In this document: positions 1 through 64,000 of the stretch, piece by piece
Layout of the letters: each line of letters opens with the position of its first letter
Numbering within the stretch: position 1 is the stretch's first letter
Notes under the pieces: generated by a model
Databases searched by the model: none
The model's input: only the letters and a program-made list of their open reading frames with translations
What the model was told of the DNA's origin: nothing
Program-made: the position numbers and the translations under genes
NCBI GenBank assembly: GCA_028292485.1
Contig: JAQGMG010000022.1
Span: 62,001 to 126,000, forward strand
DNA length: 64,000 nt
Source: Rhodocyclales bacterium
GTDB lineage: Bacteria; Pseudomonadota; Gammaproteobacteria; Burkholderiales; Rhodocyclaceae
Direction: 5' to 3'

Positions 1-1031
1 TTGAACACCTTCACGCCAGTCGGCACGGCGATCAGCATCGTCATGTACATGAAAGCGATCTGCGTCACTGCCGGCATGCCGGTGGTGAACATGTGATGCG
101 CCCACACGACGAATGACAGGATGGCGATGGAAGCGGTTGCATAAACCATCGAGGCGTAGCCGAACAGCGGCTTGCGCGCGAAGGCCGGCACGATCTGCGA
201 GACGATGCCGAACGCCGGCAGAATCATGATGTACACCTCTGGATGCCCGAAGAACCAGAACACGTGCTGATACAGAACCGGATCACCGCCACCGGCAGCA
301 TTGAAGAACGAGGTGCCGAAGTGGCGATCGGTCAGCAGCATGGTCACGGCGCCAGCCAGCACCGGCATCACGGCAATCAGCAGGTAGGCGGTGATCAGCC
401 AGGTCCAGGCGAACATCGGCATCTTCATCAAGGTCATGCCGGGCGCGCGCATGTTGAGGATGGTCACGACGATGTTGATGGCGCCCATGATCGACGAGGC
501 GCCCATGATGTGCACTGCGAAGATCGTCATGTCCATGCCCATGCCCATTTGCAGGGACAGCGGCGCGTACAGCGTCCAGCCCGCAGCGGAAGCACCACCA
601 GGCACGAAGAAAGAACTCACCAGCAGCAATGCAGCCGGCGGCAGCAGCCAGAACGACCAGTTGTTCATGCGCGCAAATGCCATGTCGGGCGCGCCGATCA
701 TCAAGGGAATCATCCAGTTCGCGAAGCCGACGAAGGCCGGCATGATCGCGCCAAACACCATGATCAGGCCGTGCATGGTGGTGAGCTGGTTGAAGAATTC
801 GGGGCGTACGATCTGCAGACCGGGCTGGAACAACTCGGCGCGGATGGTCAATGCCAGCACACCGCCGGTAAGGAACATGATGAAACTGAAGAACAGGTAC
901 AGCGTGCCAATATCCTTGTGGTTGGTCGCTGTCATCCAGCGCCGCCAGCCAGTTGGCATATGGTGGTCGTGATCGTGACCATCGTGTCCGTGGTCGTGTC
1001 CGTGAACAGCGTCAGGGGTGACTGCGCTCAT
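1..1031 (-). CDS. ctaD: cytochrome c oxidase subunit I, 5' part only (runs off the window)
   Basis: Catalytic haem-copper subunit of an aa3-type oxidase that reduces O2 and pumps protons across the inner membrane. Translating the minus strand from ATG at 1031 gives about 343 residues with family landmarks: [11 protein letters not shown] near the start, the [14 protein letters not shown] haem-ligand helix, and [10 protein letters not shown] with the Cu-B His and cross-linked Tyr region. Residues 10-24 are a His/Asp-rich stretch ([15 protein letters not shown]), a natural extension seen in related bacterial CtaD proteins. It lies 40 bases downstream of ctaC on the same strand, so the two are cotranscribed. 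The C-terminal part lies outside the window. Confidence 0.97.
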
Positions 1032-1071
1032 GTTCAGCTCCTGTGGAAATTCTTTGATTTGATAAGGCGAA

Positions 1072-1947
1072 TCAGCTGGCCGACGCTGCTGCGGGCTTGG
1101 GTTCGGAGGCCGCCGACGGGGCAGCCTTGTCTGTCGTGGCAGGCGCAGATGCAGCAGCCGGCGGCGCAGCCTTCGCAGCTACCCATTCGGTATAGGCCTG
1201 TTGCGAAACCACGCGCACGACGATAGGCATGAAGCCGTGGTCCTTGCCGCACAGCTCGGCACAATTGCCGCGGAAGACACCTTCCTTCTCGGCCTTGAAC
1301 CATACATCGCGAATGAAGCCGGGAATGGCATCCTGCTTTACGCCGAAGGCCGGCACCCACCATGCGTGGATGACGTCCTGCGCTGTCAGCAGCACACGTA
1401 CCTTCTTGCCAATCGGCACGACAACTTCGTTGTCGACTTCGAGCAGATAGTTGTCGCCCTTCCACTCGCCCTGATCGATCTGCGCGCGCGGTGTCGACAG
1501 CGTGGACAGGAAGCTGATGCCCTGGCCCTCACCCTGCATGTAGTCATAGCCCCACTTCCACTGGTAGCCAGTGGCCTTGATGGTGATCTCGGGGTTGGAT
1601 GTGTCCTTCATGGCCAGCACCGTCTTGGTGGCCGGCCAGGCCATGCCCAGCAGGATCACGACCGGAACGATTGTCCAGAGGATTTCAACCGTGGTGCTTT
1701 CGTGGAATGTTGCAGCAACCGCGCCCTTCGATTTGCGGTGGGCGAAGACGGAATAGAACATCACGCCGAACACTGCCACGAAAATGACGACGCAAATCCA
1801 GAACATCAGCATATGCAGGCCGAAAATATCCTCGGCGAGATGCGTGACGGGATGCTGGAAATTGTACTGGCCGTCCAGCGCAAATGCTGGCGCCATAGCC
1901 AGCACAACCCCGATAAGAGATGCCGTGCGTACTACCGTTTTTTTCAT
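1072..1947 (-). CDS. ctaC: cytochrome c oxidase subunit II
   Basis: Carries the binuclear Cu-A centre that accepts electrons from cytochrome c and passes them to subunit I. The ATG at 1947 gives 291 residues starting [13 protein letters not shown], with a signal peptide ending near AFA, two transmembrane helices and a periplasmic cupredoxin domain. Cu-A ligands are visible in [13 protein letters not shown] and in the preceding [14 protein letters not shown] stretch. The reading frame stays open 24 codons upstream, but that extension looks non-coding. The last about 32 residues are an Ala/Pro/Ser-rich tail and, unlike many betaproteobacterial homologues, no fused cytochrome c domain is present. 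It is the first gene of the cta operon seen here. Confidence 0.96.
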
Positions 1948-2251
1948 GTTATTGAACACCTTTGTCGCAAGCCCGGGAGCAGCGCCGAAACACCTGACGA
2001 CGTGCCAGCTGTGCCACACATTTGCGAGATGAACATGCCTGGTCGATTTGGAGAGCCACGCACCGCATTGCCGCGGACGTGATTTTGATCAGCGCGGATT
2101 TTCGCACAGCCTTGAAATGCGCGGCAAGAAAATTGATGAAAACCAGAAGATGCCGCATTGGCGCGGGACATCGAGGCGCACTTCCGGCGCGCCTTTCGGC
2201 AGAAACTGTCCATTAATCGCGTGCGTATTGGCCATACAGCCCCAGACAGTT
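1948..2251. other. intergenic region upstream of ctaC
   Basis: A 304-base gap between ctaC and the response regulator gene, both on the minus strand. It must hold the ctaC promoter and the end of the regulator transcript. I see no convincing hairpin with a T-run and no clear -35/-10 pair. The open frames crossing it have no family features. Confidence 0.5.
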
Positions 2252-3131
2252 TCACGCCAGCTGCAGATTGCGTGCCGCCGCCGCCGCTGCCGTGCGCGTT
2301 TCGACACCCAATTTTTCAAAAATGTGTTCCAGGTGCTTATTGACCGTGCGCGGGCTCATACCAAGGATGTCCGCGATATCGCGATTGGTCTTGCCGCGCG
2401 ACACCCACAGCAGCACCTCACCTTCGCGCGCGGTCAACTGTGGTGGATTCCAGGCGCCGGCACCGGAATTTGCCTCGTTGCGACTGAGGGCAACGATACC
2501 GATCATCTGGTCGGCCTCGGTCACGCGGCGCACGCGCAGCTTGCCGCCAGTCAGGGAAATCAGGCACTCATCCTGATTGTTCCTCAGCGTCAGCATGGCA
2601 TGCAGAGGCGCAGCGACCGCGTCTCCCTCGCCCAGTGGCAAATCGCCTTGCAGATCGCGCAACAGCTGACGTGCGGCATCGTTGGCCCACAGCAAGCGCG
2701 TGCCGTCCGTGGCCAGCATGGCGATATCGGCCGCGTTCACCGCTTCGCGCGTCGCTCGTACGAGCCGCGCGGTGCGTGTGTGCGCCTGCAAGCGGGCGAT
2801 CACTTCAAGCGGCGCCACCGGTTTGGTGACGTAGTCGTTGCCGCCAACCTCGAAGCCGCGCACGATGTGTTCGGTTTCGCCAAGCCCGGTCATGAAGACC
2901 ACTGGCATATCGTCGAAGCGGGCGCGAATCTGGCAGCAGGTCTCGAAACCGTCCATGCCAGGCATCTGCACGTCGAGCAGGATGGCGCCGGGCGCATGCA
3001 GATCAAGATGGCGCAGCGCGTCGGGGCCGCTGCGCGCGGTATGCACCTTGAGCCCGGCAGCTTCGAGCTCCTGCTTGAGCAGCGCGATGGTATCTGCGCT
3101 GTCGTCCACCACCAGCACATCACAGCAGTCG

Positions 3132-3145
<14 letters not shown>
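2252..3145 (-). CDS. response regulator, receiver plus LuxR-type DNA-binding domain
   Basis: Likely the transcription factor partner of the NCS1-fused kinase encoded just upstream. It has 297 residues. The receiver (about 8-125) has acidic DD at 14-15, phospho-acceptor Asp58 in LLDVQMPG and Lys108 in VTKP. A central PAS-like linker (about 130-215) follows. The C-terminal LuxR/GerE helix-turn-helix lies at about 230-285 (LTAREGEVL ... TNRDIADILGMSPRTVNKHL). The ATG at 3145 lies inside the 3' end of the kinase gene (14-base overlap), so the pair is translationally coupled. The divergent amide/urea transporter operon is the probable target, by context only. The receiver-linker-LuxR layout is larger than a NarL-type regulator. 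Confidence 0.88.
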
Positions 3146-6578
<3,433 letters not shown>

Positions 6579-6672
6579 TTGCGTACAGCTCCCTGGCTTT
6601 TGTATGGGTTCATCAGGCAAGGGTTGTGCCTGTGCACTTAAGCGGTGCAACGCGTGGCAGCACGCGAGATGC

Positions 6673-6770
6673 CCGTTCGTGCTGAGCGTAAGGAGCAAAG
6701 CGAGTGAAGTCGAAGCATGGGCACACTGGCCCACACTTCGACTTCGTTTCACTACGCTCAGTGCGAACGG
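6673..6770. repeat. dispersed inverted repeat (CCGTTCG...CTGAGCGTA type)
   Basis: Begins CCGTTCGTGCTGAGCGTAAG and ends CTACGCTCAGTGCGAACGG, with inner arms GAAGTCGAAG and CTTCGACTTC, so the whole unit can fold into a long hairpin. Related copies occur at 15201-15328 and 21495-21616. It is a dispersed intergenic repeat, not a gene. Confidence 0.8.
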
Positions 6771-6862
6771 TCAGGTGGCGCCCTCACGCACAGCGTCGTT
6801 TTTTCGCCCTGCTTGCCACGCTCGCCGCCTCTCCCATGACGCTGCGAATAATGTCCTCCACT

Positions 6863-6908
6863 CATGCGTAGTGCAGTACGTCAAACAACGTATTTGTCGC
6901 TACGCATG
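6863..6908. promoter_or_regulatory. possible operator upstream of urtA
   Basis: Perfect 9-base inverted repeat CATGCGTAG / CTACGCATG with 28 bases between arms, 66 bases before the urtA start. Such spacing could be two half-sites for a dimeric regulator or a leader hairpin. No known consensus was matched; assignment rests on position alone. Confidence 0.25.
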
Positions 6909-6973
6909 CTCCCTTGAAGATGCATTCCAACAACGCAACAGGTGATGCGTTGGCATTCAACAGGGAGAGAGCA

Positions 6974-8227
6974 ATGAGCCACGACCAGCACAATCGAACG
7001 TCCCCTCGCCGCAGAATCATGCAAGGCCTCATGGTCCTGCCGCTGATCGCGCTGCCCGCGCTGAGCTTCGGCGCCAACCCGCCGACCGCGCAGGTCAACA
7101 CCACGAAACTCGCCGTGACCGATACCGAAGTCACTGTCGGCCAATTGCACTCCGCAACCGGCACGATGGCGATTTCCGAAACCGGCTCGATCCAGGCCGA
7201 GCAACTTGCCATCGACCAGATCAACGCCATGGGCGGTGTGCTCGGTCGCAAGATCAAGGTGATCAAGGAAGACGGTGCATCCGACTGGCCGACCTTCGCC
7301 GAAAAGTCGAAGAAGCTGCTGATCAACGACAAGGTCGCTGCCGTGTTCGGCTGCTGGACCTCCGCCTCACGCAAGGCCGTGCTGCCGATCTTCGAGAAGG
7401 AAAACGGCATGCTGTACTACCCGACCTTCTATGAAGGCCTGGAGCAATCCAAGAACGTGATCTACACGGGACAGGAAGCCACGCAACAGATCCTGTGGGG
7501 CCTCGACTGGGTGTCGAAAGAGAAGAAGGCAAAAACCTACTTCCTCGTCGGCTCCGACTACATCTGGCCACGTACCTCGATGAAGATCGCGCGCAAGCAC
7601 ATCGAAGGTCACCTGGCAGGCAGCAAGGTCGTGGGTGAAGAGTACTACCCGCTCGGCCACACCAACTTCAACTCCCTGATCAACAAGATCAAGGCAGCAA
7701 AACCCGATGTCATTTTCATCGCGGTAGTGGGCGGCTCCAACGTGTCCTTCTACAAGCAGCTCAAAGCCGCGGGTGTCACGGCTGCCAAGCAAACGTTGCT
7801 CACCATCTCGGTGACCGAGGATGAAGTGCTCGGCATCGGCGGTGAAAACATGCAGGGCTTCTACGCCTCGATGAAGTATTTCCAGTCGCTCGACAACGCC
7901 AACAACAAGAAATTTGTTGAAGCCTTCAAGGCCAAGTACGGCGCCAAGGCTGTGATCGGCGACGTTACCCAGGCTGCATACCTCGGCCCATGGCTGTGGA
8001 AAGCAACCGTCGAGAAGGCCGGCAGCTTCGATGTCGACAAGATCGCCGCAGCATCCAAGGACATCGAGTTCAAGGGCGCACCTGAAGGCTACGTGAAGGT
8101 CCACGAAAATCATCACCTGTGGAGCAAGACGCGTATCGGTCAGGCACAGGCGGATGGTCAGTTCAAGGTTGTGGCCGAGTCGCCAGAACTCATCGAACCG
8201 AATCCGTTCCCGAAGGGCTACCAATAA
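6974..8227 (+). CDS. urtA: urea/short-chain amide ABC transporter, substrate-binding protein (UrtA/FmdD type)
   Basis: Periplasmic binding protein that delivers urea or small amides to the UrtBC permease. The ATG at 6974 has AGGGAGAGA just upstream and gives 417 residues. The N-terminus SPRRRIMQG followed by a hydrophobic stretch ending SFGA resembles a Tat signal, though not perfectly. Family landmarks are AVFGCWTSASRKAVLP, YYPTFYEGLEQSKNV, YTGQEATQQI and GSDYIWPRT. It is first in the five-gene order urtABCDE, and the formamidase and amidase genes that follow argue that amides are substrates along with or in place of urea. Known relatives are cyanobacterial UrtA and Methylophilus FmdD. Confidence 0.93.
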   Translation: MSHDQHNRTSPRRRIMQGLMVLPLIALPALSFGANPPTAQVNTTKLAVTDTEVTVGQLHSATGTMAISETGSIQAEQLAIDQINAMGGVLGRKIKVIKEDGASDWPTFAEKSKKLLINDKVAAVFGCWTSASRKAVLPIFEKENGMLYYPTFYEGLEQSKNVIYTGQEATQQILWGLDWVSKEKKAKTYFLVGSDYIWPRTSMKIARKHIEGHLAGSKVVGEEYYPLGHTNFNSLINKIKAAKPDVIFIAVVGGSNVSFYKQLKAAGVTAAKQTLLTISVTEDEVLGIGGENMQGFYASMKYFQSLDNANNKKFVEAFKAKYGAKAVIGDVTQAAYLGPWLWKATVEKAGSFDVDKIAAASKDIEFKGAPEGYVKVHENHHLWSKTRIGQAQADGQFKVVAESPELIEPNPFPKGYQ

Positions 8228-8234
8228 CCTGAAC

Positions 8235-8260
8235 GTCATTCCCGCGAAAGCGGGAATGAC
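8235..8260. repeat. dRS3-like palindrome, single unit
   Basis: GTCATTCCCGCGAAAGCGGGAATGAC, a perfect palindrome-like hairpin between urtA and urtB. Its core is ATTCCC-N8-GGGAAT. Starts 7 bases after the urtA stop, where it could act as a 3' stabilising or attenuating hairpin. Confidence 0.9.
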
Positions 8261-8323
8261 GGAATTACGTTGCACAAGGTTTCAGTTTCAACGTTGCAGT
8301 TTCAGCACTCAGGGGGATACACC

Positions 8324-9238
8324 ATGTCAGTTTCCGAAATGCTCAACATCGGGATGATGCAGGGCTTCGCAGGCCTCAGCCTGTTTGCCGTGCTGCTGCT
8401 CATGGGTCTGGGCCTCGCCATCATCTTCGGTCAGATGGGTGTGATCAACATGGCGCATGGCGAGTTCATGACCATCGGCGCCTACACCATTTTCCTGTTC
8501 TCTACTGTGAGCGAGAATTACTTTCCCAAGTTCGTACAGTCCTACTTCATTTTCGCTATCGTCGCGGCATTCTTCATTGCCTTCGCCCTGGGCTGGTTTA
8601 TTGAGTGGGCACTCATTCGTCATCTCTACAAACGTCCGCTGGACACCCTGCTTGCCACCTGGGGCGTATCGCTCGGCATGCAGCAATGCTTCCGTACCTT
8701 CATCGGCCCGAAGGAAGTCAGCCCGACGCTGCCCGACTGGCTGATGGGCTCCTGGTCGCCGCACGAAGGTCTCGACATTCCCATCAACGGCATGTTCGTG
8801 ATGGTCCTCACGCTGGTCGTCACCGGCGGCGTGCTGATTGCGTTGTACAAATCACGCTGGGGTCTGCGGGTTCGCGCCACGGTCGCCAATCGCACCATGG
8901 CAAATTCCATCGGCATCAATACCAAGAAGACAGACCGCCTGACTTACGCCATCGGTTGCGGCATTGCCGGCATCGCCGGCGCGGCATTTACCACCATCGG
9001 TTCCACAGGCCCCACCAGCGGCTCGCTCTACATCGTCGACGCTTTCCTCGTCGTGACATTCGGTGGTGCCGCCAGCCTGCTCGGCACCGTGGCTTCGGCC
9101 TTCGGCATTGCGCAGATGCAATCGATCAGCGAGTTCTTCATGACCGGCTCGATGGCCAAGGTACTCACGCTGCTGACCATCGTGATCATTCTCATGATGC
9201 GACCTCAAGGGCTCTTCGCTTCCAAGATCCGTCGCTAG
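8324..9238 (+). CDS. urtB: urea/amide ABC transporter, permease UrtB
   Basis: Inner-membrane permease of the HAAT (branched-chain-amino-acid-like) family, partner of UrtC. The ATG at 8324 follows AGGGGGATACACC and gives 304 residues, the usual size of LivH-type permeases. About eight hydrophobic helices are visible, with family motifs GLGLAIIFGQMGVINMAHGE near residue 30 and TFGGAASLLGTVASAFGI near 250. The frame opens 18 codons earlier, but that segment lies in the repeat-bearing gap and lacks a ribosome site. Separated from urtA by 96 bases holding one palindromic repeat. Confidence 0.93.
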   Translation: MSVSEMLNIGMMQGFAGLSLFAVLLLMGLGLAIIFGQMGVINMAHGEFMTIGAYTIFLFSTVSENYFPKFVQSYFIFAIVAAFFIAFALGWFIEWALIRHLYKRPLDTLLATWGVSLGMQQCFRTFIGPKEVSPTLPDWLMGSWSPHEGLDIPINGMFVMVLTLVVTGGVLIALYKSRWGLRVRATVANRTMANSIGINTKKTDRLTYAIGCGIAGIAGAAFTTIGSTGPTSGSLYIVDAFLVVTFGGAASLLGTVASAFGIAQMQSISEFFMTGSMAKVLTLLTIVIILMMRPQGLFASKIRR

Positions 9239-9276
9239 GAGCAACACGATGCCGCGAAACACAAATCTTCCAATAC

Positions 9277-9361
9277 GTCATTCCCGCGAAAGCGGGAATC
9301 CACCCCCACCCTCAATGCAAGTTAGTGCTTGTAAGTGGATTCCCGCTTTCGCGGGAATGAC
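9277..9361. repeat. dRS3-like repeat pair (inverted)
   Basis: Two copies of GTCATTCCCGCGAAAGCGGGAATCCAC in inverted orientation with a short variable loop, filling most of the urtB-urtC gap. Each arm is itself a hairpin, and the two arms pair with each other. Confidence 0.9.
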
Positions 9362-9401
9362 GAAATTGTTGAGCCAGTAACGGCTGCACCGGAGATTCAT
9401 C

Positions 9402-10643
9402 ATGCAAAAGATTAAAACCTGGATAGACCAACGCGGCCTCAACGGCTTCATCATTCTCGCCATCCTGCTCGCCGTGGTCTTCCCGCTGGCGATGGACATT
9501 TTCCGCCTCAACCTCGTCGGCAAGTACCTGACCTACGGTTTCGTCGCCATCGGCCTGGTGATGTGCTGGGGCTACGGCGGCGTGCTGAGCCTGGGTCAGG
9601 GCGTGTTCTTCGGCCTTGGCGGTTATGCCATGGCCATGTTCATGAAACTCGAAGCGTCGGACCCGATCACCACCAAGATCCAGTCGACGCCCGGCATTCC
9701 CGACTTCATGGACTGGAACCAGATCACCGCATTGCCGATGTTCTGGAAGCCGTTCCAGCACCTGCCGTTAGCACTGCTGGCGGTGATCGTTGTGCCGACG
9801 CTGCTTGCATTCATCATCAGCTTCGCAATGTTCAAGCGTCGTGTCGGTGGCGTGTACTTCGCCATCATCACCCAGGCCGTCGCGCTGATCGTCACCGTGC
9901 TCATCATCGGCCAGCAAGGTTATACCGGTGGCGTAAACGGCATCACCGACCTGAAGACGATGCTCGGCTGGGACACGCGCACCAATAGCGCCAAGTACAT
10001 CCTCTACTTCGTAACGGTCGGCCTGCTACTCGGCAGCATCTACCTGTGTCACTGGATCCAGAAGAGCAAGCTCGGCACCCTGCTGCTGGCCATGCGCGAC
10101 AAGGAAGACCGCGTGCGCTTTTCCGGCTATGACGTTGCCATGTTCAAGGTCTTTGCCTTCTGCCTTGCGGCGATGCTCGCTGGCATTGGCGGCGCGATGT
10201 TCACGCTGCAAGTCGGCTTCATGTCGGCGAGCTTCGTCGGCATCGTGCCGAGTATCGAGATGGTGATCTTCGCCGCTGTCGGCGGGCGCATGTCGCTGGT
10301 CGGCGCGGTGTATGGAACCTTGCTGGTCAACTTCGGCAAGACCTACTTCTCGGAGAGCTTCCCTGACCTGTGGCTGTTCCTGATGGCGGGTCTGTTCATC
10401 GGCGTAGTGATGGCATTCCCGGACGGCCTGGCCGGTGTCTATACGTCACATGTCAAACCCTGGTTCATCAAGCGCATGGCCTCGGTTGGCAAGACTGGCA
10501 GCAAACCCGGTGGCACAGCCAAGGCGGCTGCCAGCGATGCCGCAGCGGAGATGACCGTATTAGAAACGCCACCGGGCACCACGCCACGCAATGTCATGCC
10601 GATCAATACCGGCCTGGGCGGCATCCAGGGGCAGTCCGCTTAA
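9402..10643 (+). CDS. urtC: urea/amide ABC transporter, permease UrtC
   Basis: Second membrane subunit of the UrtABCDE system (LivM-like). The ATG at 9402 follows GGAGATTCATC and gives 413 residues with about ten hydrophobic helices. Motifs include GYGGVLSLGQGVFFGLGGYAM, GQQGYTGGVNGITDL and AAVGGRMSLVGAVYG. The C-terminal about 65 residues after the last helix are a soluble Ala/Gly/Thr-rich tail, longer than in LivM. The next gene starts 20 bases downstream with its own ribosome site, so urtC and urtD are one transcript. Confidence 0.93.
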   Translation: MQKIKTWIDQRGLNGFIILAILLAVVFPLAMDIFRLNLVGKYLTYGFVAIGLVMCWGYGGVLSLGQGVFFGLGGYAMAMFMKLEASDPITTKIQSTPGIPDFMDWNQITALPMFWKPFQHLPLALLAVIVVPTLLAFIISFAMFKRRVGGVYFAIITQAVALIVTVLIIGQQGYTGGVNGITDLKTMLGWDTRTNSAKYILYFVTVGLLLGSIYLCHWIQKSKLGTLLLAMRDKEDRVRFSGYDVAMFKVFAFCLAAMLAGIGGAMFTLQVGFMSASFVGIVPSIEMVIFAAVGGRMSLVGAVYGTLLVNFGKTYFSESFPDLWLFLMAGLFIGVVMAFPDGLAGVYTSHVKPWFIKRMASVGKTGSKPGGTAKAAASDAAAEMTVLETPPGTTPRNVMPINTGLGGIQGQSA

Positions 10644-10663
10644 CCAAGGAACGGGAGCACATC

Positions 10664-11407
10664 ATGAGCAATACCGATTTCGTACTTGCGGTGGAAGACC
10701 TCACCGTCTCCTTCGACGGCTTCAAGGCCATCGACGCACTCAACCTCTACGTGAACCAGGGTGAGCTGCGCGTGATCATCGGGCCCAATGGTGCGGGCAA
10801 GACCACCTTGCTCGACCTGATCTGCGGCCGCACTGCAGCCAGCGCGGGCAGCATCAAGTTCAAGAACCACGAGATGACCAGACTGCCCGAATACAAAAGG
10901 GTGCGCTCGGGCATCGGGCGCAAGTTCCAGACGCCATCCATCTACGAAAACCTCAGCGTCTTCCAGAACCTCGAGGTGTCCTTTCCGCGCGGTCGTGGTG
11001 TGTTCGGTGCGCTGGCTTTCAAGTGCGATCAGGAAGTGAAAGATCAGGTACAGAAAGTCGCTCTGGAAATCGGCCTCGCCGATTCACTGGACCTCGAAGC
11101 GGGTCTGCTCTCGCACGGCCAGAAACAGTGGCTGGAGATCGGCATGTTGCTCATGCAGGACCCGGAGCTGCTGATGCTCGATGAACCCATCGCCGGCATG
11201 AGCGCACGCGAACGCGAAGTGACCGCCGACCTGCTCAAACGCATCTGCAAGAACCGCTCGATGATCGTCATCGAACACGACATGGCCTTCGTCGCGCAGA
11301 TCGCCGACAAGGTCACCGTGATGCATCAGGGAAAGATTCTCGCCGAGGGCTCGATGGACAAGGTGCAGAACGACCCGAAGGTCATTGATGTGTACTTGGG
11401 CCATTGA
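10664..11407 (+). CDS. urtD: urea/amide ABC transporter, ATP-binding protein UrtD
   Basis: Cytoplasmic ATPase (LivG-like) powering import. The ATG at 10664 gives 247 residues; the frame is open about 98 codons upstream but overlaps urtC and is not coding. Walker A is GPNGAGKTT (about residue 40), the signature region is LSHGQKQWLEIG, a variant of LSGGQ with His and Lys, and Walker B is LLMLDEPIAG. The variant signature LSHGQ is usual for UrtD. Ends YLGH, typical of the family. Confidence 0.94.
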   Translation: MSNTDFVLAVEDLTVSFDGFKAIDALNLYVNQGELRVIIGPNGAGKTTLLDLICGRTAASAGSIKFKNHEMTRLPEYKRVRSGIGRKFQTPSIYENLSVFQNLEVSFPRGRGVFGALAFKCDQEVKDQVQKVALEIGLADSLDLEAGLLSHGQKQWLEIGMLLMQDPELLMLDEPIAGMSAREREVTADLLKRICKNRSMIVIEHDMAFVAQIADKVTVMHQGKILAEGSMDKVQNDPKVIDVYLGH

Positions 11408-11429
11408 GTGGGTCATTGAAAATTTATTG

Positions 11430-11512
11430 GTCATTCCCGCGAAAGCGGGAATCCACTTCCACTTGATGCGTGCACTTACAGGTTTGTGGATTCCCGCTTT
11501 TGCGGGAATGAC
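11430..11512. repeat. dRS3-like repeat pair (inverted)
   Basis: Inverted pair of the ATTCCCGCGAAAGCGGGAAT unit in the urtD-urtE gap. The right arm has one change (CTTTTGCGG), so this copy has begun to decay. Confidence 0.9.
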
Positions 11513-11531
11513 GGAATAAGGGAGAGAAAAC

Positions 11532-12221
11532 ATGCTGAACGTAACCGACCTCCACGTGGCCTATGGCCAGAGCGAAGCACTGCACGGCATCTCGTTCGAA
11601 GCGAACAGGAACGAGACCATTGCCATCATGGGGCGCAACGGCATGGGCAAGACCACGCTGTTCAAATCGCTGATGGGCGTGCTGCCTACCAAGAGCGGCT
11701 CGATCCAGGTGGCGGGTAACGAAGTCTCGAAGGACGAGAGCTATCGTCGTGTCGCCAAGGGCATCGCTTATGTGCCGCAGGGCCGCATGATTTTCTCGAC
11801 ATTGAGCGTCGAAGAGAACATCCAGACCGGCCTTGAAAACGCGCCAGTCAAGAAAGTGCCCGAAGAGATTTATGCGCTCTTCCCCGTGCTGTGGGACATG
11901 CGCAAACGCAAGGGCGGCAATCTTTCCGGCGGCCAGCAACAGCAGCTCGCGATTGCGCGCGCGCTGGTCACCAACCCCAAGGTGCTCCTGCTCGACGAGC
12001 CTACGGAAGGGATCCAGCCTTCCATCATCAAGGACATCGCCAAAGCGCTCAACGAGATACGCAAGCTGCGCGAAATCACCATCGTGGTTTCGGAGCAGGT
12101 GCTGAGCTTCGCGATGGACGTGGCGGACCGGTTGTTCGTCATCGAGGGCGGACGTCTCGTACACGAGAGCCCGCGCGCCACGACCGACGTGGCCAGGATC
12201 AAGCAGTTTCTCTCGGTGTAG
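11532..12221 (+). CDS. urtE: urea/amide ABC transporter, ATP-binding protein UrtE
   Basis: Second ATPase (LivF-like) of the UrtABCDE transporter. The ATG at 11532 follows AAGGGAGAGAAAAC and gives 229 residues. Walker A is GRNGMGKTT (about 37-45), the signature is LSGGQQQQLAIARAL and Walker B is VLLLDEPTEGIQPS, the last being typical of UrtE. It closes the transporter block; a 193-base gap follows before fmdA, long enough for a separate promoter. Confidence 0.94.
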   Translation: MLNVTDLHVAYGQSEALHGISFEANRNETIAIMGRNGMGKTTLFKSLMGVLPTKSGSIQVAGNEVSKDESYRRVAKGIAYVPQGRMIFSTLSVEENIQTGLENAPVKKVPEEIYALFPVLWDMRKRKGGNLSGGQQQQLAIARALVTNPKVLLLDEPTEGIQPSIIKDIAKALNEIRKLREITIVVSEQVLSFAMDVADRLFVIEGGRLVHESPRATTDVARIKQFLSV

Positions 12222-12414
12222 TGAGGACGAGGGTCATGCACATTCAGTACGCAGAGGGAAAAAAGGCGCTGCGGGCCGCTGAGTATGCAACGCCCTCTAC
12301 TAGCAGCCGGGAGTCTTTTTTTCTGTTTTGACTTGCATTTATTGACGTTCTTTTTCGCAGCAGGGGACACGAGGCGCACAGCAGATCGGCCCATTCAAAT
12401 CAAGGAGGTGTGCG

Positions 12415-13647
12415 ATGCCTGAAACACTCATCAAAGTCGATCTCAACCAGTCTCCGTACGAGAATGAACAAATACATAACCGTTGGCACCCGGACATACC
12501 GATGGCATGCTGGGTAAAACCCGGCGAAGACTTCAAGCTGGAGACCTACGACTGGACCGGCGGCTTCATCAAGAACGACGAGTCCGCCGACGATGTGCGC
12601 GACATCGACCTGACCATCGTGCACTTCCTCTCCGGCCCGGTCGGTGTCGAAGGTGCCGAGCCGGGCGACTTGCTGGTCGTCGACCTGCTCGACATCGGTG
12701 CCAAGGAAGACAGCCTGTGGGGTTTCAACGGCTTCTTCTCGAAGAACAATGGCGGCGGCTTCCTGACCGATCATTTCCCGCAGGCACAGAAATCCATATG
12801 GGATATCAGTGGCCTGTACACACACTCACGCCATGTGCCGGGTGTGAAATTCCCCGGCCTGATTCACCCCGGTCTGATCGGCTGCCTGCCCGACCCCAAG
12901 CTGCTGGAAACGTGGAACACGCGTGAGATGGACTTCATCGCTACCGATCCGGATCGCGTACCGCCGCTGGCAGTACCGCCTTTCGCCAAGACTTCACACG
13001 CAGGTAAAGCCACGGGCGATGTGAAAACCAAGATCGCCGCCGAAGGCGCGCGCACCGTGCCACCGCGCGAACATGGTGGCAACTGCGACATCAAGGATCT
13101 GTCGCGCGGCTCGAAGATCTTCTTTCCCGTCTATGTGAAGGGCGCCGGCCTGTCAGTCGGTGACCTGCACTTCTCGCAGGGCGATGGCGAAATCACCTTC
13201 TGCGGCGCCATCGAAATGGCCGGCTGGGTGCATATGAAGGTGTCGCTCATCAAGGGCGGCATGGAGAAGTACGGCATCAAGAACCCGATCTTCAAACCCA
13301 GCCCGATCACGCCGAACTACAACGACTACCTGATCTTCGAAGGCATCTCGGTCGATGAAGCAGGCAAGCAGTACTACCTCGACGTGCACATCGCTTATCG
13401 CCAGGCTTGCCTGAATGCCATCAACTACATGACCAAGTTCGGCTACACGCCGGCACAGGCGTACTCGATCCTGGGTACGGCGCCGGTGCAGGGGCATATC
13501 AGTGGCGTGGTGGATATTCCGAATGCATGCGCGACCTTGTGGCTGCCGACGCAGATATTCGACTTCGACATCAACCCGTCCGCGGCCGGTCCGGTGAAGT
13601 CGGTGACGACGGATGTGCCGATGCCGCTGTCGCCGGACGTTGTCTAA
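12415..13647 (+). CDS. fmdA: formamidase (FmdA/AmdA family)
   Basis: Hydrolyses formamide to formate and ammonium; related enzymes also act on acetamide. The ATG at 12415 is preceded by AAGGAGGTGTGCG, a near-perfect ribosome site, suggesting strong expression. The 410 residues match the acetamidase/formamidase family length and pattern: HNRWHPDIP near 22, HFLSGPVGVEGAEPGD near 80, FPGLIHPGLIGC, REHGGNCDIKDL and FSQGDGEITFCGA. It lies between the Urt transporter and amiE, so the encoded enzyme would act on the imported substrate. It is not a member of the nitrilase superfamily, unlike its neighbour AmiE. Confidence 0.93.
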   Translation: MPETLIKVDLNQSPYENEQIHNRWHPDIPMACWVKPGEDFKLETYDWTGGFIKNDESADDVRDIDLTIVHFLSGPVGVEGAEPGDLLVVDLLDIGAKEDSLWGFNGFFSKNNGGGFLTDHFPQAQKSIWDISGLYTHSRHVPGVKFPGLIHPGLIGCLPDPKLLETWNTREMDFIATDPDRVPPLAVPPFAKTSHAGKATGDVKTKIAAEGARTVPPREHGGNCDIKDLSRGSKIFFPVYVKGAGLSVGDLHFSQGDGEITFCGAIEMAGWVHMKVSLIKGGMEKYGIKNPIFKPSPITPNYNDYLIFEGISVDEAGKQYYLDVHIAYRQACLNAINYMTKFGYTPAQAYSILGTAPVQGHISGVVDIPNACATLWLPTQIFDFDINPSAAGPVKSVTTDVPMPLSPDVV

Positions 13648-13653
13648 CGATCC

Positions 13654-13738
13654 GTCATTCCCGCGGAAGCGGGAATCCACCTCACAGCACGAGCTGACCA
13701 ATTACATGGAAGTGGATTCCCGCTTTCGCGGGAATGAC
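13654..13738. repeat. dRS3-like repeat pair (inverted)
   Basis: Inverted pair between fmdA and amiE, starting 7 bases after the fmdA stop. The left unit reads CCGCGGAAGCGGG, a one-base variant of the common CCGCGAAAGCGGG. Confidence 0.9.
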
Positions 13739-13785
13739 GGAGTTTGGATTTACCTGAAAATCATTTCACAAGCGAGGTACCCATC

Positions 13786-14829
13786 ATGATTCACGGCGAT
13801 ATTTCCAGCAGCAAAGACACCGTCGGTGTCGCGGTGGTGAACTACAAGATGCCTCGCCTGCACACCAAGGCCGAGGTGCTCGACAACGCACGCGCCATCG
13901 CGCGCATGCTTGAAGGCATGAAGGTCGGCCTGCCCGGCATGGACCTGGCGATCTTCCCCGAGTACAGCACGCACGGCATCATGTACGACAACGCCGAGAT
14001 GTACGAAACGGCGACTACCGTGCCCGGCGCCGAGACCGAAATCTTTGCCGAGGCATGCCGCAGGGCAAAAGTGTGGGGCGTGTTCTCATTGACCGGCGAA
14101 CGCCATGAGCAACACCCGAACAAGGCGCCGTACAACACGCTCATCCTCATGAACGACCAGGGCGAGATCGTGCAGAAATATCGCAAGATCATGCCGTGGA
14201 CACCCATCGAAGGCTGGTACCCCGGCGACACCACTTATGTGACCGAAGGCCCCAAGGGTCTCAAGATCAGCCTGATCATCTGCGACGATGGCAACTACCC
14301 GGAAATCTGGCGTGACTGCGCGATGAAAGGTGCCGAGCTGATCATCCGCTGCCAGGGCTACATGTACCCGGCGAAGGAACAGCAAATCCTCATTTCCAAG
14401 GCGATGGCTTTCGCCAACAACACCTACGTCGCAGTCGCCAATGCTGCGGGCTTTGACGGCGTGTATTCCTACTTCGGCCACTCCGCCATCATAGGCTTCG
14501 ATGGCCGCACGCTCGGCGAATGCGGCGAGGAGGAAATGGGCGTGCAATACGCCGCGCTGTCGAAGAGCCTGATCCGCGATTTCCGCCGCAACGGCCAGTC
14601 CGAAAACCACCTCTTCAAGCTCCTGCACCGCGGCTACACCGGCATGATCAACTCCGGCGAAGGCGACAAGGGCGTGGCCGCATGCCCTTACGATTTCTAC
14701 ACCAAATGGATTGCCGACCCGGAGGCGATGCGCAAACAGGTCGAGGCGCTGACACGCGACACGGTCGGCACCGACGAGGCGCCGATCGCAGGCATCCCGA
14801 ACCAGTCCAGCAAGCTCACATCACTCTGA
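13786..14829 (+). CDS. amiE: aliphatic amidase
   Basis: Cleaves short-chain aliphatic amides such as acetamide or propionamide to acid and ammonium. The ATG at 13786 gives 347 residues and an N-terminus [20 protein letters not shown] that closely matches known AmiE proteins; the frame opens 14 codons earlier, inside the repeat gap. The nitrilase-superfamily triad is intact and numbered as in Pseudomonas AmiE: Glu59 (FPEYS), Lys134 (KYRKI) and Cys166 (ICDDGN). With fmdA upstream and fmdB downstream it completes an amide-degrading set; having two unrelated amidases suggests different chain-length preferences. Confidence 0.96.
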
Positions 14830-14845
14830 CATCGGGGAGAAACAC

Positions 14846-15178
14846 ATGCCGACCTACGAATACTCCTGCACGGACTGCGGCGACTTCGATCTCGTGCGCT
14901 CCATCGCAGCGCGCAACGATCCCTGCCAATGCCCGTACTGCGACGCCAGCGCCGAGCGCGTCATGCGCACCACGCCAATGCTGGCCACCATGGCAACCAC
15001 CACACGCACCGCACACGCGACCAATGAACGCGCCAGTCACGAACCGAAGTCGTCCAAGACGCATGTGCATAGCGCCAGCTGTGGCTGCGGTAGCAGCGGC
15101 ATGAAAACCGCGACGGTGAAGGCCGCAGACGGCGCGAAGACCTTCCCCAGCAAGCGGCCGTGGATGATCAGTCACTAG
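14846..15178 (+). CDS. fmdB: FmdB-type zinc-ribbon protein
   Basis: Small protein of the FmdB/CxxC_CxxC_SSSS family, 110 residues, 16 bases after amiE with GGGGAGAAACAC before its ATG. The zinc ribbon is at residues 1-42 with Cys pairs in YSCTDCG and CQCPYCD. FmdB was named as a putative regulator in amide operons, but its biochemical role is not settled. The tail is long and contains a second Cys/His-rich patch (HVHSASCGCGSSG), which could bind metal. It ends the amide cluster. Confidence 0.9.
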   Translation: MPTYEYSCTDCGDFDLVRSIAARNDPCQCPYCDASAERVMRTTPMLATMATTTRTAHATNERASHEPKSSKTHVHSASCGCGSSGMKTATVKAADGAKTFPSKRPWMISH

Positions 15179-15556
15179 GGCTGGTGACGCGTCAATCGAC
15201 GCATGCTTCGACTTCGCTGCGCTACGCTCAGCACGAACGGGTAGATGACGTGGATTTGGATTCGACACACGTCGCACCTCACACATTCCGTTCGCCCTGA
15301 GCGTAGCGCAGCGAAGTCGAAGGGATGCAAGGATCCACCGCATCGCGTAACACCCGTGTCGCCCGGCGACAAGCTCCGTAGCTCAAGCACCGCGCTCCAC
15401 TGTCTCCCATCTCGTCCTGCTTGCATCCGGACGCCTCCTCTCAGCCCCCATCGGTATCCCGGTTTCGGCCCCCTCTTCGACCCACATATAAACTCCTATA
15501 CTGTCGCGCGCGGCCGAATCATTTCGTCAGCCAGGGTCGGGACAAGAGGAAAAGCA
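15179..15556. other. repeat-rich gap between fmdB and the TIR gene
   Basis: A 378-base gap. About a third is a dispersed inverted repeat (15201-15328). The rest has no family-like open frame. The promoter of the TIR gene should lie in the last about 150 bases, where the sequence becomes more AT-rich (CCCACATATAAACTCCTATACT, near 15481-15502), but a -35/-10 pair is not certain. Confidence 0.5.
15201..15328. repeat. dispersed inverted repeat (CCGTTCG...CTGAGCGTA type)
   Basis: Left arm CTTCGACTTCGCTGCGCTAC...CGAACGG and right arm CCGTTCGCCCTGAGCGTAGC...GAAGTCGAAG, separated by about 47 bases. Same family as 6673-6770 and 21495-21616 but in the opposite arm order. Confidence 0.8.
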
Positions 15557-16384
15557 ATGAAGGTATTCATCAGTTGGTCGGGACCACTGAGCAGGCGGTT
15601 TGGCGAAGCACTTCGGGAATGGCTTCCCGGTGTGGTGCAACTCGTGACGCCCTACTTCACGCCTTCCGACATCGAGAAGGGTGCGCGCTGGTCAGCAGAG
15701 ATTGCCAAGGAACTGTCTGAAGCACAGATCGGCATACTCTGCATAACGCGGGAGAACCTGCACAGTGACTGGATACTTTTCGAAGCAGGCGCGCTATCGA
15801 AGAGCCTAGAAAAATCCCATGTCTGCCCGATCCTGTTTGGCATAACGAATACCGATCTCTCGGGCCCCCTGAAGCAGTTCCAGACCACCGAGTTCGAGAA
15901 AGTCGAATTCCATAAGCTGATCGGGCTGATCAACAGCCGGCTCGGCGATCAGAAGCTGCCGCCGAAAACCCTCGATAACGTTTTCGAGAAATGGTGGCCG
16001 GATCTGGAAAAACGCGTTCAGGCAATTCTCGCGGACGTGCGCGAGCCGGAAGAGCCCATCCGCTCGGATCGCGACATTCTCGAAGAGATCTTGCAGATCA
16101 ACAGGCTGGGCGCGCGAAGATCGCGGTCCGCAGGCCTGTCACCGGGTGTAGTGCATGATCTGCTGGAGAAGTACATCGCCCTGCACGACGAGCAGGTCAA
16201 CGAGGACGGCGGATACCAGAGTACGCTGGACTCCTTGCAGCAGATGCATCGCGCGGTCTCTCATATCGTTTCCAGATACGCTGGCTCTTCGGACGAAATG
16301 GACAAGCTCATCAGCCGCTTCAAGCGGCTCTCGTACAAGACCCGCTACGAAGACGAGGAAGATGACGCTGACGGTGTGTTCTAG
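15557..16384 (+). CDS. TIR-domain protein
   Basis: Soluble protein of 275 residues from ATG 15557 (AGAGGAAAAGCA upstream); the longer open frame starting in the repeats is not coding. Residues 1-155 form a TIR-like fold: MKVFISWSG strand at the start, SDIEKGARWSAEIAKEL, and LHSDWILFEAGALS, where Glu76 matches the position of the catalytic Glu of TIR NADases. Residues 156-275 are helical and charged with an acidic C-terminus, and match no domain I know. Bacterial TIR proteins of this kind often act in anti-phage or toxin systems, but there is no sensor or partner gene next to it. No hint links it to the flanking amide genes. Confidence 0.8.
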   Translation: MKVFISWSGPLSRRFGEALREWLPGVVQLVTPYFTPSDIEKGARWSAEIAKELSEAQIGILCITRENLHSDWILFEAGALSKSLEKSHVCPILFGITNTDLSGPLKQFQTTEFEKVEFHKLIGLINSRLGDQKLPPKTLDNVFEKWWPDLEKRVQAILADVREPEEPIRSDRDILEEILQINRLGARRSRSAGLSPGVVHDLLEKYIALHDEQVNEDGGYQSTLDSLQQMHRAVSHIVSRYAGSSDEMDKLISRFKRLSYKTRYEDEEDDADGVF

Positions 16385-16457
16385 ATCACTGCATGTGGTG
16401 ATCCCGCTATTTGCATGAACGCTGTCGCGAAACACGACATCACGAGGACCCGCGACG

Positions 16458-17234
16458 ATGTGCCAACTGCTCGGCATGAACTGCAATACCCCCACCGATA
16501 TCGTCTTCTCGTTCGAGGGCTTCCACCGCCGTGGCGGCCTTACCGACGAGCATGCCGATGGCTGGGGCATCGCCTTCTTCGAGGATGACGGTTGCCGCGT
16601 CTTCCTCGACTACCTGCCCTCGGCCCGCTCGCCTGTCGCCGAGCTGGTACGCAACTATCCGATCAAGAGCCGCAACGTCATTGCCCATATCCGCAAAGCA
16701 ACACAGGGCAAGGTCAGCCTCGCCAATACGCACCCGTTTCGCCGCGAGCTGTGGGGGCAGGACTGGCTGTTTGCGCACAATGGCAACCTTGTCGATCTGC
16801 CCGAGTCATTTGCCTGCACACATGGCAGCCGATTTCAACGCGTAGGCACCACCGACAGCGAACAGGCTTTCTGCTGGATGCTCAACCGGCTCGCCGAGCA
16901 ATTCACCCGTGCACCCGATCTGGCGACGCTCACCACCGCCGTGCGCGCCCTGACGGCCGAACTGGCCGGCCACGGCACGTTCAACTTTCTGCTCTCCAAC
17001 GGCACGGCGCTGTTCGCCCATTGCAGCACCCACCTTTACTACGTGCTGCGCCGCGCGCCGTTCAACACCGCACATCTGGCCGATGCCGATGTCACGGTCG
17101 ACTTCGCGCAGGTCACCACGCCAGACGATCGCGTCGCCGTCATTGCCACCCAACCGCTCACCGACAACGAGCAATGGACGCCAATGACCACAGGTCAGCT
17201 ACTGGTGTTTGCCGACGGCGCGCTTGCCGGCTGA
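16458..17234 (+). CDS. class II glutamine amidotransferase (YafJ-like)
   Basis: Ntn-type amidotransferase domain protein, 258 residues from ATG 16458. Cys2 after the initiator Met is the expected nucleophile (MCQLLGMNC). Other family features are RGGLTDEHADGWGIAFF, AHIRKATQGKVSLANTHPF and LFAHNGNL. The standalone YafJ family has no proven reaction; related EgtC hydrolyses a gamma-glutamyl bond in ergothioneine synthesis, but no egt genes are in view. It stands alone on the plus strand with a 223-base gap before the next transporter. Confidence 0.9.
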   Translation: MCQLLGMNCNTPTDIVFSFEGFHRRGGLTDEHADGWGIAFFEDDGCRVFLDYLPSARSPVAELVRNYPIKSRNVIAHIRKATQGKVSLANTHPFRRELWGQDWLFAHNGNLVDLPESFACTHGSRFQRVGTTDSEQAFCWMLNRLAEQFTRAPDLATLTTAVRALTAELAGHGTFNFLLSNGTALFAHCSTHLYYVLRRAPFNTAHLADADVTVDFAQVTTPDDRVAVIATQPLTDNEQWTPMTTGQLLVFADGALAG

Positions 17235-17457
17235 GCCCGGCAACGGCACGATCCGCCCGATTGCGCTTGCTACACTGAAGGCCGTCGTCCCCCATAGGCA
17301 ATATTTGTTTTTCGCGCTGTAAGGGTAATCAATTATGGCGATGGAATGAATCAGGGGCGATCCTTTACGCCTGTCGCCCGCGCCTGATTTGCGGTCGATC
17401 AATGCGCTGCGCTCACAGCCCCGCATTCATTGTCGGTTGTCAAAGGCGGTACCGAAT

Positions 17458-18234
17458 TTGAGTGCAAACGATCCCATCCTCGAAACCTTGAACCTCGTCA
17501 AAGAGTTCAAGGGCTTCATCGCGGTCAACGGCGTTTCCCTCAAGCTCAGGCGCGGCAGCATTCATGCGCTCATCGGCCCCAATGGCGCGGGCAAGACCAC
17601 CATCTTCAACCTGCTCACCAAGTTTCTGCCGCCCAGCTCGGGCGCGATCCTCTTCAACGGTATCGACATCACCAACGAGCGGCCGGCGCAAACAGCGCGG
17701 CGCGGCATCGTACGCTCCTTCCAGATTTCCGCCGTGTTCCCGCACATGACAGTGCTCGAGAACGTGCGCATCGCCCTGCAGCGCAAGCGCGGCGACTCCT
17801 TCCATTTCTGGAAGCCTGAAAGCACGCTGACGCAGCTCAATGAACGGGCCATGCAACTGCTCGAAGAAGTCGACCTGCAGACTTACGCCGACTCGCTCAC
17901 CGTCGAGCTGCCGTATGGCCGCAAGCGCGCGCTGGAACTCGCCACCACGCTGGCCATGGACCCCGAACTGATGCTGCTCGACGAGCCCACACAAGGCATG
18001 GGTCACGAGGACGTGCATCGCGTCACCGAGATGATCCGCAAGGTCGCGGCCAATCGCACCATCCTCATGGTCGAGCACAATATGAGCGTGGTCTCGTCCA
18101 TCGCCGACACCATCACCGTCATGCAGCGTGGCGCGGTCATCGCCGAAGGGCCGTACGCCGAAGTCTCGGCCAACCCGCTGGTGGTCGAAGCCTATATGGG
18201 CACCACCGAAACGGTCTTGCAGGGAGCACATTGA
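17458..18234 (+). CDS. branched-chain-amino-acid-type ABC transporter ATPase (LivG-like)
   Basis: First ATPase of a second HAAT-family importer. The likely start is TTG 17458 with AAGGCGG about ten bases upstream, giving 258 residues; an upstream TTG at 17389 adds 23 residues unlike the family. Walker A GPNGAGKTT (about 44), Q-loop SFQIS, signature LPYGRKRALELA in place of LSGGQ, as in many LivG proteins, and Walker B LMLLDEPTQGM are present. Its stop overlaps the next start by one base. Substrate unknown; the binding protein is LivK-like but distinct from UrtA. Confidence 0.88.
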   Translation: MSANDPILETLNLVKEFKGFIAVNGVSLKLRRGSIHALIGPNGAGKTTIFNLLTKFLPPSSGAILFNGIDITNERPAQTARRGIVRSFQISAVFPHMTVLENVRIALQRKRGDSFHFWKPESTLTQLNERAMQLLEEVDLQTYADSLTVELPYGRKRALELATTLAMDPELMLLDEPTQGMGHEDVHRVTEMIRKVAANRTILMVEHNMSVVSSIADTITVMQRGAVIAEGPYAEVSANPLVVEAYMGTTETVLQGAH

Positions 18235-18968
18235 TGGCCCCTGCGATGGAAAGCGTCGTCAGCATTCGAGGCCTCAACGCCTGGTACGGCGAGTCGCACA
18301 TACTGCATGGCGTTGACCTCGACGTGCGCAAGGGCGAAGTCGTCACCCTGCTCGGCCGCAACGGCGCGGGTCGCACCACGACGCTGCGCGCCATGATGGG
18401 CCTGACCGGCGCGCGTACCGGCTCGATCAATGTGAATGGCATGGAGACCATCCAGTTCGCGCCGCACCGCGTCGCACGACTCGGCATCGGTTACTGTCCC
18501 GAAGAACGCGGCATCTTCGCCAGCCTCACCGCCGAAGAAAACCTGATGCTGCCGCCAAGGCTCTCCAGCAGCGTAGGCGGCGAGCCGGTGCAGGCGATGT
18601 CCGTCGCCGAGATATACGCCATGTTCCCCAACCTGCAGGAGCGTGCCCACAGCCCCGGCACGCGACTGTCCGGTGGCGAACAACAGATGCTTGCCGTCGC
18701 GCGCATCCTGCGCACTGGCGCCCGTCTGCTGCTGCTCGACGAGATTTCCGAAGGCCTCGCACCTGTCATCGTGCAGAAGCTTGCCGAAGTCATCCTCACG
18801 CTCAAGCGGTCTGGCTACACCATCCTGCTCGTCGAACAGAACTTCCGCTTCGCCGCGCCGCTCGCCGACCGCTTCTACGTCATGGAGCACGGCAAGGTCG
18901 TACTGGAATTCGCGCAGGCGCAATTGCCTGCACACATGAATACGCTGAATGAATTGCTGGGGGTTTGA
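18234..18968 (+). CDS. branched-chain-amino-acid-type ABC transporter ATPase (LivF-like), Walker A Lys replaced by Arg
   Basis: Second ATPase, 244 residues, its ATG overlapping the TGA of the previous gene (ATGA), so coupled translation is expected. Signature LSGGEQQMLAVARIL, Walker B LLLLDEISEGLAP, a D-E-I variant, and H-loop replaced by LLVEQNF, as is usual for LivF. The P-loop reads GRNGAGRTTT, with Arg47 where nearly all ABC ATPases have Lys. The Arg form does recur in some LivF-like proteins, so it may be tolerated rather than inactivating. The partner LivG-like subunit keeps the Lys. Confidence 0.9.
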   Translation: MAPAMESVVSIRGLNAWYGESHILHGVDLDVRKGEVVTLLGRNGAGRTTTLRAMMGLTGARTGSINVNGMETIQFAPHRVARLGIGYCPEERGIFASLTAEENLMLPPRLSSSVGGEPVQAMSVAEIYAMFPNLQERAHSPGTRLSGGEQQMLAVARILRTGARLLLLDEISEGLAPVIVQKLAEVILTLKRSGYTILLVEQNFRFAAPLADRFYVMEHGKVVLEFAQAQLPAHMNTLNELLGV

Positions 18969-18991
18969 AACCGAAAGAACCACACCCCCCC

Positions 18992-19017
18992 GTCATTCCC
19001 GCGAAAGCGGGAATGAC
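18992..19017. repeat. dRS3-like palindrome, single unit
   Basis: GTCATTCCCGCGAAAGCGGGAATGAC between the LivF-like gene and the binding-protein gene; identical to the unit at 8235-8260. Confidence 0.9.
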
Positions 19018-19087
19018 GAAACCAGGCAGAAACATTTTTCTGAAGCCCCCGTGGTCACAACGACCAAACGCAACAAAGGAGCCCGTC

Positions 19088-20314
19088 ATGAAACTGAAAG
19101 CCCTTAGTGTCCATATTCGTGTCGCCCTCACCGCCGCACTGCCCCTCGCATTCTGCATAGGCACCGCCCAGGCGCAGGTTTCCGGCACCAGCGTAAAGAT
19201 CGGTTTCATCACCGACATGTCCGGGCTCTATGCCGATCTCGATGGCCCCGGTGGCGCCGAAGCGATCCGCATGGCCATCGCCGACTTCGGCGGTACCGTC
19301 CTCGGCAAGAAGATCGAACTCATCTCCGCCGACCACCAGAACAAACCCGACGTGGCCGCCTCCGTGGCGCGTGAGTGGATCGACCAGCAAGGCGTCGACA
19401 TGGTCATCGGCGGCACCAACTCCGGCGCCGGCATCGCCATGGCAAAAGTCGCCGGCGAAAAAAAACGCCCTTACTTCAACATCGGTGCCGGCTCGACGCG
19501 GCTCACCAATGAAGACTGCACGCCCTACACCGTGCACTACGCCTACGACACCGCCGCGCTCGCCAATGTCACGGGTTCTGCAGTCGTCAAGGGTGGCGGC
19601 AAGTCCTGGTACTTCCTCACCGCCGACTACGCCTTCGGTCAATCGCTGGAGCAGGACACGGCAGCCGTCGTGAAAGCCTCTGGCGGCACCGTCGTCGGCA
19701 CCGTGAAACATCCATTGTCGGCCTCCGATTTCTCGTCGTTCATGCTGCAGGCACAGGCCTCCAAAGCGCAAGTGCTCGGCCTCGCCAACGCGGGCGGTGA
19801 CCTGATCAATTCGGTCAAGGCCGCGCGTGAATTCGGCGTCACCAAGACCATGAAACTCGCTGGCCTGCTGGTCTTCATCACCGATGTGCACAGCCTCGGC
19901 CTGCAAGCCACGCAGGGCATGCAACTCACCGACGGCTGGTACTGGGATTCCAGCCCTGAAACACGCGCCTGGTCGAAGCGCTTCTTCGAGAAAATGAAGA
20001 AGATGCCATCGATGGCGCAGGCCGCCGACTACTCCGTGACATTGACATACCTGAACGCAGTCAAGGCCGCCGGCACCGACGACGCGGACAAGGTCATGAC
20101 CCAGCTGAAGAAGGCGAAGATCAACGACGTCTTCGCCAAGAACGGCTACATCCGCCAGGACGGCCGCATGATCCACGAGATGTACCTGCTCGAAGTGAAA
20201 AAACCGGAAGAGTCCAAGTACCCATGGGACTACTACAAGGTCGTCGCCAAGGTGCCGGGGGAGCAGGCGTTCCAGTCGCTGGAGAAGTCGACTTGTCCGT
20301 TTATCAAGAAGTGA
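19088..20314 (+). CDS. branched-chain-amino-acid-type ABC transporter substrate-binding protein
   Basis: Periplasmic type I solute-binding protein, 408 residues, ATG 19088 with AAAGGAGCCCGTC upstream. The signal peptide ends near AQA (residues 25-27). The mature part starts VSGTSVKIGFITDMSGLYAD and carries GTNSGAGIAMAKVA and FLTADYAFGQSLEQDT, which fit the LivK-like periplasmic-binding-protein family. The last residues hold a Cys (STCPFIKK). The ligand cannot be read from the sequence. Gene order ATPase-ATPase-binding protein-permease-permease differs from the urt operon, so the two systems arose separately rather than by local duplication. Confidence 0.9.
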   Translation: MKLKALSVHIRVALTAALPLAFCIGTAQAQVSGTSVKIGFITDMSGLYADLDGPGGAEAIRMAIADFGGTVLGKKIELISADHQNKPDVAASVAREWIDQQGVDMVIGGTNSGAGIAMAKVAGEKKRPYFNIGAGSTRLTNEDCTPYTVHYAYDTAALANVTGSAVVKGGGKSWYFLTADYAFGQSLEQDTAAVVKASGGTVVGTVKHPLSASDFSSFMLQAQASKAQVLGLANAGGDLINSVKAAREFGVTKTMKLAGLLVFITDVHSLGLQATQGMQLTDGWYWDSSPETRAWSKRFFEKMKKMPSMAQAADYSVTLTYLNAVKAAGTDDADKVMTQLKKAKINDVFAKNGYIRQDGRMIHEMYLLEVKKPEESKYPWDYYKVVAKVPGEQAFQSLEKSTCPFIKK

Positions 20315-20323
20315 TTCATCCCC

Positions 20324-20407
20324 GTCATTCCCGCGAAAGCGGGAATCCACCTCCACGGTAAGCAGGTTCATCACATGGAAGTGGGTTCCCGCTTTCGCGG
20401 GAACGAC
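20324..20407. repeat. dRS3-like repeat pair (inverted)
   Basis: Inverted pair with short loop in the gap before the LivH-like permease, starting 9 bases after the binding-protein stop. The right arm has two changes (GTGGGTTCCC and GGGAACGAC). Confidence 0.88.
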
Positions 20408-20427
20408 GGCCAGACAATGACAAACCC

Positions 20428-21312
20428 ATGAACCCCTTCGACATCCCCATCCAGGCACTCCTCGGTCAGCTCCTGATCGGGCTCGTCAATGGCTCCTTCT
20501 ACGCCATGCTCAGCCTGGGCCTCGCCGTCATCTTCGGCCTGCTGGGCATCGTCAACTTCGCCCACGGCGCGCTGTACATGATGGGTGCATTCGGCGCATG
20601 GATCCTGATGGACAGGTTCGGCCTCAACTACTGGTACGCCCTGTTGCTTGTACCGTTAATGATCGGTGCCCTCGGCGTCGTCATCGAACGCATCTTTCTA
20701 AAGCGCCTCTACAAGCTCGACCCGCTCTACGGCCTGCTGCTGACCTTCGGCCTCGCCCTCATCGCCGAAGGCATCTTCCGCGATCAATACGGCGTCTCCG
20801 GCCAGTCCTACAACGTGCCCGATGCCTTGCAGGGCGCCACCGATCTGGGCTTCATGGTGCTGCCCAACTACCGCGCCTGGGTCGTGCTCGCCTCGCTCAG
20901 CACCTGCCTTGGCACCTGGTTCGTCATCGAGCGCACCCGCCTCGGCGCCACACTGCGCGCCGCCACCGAGAACCCGCAAATGGTGCAGGCCTTCGGCATC
21001 AACGTGCCCGTCATGGTGATGCTCACGTACGGTGCCGGCGCCGCGCTCGCAGCACTGGCCGGCGTGCTCGCCGCGCCCGTCATCCAGGTCACGCCGCTGA
21101 TGGGCTCCAACATCATCATCGTCGTCTTCGCCGTGGTCGTCATCGGCGGCATGGGCTCCATCCTCGGCTCGGTGCTCACCGGCCTCGCCCTCGGTCTCAT
21201 CGAAGGCCTCACCCGCGTCATCTACCCCGAGGCCTCCAACATCGTCGTCTTCGTCATCATGGCCATCGTCCTTGTTTTGCGCCCTGCGGGCCTGTTCGGC
21301 AAGGAGCACTGA
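20428..21312 (+). CDS. branched-chain-amino-acid-type ABC transporter permease (LivH-like)
   Basis: Inner-membrane permease of 294 residues, the usual LivH size. About eight helices; family motifs GLVNGSFYAMLSLGLAVIFG near 20, GIVNFAHGALYMMGA near 45 and VVVIGGMGSILGSVLTGLALG near 235. The ATG at 20428 lies 21 bases after the repeat and has only a weak ribosome site (ACAATGACAAACCC), so translation may be less efficient than that of the binding protein. Confidence 0.92.
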   Translation: MNPFDIPIQALLGQLLIGLVNGSFYAMLSLGLAVIFGLLGIVNFAHGALYMMGAFGAWILMDRFGLNYWYALLLVPLMIGALGVVIERIFLKRLYKLDPLYGLLLTFGLALIAEGIFRDQYGVSGQSYNVPDALQGATDLGFMVLPNYRAWVVLASLSTCLGTWFVIERTRLGATLRAATENPQMVQAFGINVPVMVMLTYGAGAALAALAGVLAAPVIQVTPLMGSNIIIVVFAVVVIGGMGSILGSVLTGLALGLIEGLTRVIYPEASNIVVFVIMAIVLVLRPAGLFGKEH

Positions 21313-21355
21313 CATGACGCGCATTTACTTAGGAAATTCGCTACAAGCGAAGTTC

Positions 21356-21466
21356 GTCATCCCGGCCCCTCGACAAGCTCGGGATAAACCGGGCTTCGCC
21401 CGAGCCGGGATCCAGTCGCGCGCGATCAAGTCAACGGCACTGGATTCCGGCCTTCGCCGGAATGAC
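21356..21466. repeat. dispersed inverted repeat (GTCATCCCGG...CCGGAATGAC type)
   Basis: Starts GTCATCCCGGCCCCTCGACA, contains the hairpin ACCGGGCTTCGCCCGAGCCGG and ends GGCCTTCGCCGGAATGAC. It resembles the dRS3-like element in overall plan but has different arm sequence, so it is probably a separate repeat family. Confidence 0.75.
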
Positions 21467-21494
21467 GATGATTTAGCTACGCGCCCCACCCAAA

Positions 21495-21616
21495 CCGTTC
21501 GTACTGAGCGTAAGGAGCAACGCGACTGGAGTCGAAGTATGGGCGTGAGTGCCCACACTTCGACCCTTCGACAGGGCTCAGGACAGGCTTCGTTTCACTA
21601 CGCTCAGTGCGAACGG
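21495..21616. repeat. dispersed inverted repeat (CCGTTCG...CTGAGCGTA type)
   Basis: Starts CCGTTCGTACTGAGCGTAAG and ends CTACGCTCAGTGCGAACGG. It differs from the copy at 6673 by an inner insertion with CCCTTCGACAGGGCTCAGG. Third copy of this family in the window. Confidence 0.8.
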
Positions 21617-21656
21617 TCTGTGTTCAATCGCACAACCAAGCGTCGCATCCAGAGCC

Positions 21657-22613
21657 ATGAGTAATATGCGTCCCGCAACGCTCTTCTACATCGCGCTACT
21701 CGCGCTGGCAGTCCTCGCTCCCGTGCTCGGCCTCTACCCCGTGTTCGTCATGAAGCTGCTGTGCTTCGCCATCTTCGCCTGCGCCTTCAACCTCCTGCTT
21801 GGCTACACCGGCTTGCTCTCCTTCGGCCATGCCGCCTACTTCGGCGCAGCGGCCTACACGACCGGCTACCTCGTCAAGACCATGCACTGGACACCGGAAG
21901 TCGCCATCCTCGGCGGCATGGCATTCGCCGCAGTCTCGGGCCTCGTCGTCGGCGCCATGGCCATCCGCCGCCAGGGCATCTACTTCGCGATGATTACATT
22001 GGCATTGGCGCAGCTGCTCTACTTCCTGTGCCTGCAACTCAAACTCACCGGCGGTGAAGACGGGCTGCAAGGCGTGCCTCGCGGCAATTTGTTCGGGGTG
22101 TTGTCACTGGCCAGCGATACGACGATGTACTACTTCGTCCTCGCCCTCTTCGTCGCCGTGTTCCTGCTCATCCGCCGCATCGTGCATTCCCCCTTCGGCC
22201 AGATACTCAAAGCCATCCGCGAAAACGAACCCCGCGCCATCTCGCTCGGCTACGACGTCGAACGCTACAAGCTCCTCGCCTTCGTACTCTCGACCTCGCT
22301 CGCAGGCCTCGCAGGCTCGCTCAAGACACTGGTATTCGGTTTCGCCACGCTATCGGACGTGCACTGGTCCATGTCCGGCGAAGTCATCCTCATGACCCTG
22401 CTCGGCGGTGTCGGCACCTTCTTCGGTCCCGTCCTCGGCGCAGGCATCGTCGTCGCGCTGCAAGACAACCTCGCAGACAAGGTCGGCTCCTGGGTCAGCG
22501 TCATCATCGGGGCTATCTTCGTAGTGTGCGTGATGGCGTTCAGGCGGGGGCTGGTGGGAGAGGCGTTAGCGTTCTTCTCGAAAACAAGAAAGCCCCATAA
22601 CCTGCTCCCCTAG
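21657..22613 (+). CDS. branched-chain-amino-acid-type ABC transporter permease (LivM-like)
   Basis: Second permease of the importer, 318 residues from ATG 21657; the open frame extends upstream only through the repeat. Motifs: FNLLLGYTGLLSFGHAAYFG near 45, GGEDGLQGVPR near 130, and TLLGGVGTFFGPVLGAG near 255, all typical of LivM. About nine helices. It ends the operon; base composition drops sharply straight after the stop, at the junction with the low-GC gene. Confidence 0.92.
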   Translation: MSNMRPATLFYIALLALAVLAPVLGLYPVFVMKLLCFAIFACAFNLLLGYTGLLSFGHAAYFGAAAYTTGYLVKTMHWTPEVAILGGMAFAAVSGLVVGAMAIRRQGIYFAMITLALAQLLYFLCLQLKLTGGEDGLQGVPRGNLFGVLSLASDTTMYYFVLALFVAVFLLIRRIVHSPFGQILKAIRENEPRAISLGYDVERYKLLAFVLSTSLAGLAGSLKTLVFGFATLSDVHWSMSGEVILMTLLGGVGTFFGPVLGAGIVVALQDNLADKVGSWVSVIIGAIFVVCVMAFRRGLVGEALAFFSKTRKPHNLLP

Positions 22614-22868
22614 GCCGCAAGCGGACAAGTCTCTAGGCGCACGCCCTCTCCGTGCTGAGACCCTAATTTCAAGCGGCATTCCAAAATAATACAAATTTCG
22701 GCGCCAAGACCGCTAGAAAACTTGGGCACTTCAAAAGAATCGCCTATTCTCTTGCGATTGGGTGAGGCTCCATGCTGCACGATAAAATCCATCCCAATGG
22801 ATAACGAGATCAAGCGCTTCGCTTTGACCTCAACCATCAAAGATACTGACCAACCGGGGGAGGAAATT

Positions 22869-23876
22869 ATGACGACAGTAGTGTTGGATGCCAATGATGA
22901 CAAACGCGCAACACAAGTAGATCTTGGAAATGGCTCTGCAGTTAGCATGCAAACCGTACAACACATATACAACGAAATTACGGGTCGGGCGGAAGAGCTA
23001 TCAAGAAGCTACACAATTAACCACTGCACGTCATTCGAGGACATAAAGCAGCTAAACGTCAAAATTTGCCAGCTTTACGAGCAGTACAACATTGTGTCTA
23101 AAAACTGTTCGATAACTTTGTATCACCTTGACGATCAGAAGCAAGTCTTCAGCTCATTTGAGCGGTTCGAACTTTACGATAGAACCACACTGAGCCCGGT
23201 TGACAACATACGATTGGTATATAACTTTTTGATCGTATTGCCACAGCTAAACAAACCTCAGTCTTACCAGATAGAGCTCAACATTCAATCGAGAGCCTCT
23301 ATCTCAAAGAGATTGAAACAAGAGTCATCGATTCATTCCGAGTTCTTATTTGGAATGTTTGAGGAACGAACGGCTCTCGTTGAAATCAAGTACATCGACT
23401 ACACAGTCGCACGAAATTTCCAAGTCGCCATTGATGGATGGTTCAAAGGACTTAGCTGTTCAAAGGGCTTAGCGTGCATTAGATATGTCAAAAGGTTGAG
23501 TGAAAATATTCCTCTCTTATTTCGCTTCTTAACTACGACAGCGTTTCTGTGTACATGTCTGCTTCACTTCACTCCATTGCTGTCAAATGGAGCCATCAAC
23601 AGTGGCACTTTGTACTACGCGGCAACAGTAACGTTCGGTGGAGCTACTCTGCTTGGAATGGTAGCTATAAAGCTGGGGACGATGGTTCGCGATTCGGTCC
23701 GCAAGATCCGTCCGATTTCATATCTAGATCTCACACGAGGGGATCAACTTGCGTTGTTGGAACTGAAATCGGACAACTTATATGGATGGACAAAGGGATT
23801 GCTCAGCATCGTCGCAACGATTGTTCTCAACTTGGTTTCATCATGGTTCGCATTGAAGATGGGACTCGGCGGATAA
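22869..23876 (+). CDS. unknown protein with C-terminal membrane helices, low GC
   Basis: Not recognised. ATG 22869 has the strong ribosome site GGGGGAGGAAATT and gives 335 residues; an upstream ATG at 22797 in the same frame would add 24 residues but lacks such a site. Residues 1-210 are soluble and polar. Then come three hydrophobic segments at about 225-247, 258-280 and 310-330, the last near the C-terminus. The DNA is clearly AT-richer than both neighbours and uses different codons (many AAA, ATA, TTT), which suggests acquisition by transfer. Its stop is one base before the next gene's start, yet that gene has normal composition. Confidence 0.7.
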   Translation: MTTVVLDANDDKRATQVDLGNGSAVSMQTVQHIYNEITGRAEELSRSYTINHCTSFEDIKQLNVKICQLYEQYNIVSKNCSITLYHLDDQKQVFSSFERFELYDRTTLSPVDNIRLVYNFLIVLPQLNKPQSYQIELNIQSRASISKRLKQESSIHSEFLFGMFEERTALVEIKYIDYTVARNFQVAIDGWFKGLSCSKGLACIRYVKRLSENIPLLFRFLTTTAFLCTCLLHFTPLLSNGAINSGTLYYAATVTFGGATLLGMVAIKLGTMVRDSVRKIRPISYLDLTRGDQLALLELKSDNLYGWTKGLLSIVATIVLNLVSSWFALKMGLGG

Positions 23877-23877
23877 G

Positions 23878-24489
23878 ATGAAAAAGAAAGGCCCCTCAAA
23901 AGAAGCCACCGCCCTGCTGGCACCCTTCCCCGGCCTCACGCTCGAGCAAGTCGTCGTCCCCAGCACGCAGGAAGAATTCGCCGCTGCCACCGCAGAGATC
24001 AAGGCCGCAGGCGTCTCGGGTTTTGATACAGAATCGAAACCCACCTTCAACGTCGGCGACATCAGCAAGGGACCGCACGTCGTGCAGTTCGCAATCTCCG
24101 GCAAAGCCTTCATATTCCAGGTGCATCGCGAGGAAGCCCTCCCCTTCCTGGTCGAGCTGCTGCAATCGAAGGACGTGCTCAAGGTCGGCTTCGGCCTGAA
24201 GTCGGACCATAGCCAGATCCGCGCGAAGTTCGGCACGGGTCTCAACGCGGTGCTCGATCTGGACAGCATGTTCCGCAAGGATGGCTACAGCGGTGACATG
24301 GGCGTGCGCGCCGCCATCGGGCTGGTGCTCAACCAGAACTTCCGCAAGTCAAAATCGATCACGACCACCAACTGGTCGCTGCGCGAGCTCTCGCCAGCGC
24401 AATTGCTCTACGCCGCCAACGATGCCTATGCGGCGCTGAAGGTGTGGGAAGGGCTCAAGCTCACGCGACCGGAATTGCTTGAGGCATAA
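23878..24489 (+). CDS. 3'-5' exonuclease, RNase D-like (DEDDy family)
   Basis: Single-domain exonuclease of 203 residues. DEDDy landmarks in order: FDTES (Exo I, about 41-45), GFGLKSDHSQI (Exo II region with Asp) and YAANDAYAALKVW (Exo III with Tyr spacing). It lacks the HRDC domains of full RNase D, so it resembles the short ribonuclease D-like proteins. The ATG at 23878 lies directly after the preceding stop. Substrate (RNA or DNA end) cannot be told from sequence. Confidence 0.85.
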   Translation: MKKKGPSKEATALLAPFPGLTLEQVVVPSTQEEFAAATAEIKAAGVSGFDTESKPTFNVGDISKGPHVVQFAISGKAFIFQVHREEALPFLVELLQSKDVLKVGFGLKSDHSQIRAKFGTGLNAVLDLDSMFRKDGYSGDMGVRAAIGLVLNQNFRKSKSITTTNWSLRELSPAQLLYAANDAYAALKVWEGLKLTRPELLEA

Positions 24490-24501
24490 CAGTCATTTCT
24501 C

Positions 24502-24945
24502 ATGGGATTCCTGACAACTATCCTTGCTACGGTACTTTACTGCGCGCTCGGTTACAGCGGGCTCGTACTGTTCGGCACAGGCGATCGGTTCGAGCTTCCG
24601 TACGCAATCCTTCAACTGATTTTTGTAATGGTCTGGGTCGTTCATCTACTACAGGTTGACTCGCCAGCCATCTCCAAAGTGCGAGCGGCGGGCGCGTTCC
24701 TGTTGTTGAGCCCTGTCGGGGCAATTGTCGCTGGCCTGGCTTTCTACTTGTATGCCTGGATCACGGTTCTGGAACACGAGATAACCGATACAGCGTCATT
24801 GCCCGGACTTAGCCTGCAGATGGGCCTGGCGGTAGGGTCTGTCTTTCTGGGCACCGGCCTCGTGTGCTTTTTTCGCGCTGTACTGATAAATCTGATTCAG
24901 CTCGCGGATCGAGACACCTCAATGCGAGACCACAAGAAATCGTGA
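24502..24945 (+). CDS. small membrane protein, unknown
   Basis: Not recognised. It has 147 residues with about four hydrophobic segments (roughly 3-25, 31-50, 58-85, 95-125) and a short polar C-terminus (RDTSMRDHKKS). It follows the exonuclease gene by 12 bases. No catalytic or binding motif is visible. The gene has normal composition for the region. Confidence 0.6.
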   Translation: MGFLTTILATVLYCALGYSGLVLFGTGDRFELPYAILQLIFVMVWVVHLLQVDSPAISKVRAAGAFLLLSPVGAIVAGLAFYLYAWITVLEHEITDTASLPGLSLQMGLAVGSVFLGTGLVCFFRAVLINLIQLADRDTSMRDHKKS

Positions 24946-25047
24946 GTACCGATCAGGTGAGAGAGCTGTGCCAAAGCTTCGCAGGCAGCACCGAAACTCT
25001 GTACGCACCGCCTACTAATCCCCACCTGTCTTCGTCACGGAATTGAT

Positions 25048-25989
25048 ATGTCACCTGCTCGCCACCTGTTGTTGATCGCGCTGTCCGCCGCAGCACTCCC
25101 CGCCATGAGCGCGGAGCCCGAAGCGATCAGCTTCCAGTCGCTGGGCACGGACACGACGATTCCCGCGACGCTGCTCAGGCCCGATGGCGCGGGGCCGTTC
25201 CCGGCAGTCGTCATCGCACACGACTGCAGCGGGCTCGGCCTGCGTTCGAGCGGCGCACCGATGCGCTGGGGCAAGGAGCTGCTGGCGCAAGGGTATGTCG
25301 TAGTCATTCCCGACAGCTTCACGCCGCGTGGCCTGCCAGACGGCGTATGCATCATTCCCGGCAGCGAATCGGCTGTCGCCAGCGGCTATGTGCGCGACGG
25401 TGACGCGTTGGCAGCACTGAAGCTCCTGCGCACGCTGCCCTATGTCGACGGCAGGCACGTGGGGCTCATGGGCGGTTCTCACGGCGGCTGGACGACGCTT
25501 GCCACGATGACAGACCTCGCGCGCGACAACAACGCGGTCAAACAGGCGAAGCAGGATGGTTTCAGCGCCGCAGTCGCTCTTTATCCGAGCTGCGCCTCAC
25601 CGTATGGCAGCTGGGCAGCGAAAGGGGAGAAAGGGGAGAAAGGGGAGAACCGCAATAGCGGCCCGATCACGGGCTATGTCGGCCTGTATAAGCCACTGAA
25701 CCCGGTGCTCGTGCTGGTCGGCGAGAAGGACGACTGGACGCCCGCCGAGCCTTGTCGCCAACTGGTCGACGCCAGCCGCTCTCACGGCTATTCCATTGAC
25801 ATCGTCGTCTATCCCGATGCCCTTCACTCATTCGACAGCGCCAACCCCGTGCGCTACGACGCGCGGCGCAATAACAGCAACTCCCCGACGGGCAAGGGAG
25901 CAACAACAGGCGGCGACGCCGCGGCCTGGGCCGATGCGCGGAAACAGGTCGCAGCGTTTTTCGAGCGGCAGCTCAAGCCCGCGAAATAA
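25048..25989 (+). CDS. secreted dienelactone-hydrolase-like alpha/beta hydrolase
   Basis: Likely periplasmic esterase or hydrolase, 313 residues with a signal peptide ending near MSA (residue 21). Nucleophile Ser144 sits in GLMGGSHGGW; the probable Asp is in LVGEKDDWTP and the His in YPDALHSFD. These order and spacings fit the DLH family, though DLH proper uses Cys, so the substrate is unknown. Residues around 192-201 hold a Gly-Glu-Lys tandem repeat encoded by a 9-base unit. A near-C-terminal Asn/Ser/Gly stretch suggests a second flexible loop. Confidence 0.82.
   Translation: MSPARHLLLIALSAAALPAMSAEPEAISFQSLGTDTTIPATLLRPDGAGPFPAVVIAHDCSGLGLRSSGAPMRWGKELLAQGYVVVIPDSFTPRGLPDGVCIIPGSESAVASGYVRDGDALAALKLLRTLPYVDGRHVGLMGGSHGGWTTLATMTDLARDNNAVKQAKQDGFSAAVALYPSCASPYGSWAAKGEKGEKGENRNSGPITGYVGLYKPLNPVLVLVGEKDDWTPAEPCRQLVDASRSHGYSIDIVVYPDALHSFDSANPVRYDARRNNSNSPTGKGATTGGDAAAWADARKQVAAFFERQLKPAK
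25621..25647. repeat. three tandem copies of a 9-base unit inside the hydrolase gene
   Basis: Unit AAAGGGGAG repeated three times, coding KGE-type tripeptides in frame. Slippage would add or remove three residues in a loop and not shift the frame. Confidence 0.85.
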
Positions 25990-26105
25990 GCACCAGGCGA
26001 CCGGATCAGATGAGCGCTTGAAAATGCCTGGCTACGGGAACAGGGAGAAGAGCGCGATGAAGCACGACACCGCCGAACGCCACGCCCGGAAATTTTATTG
26101 CCTCG

Positions 26106-27179
26106 CTACATGAGCCTGTTGAACCACAGCAGGCCAAGCACCGCCGACAAGACCGATAACAGCGCCGCTGCGGCCGAGAAAAACGCCGTCACTTCCATCT
26201 CCTTGGTCTGCAAGACGAAGCGTGCGTTGAGAGACTGGTAGATTTTCTTGAGATCGACCGCGGTGCCTGCGTAGAAGTATTCGCCCTGTGTCATCTTGGC
26301 CGCCGCTTTGAGCGCCTCTTCGTCGAGGCGCACGCGCATGGACCAGCCTTCCATGCCAATGGTTTCGCCATCCACCGTGCCGACACCGACCGTGAATACG
26401 CGAATGCCGCGCTCGGCGGCCATGCGCGCTGCATCGAGCAGGTCCGGGCCGACCGTGCGCTGGCCGTCGGAGAGCAGGATGATGGCGGCCGAGGTGTAGG
26501 AGCCAGGCGGCACGGGTTTGAATTCCTTTTTTTCGGTGCCCCCATCGCGTTGGCCCAGCGGTGTGTTGACGCTCTCGCTGCTATCGGTCGATTCGACGTT
26601 AGGGTCGCGGCCATAGCTCAGCGCGCTGACATTGATGCCCTCATCCGGGAACAAGGTGGCTAGCGCGAGAATGAGACCGCTGCCAATGGCGGTGCCGCGT
26701 TGCAGCTGGAAGCGGTCGATGGCGGCGAGCAGGTCTTCGCGATTCTGCGTGGGTGCCTGCACGACGGAAGCGGTGGCGGCGAACGAGACAATGCCGATGC
26801 GCGTGCTCGGCGGCTGGGCCTTGACGAACGCCCGCGCGGCTTCCTGTGCGGCAACGATGCGCGTGGGTTTGACATCGGGTGCACGCATGCTGCCGGAGAC
26901 GTCCATGGCAAGGATGATGGTTTCCTGCTGCGATGGCAGTTTCACGACAGCCGAGGGCCGCGAGATGGAGAATATCATCAGCGTCAGTGCGCACAGGAAC
27001 AATGCTGGCGGGATATGCCGGCGTATCCTGCCGCCAACGCCCATCGCCTCTTTCACCATGCTCAGGCTGGCGTAGCGCAGCGCGGCTTTCTTTTTCCGCC
27101 GCAACAAGAAGATATACAGCGCAACCAGCACTGGCACGAGCAGTAATAACCAGAGTGCTTCAGGCCACAGGAATTTCAC
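26106..27179 (-). CDS. VWA-domain membrane protein (BatA-like)
   Basis: Inner-membrane protein of 357 residues, read from GTG 27179 (VKFLWPEALW); the longer open frame overlaps the upstream gene. Two N-terminal helices (about 6-26 and 55-75) precede a von Willebrand A domain with MIDAS motif DVSGSMRAPD and a second acidic site in LLSDGQRT; a final helix is at 330-352. In this family (moxR-DUF58-VWA clusters) VWA proteins are thought to work with the MoxR ATPase as metal-dependent chaperones. It overlaps the DUF58 gene by 20 bases. Confidence 0.86.
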   Translation of the reverse strand: MKFLWPEALWLLLLVPVLVALYIFLLRRKKKAALRYASLSMVKEAMGVGGRIRRHIPPALFLCALTLMIFSISRPSAVVKLPSQQETIILAMDVSGSMRAPDVKPTRIVAAQEAARAFVKAQPPSTRIGIVSFAATASVVQAPTQNREDLLAAIDRFQLQRGTAIGSGLILALATLFPDEGINVSALSYGRDPNVESTDSSESVNTPLGQRDGGTEKKEFKPVPPGSYTSAAIILLSDGQRTVGPDLLDAARMAAERGIRVFTVGVGTVDGETIGMEGWSMRVRLDEEALKAAAKMTQGEYFYAGTAVDLKKIYQSLNARFVLQTKEMEVTAFFSAAAALLSVLSAVLGLLWFNRLM

Positions 27180-28146
27180 GGCTTTCCTCCAGATGCTTTG
27201 GCAGACCGCCACCTGCGGCCAGCTGGCTGCGGCGCTTGCGCAAATCGGCGAACCGCAGCAACGCGTCGGCAAGATCGTCGTCGGTGGCCAGCTCCAGCGC
27301 ATCGACACCCACACGTGCAAAGCTGTTGCGCAATGCCTGTTCGCGGCGCTCGGCCGCTGCCGCGAAGCGTTTGCGAAAACCGCGGTCATGCGTGTCGACG
27401 AAAAGCTGCTCGCCTGTCTCGGCATCCTGCACGACAACCATACCCATATCGGGTAAGTCCATTTCAAGCGGGTCGTAGAGACGCACCGCGACGACTTCGT
27501 GGCGTTGCACGAGTTGCGCCAGCGGCGCGTCCCAGCCCGGCGCGCTGATGAAGTCCGACACGACGAACACCAGCGACCGGCGCGGGATCACTTGCCCGGC
27601 GACATGCAGCAAGCTGTGCAGATCGGTCGCCGCAGACTGCGCGACGCGCGGGCGACTGAGCATGCTGTGCAGGATGTGCAGTACATGGCGGCGCCCGGTA
27701 CGCGCGGGAATGACGGCATCCACCTCGCTGCCATACAGCACGGCACCTATGCGATTGCCATGGCGCGTCAGCAGGCGCGCCAGTACGCTGACGAATTCGG
27801 CCGACATCGCGCGCTTGCTGATGTGGCCGGAGCCGAAATCCACCGAGGGGCTGAGGTCGAGCAGAAACCAGGCGGTGACTTCGCGGTCTTCGTGGAAGTC
27901 GCGCACATAGGGCGTCTGCAGACGTGCGGTAACGTTCCAGTCGATGTGGCGCACATCGTCGTGGTACTGGTACTCGCGCAGGTCGGCAAGATCCAGCCCG
28001 AAGCCGCGGAACAGCGTGCGGTAGTCGCCATGCAGCAGCCCGTCGAGCCGCCGGATGACGGTCCACTCCAGGCGCTGCAGGATGGCTTCCGCGCTTTGCG
28101 GTACCGGCGCGGATGGGCGCTCAGGCTTTGGCGGCGGTACTGACAT
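27160..28146 (-). CDS. DUF58-domain protein
   Basis: 328 residues from ATG 28146. The DUF58 signature is visible in LREYQYHDDVRHIDWNVTARL and the VWA-like LLDLSPSVDFGSG. The family has a degenerate VWA-like fold and is typically encoded between MoxR and VWA genes, as here; its role is probably assembly or activation of a partner complex. It overlaps moxR by 26 bases and the VWA gene by 20, which indicates tight coupling. A Pro-rich N-terminus (residues 1-16) precedes the domain. Confidence 0.88.
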   Translation of the reverse strand: MSVPPPKPERPSAPVPQSAEAILQRLEWTVIRRLDGLLHGDYRTLFRGFGLDLADLREYQYHDDVRHIDWNVTARLQTPYVRDFHEDREVTAWFLLDLSPSVDFGSGHISKRAMSAEFVSVLARLLTRHGNRIGAVLYGSEVDAVIPARTGRRHVLHILHSMLSRPRVAQSAATDLHSLLHVAGQVIPRRSLVFVVSDFISAPGWDAPLAQLVQRHEVVAVRLYDPLEMDLPDMGMVVVQDAETGEQLFVDTHDRGFRKRFAAAAERREQALRNSFARVGVDALELATDDDLADALLRFADLRKRRSQLAAGGGLPKHLEESREIPVA

Positions 28147-29131
28147 GGCTTTCCAGTGGTTTGTCCGGTGCCGGAATTTTCTGCATGAGCTTCAGGATCA
28201 GTTGATCTGCACTGAACCCCTCTGACAGCGCCTGGTAGGAGAGCACCAGGCGGTGGCGCAGCACGTCGGGCACGAGATCTTTCACGTCTTCCGGCAACAC
28301 GTAGTCGCGCCCGCGCAGGAAGGCCAGCGCCCGTGCGCCCTCGATGAGGTGGATCGTGGCGCGCGGGCTGGCACCGAAGGAAATATAGGGCGCCATGTCG
28401 GCGATGCCGTGGCGCGCCGGATCGCGCGTTGCCGCCACCAGTCGAACGGCATATTGCATGAGCGCCGGTTCGACGAAACCTGCACGACACACTTGCTGCA
28501 ATTCAGCGAGCTGGCCGGTCGAGGCGACAGCACTCACCAGCATCGCCACGCCAGTCACACGCTGCACGATGACGAACTCTTCCTCTTCCGTCGGGTAGCC
28601 GACCAGCACTTTCATCATGAAGCGGTCGACCTGCGCTTCCGGCAGCGGATAGGTGCCCTCGGTTTCGATGGGATTCTGCGTCGCCATGACGAGAAATGGC
28701 GACGGCACCTTGTGGGTTTCACCGGCGATAGTGACCTGCCCTTCCTGCATCACCTCGAGCAGTGCGCTCTGTACCTTGGCCGGCGCGCGATTGATTTCGT
28801 CGGCCAGCAGCAGATTGGTAAACACCGGCCCGAGCACCGTAGAGAAGTCACCCGTACGCTGGTTGTAGATGCGCGTGCCGATCAGGTCGGCGGGTACCAG
28901 GTCTGGCGTGAACTGGATGCGCTTGAAGTCGCCACGAATGGTGTTGGCCAGCGTCTTGACGGTGAGTGTCTTGGCAAGACCGGGCATGCCTTCGACGAGC
29001 AAATGGCCCTTGGCCAGGATTGCCACCAGCACGCGTTCGAGAAAGTGATCCTGCCCGACGACAATCTTCTTCACTTCGTAGAGGATGCGCTCCATGAGCG
29101 ACTTCACTTCACTGTCGATTTCCTTACTCAT
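28121..29131 (-). CDS. MoxR-family AAA+ ATPase
   Basis: 336 residues from ATG 29131, chosen over an upstream ATG because GGAGGTGTGC lies directly before it. Walker A is EGMPGLAKTLTVK (about 48-56), Walker B LLADEINRAPAKVQSAL, and sensor motifs VMATQNPIE are intact. MoxR ATPases act with VWA proteins in metal insertion or complex maturation; target unknown here. It is first of a three-gene operon. Confidence 0.93.
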   Translation of the reverse strand: MSKEIDSEVKSLMERILYEVKKIVVGQDHFLERVLVAILAKGHLLVEGMPGLAKTLTVKTLANTIRGDFKRIQFTPDLVPADLIGTRIYNQRTGDFSTVLGPVFTNLLLADEINRAPAKVQSALLEVMQEGQVTIAGETHKVPSPFLVMATQNPIETEGTYPLPEAQVDRFMMKVLVGYPTEEEEFVIVQRVTGVAMLVSAVASTGQLAELQQVCRAGFVEPALMQYAVRLVAATRDPARHGIADMAPYISFGASPRATIHLIEGARALAFLRGRDYVLPEDVKDLVPDVLRHRLVLSYQALSEGFSADQLILKLMQKIPAPDKPLESHVSTAAKA

Positions 29132-29197
29132 GCACACCTCCTCCAAACAAACCTGCAAAGTCATGCCCGGCAGAATCATGACGAGGGAATCAACCCG

Positions 29198-30151
29198 CTA
29201 GAACGGCGATACACCGACCGCCCCCGCAGCCTCTTCGATGGGTACCGCAAAGCCGAGGCCGACAAAAAAACCATCGTTGGTCGGATTGAGAATGGCGGTG
29301 ACAATGCCCACAACCTCGCCACGCAGATTCACCAGCGGCCCACCGGAATTGCCGGGATTGGCAGCAGCATCGAACTGGATGAGATTGCGCAGCAAGCGCT
29401 CCCCCTTGGGTAAGTGGAATTCACGTTTGAGACCCGACACCACGCCTGCAGAGGCCGATGGCCCGAAGCCGAACGGAAAGCCGACCGCCACGACATCGTC
29501 GCCCGGCTTGAGATCGGCGGTGGAACGCAACGTGGCCGCCTCCAGATCATCGGGAATCGTTTTGGCCTGCAACACGGCGAGGTCGTGCTGCGGCTGCATG
29601 CCAACAACGACCGCATCAGATTCAGTGCCATCATGAAACACGACGCTGATGCGCTCATTGCCCATGACGACATGCAGATTGGTAAGGATGAGCCCTTTGT
29701 CGACGATCACGACCCCCGTGCCGACGCCGCGCTCGAACTCGCCCTCCTCACCCGTTTTCGGATTCTTGCCGTGGGCGTAACCGCGAACGCGAACAACGGA
29801 CGGAATGATCTTTTCGTAAGCCTTGGCGGCGTTCGACGGTAAAGGCTTCTTCTCCAGCGAGCGGCGCACGGCCGTGTCGATGTCGCCTTGCGTGAGTTGC
29901 TGTGGCGCAGGCGTCCTGTAAGCGTGGGCGAATACCGCCAGCAGCGCCACGGTGGCGCCCAGCAACAGCAGGAGAATGGATTGATGGCGGCGATAGAGAC
30001 GCGCCAATCGTGAGCCGTGGCGCTGTGCCACGGAAACCGTACCGACAGTCGCCGTCGCGACCGGGTCGGTGCGTTCATCACCCGGTGGTGGCTCCACACT
30101 GGCGGCGCCACGCGACCGGCCAGAGCTGCTGTAGAGCGTTACTCGCTTCAT
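29198..30151 (-). CDS. membrane-anchored trypsin-like serine protease (DegP/HtrA-like, no PDZ)
   Basis: 317 residues with an N-terminal cytoplasmic part, one helix (58-76) and a periplasmic S1C protease domain. Catalytic triad: His160 (LTNLHVV), Asp190 (HDLAVL) and Ser269 (NPGNSGGP). The PDZ domain normal for DegP, DegQ and DegS is missing; the chain ends shortly after the protease domain, so regulation by peptide binding through PDZ is not possible. The gene lies just upstream of moxR on the same strand and may share its transcript. Confidence 0.88.
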   Translation of the reverse strand: MKRVTLYSSSGRSRGAASVEPPPGDERTDPVATATVGTVSVAQRHGSRLARLYRRHQSILLLLLGATVALLAVFAHAYRTPAPQQLTQGDIDTAVRRSLEKKPLPSNAAKAYEKIIPSVVRVRGYAHGKNPKTGEEGEFERGVGTGVVIVDKGLILTNLHVVMGNERISVVFHDGTESDAVVVGMQPQHDLAVLQAKTIPDDLEAATLRSTADLKPGDDVVAVGFPFGFGPSASAGVVSGLKREFHLPKGERLLRNLIQFDAAANPGNSGGPLVNLRGEVVGIVTAILNPTNDGFFVGLGFAVPIEEAAGAVGVSPF

Positions 30152-30447
30152 ACCGCACCTCCCGGAACCAGACGTGCAATCAGACAGTTGTCACCTGATT
30201 CTAGCCGGGCAAATCGGGACCCGAAAAGAAATCTCGTCAGAGCTACCTTGCCTGATCTGCTATCAGGGAGCAAGGGAAATCCGGCGACTTTCACACGGTG
30301 GCTTACCCTGCATTCCTGTCACGTGTTCGGGGCACGGTGGGGCGCCTTCCTGATCCACCCGCACCGGCCCACGCCTCGGCTATTGGCATAGAATCCGACA
30401 GCTGTGCAGAGCCCGCCCATATTGATGCGATGACCTGGAGGAAAGCC

Positions 30448-31314
30448 ATGGACGTCTTGAAGAATTCGCTGCGCCGGTTTGTACTGTTCGGCTTGCTGCT
30501 CTGTGCCGCCACCGCGGCACCGGCCCAGGATATCCCCAAGTCCAGGGACCACCCGCTGCTGACCCGCTATCCCGACTCGCGCATCGTCGAGTACGCGCAT
30601 AACTTCAACGCCGTCGACTTCGCCGTGAGCGGCCCGAAGAACGGCGAACCGAAGCGCCAGTCCATCGAGGGCGACACGACGAGCATCCTGTATTTCTACA
30701 ACAGTGGCGACAAGCAACCGAGCGCCCTGCAACTGATCCGCAACTACCAGAACGCGATCAAGTCCATCGGCGGCGAGGTCGTCTACGAGCGACTGCCGCG
30801 CGACAACGACGGCGGCGAAACCACGCTGAAAGTGACTACCGGCGGCAAGGAAGTGTGGGTACGGGTCGAGCCGGGCATCTTCAGCGCGCCCACTCAGAGC
30901 TACACATTGAAGATCGTCGAAGTCGCCGCAATGCAACAGGTCGTAACAGCAAACAAGCTGCTCGACGAACTGAACAAGAACGGCTTCATCGCGCTGTACA
31001 TCAACTTCGATACCGGCAAGTGGGATCTGAAGTCCGACGGGCAGGCAACCGTCAAGGAGATCGTGGCGATGCTCAAGTCCGCTCCGACCCTGCGTATCGC
31101 CATCGAAGGGCATACCGACAACGTCGGTCAGGCAGCCGCCAACAAGACGCTTTCCGAGAACCGCGCGAAGAGCGTCATGAATGCCATCGTCGCGGCGGGC
31201 ATCGATGCCAAACGCCTGTCGGCTGCCGGCTTCGGTCAGGAACGACCTGTGGCCGACAACCGCGGTGAAGAAGGACGCGCCAAGAATCGGCGTGTGGAGT
31301 TGGTGAAGAAATAA
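30448..31314 (+). CDS. OmpA-family outer-membrane or periplasmic protein
   Basis: 288 residues from ATG 30448, with GGAGGAAAGCC directly upstream. A signal peptide ends near APA (about 25-29). A novel middle region (30-170) is followed by an OmpA C-terminal peptidoglycan-binding domain (about 175-287) with IEGHTDNVGQ and NRAKSVMNAI and GEEGRAKNRRVEL. Lacks the beta-barrel of OmpA; may be a lipoprotein-free cell-wall-binding protein. No Cys lipobox is seen. Confidence 0.88.
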   Translation: MDVLKNSLRRFVLFGLLLCAATAAPAQDIPKSRDHPLLTRYPDSRIVEYAHNFNAVDFAVSGPKNGEPKRQSIEGDTTSILYFYNSGDKQPSALQLIRNYQNAIKSIGGEVVYERLPRDNDGGETTLKVTTGGKEVWVRVEPGIFSAPTQSYTLKIVEVAAMQQVVTANKLLDELNKNGFIALYINFDTGKWDLKSDGQATVKEIVAMLKSAPTLRIAIEGHTDNVGQAAANKTLSENRAKSVMNAIVAAGIDAKRLSAAGFGQERPVADNRGEEGRAKNRRVELVKK

Positions 31315-31383
31315 TGCGTTTTTGATGAGGCAGCGACGAATTCGCGACCGCCTTCGCAAGAGCCCAACAGAAAGTGAGCATTG

Positions 31384-32013
31384 ATGCAAAGCGATAACCC
31401 TTACGCGCCGCCAGTCTCCGTTGTCGAAGACGCCCAGCCGTTTGCCGAACTGCCGGAATCACCGAAAAAGCCAGCCCTCGCTTACGCTGGTTTCTGGCGG
31501 CGATTCGGAGCGTATTGGGTTGATGTGCTCGTCTTCCTCCCCGTGGCGGGACTGGCTTTCTATTTTGGCGAGAAAACAAGGCTCTTCTACCTATACTGGT
31601 TTCTACCAGGCCTCGCTATCGGCGCCTGGTTTCACGTATACCTGGTTGTCAAACACGGTGGAACACCAGGGAAAATATTGCTGAAGACACGTATTGCGAT
31701 GCTTGATGGGTCGAAGGTGACGGAGAGAGCTGCGGCCTCAAGGTATTCGGTCCTATTTATCTTGTCGGCCCTCTCAACCGTCGCGATGATTGTCGGCACT
31801 CTGAAAATGACAGATGAGTTGTATTTTTCGCTGGGTCGTGTCGCGAGAGGTGCAATGCTCATGGAATTGGCGCCTTCGTACAAACTCATTTCAATTCTTA
31901 TACAACTCTGGGTTTTTAGCGAATTCATCACCATGCTCTTCAACAAGAAGCGCCGCGCGGTTCATGATTTCATTGCTGGTACGGTAGTCGTACGGCGCGA
32001 AGCAGATGTGTAG
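31384..32013 (+). CDS. RDD-family membrane protein
   Basis: 209 residues with four hydrophobic segments. The family's Arg/Asp pattern appears in RRFGAYWVDVLV near 35-46, and the second motif RAVHDFIAGTVVVRR is at the C-terminus. Function of RDD proteins is not settled; transport roles were proposed. Composition is slightly AT-richer than its neighbours. The preceding in-frame TTG is only a codon earlier and does not matter. Confidence 0.82.
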   Translation: MQSDNPYAPPVSVVEDAQPFAELPESPKKPALAYAGFWRRFGAYWVDVLVFLPVAGLAFYFGEKTRLFYLYWFLPGLAIGAWFHVYLVVKHGGTPGKILLKTRIAMLDGSKVTERAAASRYSVLFILSALSTVAMIVGTLKMTDELYFSLGRVARGAMLMELAPSYKLISILIQLWVFSEFITMLFNKKRRAVHDFIAGTVVVRREADV

Positions 32014-32051
32014 GTTTTGGTCACGAAGGTTCAGCCCTCCAGAATTTCCAC

Positions 32052-32258
32052 ATGAAACCCAAACCCAACCACGCCTGCCCGCTATGCGGCGGGTCCAATG
32101 GCTGCGCGCCTGCGCAGACAGGCAGCTTCGATACGCTGTGCTGGTGTCGCGAGGTGAAGTTCGATCCCGCAGTGCTGGAGAAGATACCGGCAAGCCAGCG
32201 TAATGAAGCATGCATATGTCGGCGTTGCGCCGCGGCGGCGCCCGGCACCGCCATCTGA
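32052..32258 (+). CDS. Cys-rich CWC-type small protein
   Basis: 68 residues with eight Cys arranged as CPLCGGSNGC, CWC and CICRRC, as in the cysteine-rich CWC family. The cysteines should form metal-binding sites. Function unknown. It lies 38 bases after the RDD gene and 9 bases before a YdjM-like gene on the same strand. Confidence 0.82.
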   Translation: MKPKPNHACPLCGGSNGCAPAQTGSFDTLCWCREVKFDPAVLEKIPASQRNEACICRRCAAAAPGTAI

Positions 32259-32267
32259 GGCCAGACC

Positions 32268-32831
32268 ATGCCAACCATACTCACTCATCCAGCAGTGCCG
32301 CTCGCGATTGGTCTCGGGCTTGGTAGTGGCGTGGTGCCGCCACGTCTGTTACTGGCCGGCGTGCTCGCGTGCATCCTGCCGGATGCAGACGTGATCTCGT
32401 TTCACTTTGGCATCCCGTATGCATCTGCCATGGGACATCGGGGACTGAGCCACTCGATTGCATTCGCGCTGATCGTCGCACTGGCAGGTGCCTTCGCGAG
32501 TCGGTCCTTGCGGGCCAAGACCCTGACGACTTTTGTATTCCTGTTCATTGCTGCGGTGTCGCATGGCGTACTGGACAGTTTCACCAACGGCGGACAGGGC
32601 ATTGCCTTTCTGTGGCCGTTTTCAACGGAGCGGTTTTTCTCTCCGTTTCAGGTCATCGAGGTGTCACCGATAGGCGCTGCGCGTTTGTTTTCGTCGCGTG
32701 GCGCGCATGTGCTCCTGTCGGAGCTGTTATGGGTGTGGACGCCGTGCGTGATACTGGCGGCGGCAATGTGGGCCGTGCGCAGTCGAGGGGAAACAGGCAA
32801 GCCCGCGCTCAGTGCGAGCCAACATCCTTGA
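32268..32831 (+). CDS. YdjM-like membrane-bound metal-dependent hydrolase
   Basis: 187 residues of the LexA-binding/inner-membrane metal-dependent hydrolase family. Motifs: LTHPAVPLAIG, ILPDADVISF, GHRGLSHSIAF and SHGVLDSFTNGG carry the conserved His and Asp residues of the putative metal site. About four hydrophobic stretches. The 3' end overlaps the converging kinase gene by 23 bases, which is unusual and leaves no space for a terminator. Confidence 0.86.
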   Translation: MPTILTHPAVPLAIGLGLGSGVVPPRLLLAGVLACILPDADVISFHFGIPYASAMGHRGLSHSIAFALIVALAGAFASRSLRAKTLTTFVFLFIAAVSHGVLDSFTNGGQGIAFLWPFSTERFFSPFQVIEVSPIGAARLFSSRGAHVLLSELLWVWTPCVILAAAMWAVRSRGETGKPALSASQHP

Positions 32832-34272
32832 GGAATTTGTCGCGCTCGGCAGGGTTGGTCAGATTGTCGGCGAGCAGGCTGTAGAAGACGCGCACGCTGG
32901 TTGCCTCGCGCGCGGCTTTCTTGACCATGACGCTGGCAATCGGGCCGAGGTATTTGGCAAGCTGGCGCGATGCCAGATCGATGGTCTGCTGTGGCAGCGG
33001 CTCGACGTTGCCGGCAACTTTGGTATTGGTGAGCACGCGCGTGCCACCAGCGGTATGTACACCGGTCGGCGCCGGTGTGACGCCAAGGCGAGTGATGCCG
33101 CCGAGAAACTCGCGGCGCGCGCCTTCGCTGTCGAGATTGGAAGCTAGCATCGTATAGAGCTCGTTGACGTCCGCCGTGCTCGCGGCAGCTTTTCTGACGA
33201 TGATTTTTGCCATCGGGCCGATGTGCACGGCAAGTTGTCGTTCGACATCCTTGAGCGTGCTTTCATGCCAATTGGTTATCATCGACTGCCCTGCCACGCT
33301 GCTCTGCCCGGCAGAGCTGCTTTGTCCCGGCGTGGGTGGGGACATCGCGCGCGCGGCACGCGCCTTCATCGCAGCCAGGCTGGCTTGCACAGCCTGCGCG
33401 GTGAGCATCACAGTCTGATCGGAGATGGTCAGGCTTGCGGGGCTCTGGAAGCTGCCTTCGTAGGCTTGCTGTATCGCCTCGCTGAAATGGCGTGCGGAGG
33501 CGAAGCGATCGTCCTGTAACTTGGTAAGCGCCTTGGCAGAGACAATATCGAATGCCGGCGGCACGTCGGACTTGACCGATGAAGGCGGCGCTTCGACTTC
33601 ATAACAGACCTTGGAGGCCATGCTCTCCATGTTGCCAACGAAAGGCCTCTGCCCGGCAAGCATTTCGTAGAAGACGACGCCTGCCGAGAACACGTCGGAG
33701 CGCCGGTCTGTCTGCAAGCCCATGAACTGCTCTGGCGCCATGGAGTTAGGCGTACCGATGATGGAACCGACGAGGGTAAGGTTCGATGTGTCGAGACGCG
33801 CGATGCCGAAATCGGTGACCTTGAGTTTGCCGTCGCTGGTGATGAGCAGGTTGGCGGCCTTGATGTCACGGTGGATCACGCCCTGCTCGTGGGCGTAATC
33901 GAGCGCGGCGAGCAGTTGCAGCATTATGCTGACGACATCGCCGAGCGGGATCTCCTTGTGCTGCTTCAAGAACTCGTTCAGACCGCAGCCGCTGACATAC
34001 TCCATGGCGATGAAGGAGACGTCCTGGTCCTCGCCGTAGTCATAGATGGCGACGATGCCGGGGTGGTTGAGGCGGCCGGCGGCACGCGCTTCGTTCTTGA
34101 AGCGCTCGACCATGCCCTCGCCCTGACCATCCTCAAGCAATTCCTTGCGGATGGTCTTGAGGGCGACGACGCGCTCGATGATGGGATCGTAGCCCTGGTA
34201 AACAGTTCCCATGCCGCCCTTACCGAGGACGCCAGTGATGTTGTACTTACCAAGTCTGTCGATGTCAGCCAT
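32809..34272 (-). CDS. cytoplasmic Ser/Thr protein kinase with C-terminal duplicated domain
   Basis: 487 residues, Hanks-type kinase (about 8-268): Gly loop LGKGGMGTVY, ATP-binding Lys39 (VALK), catalytic Asp136 in HRDIKAANL and DFG at 154-156, so all catalytic residues are intact. No transmembrane helix is seen. After a Ser/Gln/Gly linker (310-335), two homologous units of about 50 residues follow: ERQLAVHIGPMAKIIVRKAA (from about 345) and SRQLAKYLGPIASVMVKKAA (about 428). They could be a sensory or scaffold module. Downstream of the haem-sensor gene, 21 bases apart. Confidence 0.88.
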   Translation of the reverse strand: MADIDRLGKYNITGVLGKGGMGTVYQGYDPIIERVVALKTIRKELLEDGQGEGMVERFKNEARAAGRLNHPGIVAIYDYGEDQDVSFIAMEYVSGCGLNEFLKQHKEIPLGDVVSIMLQLLAALDYAHEQGVIHRDIKAANLLITSDGKLKVTDFGIARLDTSNLTLVGSIIGTPNSMAPEQFMGLQTDRRSDVFSAGVVFYEMLAGQRPFVGNMESMASKVCYEVEAPPSSVKSDVPPAFDIVSAKALTKLQDDRFASARHFSEAIQQAYEGSFQSPASLTISDQTVMLTAQAVQASLAAMKARAARAMSPPTPGQSSSAGQSSVAGQSMITNWHESTLKDVERQLAVHIGPMAKIIVRKAAASTADVNELYTMLASNLDSEGARREFLGGITRLGVTPAPTGVHTAGGTRVLTNTKVAGNVEPLPQQTIDLASRQLAKYLGPIASVMVKKAAREATSVRVFYSLLADNLTNPAERDKFLKDVGSH

Positions 34273-34293
34273 GGCTGCGCTCGCTCTTCAGCT

Positions 34294-35166
34294 TCAGCCT
34301 TCGAGCATCTTCAGCGCATGCACGAGGCTCTTGCGCATGCGGCTGAAGGATTCGGCCAGCGTGGAGATTTCATCGCGGCCACGCACGCTGAACTCTTCGA
34401 CGTTCATGTCACCCAGGCTGACCTGATCGGCGAGCCCGGCCAGCTTGTTCACCGGGCGTACCACAAGGGTGATCAACAATACGTTGAGCAGCAGGAAGAT
34501 GAAGGCGCCGATGGCGATCAGCAATCCCATGAACACCTTGAACGTATTCCAGGCACGCTGGATGGGCAGATCCATCGGCACGGACACGATTTGTGCGCCG
34601 ACGACTTCCTGGAAATTCCAGCCAAAACCGTTGGCGCCGCCGTACTTGTCGATCATCGACTTTGGCGCCGCGTCAGCCGTGCTATGGCAGGAGAGGCAAC
34701 GTGCATCCTTGATCTGGATCGGGCGGGCGAGATAGAGGGTGCGGCCCGAGGGTGTATCGCGGTCACCGATGATTTCCTTCTGCCCGGAGCCCTGCCGGAA
34801 GTTGTTAACGATGTCGGCTTCCCAGTCGGTTGCCCGGTCACGCAGATTCGTCGGATTCAGCGTGGCTTCCTTGTAGGCATATTCCGGATACTGTTTGCGC
34901 AGCTCGCCGAAGTATTCGGTCGCAGCGTAAGCCGACACCGATTGGGGCAGGAATTCGTACTTGAGCTGCGTGTCCAGCAGCGGCTTGATCTGGGTGCTGG
35001 TGTAACCGCGCACGGCCAGCGCGCCCTGCATCATGATGCGGGCATTCTGCAGGATTTCCTCGCGCGCATTGCGTTGCAGGACTTCGTGAGAAACGTAGCC
35101 CGCGATCGCCAGGCCGAGCACGAAAACAATGCTCAGAGCGAGATTGAATTTGATAAGCAATTTCAC
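34294..35166 (-). CDS. DUF3365 haem-binding sensor with HAMP domain
   Basis: 290 residues. Helix 5-25, then a periplasmic DUF3365 (Tll0287-like) domain with a single c-type haem motif CLSCH at 157-161, a second helix at 186-212 and a HAMP domain at about 213-265. The chain ends shortly after HAMP, so there is no kinase or methyl-accepting output in the same protein. The gene is directly upstream of the Ser/Thr kinase, which could be the output partner. DUF3365 domains can sense redox state or gases; the ligand here is not known. Confidence 0.86.
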   Translation of the reverse strand: MKLLIKFNLALSIVFVLGLAIAGYVSHEVLQRNAREEILQNARIMMQGALAVRGYTSTQIKPLLDTQLKYEFLPQSVSAYAATEYFGELRKQYPEYAYKEATLNPTNLRDRATDWEADIVNNFRQGSGQKEIIGDRDTPSGRTLYLARPIQIKDARCLSCHSTADAAPKSMIDKYGGANGFGWNFQEVVGAQIVSVPMDLPIQRAWNTFKVFMGLLIAIGAFIFLLLNVLLITLVVRPVNKLAGLADQVSLGDMNVEEFSVRGRDEISTLAESFSRMRKSLVHALKMLEG

Positions 35167-35235
35167 GTTAAAGCCCCGTTCTTTCTTGTGAGAATTGATA
35201 AGCCGGATTGTGTTTTCTGATTTTGCTACCGCAAC

Positions 35236-36090
35236 TCAACGAGGAGCTACTTTTCCCGCAGGCGGATGCAGCACGACCTGCCACTCCGCGTGATTCTTGA
35301 TATGCGCATCGAGTTGCTGACGGAAGGCTGCATCGGACAGCCGCGGCTCGAAACGCTTGACGAAGCCGGCACGCCAGCTCGTCGCTGCCGCCAGCCAGTC
35401 TGACACATCAGCGTAACTCACCTCCGCAGTTTGTTTTGCTTCGACATTGCGATCCTTGAAGCGCTCCAGACGCGCAGGCAATGCATCCTTGAAAGCGCTC
35501 GGCATGGAGCCCAGGAAACCGTTGCTCGGGCGAAATTGCGGAATGGGCGCCTTGTCCTGCGCACGTGTAACGAACTGCCCGCTTTTTGTTGCAACCATAC
35601 TGGTGGCTCGTCCCTGTTTGTCGGTGACGCCAACGGTCGCCGTGCCGGTCTCGACGAATACCTCGCCCACCGTTGCGCCGCCGTGCACGATCAGACTGCC
35701 ACCCTTGAGATACACCGATTGCAATGGGCTTGACACGTTGTATGCAACGGCGTCATCGCCAGAACGCGACTGCACCTTCAACCAACCCTCCAGCAGGAAT
35801 AGTTGCGGCCCATTGGCCGCCTTGCCTTGCGCGCTGTGGGCCAGCATGACGCGCGTCGTGTCGCCAAGCGCAATCACGGTGCCATCGGCAAACTCGATGA
35901 GTGCAAAACCTGGCTTGGCGGTTTCCACAATATCGCCAGCCTCGATGGCAACGCCCTGCGCGCCAAGCATCAGGGACGCGTCACGGATCAGACGCAGGCG
36001 CCCTTCGGTAAAGGTGATCTTGCCCGCCGACTGGGCAAAAACCTGCCACGGCAACAACAACGCAATCAGAAGACAGTAGCGAAAGGGCAT
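35236..36090 (-). CDS. secreted FecR-domain protein
   Basis: 284 residues from ATG 36090 (MPFRYCLLIALLL) with a signal peptide ending near VFA. FecR domain (about 25-130): GDIVETAKPGFALIEFADG and TRVMLAHSA. The region after 130 is beta-rich, with a C-terminal helical part. Unlike the classic FecR it has no cytoplasmic helix for sigma-factor contact, so it is better called FecR-like. Encoded 69 bases upstream of the DUF3365 gene on the same strand, hence likely one operon with the haem sensor and kinase. Confidence 0.86.
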   Translation of the reverse strand: MPFRYCLLIALLLPWQVFAQSAGKITFTEGRLRLIRDASLMLGAQGVAIEAGDIVETAKPGFALIEFADGTVIALGDTTRVMLAHSAQGKAANGPQLFLLEGWLKVQSRSGDDAVAYNVSSPLQSVYLKGGSLIVHGGATVGEVFVETGTATVGVTDKQGRATSMVATKSGQFVTRAQDKAPIPQFRPSNGFLGSMPSAFKDALPARLERFKDRNVEAKQTAEVSYADVSDWLAAATSWRAGFVKRFEPRLSDAAFRQQLDAHIKNHAEWQVVLHPPAGKVAPR

Positions 36091-36394
36091 GGGCAAGGGA
36101 GCTTGTTGGTGCTACAGGTTCATGGCTATAACGAATGAGGGCAGTATCCAGACGTGTCTGCGGACCGCCGCCGCTCTCTCGCTGATACGGCCGCACCTTC
36201 ATCCCGGATGCGACAACACCCCATGCTAGGTGCACGGCGTGGGGCCTGTCAAACAACTCTTGCTCTCCGGAAGCCATACGGTAACCCCGGGCAGCAAACC
36301 ATGCACGATCCGGCACCCGCTGGACCGCTTGCCGCAATGGGTCTGACACAGTGAGTCTGCTAGTCTTGCCTACCCCTCTCGCTCAGGAGCCGCC
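36091..36394. other. gap between divergent FecR-like and VOC genes
   Basis: A 304-base divergent intergenic region. Should contain the promoters of the FecR operon (minus) and of the VOC gene (plus). No clear sigma-70 or other promoter or strong hairpin could be assigned. Confidence 0.5.
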
Positions 36395-36826
36395 ATGCCC
36401 ACCGATGCCAAAGATACCCGCGTCACCATCATTCCCTGTCTGCGCTACCGCGATGCGCCTGCCGCGATCGAGTGGCTGTGCAAGGCCTTCGGTTTCGAAA
36501 AGCACGCGGTCTATCCGAACGCAGACGGCACGATTGCACACGCCCAGCTGAGCTTCGGCAACGGCATGATCATGCTCGGCTCCGTGCAGAACGGCTCGGA
36601 CTGGGGGCAACTGATCAAGCAACCGGACGAAATCGGCGGCGCCGAAACTCAATCACCCTACGTGGTGGTCGCCAACGCAGACCTCGTCCATGCACAGGCC
36701 AAGGCCGCCGGCGCGCAGATCGTCATCGACATCAAGGACGAAGACTACGGCGGGCGCGGTTTCACTTGTCGCGACCTGGAAGGCCGTCTGTGGAACTTCG
36801 GTACCTATGATCCCTGGCAGGATTAG
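36395..36826 (+). CDS. VOC/glyoxalase-superfamily protein (PhnB-like)
   Basis: 143 residues, ATG 36395 with CAGGAGCCGCC upstream. Single vicinal-oxygen-chelate unit: IPCLRYRDAPAAIEWLCKAFG at the start, FGNGMIMLGS, and a C-terminal GRGFTCRDLEGRLWNFGTYDPW. Members of this branch are of unknown function or metal-dependent dioxygenase/isomerase-like; the substrate cannot be told. Followed by a repeat array rather than by a partner gene. Confidence 0.87.
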   Translation: MPTDAKDTRVTIIPCLRYRDAPAAIEWLCKAFGFEKHAVYPNADGTIAHAQLSFGNGMIMLGSVQNGSDWGQLIKQPDEIGGAETQSPYVVVANADLVHAQAKAAGAQIVIDIKDEDYGGRGFTCRDLEGRLWNFGTYDPWQD

Positions 36827-37203
36827 TTGAAGCTGCAGACAAAAGCGACAGGCAAAAAGGAGAGCCAGATATTTGACTTGCAGAACCTCAATTTTCGTCA
36901 TTCCCGCGAAAGCGGGAATCCACTTCTACGCTGGAGCTGCGCCATTGAGTGGATTCCCGCTTTCGCGGGAATGACGGATTCGAAAGCCAGGGACCAAGGT
37001 ATGCAAGTCCCCAAAAAAAAGGGAATTACATACTTGACTTGCAGAGCCCTAGTTTTCGTCATTCCCGCGAAAGCGGGAATCCACTCGATAGCACAGGTCT
37101 CACGTAGAAGTGGATTCCCGCTTTCGCGGGAATGACTTGTCCCTTGGCAGAAATCGAATTCCAACGTGATTTGCCGTTCTGCAGGTCAAGTATGTAATTC
37201 CCC
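36827..37203. repeat. array of nested repeat elements after the VOC gene
   Basis: Contains two dRS3-like inverted pairs, 36897-36975 and 37058-37136. Around the second is an outer 25-base inverted repeat, GGGAATTACATACTTGACTT... at 37021-37045 and its near-exact complement at 37178-37202 (one mismatch). The first pair has a related left flank, TTGACTTGCAGA, at 36873. The whole is a tandem of two composite repeats of about 160-180 bases, with A-runs at the outer ends. Confidence 0.8.
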
Positions 37204-37230
37204 AAAAAAAGCCCGGCATGAATGCCGGGC
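37204..37230 (-). terminator. intrinsic terminator of the hsp20 gene
   Basis: On the minus strand: stem GCCCGGCATTCATGCCGGGC followed directly by seven T (A-run at 37204-37210 on the plus strand). It lies 21 bases after the hsp20 stop. Confidence 0.9.
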
Positions 37231-37251
37231 CTTTTCATTTGCTGCGCGAAA

Positions 37252-37707
37252 TCAGGCGGCCTGACGTTCGATCAACTGCGCAGCGTCGTTGCCGACGATG
37301 CTGATCTTGCGCGGCTTCTTCGCTTCAGGCACCTCGCGCACCAGCTCGATATTCAGCAGACCGTTATCGAGTGAAGCGGTGACGACGCGCACATGATCGG
37401 CAAGCTGGAAGCGATGCTCGAAATCGCGTGCGGCAATGCCACGATGCAGATAGGTGCGGTTGCCGTCGGCCACCTGCTTGCGGCCCACCACTTTCAGGGT
37501 GTCGTCAACCGATTCGATCTCCAGCTCGCCACGCTCGAAACCGGCGACGGCCATGCTGATGCGGTACTTGTCTTCCGCAACCAGCTCGATATTGTAGGGT
37601 GGGTAACTTGGTTGGCTGTCGCTGCGCAGTGCAGCGTCGACAACTTGTGCCAGGCGGTCAAAACCAATGGCGGAACGATACAGGGGTGCAAAGTCAAAAG
37701 TACGCAT
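37252..37707 (-). CDS. small heat-shock protein, Hsp20/IbpA family
   Basis: Holdase chaperone that binds unfolded protein. 151 residues from ATG 37707 (GAGGATATTCAAA upstream). The alpha-crystallin domain lies at about 32-125 with YRISMAVAGFERGELEIE, LHRGIAARDFEHRFQL, and LDNGLLNIELVREVPE (the last is the conserved GLL/E-V-P signature). The N-terminus MRTFDFAPLYRSAIGFDR matches IbpA/IbpB. A sigma-32-type promoter lies upstream and a terminator follows, so it is a single-gene unit. Confidence 0.94.
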   Translation of the reverse strand: MRTFDFAPLYRSAIGFDRLAQVVDAALRSDSQPSYPPYNIELVAEDKYRISMAVAGFERGELEIESVDDTLKVVGRKQVADGNRTYLHRGIAARDFEHRFQLADHVRVVTASLDNGLLNIELVREVPEAKKPRKISIVGNDAAQLIERQAA

Positions 37708-37771
37708 TTTGAATATCCTCATGTTTAAGCGATAGAAGGGTGCAAGCCTCACTGGAGCGCCTGCACAGCTT

Positions 37772-37801
37772 AAAAATGGGGATAGGGCGAAGGCTTTCAA
37801 G
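37772..37801 (-). promoter_or_regulatory. sigma-32 (heat-shock) promoter of hsp20
   Basis: On the minus strand CTTGAAA (complement of 37795-37801), a 13-base spacer, then CCCCATTTTT (complement of 37772-37781). This matches the RpoH consensus CTTGAAA / CCCCATNT at proper spacing. About 65 bases lie between this -10 box and the hsp20 ATG, enough for a structured leader. Confidence 0.88.
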
Positions 37802-37896
37802 CCCCTTGAAATTGCGTGAAAGCGCCCTTACTTCAGGGCCTTTCGGCACCTAAGTGGCTTGCTGCGTAGCTTGTATTGCCCGGCATCCCAGCGCAG

Positions 37897-38652
37897 CTAG
37901 AGATTGCAAAAGGTCAGCTCGAAGGGCACGTCGGTTTCGAAGGGACGCGGACGAGCGAGGAACTCGGGCACGACGAAACGGATGTTGAATGCATACTTGT
38001 TGGCGCTGATCTCGGGGATACAGCCTTCCTGCCGCGGCACGCGCACGCGCACCATCTGCGCCGAGCGACCGCTCATCATCATCTGGTAAGCGCCACGACG
38101 TGCCATCTGCATTTCGGGGCGACCGCTTTCGCGTAGCAGGCGCAACACGATGGTCAGTCCGTCGCGAATCGGGAACATCGGCGAGAGCCAACCGTCGATA
38201 TCCTTGCGGCGGCGCTCCGAATCACGATGCAACCAGTAGTGATAGGACGGCAGATCGAATTCGCATACGCCGCCCGGAATGGCCGCCCGCGAGCGGATCG
38301 CCATGAGCCACTCGCTCTCGCGAATGTACTGGCCCACTTTGCCCGCCATACCCAGCAGTGCGGCACTGGCCTGTTCGATTTCGTACAAGGCGCCGGATAG
38401 CGCTTCTTCGGATATCTGTGGATTGTCGCGGAAGGCCAGCAGCGTTTGACGCTGGCGCTCGAGTTCCTGCACGAGGTCAACCTTGAGGTCGGCGCGCCCG
38501 GCTACTTCGAGAATTTCAAACAGCGCCATCAGCGCCGTGTGATGTTCGTAGCCGTTATCGGAGACGGCAAAATGCTGTGCCTTGTCGAAAAGATCCTCCA
38601 ACCGCAACAGCGTACGGATGCGCTCGTTCAGGGGATATTCGTAAGTTATCAC
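37897..38652 (-). CDS. zapD: cell-division protein ZapD
   Basis: Cytoplasmic FtsZ-bundling protein (DUF1342/ZapD). 251 residues from ATG 38652 starting MITYEYPLNERIRTLLRLED, a highly conserved N-terminus; other landmarks are FDLPSYHYWLH and RDGLTIVLRLLRESG. The ATG overlaps the stop of coaE (4 bases), so translation is coupled. The coaE-zapD order is conserved across betaproteobacteria and gammaproteobacteria. Confidence 0.94.
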   Translation of the reverse strand: MITYEYPLNERIRTLLRLEDLFDKAQHFAVSDNGYEHHTALMALFEILEVAGRADLKVDLVQELERQRQTLLAFRDNPQISEEALSGALYEIEQASAALLGMAGKVGQYIRESEWLMAIRSRAAIPGGVCEFDLPSYHYWLHRDSERRRKDIDGWLSPMFPIRDGLTIVLRLLRESGRPEMQMARRGAYQMMMSGRSAQMVRVRVPRQEGCIPEISANKYAFNIRFVVPEFLARPRPFETDVPFELTFCNL

Positions 38653-39329
38653 CGCACACCGGGCCTGGATTCTTGGTTTTTATTCAGGAGGAAAGTTCCC
38701 CGCTTGTAGCGTTGATGCAGGGCATCTACCTGTGCTCGCAAACTATCAAAATCCCCAGCATTGTCAATGATTTCCTGCGCTGCAGCGCAGCGTTCTGCGC
38801 GACTTGCCTGCGTTGCCATGATGGCGCGCACTTCGGGCTCACTCAAATTGCTGCGCGCCATGACACGTGCAAGTCGCACTTCGTCGGGCGCATCGATGAC
38901 GATGACACGGTCACAGCGCTCGATCCAGTGGCCGGATTCGATCAGCAAAGGCACTACCAGAACCACATACGGCCCGGTTGCCGCCTGCACGCGAACATCG
39001 CTCAGTTTACGAATGAGTGGGTGGAGAATGGCTTCCAGCCTGGCTTTCGCGCCAGGGTCGGAGAAAACGAGCGCGCGCATTGCGGCCCGGTCCAGCCCGC
39101 CGTCAGGTCTAATATAGGCATCGCCAAAAGCGCTGCGCAGCGCCTCGATGGCATCGCCGCCGGGCGCGGCGAGTTCATGGGCGATCTGGTCGGTATCGAC
39201 GACGCTGGCACCGAGCTCGGCCAGACGCTCGGCCACCGCACTTTTGCCGCTACCGATGCCTCCGGTCAAACCCAGCACCAATCGTCTGGTAGCGGCGCTG
39301 TGCGCCGAAGCATCGGGCACGGGCGTCAT
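38649..39329 (-). CDS. coaE: dephospho-CoA kinase
   Basis: Final step of CoA synthesis: phosphorylates the 3' OH of dephospho-CoA. ATG 39329 gives 226 residues; the P-loop LTGGIGSGKSAVAE is at about 19-32, with DTDQIAHEL, HPLIRK, VPLLIESG and RVMARSNLSEPE following as expected. An 15-residue N-terminal extension (MTPVPDASAHS...) precedes the P-loop, longer than usual. The SPOR gene ends 7 bases before, and zapD starts on top of its stop. Confidence 0.94.
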   Translation of the reverse strand: MTPVPDASAHSAATRRLVLGLTGGIGSGKSAVAERLAELGASVVDTDQIAHELAAPGGDAIEALRSAFGDAYIRPDGGLDRAAMRALVFSDPGAKARLEAILHPLIRKLSDVRVQAATGPYVVLVVPLLIESGHWIERCDRVIVIDAPDEVRLARVMARSNLSEPEVRAIMATQASRAERCAAAQEIIDNAGDFDSLRAQVDALHQRYKRGTFLLNKNQESRPGVR

Positions 39330-39336
39330 GCCAGTC

Positions 39337-40110
39337 TCATCCAGCCTTGCAGGTATCGCGTTGAACACCCTGGATCTCGCTGCCCGCGTCGCGCGCCACG
39401 CGCTCGATCTGCGCACTGGCGCCGATCAGCTCCACGCGTGCGCCGTTGGCACTTTCACGCGCAGTGACAGTGGCACCCTTGACGCCACGCTTCTGCAAGG
39501 TCTCGAGCTGACGTTGGGCCAATCCTTCGGCCCGGAACAGGCCAAGTGAAATCGCGAAGCGATTGTCGCCAGCATCCTGCACGATGAAGAAGTCATCGAG
39601 CCCGAGATTCTTGAGCTCCGCAGCGCGGCGATCAGCGCCGGCCTTGCCGCCTTGCGGTGGGATGTTGACCCAGTATGAAGACGGCGCCGCAGCCTCTTCG
39701 CGCACCGTCAGTGTGTTGCCCGTGCCGCGCGCACGCTGCGCCAGCGCCTGCGCCTGGGTGTCGGTCATACTCTTGAAGGCCACGCAAACCGTCGCGCCAC
39801 TCTCCGCCACGACTGGAGACGCAGCAGCACCGACGACGACAGGAGCAGCCTCCGGAGCCGACTCGGCAACAGGCACACTCCCGGCCGGCAAGTTGGCGAG
39901 CGGCGGCATCTCGGCGCCTGGCGCCGAAGGAGGCTCGGTGCTGGAATTGAGAATCCGCAGCTTCTCCGGGAATACCTGGCTGGCCACGCGCTCAGGCTCG
40001 GTCGCTCCCAGGAAAGGAGACTGCATGCCCAGCCATGGCATGGCGATCACCACGCCACAGGCGAGATTGCAGACGACGAGCAGGTAAAAGGTGACGCGCA
40101 AAGTTGTCAT
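39337..40110 (-). CDS. SPOR-domain membrane protein
   Basis: 257 residues. Starts with a membrane helix (about 5-24), then a Pro/Ala/Ser-rich spacer and a C-terminal SPOR-like region (about 115-235) with YWVNIPPQGGKAGADRRAAEL and RFAISLGLFR. SPOR domains bind septal peptidoglycan with denuded glycans. It is a plausible cell-division protein, consistent with zapD nearby. No catalytic residue is visible. Confidence 0.8.
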   Translation of the reverse strand: MTTLRVTFYLLVVCNLACGVVIAMPWLGMQSPFLGATEPERVASQVFPEKLRILNSSTEPPSAPGAEMPPLANLPAGSVPVAESAPEAAPVVVGAAASPVVAESGATVCVAFKSMTDTQAQALAQRARGTGNTLTVREEAAAPSSYWVNIPPQGGKAGADRRAAELKNLGLDDFFIVQDAGDNRFAISLGLFRAEGLAQRQLETLQKRGVKGATVTARESANGARVELIGASAQIERVARDAGSEIQGVQRDTCKAG

Positions 40111-40247
40111 GAGCGTGATTATCCTTCGCTACGGCTCAGCTTCCAAGTCTTGCACCAAGCCGCTGCCGCACGGCGCTCAGCGCCAAGCGGACGGCTGGCG
40201 CCCGAAATGCATGCCAGAATGCGCTTTTTTCATTGAACGGATCGGTC

Positions 40248-41198
40248 ATGCTTTTACGTCCGCCTGCAGCATCACTCTTGTTTGCCCTGACTGCATTGGG
40301 CATCGTTTTTACCGCCAACACCGTACACGCGCAAGTCACCCCTGCAACGGACGGAGACACAAAAGAGACATCACCTGGACCGAAACTCGAACAAAAGCTG
40401 GAAGCACTCATTGGCAATACACCTGACAAGAAGTTGCCACCAAAGATGTTGCCGCTATGGGAATTCGGTCTGGGTGTGGGTGGTTTCAACATGCCTGATT
40501 ATCGTGGCTCGGACCACCAGAGCAGTTATCTTTTCCCGTTTCCCTACGTTGTTTATCGGGGCAGTTTTCTCAAGGCTGACCGTAGCGGCGTGAGCGGGCG
40601 GTTTTTTGACGGCGACCGTCTCGATCTTGAACTCAGCATGAGCGGTGGCGCCCCTGTGCGCAGCAAGAACAATGAAGCGCGTGCCGGCATGCCGGACCTC
40701 AAGCCGATGCTCGAGCTGGGCCCACAGGCCATCATCCGCGTTGCGGGCGAAGCACGCGACGTTACACGTCTCGATATTCGCCTGCCATTTCGCCAGGCCT
40801 TGACGACCAGTGGCGCAGTCGGCTGGGTATTCACGCCGGCGCTCAATCTGTCTGTCACACCGCGCGACAAATGGCAGTTCGGTGCGCAGGTCGGGCTGTA
40901 TTACGCGACGACCAAGTACCACCGCTACATCTACGAAGTGGCACCGCAATATGCGACAGCGACGCGTGCCGCTTACACGCCCAAGGCTGGCTATGGTGGC
41001 TGGCAGGTAACGACAAGCCTGTCGCGTCGCTTCGACAAGATGTTCGTCGGCGGCTTCCTGCGCGCCAGCAGCGTGAGCGGCGCCGTGTTCGAAGCGAGCC
41101 CCCTGGTCAGACGCAAGACAAATTTTTATGCCGGCTTCGGCATTTCATGGCTGTTCGCGGCCTCATCGGAAATGGTGCCGCAGACGGATGACGAATAG
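40248..41198 (+). CDS. MipA/OmpV-family outer-membrane protein
   Basis: 316 residues from ATG 40248 with a signal peptide ending near HAQ (about residue 28-30). The family signature WEFGLGVGGFNMPDYRGSD is followed by alternating beta strands, and the chain ends in a barrel-like strand pattern with aromatic residues (GISWLF). MipA-type proteins scaffold murein enzymes in Escherichia coli, but many homologues are simple barrel proteins of unknown role. Stands alone on the plus strand between minus-strand genes. Confidence 0.87.
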   Translation: MLLRPPAASLLFALTALGIVFTANTVHAQVTPATDGDTKETSPGPKLEQKLEALIGNTPDKKLPPKMLPLWEFGLGVGGFNMPDYRGSDHQSSYLFPFPYVVYRGSFLKADRSGVSGRFFDGDRLDLELSMSGGAPVRSKNNEARAGMPDLKPMLELGPQAIIRVAGEARDVTRLDIRLPFRQALTTSGAVGWVFTPALNLSVTPRDKWQFGAQVGLYYATTKYHRYIYEVAPQYATATRAAYTPKAGYGGWQVTTSLSRRFDKMFVGGFLRASSVSGAVFEASPLVRRKTNFYAGFGISWLFAASSEMVPQTDDE

Positions 41199-41250
41199 AA
41201 ATGATAAATAGATAGGCGCGTCAGCCGGCCGCGCATCTCCTGCCGTCAAT

Positions 41251-41973
41251 CTATTGGCCGGAGCTTGCGTAGCCGTGCAACAGCCCTTCCAGCACCAGGC
41301 GTGGCACTCGCTCGACGGGGCCTGCGATACCGTCAATCAGCGCCTCGCCGGCGCCCCCCGCAAGCAATACCGGGGCGAATGCGGGCAGGCCTGCCCGCAT
41401 TCGCGCTATAGCACCCAATTGTGCGTTAAGACAACCCGAGAAAATTGCGTCCGCCGTATTGCGCGGTACATCGGTGAATGTGCCTGCTGCCAATGGCAAG
41501 GCGGCAGTGCCCGACGCCAGGGAACGCTGCATCATGGCCAGACCCGGCAGGATGCAACCACCCGCAAACACGCCGTCAGCCGCGATGATGTCGATGGTAG
41601 TCGCGGTCCCTGCGCCCACCACCAGGCAGGCACCTTTCACACGATTCCACGCACCGATTGCCGCAGCCCATCGGTCCGCACCCAGCTGCGCAGGATCTTC
41701 GTAAGCATTGCGCAGGCCGTCGCAGATTTCGCTGGCGTGGAACCATTCGACAGTCACGGGCCATTGCGCCAGCTGTCGCTCGATGTGGGCATTGACGTCA
41801 GCGCTGGCAACGCTGACTGCAATGACTCGCTGCGGTGCGAAACCGGGCGGCAGCACGAGTTGCGCGGAAACATTGCTCGACATCGCGTCATGAAATAACC
41901 ATTCGGCATGCGCGCGGCCGTCGTGGCCGGCGTACTTGATGCGCGTATTGCCTGCGTCGATGAACAGATTCAT
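41251..41973 (-). CDS. coaX: type III pantothenate kinase
   Basis: First committed step of CoA synthesis; CoaX type is not feedback-inhibited by CoA. ATG 41973 gives 240 residues; MNLFIDAGNTRIKYA has the phosphate motif DxGNT. Also present are DRWAAAIGAWN, VVGAGTATTIDIIAADGVFAGGCILPG and the C-terminal LAGGAGEAL. Together with coaE nearby it gives two CoA-synthesis genes in 4 kb. birA lies 67 bases upstream on the same strand. Confidence 0.95.
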   Translation of the reverse strand: MNLFIDAGNTRIKYAGHDGRAHAEWLFHDAMSSNVSAQLVLPPGFAPQRVIAVSVASADVNAHIERQLAQWPVTVEWFHASEICDGLRNAYEDPAQLGADRWAAAIGAWNRVKGACLVVGAGTATTIDIIAADGVFAGGCILPGLAMMQRSLASGTAALPLAAGTFTDVPRNTADAIFSGCLNAQLGAIARMRAGLPAFAPVLLAGGAGEALIDGIAGPVERVPRLVLEGLLHGYASSGQ

Positions 41974-42040
41974 GGGATGTCTTGCAGACCGGATAGTCGT
42001 CAAGGCTGGATGTTACGTCGCGCAGCCGCAGATGTGTGCG

Positions 42041-42835
42041 TCAGGCGCGACGCAGCGAGACTTCGCCGCCGAATATGCGCAGCAGCCCTTCGTCAGTATC
42101 CACTTCGAGGCGCCCAAGCGCGTCGATGCCGCCGCAGCGTCCGCTCCGCACGAGGCCGCTCTGCTCGATGGAGACCTCGCTGCCAAGCATGGCGTGGTAG
42201 CGCATCCAGTCGTCGACCAGTGCGGCAAAACCCTGACGCGAAAACACATCGAGCACAGCCAGGAGTTCGCGCAGGATGGCAGCCAGTACGACTTCGCGCG
42301 TCAGGTCTGCCTGGCTTTCGTCGAGCGCGGCATAGGCCTGACCCAGCGTTTCGTCCCAGTCGGCATGACGTTGCAGATTGAGGCCGATGCCGATCACGGT
42401 AGCCATGTCGCCATGCGTACCGTGTACGACCTCGACCAGCACACCACCGAGTTTGCGCCCCCTCAACCATATGTCATTGGGCCACTTCAACGAAAGCTCG
42501 CTGATGCCAAACCCCGCCAAGGCGCGCACGATGGCGATGCCGACACCCAGGCTAAGCCCTTCAAGCCGCTGCTCGCGCGTGAAACGCCACAGCACGGAAA
42601 AGGTAAGGCTGCTATTCGGCGCCGAATGCCACTGACGGCCGCGTCGGCCACGCCCGGCTGTCTGCTTGTCGGCAACCAGCACGGTACCTGCACCGGAGCC
42701 GCGTTCCGCGCGGGTCAGTAATTGCGTATTGGTTGAGTCGCAACTGCGAAGATGGTCGACATCGAAGCGGCCCGCCTGCGCACCCAGAAGGTCCCGCACG
42801 CGACGTAGATCGAAAGTGGTTTGCTCTTGAGGCAT
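42041..42835 (-). CDS. birA: biotin-protein ligase
   Basis: Attaches biotin to acetyl-CoA carboxylase through biotinyl-AMP. 264 residues starting MPQEQTTFDLRRV. Biotin-binding GRGRRGRQWHS, KWPNDIWLRGRKLGGVLVE and GIGLNL are all present. No N-terminal winged-helix is seen before the ligase domain, so it is a monofunctional ligase and not a biotin-operon repressor. Downstream coaX is probably cotranscribed. Confidence 0.95.
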   Translation of the reverse strand: MPQEQTTFDLRRVRDLLGAQAGRFDVDHLRSCDSTNTQLLTRAERGSGAGTVLVADKQTAGRGRRGRQWHSAPNSSLTFSVLWRFTREQRLEGLSLGVGIAIVRALAGFGISELSLKWPNDIWLRGRKLGGVLVEVVHGTHGDMATVIGIGLNLQRHADWDETLGQAYAALDESQADLTREVVLAAILRELLAVLDVFSRQGFAALVDDWMRYHAMLGSEVSIEQSGLVRSGRCGGIDALGRLEVDTDEGLLRIFGGEVSLRRA

Positions 42836-43136
42836 GAAGAATTCGCAGCTGTGATCAGGTCATCATCAGCGTACCAGCGCTGATGCATTCGCAGTCTAAC
42901 GCGCGCACAGGGCGATTGGTTTCAGCTTGAATTTTTAGGCGGCTACCGCTTGCACAATTACACCAAGCCAGTCATGCAGCAAATCGTCTAAAGCAAGATG
43001 ATTGGTTCTACGGTCGTACGTAGAGGACAAACCGTTTCTGCGTAGAACCGTTCGTGCCACGAAGACAAGGCGCAGACAGTGCTAAAGCACGGCAAGCCGC
43101 AGTCGACAAAGGCACGAACGGTTCTACGCAGAAACA
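42836..43136. other. gap between birA and ntrC
   Basis: A 301-base gap holding the promoter of birA-coaX and the end of the ntrC transcript. It contains a 25-base perfect inverted repeat (43034-43135) and a small hairpin at 42864-42885, but no gene. Confidence 0.6.
43034..43135. repeat. 25-base perfect inverted repeat after ntrC
   Basis: Arms 43034-43058 (GTTTCTGCGTAGAACCGTTC...) and 43111-43135 with 52 bases between. The right arm ends one base before the ntrC stop codon. Possibly the 3' end of the ntrC transcript or a dispersed repeat; there is no T-run, so it is not a classic terminator. Confidence 0.75.
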
Positions 43137-44558
43137 TCAATCGTGGTCTTCCTTGCTGCTATCAATTCCCAACTCCTGGATTTTGCGCGTGATCGTGTTG
43201 CGGCCAATGCCAAGAAGCTGAGCGGCCTCCACACGGCGTCCGCCGGTCGACGCCAGGGCCCGGAGGATGAGTGCCTTTTCGAATTCGTGAATAAGCCTGT
43301 CGTAGACCTCGCCCTGTGCATCGGCGAGCAAGCGGTCGGTCTCGTTGTTGAGCGCAGCGATCCAGTCGCCCGTTGGCGCCGCACTCGAAGCGGTCGGACT
43401 GGCTTCGCGTATCTCGGCTGGCAAATCAGCAACGTCGACCATCTGCCCGGGCGCCATCACCGTCAGCCAGTGGCAGAGGTTTTCAAGCTGCCGCACGTTG
43501 CCCGGAAAGTCGAGAGTCTGGATGAACTTGATTGCCCCTTCAGCCAGCCGTTTCGGCTCGACACCAAGCTGTTGCGCGCTTTGCGCCAGGAAATGACGCG
43601 CCAGGATCGGCACATCCTCATGACGCTCACGCAGCGGCGGCAGACGCAGACGAATAACGTTGAGTCGATGGAAAAGATCTTCGCGGAACTGACCTTCGCG
43701 CACACGCTGATCGAGGTTCTGGTGGGTGGCGGCAATCACGCGCACGTTGGCCTTGACCGGCATGTGGCCGCCGACACGGTAGAAGTGATTGTCGGACAGT
43801 ACACGCAACAGACGCGTCTGTAATTCCGCTGGCATATCGCCGATTTCGTCGAGGAACAGCGTGCCGCCTTCGGCCTGCTCGAAGCGGCCGCGTCGCTGAC
43901 CCGTTGCACCAGTGAAGGAGCCACGCTCATGACCGAAGAGTTCCGACTCCAACAGGTCGCGCGGAATTGCCGCGGTGTTGATGGCGACGAAGGGGCCTTC
44001 CTTGCGCGGGCTGTGACGATGCAGCGCACGGGCAACGAGTTCCTTGCCGGTACCCGACTCGCCATTGATCAGCACGGTGGCATGCGATTGCGAAAGGCGA
44101 CCGATGGCGCGGAAAACTTCCTGCATCGAAGGCGCCTGACCAAGAATCTCGGGCAGCCCTGCGACCTCTTCCACGGCACTCGGGTGATGTTCGCTTTCTT
44201 CCAGCGCGCGGCGCAGCAGGTCAAGCGCCTGGTCGACGTCGAAAGGCTTGGGCAAGTATTCGAAGGCACCACCCTGGAATGCGGCAACCGCGCTATCCAG
44301 ATCGGTATAGGCGGTCATGATGATGACCGGCAGTTGCGGATAGCGCTCCTTGGCTTTCTGCAGCAGCACCAGCCCCGACTCGCCGGGCATGTGAATGTCC
44401 GACATCAACACCTGTGGCGGCGTGGCATTCGATTCGAGGACAGCAAGCGCCTCGGTTGCTCCGGAGAAGCTGCGATAGGCGATGTTTTCGCGCGCAAGCG
44501 CTTTCTCAAGCACCCAACGGATAGAGCGGTCGTCGTCAACAATCCAGACAGGATTCAT
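43137..44558 (-). CDS. ntrC: nitrogen regulator NtrC
   Basis: Sigma-54 activator of nitrogen-starvation genes. 473 residues: receiver with Asp54 (LMSDIHMPG), AAA+ domain with Walker [11 protein letters not shown] (about 166-174) and [11 protein letters not shown], and a C-terminal Fis helix-turn-helix ([18 protein letters not shown]). The sigma-54 contact loop reads GSFTGA at 213-218 rather than the usual GAFTGA. The minus-strand gene order ntrB then ntrC is standard, with 91 bases between them. Confidence 0.96.
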
Positions 44559-44649
44559 AAAGGTATCCGTTCAATATTCGGCGTCAAAGATGCATAGGTG
44601 CGCAAAGACGCATTTCAAACTTGCCATCGGCCGCAAAGGCTGTTGTCCC

Positions 44650-45735
44650 TCAGCCAGGATTGGGCTGTGTCAGCGGCAACATGATGGTGAAACAGGTGTT
44701 GCCTGGCACGCTGCGTAAATCGATCGTGCCTTGATGTTGTTCGACGAAGCTCTGCGCGATCGACAAACCCAGGCCAGACCCGCCCTCGCGCCCCGATACC
44801 AAGGGATAAAAGATCTTGTCGCGTATCTCATCCGGGATGCCTGGCCCGTTGTCGATCACTTGCAATTCCAGTGCCAGCTTGTGACGTCGTTTGGCCAACG
44901 TGACCTGCCGGGCGGCACGCGTGCGCAGCACGATATCGCCCTTCCCTTCCATGGCCTGTGCCGCGTTACGCGCGATATTGAGGACGGACTGTATCAGTTG
45001 TTCGCGATCGGCGGTCAGCTGCGGTAGGCTAACGTCATAATCACGCCGCACTTTCACATCCGAGAATTCCGCCTGCACAAGGCGCGATACGCGTTCGAGC
45101 ACATCGTGAATGTTGAGCACCATCGGATGCATCATGCGATGCGAGTTGAGCAGGCGGTTCATCAGATCCTGCAGCCGATCAGCTTCGGCGATGATGACCT
45201 GCGTGTATTCGCGCCATTGCGGGTCGTCAAGCTCGCGCTCAAGCAATTGCGCGGAGCCGCGAATCCCCCCTAGCGGATTCTTGATTTCGTGCGCCAGGTT
45301 GCGGATCAATTCGCGATTGGCTTGTTGCTGTTCGATGAGGCGTTCCTCGCGCGCAACGCGCAGCTGCGCATCGATCGGCCGAAACTCCAGAAGCAGCCGC
45401 GCCGGCGTCAATTCGACTGGCGTTACCGTGCAATCGAGATGCAGCGCCGTCTGATGCGGACGGCGGATGACAACGTTCTGGCCCGTATAGCTCCAGTTGT
45501 GCGCAAGAGCGCTGTCCAGCGCCGCCTTGAGGCCTGTTGCCTCTCCGAGAACGTTCAGCAGCGTCCTGCCCAGTGCCTGGCGATTGCCAACGGCAAAAAG
45601 GTTTTCGGCAGCGGGGTTGATGTAGCAAACGGCCAGCGAGTTATCCACCATGATGATGGCGGATGAGAGCAACTCGAGCCCTTGAGTTCGCTCGGCAAAA
45701 TGCGGGTGGGGAACAGTGACACTAGGCGGGCTCAT
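44650..45735 (-). CDS. ntrB: nitrogen-sensing histidine kinase NtrB
   Basis: Phosphorylates NtrC under nitrogen limitation and is controlled by PII. ATG 45735 gives 361 residues: an N-terminal PAS domain (about 18-120), H-box HEIKNPLGGIRG and a HATPase domain with DNGPGIPDEI and GLGLSIAQ. There is no transmembrane helix, consistent with a soluble kinase. The frame is open 11 codons upstream without a ribosome site. Confidence 0.95.
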   Translation of the reverse strand: MSPPSVTVPHPHFAERTQGLELLSSAIIMVDNSLAVCYINPAAENLFAVGNRQALGRTLLNVLGEATGLKAALDSALAHNWSYTGQNVVIRRPHQTALHLDCTVTPVELTPARLLLEFRPIDAQLRVAREERLIEQQQANRELIRNLAHEIKNPLGGIRGSAQLLERELDDPQWREYTQVIIAEADRLQDLMNRLLNSHRMMHPMVLNIHDVLERVSRLVQAEFSDVKVRRDYDVSLPQLTADREQLIQSVLNIARNAAQAMEGKGDIVLRTRAARQVTLAKRRHKLALELQVIDNGPGIPDEIRDKIFYPLVSGREGGSGLGLSIAQSFVEQHQGTIDLRSVPGNTCFTIMLPLTQPNPG

Positions 45736-45915
45736 ATTCCCTATTTGTGAGCAAGAAGTGCGCCACAATTGGGCCGGCGGAAATATTCAAACTTGATTAC
45801 GCACCCGCTTGGAGCAAATTATTCCGCATTGTTTTTGGCCTGCAACAACGAGCACCGCTGCGGGGCGATCCACCAACCCCGTTCGCCCATATGCGGTGCG
45901 TGGTTGCAAGAGCGA

Positions 45916-46383
45916 TCAACGGATATTGTTGATTTCGGTTTTGAGCTTGGCGATGTTGGTTTCGTGCTGCTTTACCTTGTCGCGGAAAGGCTGAACGCGG
46001 TCAAGAAACTTCTGATAGTTCTTCTCGTCGCCATTGCGCACGGACTCTTGCGCGGCAAGTTCCTTATTGGCATCTGCAAGAAGCGCTGTTTCGCTGGTCA
46101 GCTCCTGCTCCAGGATGCGGCGGCGATCATTGTCGCGATTGCGCTGCGTCGAATCATCCACGCGCGGAAAAGTAGATGGGGTCGGCGTAGCTGATTTCTT
46201 TGGCATCGGCACTGAGGTCACTGCCTGGTCACGCGACAGCAACACGCAACCCTTTTGCCCCGGTGCCGGCTTGTCATTCGTATAAGTGATTCGGCCGTCA
46301 TCGACGCATTTGTAGACATCCGCATGCGCCGGACTGAGTGCTGCACCAAGAATCAGGACCACGAAACCACGAGAGAAGCTCAT
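45916..46383 (-). CDS. secreted DUF4124 protein
   Basis: 155 residues. A signal peptide ends near AHA (about 20-22), then a DUF4124 domain with VYKCVDDGRITYTNDKP, followed by a Ser/Thr/Pro linker and a long coiled coil (about 85-150) in heptads. Function unknown; DUF4124 genes often lie between glnA and ntrB in betaproteobacteria, as here. It is in the same orientation as both neighbours but is separated from glnA by a terminator. Confidence 0.85.
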   Translation of the reverse strand: MSFSRGFVVLILGAALSPAHADVYKCVDDGRITYTNDKPAPGQKGCVLLSRDQAVTSVPMPKKSATPTPSTFPRVDDSTQRNRDNDRRRILEQELTSETALLADANKELAAQESVRNGDEKNYQKFLDRVQPFRDKVKQHETNIAKLKTEINNIR

Positions 46384-46482
46384 GCACCACCCAGATCAGT
46401 GATTGGGCCGCCAAGTGTAGGCGCGACCAGGGCAAACGCCAAGGGACCTCCAATTAACGCACGCCCTGCCCCGGCAGTGGAC

Positions 46483-46510
46483 AAAAAAAAGGACGGGAAA
46501 ATCCCGTCCT
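46483..46510 (-). terminator. intrinsic terminator of glnA
   Basis: Minus-strand stem GGACGGGATTTTCCCGTCC followed by eight T (A-run 46483-46490 on plus). It lies about 110 bases after the glnA stop, before the DUF4124 gene, so the latter probably needs its own promoter or read-through. Confidence 0.9.
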
Positions 46511-46620
46511 TTCTTTATTGGCGCGGCTTCCCGCGCCACCGCAATCATTTCATTGCCAGATCATCGGTGGTACGAAGACACAGCACAGTCAACAAAACCA
46601 TCGACGATCTGGAAGCAAAA

Positions 46621-48036
46621 TCAAACGGAGTAGTACATCTCGAACTCGACCGGGGTAGTCGTCATGCGCAGACGGTTCACATCTTCCATCTTCAGATCGA
46701 TGTAGGACGCAATCCAGTCTTCGCTGAACACACCACCAACAGTCAGGAATGCGTGATCGGCCTTCAGCGCATCCAGGGCTTCTTCAAGGCTGGCGCAAAC
46801 GGTCGGGATCAGTGCATCTTCTTCTGGTGGCAGGTCGTACAGGTTCTTGTCGGCTGGATCGCCAGGGTGAATCTTGTTAGCAACGCCATCCAGACCGGCC
46901 ATCAGCAGCGCCGAGAAAGCCAGGTACGGGTTTGCACCCGGATCCGGGAAACGAGCCTCGACACGACGTGCCTTGTCGCTATGAACGAAAGGAATACGGA
47001 TCGAAGCCGAACGGTTCTTGGCGGAGTACGCCAGCTTGACCGGTGCTTCGTAGTGCGGCACGAGGCGTTTGTACGAATTGGTCAGCGGGTTGGTAATGGC
47101 GTTCAGCGCCTTGGCGTGCTTGATGATGCCGCCGATGTAGTACAGCGCGAAGTCAGACAGACCAGCATAGCCATTGCCTGCGAACAGGTTCTTGCCATCT
47201 TTCCAGACCGACTGGTGAACGTGCATGCCCGAACCGTTGTCGCCAACAATTGGCTTCGGCATGAAGGTCGCCGTCTTGCCATATTGGTGCGCAACGTTGT
47301 GCACGATGTACTTCAGCAGCTGGGTCTGGTCAGCGCGGCGAACCAGCGTGTTGAACTTGGTGCCGATTTCGTTCTGACCGGCCGTCGCCACTTCATGGTG
47401 ATGCACTTCAACCGGCAGGCCGCAGGCTTCGAGCAGCAGACACATTTGTGCGCGCATGTCGTTGAACGAATCAACCGGAGGAACCGGGAAGTAACCCCCC
47501 TTGACCGAAGGACGGTGACCGGTGTTACCACCTTCGAATTTCTGATCCGACGACCAAGCGCCTTCTTCGGCGGTAATCTTGACGTAGGAGCCGGACATAT
47601 CGGTCTTCCACTCGACTGCGTCGAAGATGAAGAACTCTGGTTCTGGACCGAAGTAGGCAGTGTCGCCAATGCCGGAGGACTTCAGATAGGCTTCAGCGCG
47701 ATTGGCGATGGAGCGTGGATCGCGGTCGTAGCCCTTGCCATCATTTGGCTCGACGACATCGCAGGTCAGTACCAGCGTGGTTTCGTCGAAGAACGGATCG
47801 ATGAAAGCGGTCGCAGGGTCGGGCATGAGCTGCATGTCCGAAGCCTGAATACCCTTCCAGCCTGCAATCGACGAACCGTCGAAAGCATGACCTTCGGTGA
47901 ACTTGTCTTCGTTGAATGCGCTGATTGGCACGCCGACGTGCTGCTCTTTACCGCGAGTATCCGTAAAACGGAAATCAACGAACTTGACGTCGTTTTCTTT
48001 GACGAGCTTGATCACGTCTTGCACTGAAGTTGCCAT
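46621..48036 (-). CDS. glnA: glutamine synthetase, type I
   Basis: Assimilates ammonium into glutamine using ATP. 471 residues from ATG 48036. Substrate and metal sites are visible: [20 protein letters not shown] and the [15 protein letters not shown] loop. The adenylylation Tyr lies in [10 protein letters not shown], matching Tyr397 of Escherichia coli, so it is of the GS-I-beta type controlled by GlnE. Expected user of ammonium set free by FmdA and AmiE. A sigma-54-type promoter can be seen upstream. Confidence 0.97.
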
Positions 48037-48197
48037 ATTGACTGACTCCTAGAGAATTAAACCGAATTGGTGATGATCTGTTGGCGCCCACTTGAAACAC
48101 GGCGGAACGCCTGCAAAATAACTTACCGGGGGCGGGTTATCGCCGGATCGAAAGCACTTTACATGCCATCAATCCAGGCCGCCACGGCACCGGAGCG

Positions 48198-48212
48198 GCT
48201 CGCATTGTGCCA
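48198..48212 (-). promoter_or_regulatory. probable sigma-54 promoter of glnA
   Basis: Minus strand TGGCACAATGCGAGC: perfect -24 box TGGCAC and a GC dinucleotide at -12, spaced GG-N10-GC as required, although the -12 box reads GAGC rather than TTGC. It would start transcription about 150 bases before the glnA ATG. An NtrC-site-like TGCACCAAATTGGGTC lies 63 bases further upstream (48275-48290, minus). Confidence 0.4.
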
Positions 48213-48274
48213 CAAGCAATCACTCACATATCGTCGCGTGGCGGTGTCGCAAACCAAGTTGGAGCATGACCTTC

Positions 48275-48321
48275 GACCCAATTTGGTGCAACAACTTGAG
48301 CTTAACGCACCAATAGTGCGC
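48275..48321. promoter_or_regulatory. possible NtrC-binding sites upstream of glnA
   Basis: Two elements. 48275-48290 (minus) reads TGCACCAAATTGGGTC, 12 of 16 bases like the enteric NtrC site. 48306-48321 is the palindrome CGCACCAATAGTGCGC, whose half-sites GCAC/GTGC are five rather than seven bases apart. Distance of about 90-135 bases from the predicted start fits enhancer sites of a sigma-54 activator. Confidence 0.35.
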
Positions 48322-48413
48322 AACAAATATCGTCCGTACGATTTGTGATGGTCACCGGCACAGCGCATAATTTCTTGCTCGAACGACCATTCATAGAAAG
48401 CAGGTCTACTCCA

Positions 48414-48866
48414 ATGGGAAAGCTCACGGATTTCCTTAATCTTGCGCATGACCGTGCCCGCCAATTGAAGCTGCCCTATGAAGGCGCGCTTACTCCTGCC
48501 GAAGCACACGCAGTGTTGCAGCTTGCACCAGGCTCAAAGCTTGTCGATGTGCGGACCCGCGCCGAACTCGACTGGGTGGGGCGCATCCCCGCGGCAGTCG
48601 AAATCGAGTGGAACTCATGGCCGGGCAACCAGGCAAACCAGAATTTTCTTGTGCAGCTCAAGCATCAGGTTGATCCGGAGTCGCTGGTGATGTTCATCTG
48701 TCGCAGCGGCGCACGCTCGCATGCCGCAGCAGTTGCTGCGAATACCGCCGGGTACTCGGCCTGTTACAACATCCTTGAAGGCTTCGAGGGCGATAAGGAT
48801 GTGAATAGCCATCGCGGTAACATTGGCGGCTGGCGCCATGGCGGATTGCCATGGGTACAATCCTGA
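48414..48866 (+). CDS. rhodanese-domain protein
   Basis: 150 residues from ATG 48414. One rhodanese domain: the family's DVRTRAELDWVGRIPAA and the active-site Cys in FICRSGARSH. A CRSGAR loop is typical of sulfurtransferases or related phosphatases; substrate unknown. It lies upstream of nadA by 51 bases on the same strand, so the two may be cotranscribed, though no functional link is known. Confidence 0.88.
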   Translation: MGKLTDFLNLAHDRARQLKLPYEGALTPAEAHAVLQLAPGSKLVDVRTRAELDWVGRIPAAVEIEWNSWPGNQANQNFLVQLKHQVDPESLVMFICRSGARSHAAAVAANTAGYSACYNILEGFEGDKDVNSHRGNIGGWRHGGLPWVQS

Positions 48867-48917
48867 TCAAATAGCTGTTCTGCTACGCTTCAATCAATGT
48901 TCTAGTTTCGACACCCC

Positions 48918-50018
48918 ATGCAAACCGCAACAATTTCATTCGATCGTTTCAACGCACTCAAGGATGCCGAGGCCCACGAACGCATCCGCGCAGCCAAGGG
49001 CAGGCTTGGCAAGCGCGTCGTCCTGCTCGTTCATCACTACCAGCGTGCCGATGTTTATCAGCATCACGATCTCACCGGCGACTCGTTGCGACTTTCGCGG
49101 CTGGCTTCCGAGACCGATGCCGAGTTCATCGTGTTCTGCGGCGTGCATTTCATGGCGGAGGTGGCGGACATCCTGTCATCACCGTCCCAGATCGCAATCC
49201 TTCCCGACCTGGCAGCAGGCTGCTCGATGGCCGACATGGCGAGTCTGGCCAAAGTCGAGCGCAGCTGGCGCGAACTGACCGAAGTGCTGGGCAATCCCGA
49301 CGAGCAGATCACCCCGGTCACGTATATCAATTCGGCAGCCGATCTGAAGGCTTTCTGCGGCGAGCATGGCGGCATTGTGTGCACTTCGTCGAACGCCCCG
49401 AAGATTCTCGACTGGAGCTTTGCACAACGCGAGAAAGTCCTGTTCTTCCCCGATCAGCATCTCGGTCGCTGGACCGGTCACAAGATGGGAATCCCGCTGG
49501 AAGACATGATCGTCTGGGACCCCGATCTGGAGTTCGGCGGCCACACGCCAGATGCGATCCGTAGGGCAAAAATGCTGTTGTGGAAGGGCCATTGCTCAGT
49601 GCACCAGATGTTCCAGCCTTCGCACATCATCAAATGGCGCAACCAGCATCCGGATGGTTTTGTCATATCGCATCCAGAAGCGTCATTTGAAGTCTGCAAA
49701 CAATCGGACTTCGTCGGCTCTACCGAGTACATTCTAAAGACCGTCAAGGCTGCGGACCCGAACACGAAGTGGCTTGTCGGCACCGAGCTGAATCTCGTCA
49801 GTCGCCTGGCCGAAGAAGTAAAAGCCGAAGGCAAGCTCGTGCAATTCATGTCGCCAACGGTCTGCATGTGCTCCACCATGCAGCGTATCGATCCGCAGCA
49901 TCTGGCATGGACGCTGGAAAATCTGGCCGAAGGCAAAGTGGTCAACCGCATCTCGGTGCCGACGCATGAGGCGCCTCTCGCCAAGCTCGCACTGGAACGC
50001 ATGCTGGCGGTGTCTTGA
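48918..50018 (+). CDS. nadA: quinolinate synthase A
   Basis: Condenses iminoaspartate with dihydroxyacetone phosphate to quinolinate in NAD synthesis; needs a 4Fe-4S cluster. 366 residues. Landmarks: LLVHHYQRADVYQHHD, CGVHFMAEVADIL, AGCSMADMA (Cys ligand), HPEASFEVC and the C-terminal SPTVCMCSTMQRIDP (further Cys). The end, VPTHEAPLAKLALERML, is conserved. The following gap is 104 bases before the Gly/Asp peptide gene. Confidence 0.96.
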   Translation: MQTATISFDRFNALKDAEAHERIRAAKGRLGKRVVLLVHHYQRADVYQHHDLTGDSLRLSRLASETDAEFIVFCGVHFMAEVADILSSPSQIAILPDLAAGCSMADMASLAKVERSWRELTEVLGNPDEQITPVTYINSAADLKAFCGEHGGIVCTSSNAPKILDWSFAQREKVLFFPDQHLGRWTGHKMGIPLEDMIVWDPDLEFGGHTPDAIRRAKMLLWKGHCSVHQMFQPSHIIKWRNQHPDGFVISHPEASFEVCKQSDFVGSTEYILKTVKAADPNTKWLVGTELNLVSRLAEEVKAEGKLVQFMSPTVCMCSTMQRIDPQHLAWTLENLAEGKVVNRISVPTHEAPLAKLALERMLAVS

Positions 50019-50122
50019 TGACAGCGCCATTCTGATTCTAATCAATATGGGTTACACTCGTTTTGCTGCTCGTGGGACAAGCCGAGCGGCCAAGTTTTCG
50101 CGAAACAATAACGGGAGAACCT

Positions 50123-50353
50123 ATGACCACCGACACAGAACTGAACGCCTCAAATGAGACCGGCCAACCCGAGGCTGGCACGACCAACTGGTCGCTGGCC
50201 CTGAATATCCGTAGTGCCCGTCGTGCCCGGTTGGCGGCAAGTCACAACGCCTCGTCGATGGACGGAGATGGTGGTGGCGGCGATGGTGGCGGTGACGGCG
50301 GTGATGACGGTGGCGGTGACGACGGTGGTGACGGTGGTGGCGATGGCGGCTGA
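50123..50353 (+). CDS. small peptide with Gly/Asp-only C-terminus, possible modified-peptide precursor
   Basis: Not recognised as a known family. ATG 50123 with GGGAGAACCT upstream gives 76 residues. Residues 1-46 are a polar leader with an amphipathic Arg/Ala segment (NIRSARRARLAASHN). Residues 47-76 contain only Gly (20) and Asp (10), ordered DGDGGGGDGGGD and so on. There is no signal peptide. An intrinsic terminator follows directly, then a 2-oxoglutarate/Fe(II) oxygenase and a DUF6817-type gene. A precursor whose Asp residues are hydroxylated by the oxygenase is my inference. A simple Ca-binding or low-complexity tail is the alternative. The 5' part is in the same frame as, but not continuous with, sequence after nadA. 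Confidence 0.7.
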   Translation: MTTDTELNASNETGQPEAGTTNWSLALNIRSARRARLAASHNASSMDGDGGGGDGGGDGGDDGGGDDGGDGGGDGG

Positions 50354-50371
50354 GAGCTGCTTCCGGATCAG

Positions 50372-50403
50372 AAAAAAAGGGCGTTATTGACGCCCTTTTT
50401 TTT
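50372..50403 (+). terminator. intrinsic terminator after the Gly/Asp peptide gene
   Basis: AAAAAAAGGGCG-TTATTGA-CGCCCTTTTTTTT: five-base GC stem, extended by A-T pairs, then an eight-T run. It sits 18 bases after the peptide stop and 50 bases before the oxygenase start, so most transcripts would end after the peptide gene. Confidence 0.88.
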
Positions 50404-50453
50404 GGTTACGATCAGGCATTATCCAGACTCCACCTCTTGCACGCAGGATTCGC

Positions 50454-51068
50454 ATGGACACACGGCCTGGTACCGATTTCGCCTTTGGCGACGTACGCAT
50501 CATTGATGGATGCATGCCAGAGGCATTGCATCAGGAGCTTGCAGATTTTTTCCAGGAGCCGATCTGGTTCTATGGATGGAAGTCGAACGGCAAGAAAGCC
50601 CAGGCGCCGAACTCGCACTGGAACGTGTTTTTTGCCGGTACGCTCAAGAACGAAACAGCGGGCAGTTGCGAAGCGGAGTTGATGGGCAACGAATTCTTCG
50701 GTCCCGTTCAGCAGCTGTGGTTATTACTCAAGGCCGGGCCGCTGGCCGGTCATGAGCCGGTACGCGTCTATGCCAACGCGCACACCTATGGCACAGATGG
50801 CTACGTGCATACCGATTCGGAAGATCACAACTATTACTCGACGATCTGTTATATGCATTCCGAGTGGCATCCCGACTGGGCCGGTGAGCTCGTGTTTTTC
50901 AATCAGGATCGCTCCGACATAACTGACGCGGTGTATCCACGGCCGGGCCGCATCGTGACTTTCCATGGCGCCGTGCCGCACTGTGCCCGGCCGCTATCGC
51001 GCGACTGCAGCGCCTTGCGCATTTCACTGGTTTACAAGACGCGCAAGATCGCCGGGGCCTGCGATTGA
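50454..51068 (+). CDS. 2-oxoglutarate/Fe(II)-dependent oxygenase (prolyl-4-hydroxylase-like)
   Basis: Non-haem iron oxygenase of 204 residues. Iron ligands His119 and Asp121 (GYVHTDSEDH) and distal His176 (GAVPHCARP) are in the usual HxD...H order; Arg189 (ALRISLVY) would bind 2-oxoglutarate. The size and fold match the prolyl-4-hydroxylase-like 2OG-FeII_Oxy_3 family, and no other domain is present. No signal peptide, so it acts in the cytoplasm. Its ribosome site is weak (CAGGATTCGC), and it follows the peptide-gene terminator. Its stop overlaps the next start. Likely target, by context, is the Asp-rich peptide. Confidence 0.85.
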   Translation: MDTRPGTDFAFGDVRIIDGCMPEALHQELADFFQEPIWFYGWKSNGKKAQAPNSHWNVFFAGTLKNETAGSCEAELMGNEFFGPVQQLWLLLKAGPLAGHEPVRVYANAHTYGTDGYVHTDSEDHNYYSTICYMHSEWHPDWAGELVFFNQDRSDITDAVYPRPGRIVTFHGAVPHCARPLSRDCSALRISLVYKTRKIAGACD

Positions 51069-51688
51069 GGTCTGCCGGTAAGCTGCCGGCGCAGCGCCGA
51101 CCACGCGATGCAAAATGCCGGGCTGCCATCGACCTGCTGATCGCCAGCGGCGCCGCCGAACTCGCTCACGCCAGCGACCGCAGTCTGCTGACTCACCTGG
51201 TGGGCACCGCGCGTTTGTTGCTTGCCTGGAACGCGCCCATCGACACGGTGCGTGCAGGTCTGTGCCATAGCATCTACGGCACCAACGCCTTTCGCAAGGC
51301 AAGCATCGCGCACACGCAACGTCCGGTGTTGCAGCGCGTCATCGGCCGTCGCGCCGAAGCACTCGTATGGCTGTTTTCCAGGCTGCAAAGGCCGGCAACC
51401 CTGTTGCGTGCCACGCATCACGGCACAACGCTTGTGAAGCAACGCTCGGGGCGCACTCGTCACCTCGACAGCTCTGCGCTGCAACAGCTTTTCATCCTTG
51501 AATGCGCCAATCTGTTTGACCAGGGCGTCTCCATGGCACGTGCCCGGCAGCTTCACGGACATGCGACCCGTCTGCCATGGTCACCCAGCCTCATGGTGCG
51601 AGCAATGCAGCGGCAGCGGCGGGACGCCCATCGCGCGCGCTGCAACGCGTTGAAGGTGCTTCGCAAGCCGCAGACCGCCTTGTCGTAG
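51065..51688 (+). CDS. DUF6817-type protein (HD-like), unknown
   Basis: 207 residues from TTG 51065, which overlaps the TGA of the oxygenase gene (TTGA), so translational coupling is likely. Residues 30-75 carry the motif pattern LTHLVGTARLLLAWNAPIDT and AGLCHSIYGTNAF that I recognise as the DUF6817 family. Invariant His, Ser and Tyr residues and the HL-x-G / H-S-x-Y-G-T arrangement recall metal-dependent HD hydrolases, but this is inference. The C-terminal part (130-207) is Arg-rich. No function is known. Close coupling with the oxygenase suggests a shared pathway. Confidence 0.72.
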   Translation: MRSAGKLPAQRRPRDAKCRAAIDLLIASGAAELAHASDRSLLTHLVGTARLLLAWNAPIDTVRAGLCHSIYGTNAFRKASIAHTQRPVLQRVIGRRAEALVWLFSRLQRPATLLRATHHGTTLVKQRSGRTRHLDSSALQQLFILECANLFDQGVSMARARQLHGHATRLPWSPSLMVRAMQRQRRDAHRARCNALKVLRKPQTALS

Positions 51689-51881
51689 GAGCCTCATTCG
51701 CTGCGCCATCCCGCTGCGATGCTCGATCGTCAGCCAGCCTTTCATCATGCCGGAATGAACTTCCAGCGTGCTGCATGTCTCCATCACGGCCGATGCGTCC
51801 CTAATTACGACAAAGCCGCCGTGCTATGCTTTTGAGCTCACACGCACTTGTCCGTGTCCGGCATCGTCCACCTTCGAACCC

Positions 51882-52508
51882 ATGCAACGCTTCCGTCTCA
51901 TTCGCTCCGCTGCCGCCGCGATCGCCCTCCTGTCGCTGAGCACCATTGCGTCTGCAGACATCTACACTTTTGTCGATGACAACGGCGTACCAAACTTCTC
52001 GGACCAGCAGACCGACCCGCGCGCCAAATTGTTCTGGCGCGACCTGAATGGCCCCAAGGGCATTGCGATGGAGTTGCGCCAGGACATATTGCGCAAACCG
52101 CCTGCGGCACTGAGCCCGCAGATCGAAGCCATTGCGCGCACCTACCGTCTGGAGCCCGCCCTGCTGGCAGCGCTGATTTCGGTAGAGAGCCGTTACAACC
52201 CGCTTGCGTTATCGCCGCGCGGGGCGAAGGGCCTGACCCAGCTCATGCCTGCAACGGCATTGCGTTATGGCGTGCGCAATGCCTTCGACGTGAAACAGAA
52301 TCTGCATGGCGGCGCGCGCTATCTGCGTGATCTGCTGGCGATGTTCAACGATGACGTGCATCTGGCGCTTGCCGCCTTCAACGCGGGTGAAGGCGCGGTG
52401 TTGAAGTACGGCCGCAAGATTCCGCCTTTTGCCGAGACGCAGCACTACGTGCCGCAAGTACTCTCCCAGCTCGCATTGCTGCGCCGCGCAGCACGCGAGG
52501 CCGAGTAA
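51882..52508 (+). CDS. secreted lytic transglycosylase with DUF4124 domain
   Basis: Cleaves peptidoglycan glycan strands. ATG 51882 gives 208 residues; a signal peptide ends near ASA (about 27). An N-terminal DUF4124-like unit (DIYTFVDDNGVPNFSDQ) is followed by the SLT domain (about 80-190) with catalytic Glu in ISVESRYNPLALSPRGAKGLTQLMP and AAFNAGEGAV. The open frame extends 38 codons upstream but lacks signal-peptide features. It follows the DUF6817 gene by 193 bases. Confidence 0.9.
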   Translation: MQRFRLIRSAAAAIALLSLSTIASADIYTFVDDNGVPNFSDQQTDPRAKLFWRDLNGPKGIAMELRQDILRKPPAALSPQIEAIARTYRLEPALLAALISVESRYNPLALSPRGAKGLTQLMPATALRYGVRNAFDVKQNLHGGARYLRDLLAMFNDDVHLALAAFNAGEGAVLKYGRKIPPFAETQHYVPQVLSQLALLRRAAREAE

Positions 52509-52535
52509 GCCCGATAAGCCCAGTGAGCCGCTGCA

Positions 52536-55313
52536 TCAAGCGCTCATCAGGTCGCGGAATACGTAAGGAAGAATCCCGCCGTGGCGGATGTATTCCGCTT
52601 CGATCGGCGTATCGACGCGCACCTTCAGGACCACACTCAACTGCTCGCCATCGGCACGCGTGACGCGCAAGGTAATGTCCTGCTGCGGCACGATGCCTGC
52701 CGCCAGACCTTCGATATCGAAAGTCTCGTTGCCGCTTATGCCGAGCGACTGCGCATTGTCTTCGCCCTTGAACTGCAAGGGCAGCACACCCATGCCCACC
52801 AGGTTGAAACGGTGGATGCGCTCGAAGCTGCGCGCCACCACCGCCTTGACGCCCAGGAGACGCGCGCCCTTGGCCGCCCAGTCGCGGCTCGAACCCGTAC
52901 CGTATTCCTCGCCCGCAAATACCAGCGTTGGCGTGCCCTGCTCGATGTAACCCATGGCAGCGTCGAAGATCGACATCAGCGCGTTGCCCGGCTGCTGCAA
53001 GGTCATGCCCCCTTCTACGCCCGAACCATCCTCACGCGGCGGCAACATCAGATTGCGGATACGCACGTTGGCAAAAGTCCCGCGCACCATGACATCGTGA
53101 TTGCCACGGCGTGAGCCATAGCTGTTGAAATCGCCAACGGCGACACCGTGCTGCTGCAAGTAGAGCCCTGCTGGCGAATTGGGCTTGATCGATCCGGCGG
53201 GGCTGATATGATCGGTCGTCACAGAATCGCCAAAAACCGCCAGCGCGCGTGCGTGGCGGATGTCCATTACGCCTTCCGGCTGCATGCCGATGTCCTTGAA
53301 GAACGGTGGCTCGGCAATATAGGTCGAAGCGTCCCAGGCATAGGTCAGTCCGGCACTGGTCGGGATGTCATTCCACAACGGATTGCTCTGCGCAAAGTCG
53401 TTGTAGAGTGAGCGATAGGTTTCCGGATCGCCCGAGAAACGCAGCAGCGCAGCGATCTCCTGCTGCGTCGGCCATATGTCACGCAAATATACCGGCTCAC
53501 CATTCTTGCCTGTGCCGAGCGGTTCGGTGTTCATATCGATGCGCACCGTACCGGCGAGCGCAAAGGCAACGACCAGCGGTGGGCTCATGAGAAAATTCGC
53601 CTTGATGTTCGGATGGATGCGCGCTTCGAAATTGCGGTTGCCCGACAGCACTGCTGCGCAGATCAGGTCGTGCGCCACGATGACGTCTTCGAGCCGCTTG
53701 TCGAGCGGGCCGGAATTGCCGATGCAGGTGGTGCAGCCGTAAGCGACGATGCCGAAGCCCAGCGCTTCGAGCGAAGGCATCAGCCCGGCACTTTCAAGAT
53801 AAGCGGCGACCACACGCGAGCCGGGCGCCAGCGAGGTCTTCACGCGTGGATTGACCTGGAGCCCATGCGCCACGGCCTTCTGCGCCAACAGGCCGGCAGC
53901 AAGCATGACGCTGGGATTCGAGGTATTGGTGCACGAAGTAATGGCGGCGATCAATACATCGCCTTCGCCGATGTCGACACCGCCCTTACCACCGCTCTCA
54001 CCTGTGTGTGCCGGCAGGCTGGTACCGTAGCGTTCGCTCAGTGCCGCAGGCGACTTGTTGTAGCCGCCCTCGCTCGCAGTCCGTGTCAGCAATTGCGTCA
54101 TCTGCGCACCGAGCTCCGGCAGTGCAATGCGATCCTGCGGACGCTTCGGGCCGGCAATGCTCGGCTGAATGCTCGCCAGGTCGATCTCGATGACTTCGCT
54201 ATAGTCGATCTGCCCTGCGCGTGGCATGCCAAACAGATTCTGTGCCTTGTAGTAGCTGGTGAAGGCGTCGATCTCCTGCGCTGTGCGCCCGGTCGCGGCA
54301 AGGTAACTGACTGTCTCTTCGTCGACCGGGAAGAAGCCCATCGTGGCGCCGTACTCGGGCGCCATATTGGCAATCGTTGCCCGATCCGGCAGCCCCAGCG
54401 TCGCCGCACCTTCGCCAAAGAATTCGACGAACTTTCCAACCACCTTGGCCTTGCGCAAGACCTCGGTGACGTTCAATACGAGGTCGGTCGCCGTCACGCC
54501 TTCGCGCAGGTGGCCGCTCATGTGTACGCCAACGACATCCGGCGTGAGGATATACAACGGCTGCCCGAGCATGCCGGCCTCCGCCTCGATACCACCAACC
54601 CCCCAGCCCACCACGCCCAGGCCATTGATCATGGTCGTATGCGAATCGGTGCCAACCAGCGTATCCGGGTAATACACGCCATCCTTTTGCCATACGCCAC
54701 GTGCCAGGTATTCCAGGTTCACCTGGTGCACGATGCCGACACCCGGCGGTACGACGCGGAAGCTCTCGAAAGCCTGCATTCCCCACTTGATGAAACGGTA
54801 GCGCTCGGCATTGCGCTTGAACTCGATACGCATATTCAGATCGAGCGCATTGGCGGCGTTGAAATGATCTACCTGCACCGAGTGATCGACCACCAGGTCG
54901 ACCGGCACCAGCGGTTCGACGCTTTTGACGTCATGTGCCATGCGCGCTGCGGCACTGCGCATCGCTGCAAGGTCACACAGCAGCGGCACACCGGTGAAAT
55001 CCTGCAGCACAATGCGCGCGACGACAAAGGGAATCTCGGCAACGCGTGGCGCGGTAGCCTGCCAGTTCGCCACGGCACGCACATGACTTTCGAGAATGCG
55101 CGTACCGTCGCAGTTGCGCAGCAAGGATTCGAGCACGATGCGTATCGAAACCGGCAGGCGCGAAATCGGCCCGACCCCTTGTTGCTCGAGCTGTGGCAAG
55201 GAATAGAATTTGCCGCTGCGTTGATGGTTGCCACCCTCACCCGCAGTGCCAATGCTGAGCTCCTGCAAGGTATTGAAGGTGTCGTTTGGTTGGCTCGCGT
55301 CGACTTGCATCAT
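52536..55313 (-). CDS. acnA: aconitate hydratase A
   Basis: Isomerises citrate to isocitrate in the citric acid cycle via a 4Fe-4S cluster. The start MMQVDASQ at 55313 is preferred to 55328 because AGGAG sits 6-10 bases before it; this gives 925 residues. Cys ligands: SCTNTSNP and [11 protein letters not shown]. Other features are [27 protein letters not shown] and [16 protein letters not shown], all typical of AcnA. Divergent to fumC across 71 bases, so two cycle genes share a control region. Confidence 0.97.
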
Positions 55314-55384
55314 TTCAAGCTCCTGCATTGACTAGATTGAAGTGTAGGTCACGTTGTATCACCCACGATCACGCGGAGAGCATC

Positions 55385-56806
55385 ATGGCAGCAGTACCAA
55401 CGACACGTATGGAACACGACTCGTTCGGCGACATCGAAGTTCCCGCCGGGCACCTGTGGGGCGCACAGACGCAACGCTCGCTGGAGTTCTTCCGCATTTC
55501 CACCGAGAAAATGCCAGCCGAGCTGATCCTCGCATTGACTGCCGTCAAACGCGCCTGTGCGGTCGTCAATCGCGATCTCGGCCTGCTCGATGCGACCAAG
55601 GCAGACGCCATCGCGGCAGCAGCCGACGAAGTGCTTGCCGACAGGCTCAGCGGAGCCTTCCAGGGCGAGTTTCCGCTAGCGATCTGGCAGACCGGCTCGG
55701 GCACCCAGACCAATATGAACGTCAACGAGGTGCTGGCCAACCGCGCCTCCGAGTTGCTCGGCGGCGAGCGTGGCATGGCGCGCCTCCTGCACCCCAACGA
55801 CGACGTCAATCGTGGCCAGTCTTCCAACGACATCTTCCCGACCGCCATGCATGTCGCCGCCACGCTGAGTCTCGCCAACGAACTGCTGCCATCCCTGCAG
55901 CTGCTGCGCAGCACGCTGGCCGCGAAATCTGCCGCCTTTGCAGACATCGTCAAGATCGGCCGTACGCATTTGCAGGACGCCACACCGCTCACCCTCGGCC
56001 AGGAATTCTCGGGCTATGTAGCGCAACTCGACCATGCCCAGACCGCCATCACCGCCACACTCGGCCCGCTGTGCGAACTGGCGGTCGGCGGCACGGCCGT
56101 CGGCACCGGCCTGAACACGCACGCCGAGTTCGGCGACCGCGTGGCGGCGGAACTCACGCGCGCTTGCGGCCAGTTGTTCCGCAGTGCCGACAACAAGTTT
56201 GCCGCACTGGCCGGGCATGACGCCATCATGGGTACGCATGGGGCCTTGAAGATGCTGGCAACGGCGCTCATGAAAATCGCCAACGATGTGCGCTGGCTCG
56301 CTTCGGGGCCGCGCTCCGGGCTGGGCGAGCTGCGCATCCCCGAGAACGAACCGGGCAGTTCCATCATGCCGGGCAAGGTCAATCCTACCCAATGCGAAGC
56401 ACTCACCATGCTGTGTTGCCAGGTCTTCGGCAATGATGTCGCGATCACCATGGGAGCGGCCTCCGGCAATTTCGAGCTGAATGTTTTCAAGCCGCTGATT
56501 GCGCACAACTTCCTGCAGAGCGTACGGCTGCTCACAGACGGCATGCGCAGTTTCGAAGCGCATTGCGTGCGCGGCATCGAGGCCGACGAGACGCGCATCG
56601 CGGAGCTGCTGTCGCGCTCATTGATGCTGGTCACCGCGCTGGCGCCGCACATCGGTTACGACAAGGCCGCGCAAATCGCCAAGCATGCCCACAAGACGGG
56701 CTCCAGTCTGCGCGAGGCCGCCCTCGCCCTGAAATATGTCACCGGCGAGCAATATGCGGAATGGGTCGTGGCAAAAAACATGGTTCATCCGGACCTCACC
56801 GATTGA
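55385..56806 (+). CDS. fumC: fumarate hydratase, class II
   Basis: Oxygen-stable, iron-free fumarase that interconverts fumarate and malate. ATG 55385 with GGAGAGCATC upstream gives 473 residues. The class II signature [13 protein letters not shown] and the substrate sites [15 protein letters not shown] and [17 protein letters not shown] are intact. A start at 55286 is open but overlaps acnA. Pairs with acnA on the opposite strand. Confidence 0.97.
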
Positions 56807-57270
56807 CGCGGTGATCGCATGGGCACGCTGCGCGCATGCCTATGGAAATTTTGCCTTGGTCTCGCGCAATTTACGCGTCCGGACATCGTCGTCGTCCATC
56901 GCCTTCCGCCTTGGCTGCAGCGCTGAGAATCGGCCCGCATTACGCCCACATCGAGCGACCAGGAACCGGTCATGACGCCGGTAAATCGAGGCCTCCACCG
57001 GCGACCGTGCAGGGCCTGCCTGCTTTCAAACCAGGCACACGGCCGCTGCGCAATCCTGCAATGTGTTCGCCGTCGCACCGACTCCTCCTTGTACGAAGCG
57101 CAGATTTACGACTCAGGAACCTCCCCGAAACACCCGGGAGAGGATCTTGCTGCACGACAGCCTGCAGAGAAATTGCCGGCCTGAAAACCGGTGATTCATC
57201 AAGCGTTCGAGTACCGAAAAGCGGGGTCAATTCCGGTCCCGTGTCAATGCAGTTGATAAAGGAGAACACC
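56807..57270. other. gap between fumC and the DUF883-like gene
   Basis: A 464-base gap. One open frame runs through it into the DUF883-like gene, but it lacks family features and codon pattern, so I do not call it. Two GGAACC motifs (56959-56965 and 57117-57122) could be -35 boxes of an extracytoplasmic-function sigma factor; no matching -10 was convincing. Confidence 0.45.
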
Positions 57271-57588
57271 ATGGAAGCCATTGGAAAGTTCGAGGGATCG
57301 AATTCCGTCAATAGCGCGCACAACACCATCAACAAGGCAGCCGATGCCGCACGTCCGGCAGTGGATCGCATCGCCAACGGCGCGCACCAGGCAGTCGATC
57401 GCCTGGCCGAAGTCGCTTCGAGCGCCGCCGATACGCTCAGTGTGCGTGGCGCGCAGATTCGCGACGCTCAGGCCAAGCTCGCCGGTCAGGCACGCGGCTA
57501 TGTCAGCACCCATCCGCTTGCCACCGTCGGTATCGCGCTTGCAGCCGGCTTCCTGCTCAGCCGCCTGTTCAGCAGCTCTTCACGTTGA
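57271..57588 (+). CDS. DUF883/ElaB-YqjD-like membrane-anchored protein
   Basis: 105 residues from ATG 57271, preceded by AAAGGAGAACACC. Residues 10-80 are amphipathic helix with Ala-rich coiled coil (AADAARPAVDRIANGAHQ), and a C-terminal hydrophobic segment ends at SSR (THPLATVGIALAAGFLLSRLF). This is the layout of the YqjD/ElaB family, tail-anchored proteins thought to bind ribosomes in stationary phase in Escherichia coli. It heads a three-gene set with YqjE- and YqjK-like genes. Confidence 0.85.
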   Translation: MEAIGKFEGSNSVNSAHNTINKAADAARPAVDRIANGAHQAVDRLAEVASSAADTLSVRGAQIRDAQAKLAGQARGYVSTHPLATVGIALAAGFLLSRLFSSSSR

Positions 57589-57601
57589 GCCGCAGCTGAC
57601 A

Positions 57602-58039
57602 ATGCAAGCCCAGCTCTCCCCGGACGAAATTGCCTCTGCCAACAGGCGGGACGGGGCCAGCAGCGAGCCTCCCGGTGTCTTCGATAGCGTGAAGTCATTG
57701 GGAGGTTCGTTGTACGGCCTGGCGCACGACCATTTGCGCATCATCTCGCTTGAGACGCGCCTGGCCGGTGAGAGCCTGGTGAACATGATTGCCGCCGGTG
57801 TCGTGCTGGCCGTACTCGTCGTGAGTGCGTGGCTGATGCTGGTGGCGATCGGCGTGATGTTGCTGGTCGATAGCGGTGTCGTCATCATTGCCGCGCTGCT
57901 CCTGGCGGCCGCCGTGAACCTCGGCATTGCATTCGTCCTGTTTCGCGCAATCCGCAACATGAGCCATCATCTCGGATTCCCCGCGACCATTCGCAGCCTT
58001 GGCAACAAGAGCGGCGCGGTGCACGGGGGCGAATCATGA
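57602..58039 (+). CDS. YqjE-like phage-holin-family membrane protein
   Basis: 145 residues with two long transmembrane segments at about 59-82 and 86-110 and a short amphipathic N-terminus. It matches the YqjE/DUF1469 family, which is found with YqjD and YqjK genes. Starts 13 bases after the previous gene and its stop overlaps the next start (ATGA). Function unproven. Confidence 0.84.
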   Translation: MQAQLSPDEIASANRRDGASSEPPGVFDSVKSLGGSLYGLAHDHLRIISLETRLAGESLVNMIAAGVVLAVLVVSAWLMLVAIGVMLLVDSGVVIIAALLLAAAVNLGIAFVLFRAIRNMSHHLGFPATIRSLGNKSGAVHGGES

Positions 58040-58518
58040 TATTCAATCTGCACGACGGCAAGCGCCCGCTCACCGATGAGATACGCGATGCAGAGCGCTT
58101 GCTCGCGCAGCGCAAGCATCAGTTGCATGACCAGGTGGATTCGCTCGGCACCGCCTTGCGCAGGGGCGCAACATCGCCGAGCACATTGCTGTGGAGTGTG
58201 GGCGTTGGCTTTGCCTTCGGTGAGCTGACACGCAAACGCGCTCCTCAATCCAACCACAGCCAGCACGCGCATGCCGATGACGCACACGAGTCGGCGCAAT
58301 CGCCCGGCACACTGCAATTGCTCTTGCGTTATCTGGCCATCGCACGGCCGATCATGGCAAGCGCTTCCTCGTTTCTGGCGCCCTTCCTGCACAGAGCTGC
58401 CAACGAAGAGATTGCCAATCAAGACGCCGAAGTACAAAAGGAAGCAGCAAGAGAAGATCAGCGTGCCGCAGCTGCACACGCTGGCACTGCAGACTCCGTG
58501 ACAGGACAAGCCGCCTGA
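58036..58518 (+). CDS. small protein downstream of YqjE-like gene (YqjK-like position)
   Basis: 160 residues. N-terminal half is charged helix (RDAERLLAQRKHQLHDQV) with a short hydrophobic region around 50-66; a His-rich stretch (NHSQHAHADDAHES) follows and the C-terminus is Ala/Gln-rich. Position after YqjE suggests a YqjK-like partner; sequence identity to that family is not certain from reading alone. Overlaps the previous gene by four bases. Confidence 0.72.
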   Translation: MIFNLHDGKRPLTDEIRDAERLLAQRKHQLHDQVDSLGTALRRGATSPSTLLWSVGVGFAFGELTRKRAPQSNHSQHAHADDAHESAQSPGTLQLLLRYLAIARPIMASASSFLAPFLHRAANEEIANQDAEVQKEAAREDQRAAAAHAGTADSVTGQAA

Positions 58519-58997
58519 TCATTCCGTCATTCGCTGGCTGACACAGTCCACTGCCTCGCGCAGGGCGTCTCATGGGTGTCGCCCGGTAGTCACACGCATA
58601 TGCGCACAAAGCTATCTCAATTGTGGTCCGTCAGAGGCTCGGCGCGCTGACGGTAGAACCGTCATCAACAACCATGCCCCGCCCAGTGACTCTCCAACAT
58701 CAGAGGCCCCACTGCTGCATGCAGTTGCTACCAGGCAAATAGTGAAGCGTATGAGCGGACCCTCGACCCGCCAGCGCAGTGGCGACAGCAGCTCTTCCGA
58801 ACTCCGTTTATATGTAGCTGAAATAATTGCGAAAATTGATCTGTTCGCTGGCGCACAGCGTGGTTCAGAAGCCGGGTCCAATATTTGCTGCAGGCAAGGT
58901 GGCGGGAGCAAGACAGCTCCATGCATATTTCATACAACGGGCCGTTTGTGGCCACAGCGCGGCGAGACGCCTGCGCCTATCCGGGAGGGAAATTGAC
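58519..58997. other. gap between YqjK-like and DUF3309 genes
   Basis: A 479-base gap. No recognisable coding region or strong hairpin; the frames present lack family similarity. The ribosome site for the next gene (GGGAGGGAAATT) lies at its very end. Confidence 0.45.
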
Positions 58998-59156
58998 ATG
59001 ACCTTGGGAACCATTCTGTTGATCGTACTTGTGCTCTTGTTGCTCGGCGCAATTCCAACGTGGCCACACAGCCGTTCGTGGGGATATGGCCCTTCAGGCG
59101 GCCTTGGCCTCGTACTGCTCATCGTTGTCGTCCTGCTGTTGCTGGGACGAATCTGA
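58998..59156 (+). CDS. DUF3309-type small membrane protein
   Basis: 52 residues: two hydrophobic helices, TLGTILLIVLVLLLLGAIP and GGLGLVLLIVVVLLLLGRI, joined by a loop WPHSRSWGYGPS. This is the DUF3309 layout. Too short for the default track, hence missed by simple length filters. Function unknown; such genes accompany general stress loci. Confidence 0.87.
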   Translation: MTLGTILLIVLVLLLLGAIPTWPHSRSWGYGPSGGLGLVLLIVVVLLLLGRI

Positions 59157-59223
59157 AGTATCTGAAGTATCTGAAGGAGCGTGAGGCCGCTTGGCCTCAC
59201 GCCAATCAAGCCAGGAGTCACAC

Positions 59224-59763
59224 ATGAGTACCGATATACAACCAAGCGACCGCGACGCAGTACGCAGACGTGCGCGGGAGCACATCGATGACGGCGCAGT
59301 CACTTCCGGTTACCACGCCGATCGCGACGCTGTCGTGCAACAGCTGAATGAAGCGCTGGCCACCGAACTTGTGTGCGTGCTGCGCTACCGTCGCCATCAC
59401 TTCATGGCCAAGGGCATTCACTCGAAGAGCGTAGCGGACGAATTCCTCGAGCACTCGAATGAAGAACAAGGGCACGCAGATGAGATCGCCGCTCGCATCA
59501 TCCAGCTCGGCGGCGCACCCGAATTCAATCCCGACCGCCTCACCGGTCTCAGTCATGCCGAATATGTGGAATGCAGCAGCCTGGGGGAAATGATCAAGGA
59601 AAACCTGGTTGCCGAACGCATTGCCATCGACAGTTACCGCGGCCTGATCCAGTCACTCGGTGATCAGGATCCGACAACGCGGCGCATGCTGGAATCGATT
59701 CTCGCAGTCGAGGAAGAGCATGCCGATGACATGGCCGATCTTTTGCAGGTTGTTTCCGACTAG
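59224..59763 (+). CDS. bacterioferritin/Dps-like ferritin-fold protein
   Basis: 179 residues from ATG 59224. Four-helix ferritin-like fold with diiron ligands in pairs: NEALATELVCVLRY and HSNEEQGHADEIA, LVAERIAIDSYRG and VEEEHADDMADLL. Similar to stress-type bacterioferritin-like proteins rather than to classic Bfr. It is expected to store iron or detoxify peroxide. A clear HxxE pattern supports activity. Confidence 0.87.
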   Translation: MSTDIQPSDRDAVRRRAREHIDDGAVTSGYHADRDAVVQQLNEALATELVCVLRYRRHHFMAKGIHSKSVADEFLEHSNEEQGHADEIAARIIQLGGAPEFNPDRLTGLSHAEYVECSSLGEMIKENLVAERIAIDSYRGLIQSLGDQDPTTRRMLESILAVEEEHADDMADLLQVVSD

Positions 59764-59883
59764 GCCCGGTAAAAACCTCAATCCGGCGAAAGCCGGAGAG
59801 GAATGGTTTGCTTGAATAAACATCGGCACGTACGTGCGCGAATGTGCGTGTAGTGCCAGCACGGCTGGCTCTATTCAATAAGC

Positions 59884-59952
59884 GTAGGGCGAAGTGCCAA
59901 CTCCGCCAATGTCATGCGCGGCCTGGACGGCGGAGTTGGCACTCCGCCCTAC
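59884..59952. repeat. 24-base inverted repeat (GTAGGGCG type)
   Basis: Arms 59884-59907 and 59929-59952, differing by one base, with a 21-base loop. The arm starts GTAGGGCGAAGTGCCAACTC. Likely a dispersed intergenic repeat. Confidence 0.75.
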
Positions 59953-60006
59953 TCAAGATCAGCCTGGTCACGCATGCTTCCGCGACATGGCCGATCGTCC
60001 AATGCG

Positions 60007-60237
60007 TTACCAGGTGTCAGGTGGCGCCGCAACTGGCGTGTAGCCTGCGTCGACAATTGCCGCGGAGATGTCCTCCGCGGCCAGTTCGCTTTCCACCCGC
60101 ACTACATGCGCCTGAAGGTTGATCTCTACTGCCGCATTCGGGTCTGCGGCCTTGATTGCCTTCGTAATCGTGTCGACACAATGGCCACAGCTCATGTCTT
60201 CGACACGAAACTCCACCATGGATTCAGAAGCGTTCAT
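60007..60237 (-). CDS. heavy-metal-associated (HMA) domain protein
   Basis: 76 residues, a single HMA unit with metal-binding Cys17 and Cys20 in DMSCGHC. Acts as a copper chaperone-type carrier or mercury/copper-binding domain. A short C-terminal AAPPDTW tail follows the fold. Its ATG overlaps the stop of the upstream small membrane gene. Confidence 0.9.
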   Translation of the reverse strand: MNASESMVEFRVEDMSCGHCVDTITKAIKAADPNAAVEINLQAHVVRVESELAAEDISAAIVDAGYTPVAAPPDTW

Positions 60238-60407
60238 TTTGGCGGGTCTTTGAGGCGGGTACGGGTTACGCCGGTCAGCACACCGATGCCCAGCAGAATG
60301 ATGCCGATGATTATCACGTAGTTCGTCGACACGCCAGCGAGTACCAGTGCCCAGGCGATACCGCCTATGACAAAGGCAAATCCCATAAGATATAGTGCAA
60401 AAGACAT
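60234..60407 (-). CDS. small two-helix membrane protein, unknown
   Basis: 57 residues, ATG 60407 with GGAGGAAAACCTC directly upstream. Two hydrophobic helices (MSFALYLMGFAFVIGGIAWA and NYVIIIGIILLGIGVLTGV) with a charged end TRLKDPPK. Its stop TGA overlaps the start ATG of the HMA gene (ATGA), so they form a coupled pair; a role in metal handling is possible but not shown. Too short for automatic calls. Confidence 0.75.
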   Translation of the reverse strand: MSFALYLMGFAFVIGGIAWALVLAGVSTNYVIIIGIILLGIGVLTGVTRTRLKDPPK

Positions 60408-60449
60408 GAGGTTTTCCTCCTTGTTTGAATTGCGGGTTTGCGCGAGTTG

Positions 60450-60770
60450 TTATTTGTTGCCACCACCAACATGACTGACAGTGGCGCCTTCGCCAATGCC
60501 CTCCGTGTGCGTCTCGGTTTGAGTTTCGGTTTGAGGCTTTCCAGTCGGCGCACGCTCTTGCGGAACATGCAGCCCACCGCGCACATTGACGTGCTCTGCA
60601 GCGCTCGGCGAGGGTGGCGCGTCTCCACGCTGCGCCCTGTTCCTGTCGGGCATCAGGGTGGCGTCTCGCGTGAATTCCAGGCCAGCGCCCGGATCCTCGC
60701 TGCCGTCCTGCTCAGGCACATCACCATGCGTCAATGGCGCTTCACTTGGCTTGCCTTGCTCTGCCGCCAT
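60450..60770 (-). CDS. small hydrophilic protein, unknown
   Basis: 106 residues from ATG 60770 (AAGGAGAGCAAT upstream). Polar throughout, rich in Glu, Gly, Pro and Thr with QTETQTETHTEG near the end; predicted disordered. No family recognised. Possibly a stress-induced hydrophilic protein. Lies upstream of the membrane/HMA pair on the same strand. Confidence 0.6.
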   Translation of the reverse strand: MAAEQGKPSEAPLTHGDVPEQDGSEDPGAGLEFTRDATLMPDRNRAQRGDAPPSPSAAEHVNVRGGLHVPQERAPTGKPQTETQTETHTEGIGEGATVSHVGGGNK

Positions 60771-60860
60771 ATTGCTCTCCTTCACTTGCACGCTTCCGCT
60801 CTTCTGCTACTTCGCGCACAGAAACGAGCGCTATAGCTGAAGCCTTGCACGTCGCGCCGA

Positions 60861-61028
60861 TCAATCATCAAAATTGATTTCCTTCAGATTTTCTTCCTCG
60901 TCCGGCTCTTCATCTTCTTCGCCTTCTTCGCTCTCGGCTACCAAAGGCTCCGGAACAACGGGCTGTTGTGCAGCAGCGTGCAACAGATATACAAAATCCG
61001 TAGAAAAGACTTGTCTCGACGTTTGCAT
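60861..61028 (-). CDS. small acidic protein, unknown
   Basis: 55 residues from ATG 61028 with AAGGAGCCTTCA upstream. Residues 30-55 are strongly acidic (ESEEGEEDEEPDEEEN) and end KEINFDD. No signal peptide; no family recognised. The good ribosome site and conserved-looking length support a real gene. Confidence 0.6.
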   Translation of the reverse strand: MQTSRQVFSTDFVYLLHAAAQQPVVPEPLVAESEEGEEDEEPDEEENLKEINFDD

Positions 61029-61326
61029 TGAAGGCTCCTTGAGAGTGAGGTGAGCGTGTCTACGCAACGCGCATGCCAAAACCCGGCACGGTGCGCGGAT
61101 AACTCCAGCGAGCACGGAAATGCCCTTGCCATGCCTTTACGGCGCTATCCGCCGGTGCCTCACACGATCAGAGCCAATGCGCCGGCAATTATTTACGCTG
61201 CTGTGTAAGTCTTACTGCGCGGCCCTGTCGAGCGCTGTGACTTCATCCGGCTCACTTCGTCCGCCTCACGCAATGGTACGCAGGCCAGGGGCACGAACGT
61301 GGGCATACGGATTGCGATGAAATGGC

Positions 61327-62187
61327 ATGACAAAAGAATGGACTGAAGACGGGCAGGCGACCGAAGGGAAGGCGGCTGAGCCCATCTCCATCATCCGGCC
61401 TACGACGCGGCGCGAAAGCAGCGAAAGCCTGGCGGTGCACAGTCACCAGGAAGACCCCGCGGTGCTGGTCATCGATATCGGCGGCAGTGCCGTGAAGCTG
61501 TTTTCGAACGTCAGCTCCGAAGTGCGTCGTTTCGATTCGGCCCCTTCGCTGACGCCCGGCCACCTGGTTGCCACGGTCCGGGAGCACACCCGCGACTGGC
61601 AGTACCAGCTGGTGTCGATCGGCTATCCCGGCAAGGTCGGCGCGAACAACCCCATCGAAGAGCCTGGCAATCTCGGATCGGGGTGGCCGGGCTACGATTT
61701 TGCGGCGGCGTTTGGCTGCCCCGTGCGCATTGTCAATGACGCATCACTGCAAGCCATCGGTGGCTATGCGGGCGGCACGATGCTGTTTCTCGGTCTGGGC
61801 ACGGGTCTGGGGTCGGCGCTGGTGGTGGAACACACGGTCGTGGAACTTGACCTGGGCGGCCTGCCTTACGGAGCCGACGAAATCCTTTCCGACCGGCTGG
61901 GTCGCAAGGGGCTCGAACGCGATGGCAGGGAAGCGTGGCTGGCAACGCTGACTCTGGTTGTCGAACGATTGCGCCATGCTTTCCTGGCGGATTACGTATT
62001 GCTTGGCGGTGGTCACGCGGACGAAGTCGATCCGCTGCCGGAAATGGCACGCCGCGGCGACAACGACGACGCTTTCATCGGTGGCGTATTGCTGTGGCGG
62101 GACGGCTTCGAAGACCACGCCGGCTGGCGTCAGCGAGGGTCAAACGTATGGCGACTGCTGCGCGAGGAGCGCAAGGAAAACACATGA
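61327..62187 (+). CDS. ROK-family sugar kinase, polyphosphate-glucokinase-like
   Basis: 286 residues. ROK fold: phosphate loop VIDIGGSAVKLF (about 49-60), catalytic Asp in VNDASLQAIGGY and LGLGTGLGSALV. This set matches polyphosphate/ATP glucokinases, but the zinc site CGCxGCxE of many ROK proteins is missing and the N-terminal 45 residues are a hydrophilic extension of unknown role. The HAD-phosphatase gene starts 28 bases after it, so kinase and phosphatase are likely cotranscribed. Confidence 0.85.
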   Translation: MTKEWTEDGQATEGKAAEPISIIRPTTRRESSESLAVHSHQEDPAVLVIDIGGSAVKLFSNVSSEVRRFDSAPSLTPGHLVATVREHTRDWQYQLVSIGYPGKVGANNPIEEPGNLGSGWPGYDFAAAFGCPVRIVNDASLQAIGGYAGGTMLFLGLGTGLGSALVVEHTVVELDLGGLPYGADEILSDRLGRKGLERDGREAWLATLTLVVERLRHAFLADYVLLGGGHADEVDPLPEMARRGDNDDAFIGGVLLWRDGFEDHAGWRQRGSNVWRLLREERKENT

Positions 62188-62215
62188 CAGGAATAGACGA
62201 CAACAGGACAACAAC

Positions 62216-62968
62216 ATGAACAGCAGCATGGACACGATCAAGCGGGAATACCTGGCGCTCGCCACGGACTATGACGGCACCATCGCGCATGACGGCGTTG
62301 TCGATGAGGAAACGCTTGCAGCGCTCACCAGGTGGCGCGCTGCGGGCAAAAAATTGCTGCTTGTCACCGGCCGCGAATTCAATGAGCTCCTCGTCACTTT
62401 TCCCCATTGCGATATGTTTGATCGCATCGTCGCTGAAAACGGCGCACTGCTGCACGAGCCAGCGACGAACACGACCCGCATTCTCTCGCCCGCACCACCG
62501 GACGCCTTCCTCACTGCGCTGAAAAGCCTGGGAGTGCCTTTTTCCGCAGGTCGCTCGATCGTGGCGACGGTCGAGCCACACGAGCATGCCGTGCTCTCCG
62601 CCATCCGTGACCTGGGCCTTGAATGGCACGTCATATTCAACAAGGGGTCGGTAATGGCTTTGCCGGCCAACATCACCAAGGCGACCGGGCTGCTGCCCGC
62701 TCTCGAGGAACTTGGCATCACCCCGGCACAAACGGCGGGTGTCGGCGACGCCGAAAACGACCATGCCTTCCTCCGCTTGTGCGGTTTGTCGGTCGCCGTG
62801 GACAACGCATTGCCGTCACTCAAGAAGAACGTCGATATCGTTACGCAAGGCAAGCGGGGCCAAGGAGTTGCCGAGCTGATCGCGCAATTGCTTGCCGACG
62901 ATCTGGAATTCATCGTGCCGAACCCGGCGTTACACATCGATGCATCGCAGGCAAGTCATTCGTCATGA
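62216..62968 (+). CDS. HAD-IIB sugar-phosphatase-like protein
   Basis: 250 residues. HAD motifs: I, LATDYDGTIAHDG (nucleophile Asp and acid Asp), II, LLVTGRE, III with Lys, and IV, VGDAENDHAFL. The Cof-like cap lies between II and III. Substrate is probably a sugar phosphate, consistent with the neighbouring kinase. C-terminal ASQASHSS is unstructured. Confidence 0.9.
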   Translation: MNSSMDTIKREYLALATDYDGTIAHDGVVDEETLAALTRWRAAGKKLLLVTGREFNELLVTFPHCDMFDRIVAENGALLHEPATNTTRILSPAPPDAFLTALKSLGVPFSAGRSIVATVEPHEHAVLSAIRDLGLEWHVIFNKGSVMALPANITKATGLLPALEELGITPAQTAGVGDAENDHAFLRLCGLSVAVDNALPSLKKNVDIVTQGKRGQGVAELIAQLLADDLEFIVPNPALHIDASQASHSS

Positions 62969-63003
62969 ACTGTTGACGCCCGAGGCAGAGGGCCAGGACG
63001 CTT

Positions 63004-63216
63004 TCAGGCTGTCGGGTTGGGGCCCTCGCCCGGGGCGCTGCCTGTTCCGCCGGTGCTGTCATCCCTGCCGAGTTCAACGCCCTTCGGTTCTTGACCCGAC
63101 TCCGATTCTTGCCCCTCCTTCTCCGAGAGTTGTTCATTGCCCGGCAGGTTTTCAGACGTGATGTCCAGCTGCGACTCCCGCGACTTGCGATGCAGGGGTT
63201 TGAGGATGGTTACCAT
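63004..63216 (-). CDS. small hydrophilic protein, unknown
   Basis: 70 residues from ATG 63216 (CAGGAGCCCCC upstream). Starts MVTILKPLHRKSRESQL then turns into a Glu/Gly/Ser-rich disordered tail ending GPNPTA. No family recognised. Convergent to the HAD gene. Confidence 0.55.
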   Translation of the reverse strand: MVTILKPLHRKSRESQLDITSENLPGNEQLSEKEGQESESGQEPKGVELGRDDSTGGTGSAPGEGPNPTA

Positions 63217-63411
63217 GGGGGCTCCTGGACGAGTCATGCGTGAGACGGATATCCGCGTCATCAGATAGCGGATGGGAGAGTGTATGCGTAGCGGCAATTG
63301 ATGCAGCAAGCTACGCGCCCGTTCCGTCGTTACATGGATACCACTATGTGCGCCACATGCTTCAGGCATTGAACCGTCAAGAAGCCGCGTTTAGCGCCGC
63401 ACAAAAAAGAT

Positions 63412-63440
63412 GCCCAGCCCCCCACAGAAAGAGGCTGGGC
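63412..63440 (-). terminator. hairpin with T-run, minus strand
   Basis: Stem GCCCAGCC / GGCTGGGC with a 13-base loop; on the minus strand it is followed after two bases by a TTTTTT run. There is no gene directly upstream on that strand in view, so its role is uncertain. Confidence 0.5.
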
Positions 63441-63473
63441 AAAGCACGTTTGTCTACGGAGGAGACGACAAAC

Positions 63474-63653
63474 ATGTCCCTTTCGTATCGGAGCCATCCG
63501 GGCGCGCATGGTGCTTCGCACAGGAACGAACAACGACAGGAAAGAAACGCTTTCGGTCACCAGGTATTGCCGGGGCAGCCCGGAGAAGCAATACACAGCA
63601 ACAACAATCTTGCGGAAAAATCCGCGGCAATCCACTCGCCCGAGGCGACTTGA
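63474..63653 (+). CDS. small hydrophilic protein, unknown
   Basis: 59 residues from ATG 63474, with ACGGAGGAGACGACAAAC upstream, a strong ribosome site. Starts MSLSYRSHPGAHGASH; rich in His, Asn, Gln, Glu, no hydrophobic segment. Probably disordered; similar in style to the other small stress-type proteins in this island. Family not recognised. Confidence 0.55.
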   Translation: MSLSYRSHPGAHGASHRNEQRQERNAFGHQVLPGQPGEAIHSNNNLAEKSAAIHSPEAT

Positions 63654-63954
63654 AAAGAGACCGGGGCAGGCTTGGATTATTGTTCACCCGAACAATCGAC
63701 AAAGCCTAGGTAAACCCCGCCACAATGGAAATAAATTTCCATCTGCGGCCAGGAGCACTTACCCACAAACCCCTGTGTTTGCTGATTATAGCTCGCATCA
63801 CACCCTATAACGGGAAGGTTTCCGGAAACTTTCGGTGCTGGCGCCCGTGATTTCTGTCACTTCACCGAGAGCCCTGCTCCCTACCTCAGAAACCTGTTAC
63901 GGGCACGCGCCGTGCTGTGCCTGCTGTCACAACATCCAACAACAGGAGCAGACC
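63654..63954. other. gap before the last partial gene
   Basis: A 301-base gap with a 12-base palindrome GTTTCCGGAAAC at 63818-63829, which could belong to a promoter. No gene seen. Confidence 0.45.
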
Positions 63955-64000
63955 ATGGCTACATCCACACTCTCTCGTGACCCCCTGGCGGGAGAATCCA
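63955..64000 (+). CDS. 5' end of an unidentified gene (runs off the window)
   Basis: ATG 63955 with ACAGGAGCAGACC upstream; 15 residues visible, MATSTLSRDPLAGES. The rest lies beyond the window, so no family can be named. Confidence 0.6.
   Translation, partial: MATSTLSRDPLAGES

Follow-up and report, generated by a model that had tools for sequence, protein, structure and literature searches.

The 64-kb window analyzed here, that is, the whole stretch of Rhodocyclales DNA under study, contains a gene for a 76-residue peptide with a tail of only glycine and aspartate, followed by genes for a 2-oxoglutarate (2OG)-Fe(II) oxygenase and a DUF6817 protein. This raises the question of whether the three genes act together and, if so, on what substrate. 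Our preferred reading, to which we assign a probability of roughly 0.47, is a peptide-modification cassette in which the oxygenase would oxidize side chains of Gly/Asp tracts with DUF6817 as its partner.

Organization of the locus

The features of the locus are collected in Table 1, and all the details of the first-pass annotation that were checked (peptide tail, hairpin spacing, oxygenase residues, and DUF6817 overlap) were correct. A second genome of the same genus, G001, has the three genes in identical order and keeps the hairpin between the first two. The hairpin region (50366 to 50410) folded at −21.2 kcal/mol, a value equaled by none of 200 shuffles, and the gap from the end of the hairpin and T-run to the oxygenase start is 50 bases; a simple terminator scan did not include this hairpin among its results. 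The DUF6817 frame opens with TTG, which lies in a 4-base overlap with the oxygenase TGA, and production of the protein is probably translationally coupled to that of the oxygenase.

Table 1. Features of the peptide, oxygenase, and DUF6817 locus (positions within the window)
Feature	Position	Strand	Basis or comparison
Ribosome-binding-like site GGGAG ahead of the peptide start	50113..50117	+	Sequence, by eye
Gene of the 76-aa Gly/Asp-tailed peptide, including stop	50123..50353	+	Orthologue in G001 (L006 5643-5894)
Leader block with the highest conservation, residues 22 to 39	50186..50239	+	17/18 identical in two-species alignment
Tail, residues 47 to 76, Gly/Asp only (20 G, 10 D); putative site of modification	50261..50350	+	
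Hairpin then T-run between peptide and oxygenase; putative terminator	50379..50403	+	Kept in G001
P4H-like 2OG-Fe(II) oxygenase, 204 aa, HxD...H...R intact	50454..51068	+	
207-aa DUF6817 protein; HD fold of SpoT/small-alarmone-hydrolase type predicted, HD aspartate missing	51065..51688	+	

Between the two species, 31 of the 46 leader residues of the peptide are identical. Along the 29 aligned codons of the tail, there were 0, 4, and 19 changes at codon positions 1, 2, and 3, respectively, amounting to 16 silent changes and four Asp/Gly swaps. Judged from these substitutions, the tail is under clear coding selection, its Gly/Asp composition being maintained despite the drift of the DNA. An alternative frame through the tail, which would encode a hydrophobic peptide, was ruled out, since the substitutions track the Gly/Asp frame.

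Among 199 genomes of the family, only 2 gave convincing leader matches, and the peptide was thus found in this genus only. Of another 12 weaker matches in this set (E values of 0.004 to 0.09), the 11 that could be read (all except L040) had no Gly/Asp tail in the frame and look like chance. A PHROG match of the peptide (E value of 0.0006) is probably compositional. No GG was seen by eye ahead of the tail in the window peptide, that is, no double-glycine leader.

The oxygenase exceeded the cut-offs (27 bits) of two Pfam 2OG families, PF13640 (35.5 bits) and PF13661 (30.4 bits), and its motif residues H119-x-D121, H176, and R189 were invariant in all nine aligned oxygenases paired with DUF6817. 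Its structure model, built from three sequences, had a pLDDT of 31. The matches in PADLOC were generic 2OG ones only, and viral contigs, scanned with a four-oxygenase alignment, contained no relative.

The oxygenase and DUF6817 pair in other bacteria

Adjoining oxygenase and DUF6817 genes, mostly overlapping, were found at nine distinct loci. Six are in whole genomes (the window, G001, Herbaspirillum huttiense [L007], G327, G983, and G897) and three on plasmids of Paraburkholderia, Caballeronia, and Polaromonas; the Paraburkholderia pair is present in four equal-scoring records, one of which was examined. The pairs on the Paraburkholderia and Caballeronia plasmids adjoin genes for TcpQ and CAP-domain proteins, and a CAP-domain protein is also encoded near the Polaromonas pair.

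Within the family of G327, a profile of the paired oxygenase gave 11 matches at an E value of ≤1e-10 in 399 genomes, with DUF6817 adjoining in 3 and absent beside the other 8. The DUF6817 family profile (PF20680) gave 23 matches in 299 genomes of that family, namely, the 3 paired proteins, 19 representatives of a longer protein, and 1 below the cut-off. None of the 19 genomes with the longer protein was among the 11 with a related oxygenase.

Gly/Asp tracts near the pair

The tract scan covered open frames of 40 codons or more and registered any 20-residue window in which Gly and Asp made up at least 13 positions, with a minimum of 3 Asp and 6 Gly. Besides the peptide tail, the 64 kb of the window contained no such tract. 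Near every one of the six whole-genome pairs, at a distance of 0.1 to 7 kb, there was a tract reaching 17/20. Measured by hand, the separation was ca. 0.1 kb in the window and G001, 0.2 kb in G897, 5.2 kb in G327, 5.9 kb in Herbaspirillum, and 6.7 kb in G983. The tracts are carried by three unrelated scaffolds: the 76-aa peptide (two loci), a peptide with a double-glycine-type leader (one locus), and giant RTX-type proteins (three loci). In G897, the tract is carried by a 140-aa protein, encoded past DUF6817, that matched no family and whose leader looks like the double-glycine type. In G327, G983, and Herbaspirillum, the tract lies in a giant protein 5.2 to 6.7 kb from DUF6817, encoded on the same strand and downstream of the pair and of a gene with weak likeness to acetyltransferases. 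The giant open frames are 3,017 aa (G327) and 3,263 aa (G983) long, and RTX repeats are present in the scanned parts of the G327 and Herbaspirillum proteins. As the three giant proteins are homologues of one another and the window and G001 belong to one genus, these cases amount to about three independent associations of pair and tract.

As controls, we used 28 stretches totaling 526 kb (20 evenly spaced in G983 and Herbaspirillum, 3 flanks of pair loci, and 5 DUF6817 loci), and none contained a tract at 17/20. The evenly spaced stretches (400 kb) had two tracts at 13/20, one at 14, and none at 15, and the remaining eight (126 kb) had no tract. Along similar lines, eight loci with relatives of the oxygenase and no DUF6817 (143 kb) had a single tract, which lay in an RTX-like repeat and scored no higher than 13/20. 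Weaker tracts are not very rare, because a second one (15/20), in a candidate frame of 84 aa (L070 8965-9051), lies 4.9 kb from the G897 pair.

None of the three plasmid pairs had a tract within 20 kb. The whole Caballeronia plasmid (281 kb) had none at 17/20 and one reaching 15/20, about the background rate, ca. 98 kb from the pair on the circular molecule. At that distance from the pair, an open frame in the conjugation region of this plasmid (pSBC1_4; L168 12521-13138) has a terminal Gly/Asp/Ser tract.

The giant proteins allowed a comparison within one family. We took the best 30 loci homologous to the part after the tract, from a longer list covering 97 of 299 genomes. The tract stood directly before the shared domain in both pair-bearing loci, and in Herbaspirillum in addition to this list, but in none of the other 28, whose genomes are all outside the 23 that matched PF20680. 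One homologue (G1100, L137), from a genome outside those with a paired-type oxygenase or a DUF6817 match, has a Gly/Glu-rich stretch, GEGGGGGEGGGGEGG, in place of the Gly/Asp tract.

These data bear on the claim of the first-pass annotation that the oxygenase acts on the Gly/Asp tail. The tracts at all six genome pairs support it, and the lack of any tract in the 20 kb around each plasmid pair counts against it, Asp hydroxylation being the putative chemistry. By the survey that had been proposed with that claim, most DUF6817-bearing genomes do not have this exact peptide. Together, the results suggest an enzyme system acting on Gly/Asp tracts that has not been described before.

Two other readings of the association have to be weighed. 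The pair might modify other residues (Pro, Lys, Asn, or Arg) of exported or surface proteins, the tracts being flexible acidic linkers or tails. This would accommodate the tract-free TcpQ and CAP-domain neighbors of the plasmid pairs, the many other candidate residues of the RTX-type proteins, and a relative of the G897 oxygenase (in G1085, see below) that adjoins a double-glycine-type peptide with no strong tract. We nevertheless consider it unlikely, given that the window tail is purely Gly/Asp and kept under selection and that the 28 giant-protein homologues from genomes without DUF6817 have no tract. The second reading takes the peptide as an independent acidic protein (a metal buffer, a phase-separating protein, or a storage protein) that is a chance neighbor of a pair acting elsewhere on a small molecule or host protein. 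Here, the hairpin that separates peptide and oxygenase in both species, the confinement of the peptide to one genus, and the many DUF6817 occurrences (most of them) without a paired-type oxygenase are set against tracts at six of six whole-genome pairs versus none equally strong in 526 kb of controls, and the latter make chance quite unlikely.

The DUF6817 protein

The window protein scored well above the PF20680 cut-off (82.9 bits versus 25.2). Its structure model, built from three sequences, was of middling confidence (pLDDT of 73). When this model was compared with known structures, RelH, SAH, Mesh1, and SpoT/Rel filled the top 17 rows, with Z scores of 10.6 to 12.1, on a scale where, according to the tool, helical models can reach 13 without kinship; the best Foldseek E value was 0.09. 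The likeness is thus to the HD domains of SpoT and small alarmone hydrolases, and the difference is that their metal-ligand and catalytic acidic residues are replaced in DUF6817. In a profile alignment, HD...ED of Lmo0812 lay opposite HS...GT. Among the nine paired proteins, His35, His44, His68, Glu146, Ser69, Gly72, Thr73, and Asn149 were invariant, the last being, by eye, at the position expected for the distal metal-ligand Asp. The model thus probably reflects an HD fold of the SpoT/small-alarmone-hydrolase type, and alarmone hydrolysis is unlikely in view of the replacements. Because the catalytic acidic residues are missing, a partner role is more likely for DUF6817 than hydrolase activity, and the further modification step that had been ascribed to it is doubtful.

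Since some di-iron oxygenases, MIOX and PhnZ, are built on an HD fold, DUF6817 might be an active metal enzyme with a modified HD site (His35, His44, His68, and Glu146) catalyzing a second step, e.g., further oxidation or cyclization through Asp, which would fit the invariant residues; however, the HD aspartate has become Ser, the catalytic Glu-Asp pair has become Gly-Thr, Asn149 occupies by eye the position expected for the distal Asp ligand, and the model is of middling confidence, so this is decidedly improbable.

Proposed mechanism

In the cassette that we favor, the 2OG-Fe(II) oxygenase would oxidize side chains within tracts made of Gly and Asp alone, the most likely chemistry being β-hydroxylation of the Asp residues ahead of export. 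In the window genus, the substrate would be the tail of the 76-aa peptide, and in the relatives, it would be the tract of the double-glycine-type-leader peptide or of the giant RTX-type proteins. DUF6817 would contribute as a catalytically altered SpoT-like HD partner, by substrate binding, docking, or regulation. The exporter and protease for the window genus would be encoded elsewhere in the genome, and the exported products may then bind metal or resist proteases. Since one pair goes with several scaffolds, recognition would be of the tract or a local feature and not of one leader. The polar leader of the window peptide, originally proposed to guide recognition, can hardly serve as a general element, being present in just those two genomes of the family while the candidate substrates span several scaffolds instead of one peptide family. 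Among the findings that count against the cassette are the 5 to 7 kb between tract and pair in the RTX-type cases, where other parts of the protein are possible substrates, and the terminator-like hairpin between peptide and oxygenase.

If this is true, DUF6817 gains a function, and a modification system would exist that reads composition (a Gly/Asp tract) and not one leader and that is common to small peptides and giant exported proteins; the two-gene module might act on a transplantable Gly/Asp tag. A bolder version, which we place on the unlikely side, is a transferable module in which a 2OG Asp-hydroxylase, coupled to a pseudo-SpoT partner, creates a metal-binding or shielding poly-hydroxyaspartate tag from the low-complexity Gly/Asp tracts of unrelated exported proteins, the partner linking the modification to nucleotide or nutrient state.

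Export and leader removal

As the first-pass annotation had noted, no exporter was recognized near the window locus, nor, by eye, a leader protease among the open reading frames of 47 to 55 kb. The window lies on contig C28, and Peptidase_C39 in its own genome was confined to C52 (over the cut-off) and C42 (below it). In G897, an HlyD gene (PF13437) follows the tract peptide and precedes a frame with half a Peptidase_C39 domain. This frame is truncated or broken, ending in a stop codon at a length of 91 aa close to the end of the contig, so that no intact dedicated exporter was seen with the DUF6817-type peptides. In Herbaspirillum, ABC- and HlyD-like genes (tblastn) come after the giant protein.

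A row of four genes was found in G1085 (L125 9497-13399), where a 2OG oxygenase, a peptide, a lipoprotein-like gene, and a peptidase-containing ABC exporter-like gene follow one another without DUF6817. The peptide, like its counterpart in G886, has a leader that looks like the double-glycine type (YISGG followed by DCEDGDE), with no strong tract in G1085. In the tree, the G1085 oxygenase groups with that of G897, with support (93/87) under the tool's mark. By gene content, G1085 and G886 would represent a second oxygenase-modified bacteriocin-like cassette. The findings on G1085 and the plasmid pairs fit two readings, one in which tract targeting disappeared together with DUF6817 and one in which the substrate is not the tract. 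The G886 cassette (L126) is like that of G1085, also lacking DUF6817, and its oxygenase is frameshifted.

Relation to known systems

Ribosomal peptides and proteins modified by 2OG enzymes are already a known kind. For the lasso peptide canucin A, the 2OG enzyme CanE β-hydroxylates Asp of the linear precursor, and CanB1 strongly stimulates this enzyme (PMC9266682); PesHI hydroxylate an Asp of another peptide (PMC13060819). The arrangement proposed here shares with CanE a 2OG-Fe(II) enzyme, Asp of a linear ribosomal precursor as the target, and a partner protein. It differs in that many Asp residues of a tract, instead of one, would be modified and in that the partner is HD-like. No lasso cyclase, protease, or RRE genes were recognized by eye beside the three genes.

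YhhC (NF041706) is likewise a peptide-modifying 2OG oxygenase, acting on cyclophane peptides, and its similarity to the window protein is very weak (12.3 bits, below the cut-off of 150). The best NCBIfam match was to FlmC (NF052475), over the catalytic half, at 56.9 bits (below the family cut-off of 240); no literature linking FlmC with 2-oxoglutarate was found. With the double-glycine bacteriocins exported by C39 transporters, G1085 shares the layout, with an oxygenase added, and in G897 there are a comparable peptide, HlyD, and an incomplete C39 frame. In the window, the peptide lacks a double-glycine leader, and its contig has no C39 gene. Searches of titles and abstract starts gave no matching system for 2OG oxygenases with RTX or type I secretion or with double-glycine bacteriocins, nor for Gly/Asp bacteriocins, hydroxyaspartate in RiPPs, or RiPP partner proteins. 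No literature naming DUF6817 was found.

Other contexts of DUF6817

In cyanophage S-RIM50 (L171 5792-7387), DUF6817 lies near tail fiber genes and overlaps by 4 bases an upstream gene that has no Pfam match and shows HxD...H...R by eye; the gene before that one matches a 2OG family weakly, its 20.2 bits for PF13640 being below the cut-off. In cyanophage S-SSM7 (L172 6390-7444), an overlap of the same length joins DUF6817 to an upstream cupin-type gene, whose product is above the cut-off for AraC_binding and just under that for JmjC_2. Two cyanophage DUF6817 stretches of 14 kb had no Gly/Asp tract at 12/20. Elsewhere, the neighbors of DUF6817 include acetyltransferases, a methyltransferase, an NlpA lipoprotein gene, and an FAD-dependent protein or NAD(P)H oxidoreductase. 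Because of the cyanophage cases and these other neighbors, the partnership of DUF6817 with oxygenases is recurrent yet not universal.

Two further forms of DUF6817 were observed. The Polaromonas plasmid protein (L022 6503-7417) is fused to a C-terminal part; by eye, this part is similar to the small protein whose gene lies directly upstream of the Paraburkholderia and Caballeronia plasmid pairs. The longer protein common in the G327 family (L049-L055, L057-L066, L016, and L017), mostly of ca. 370 aa, has a long conserved C-terminal part and, by eye, an Asp in the motif MAD where the paired type has Asn.
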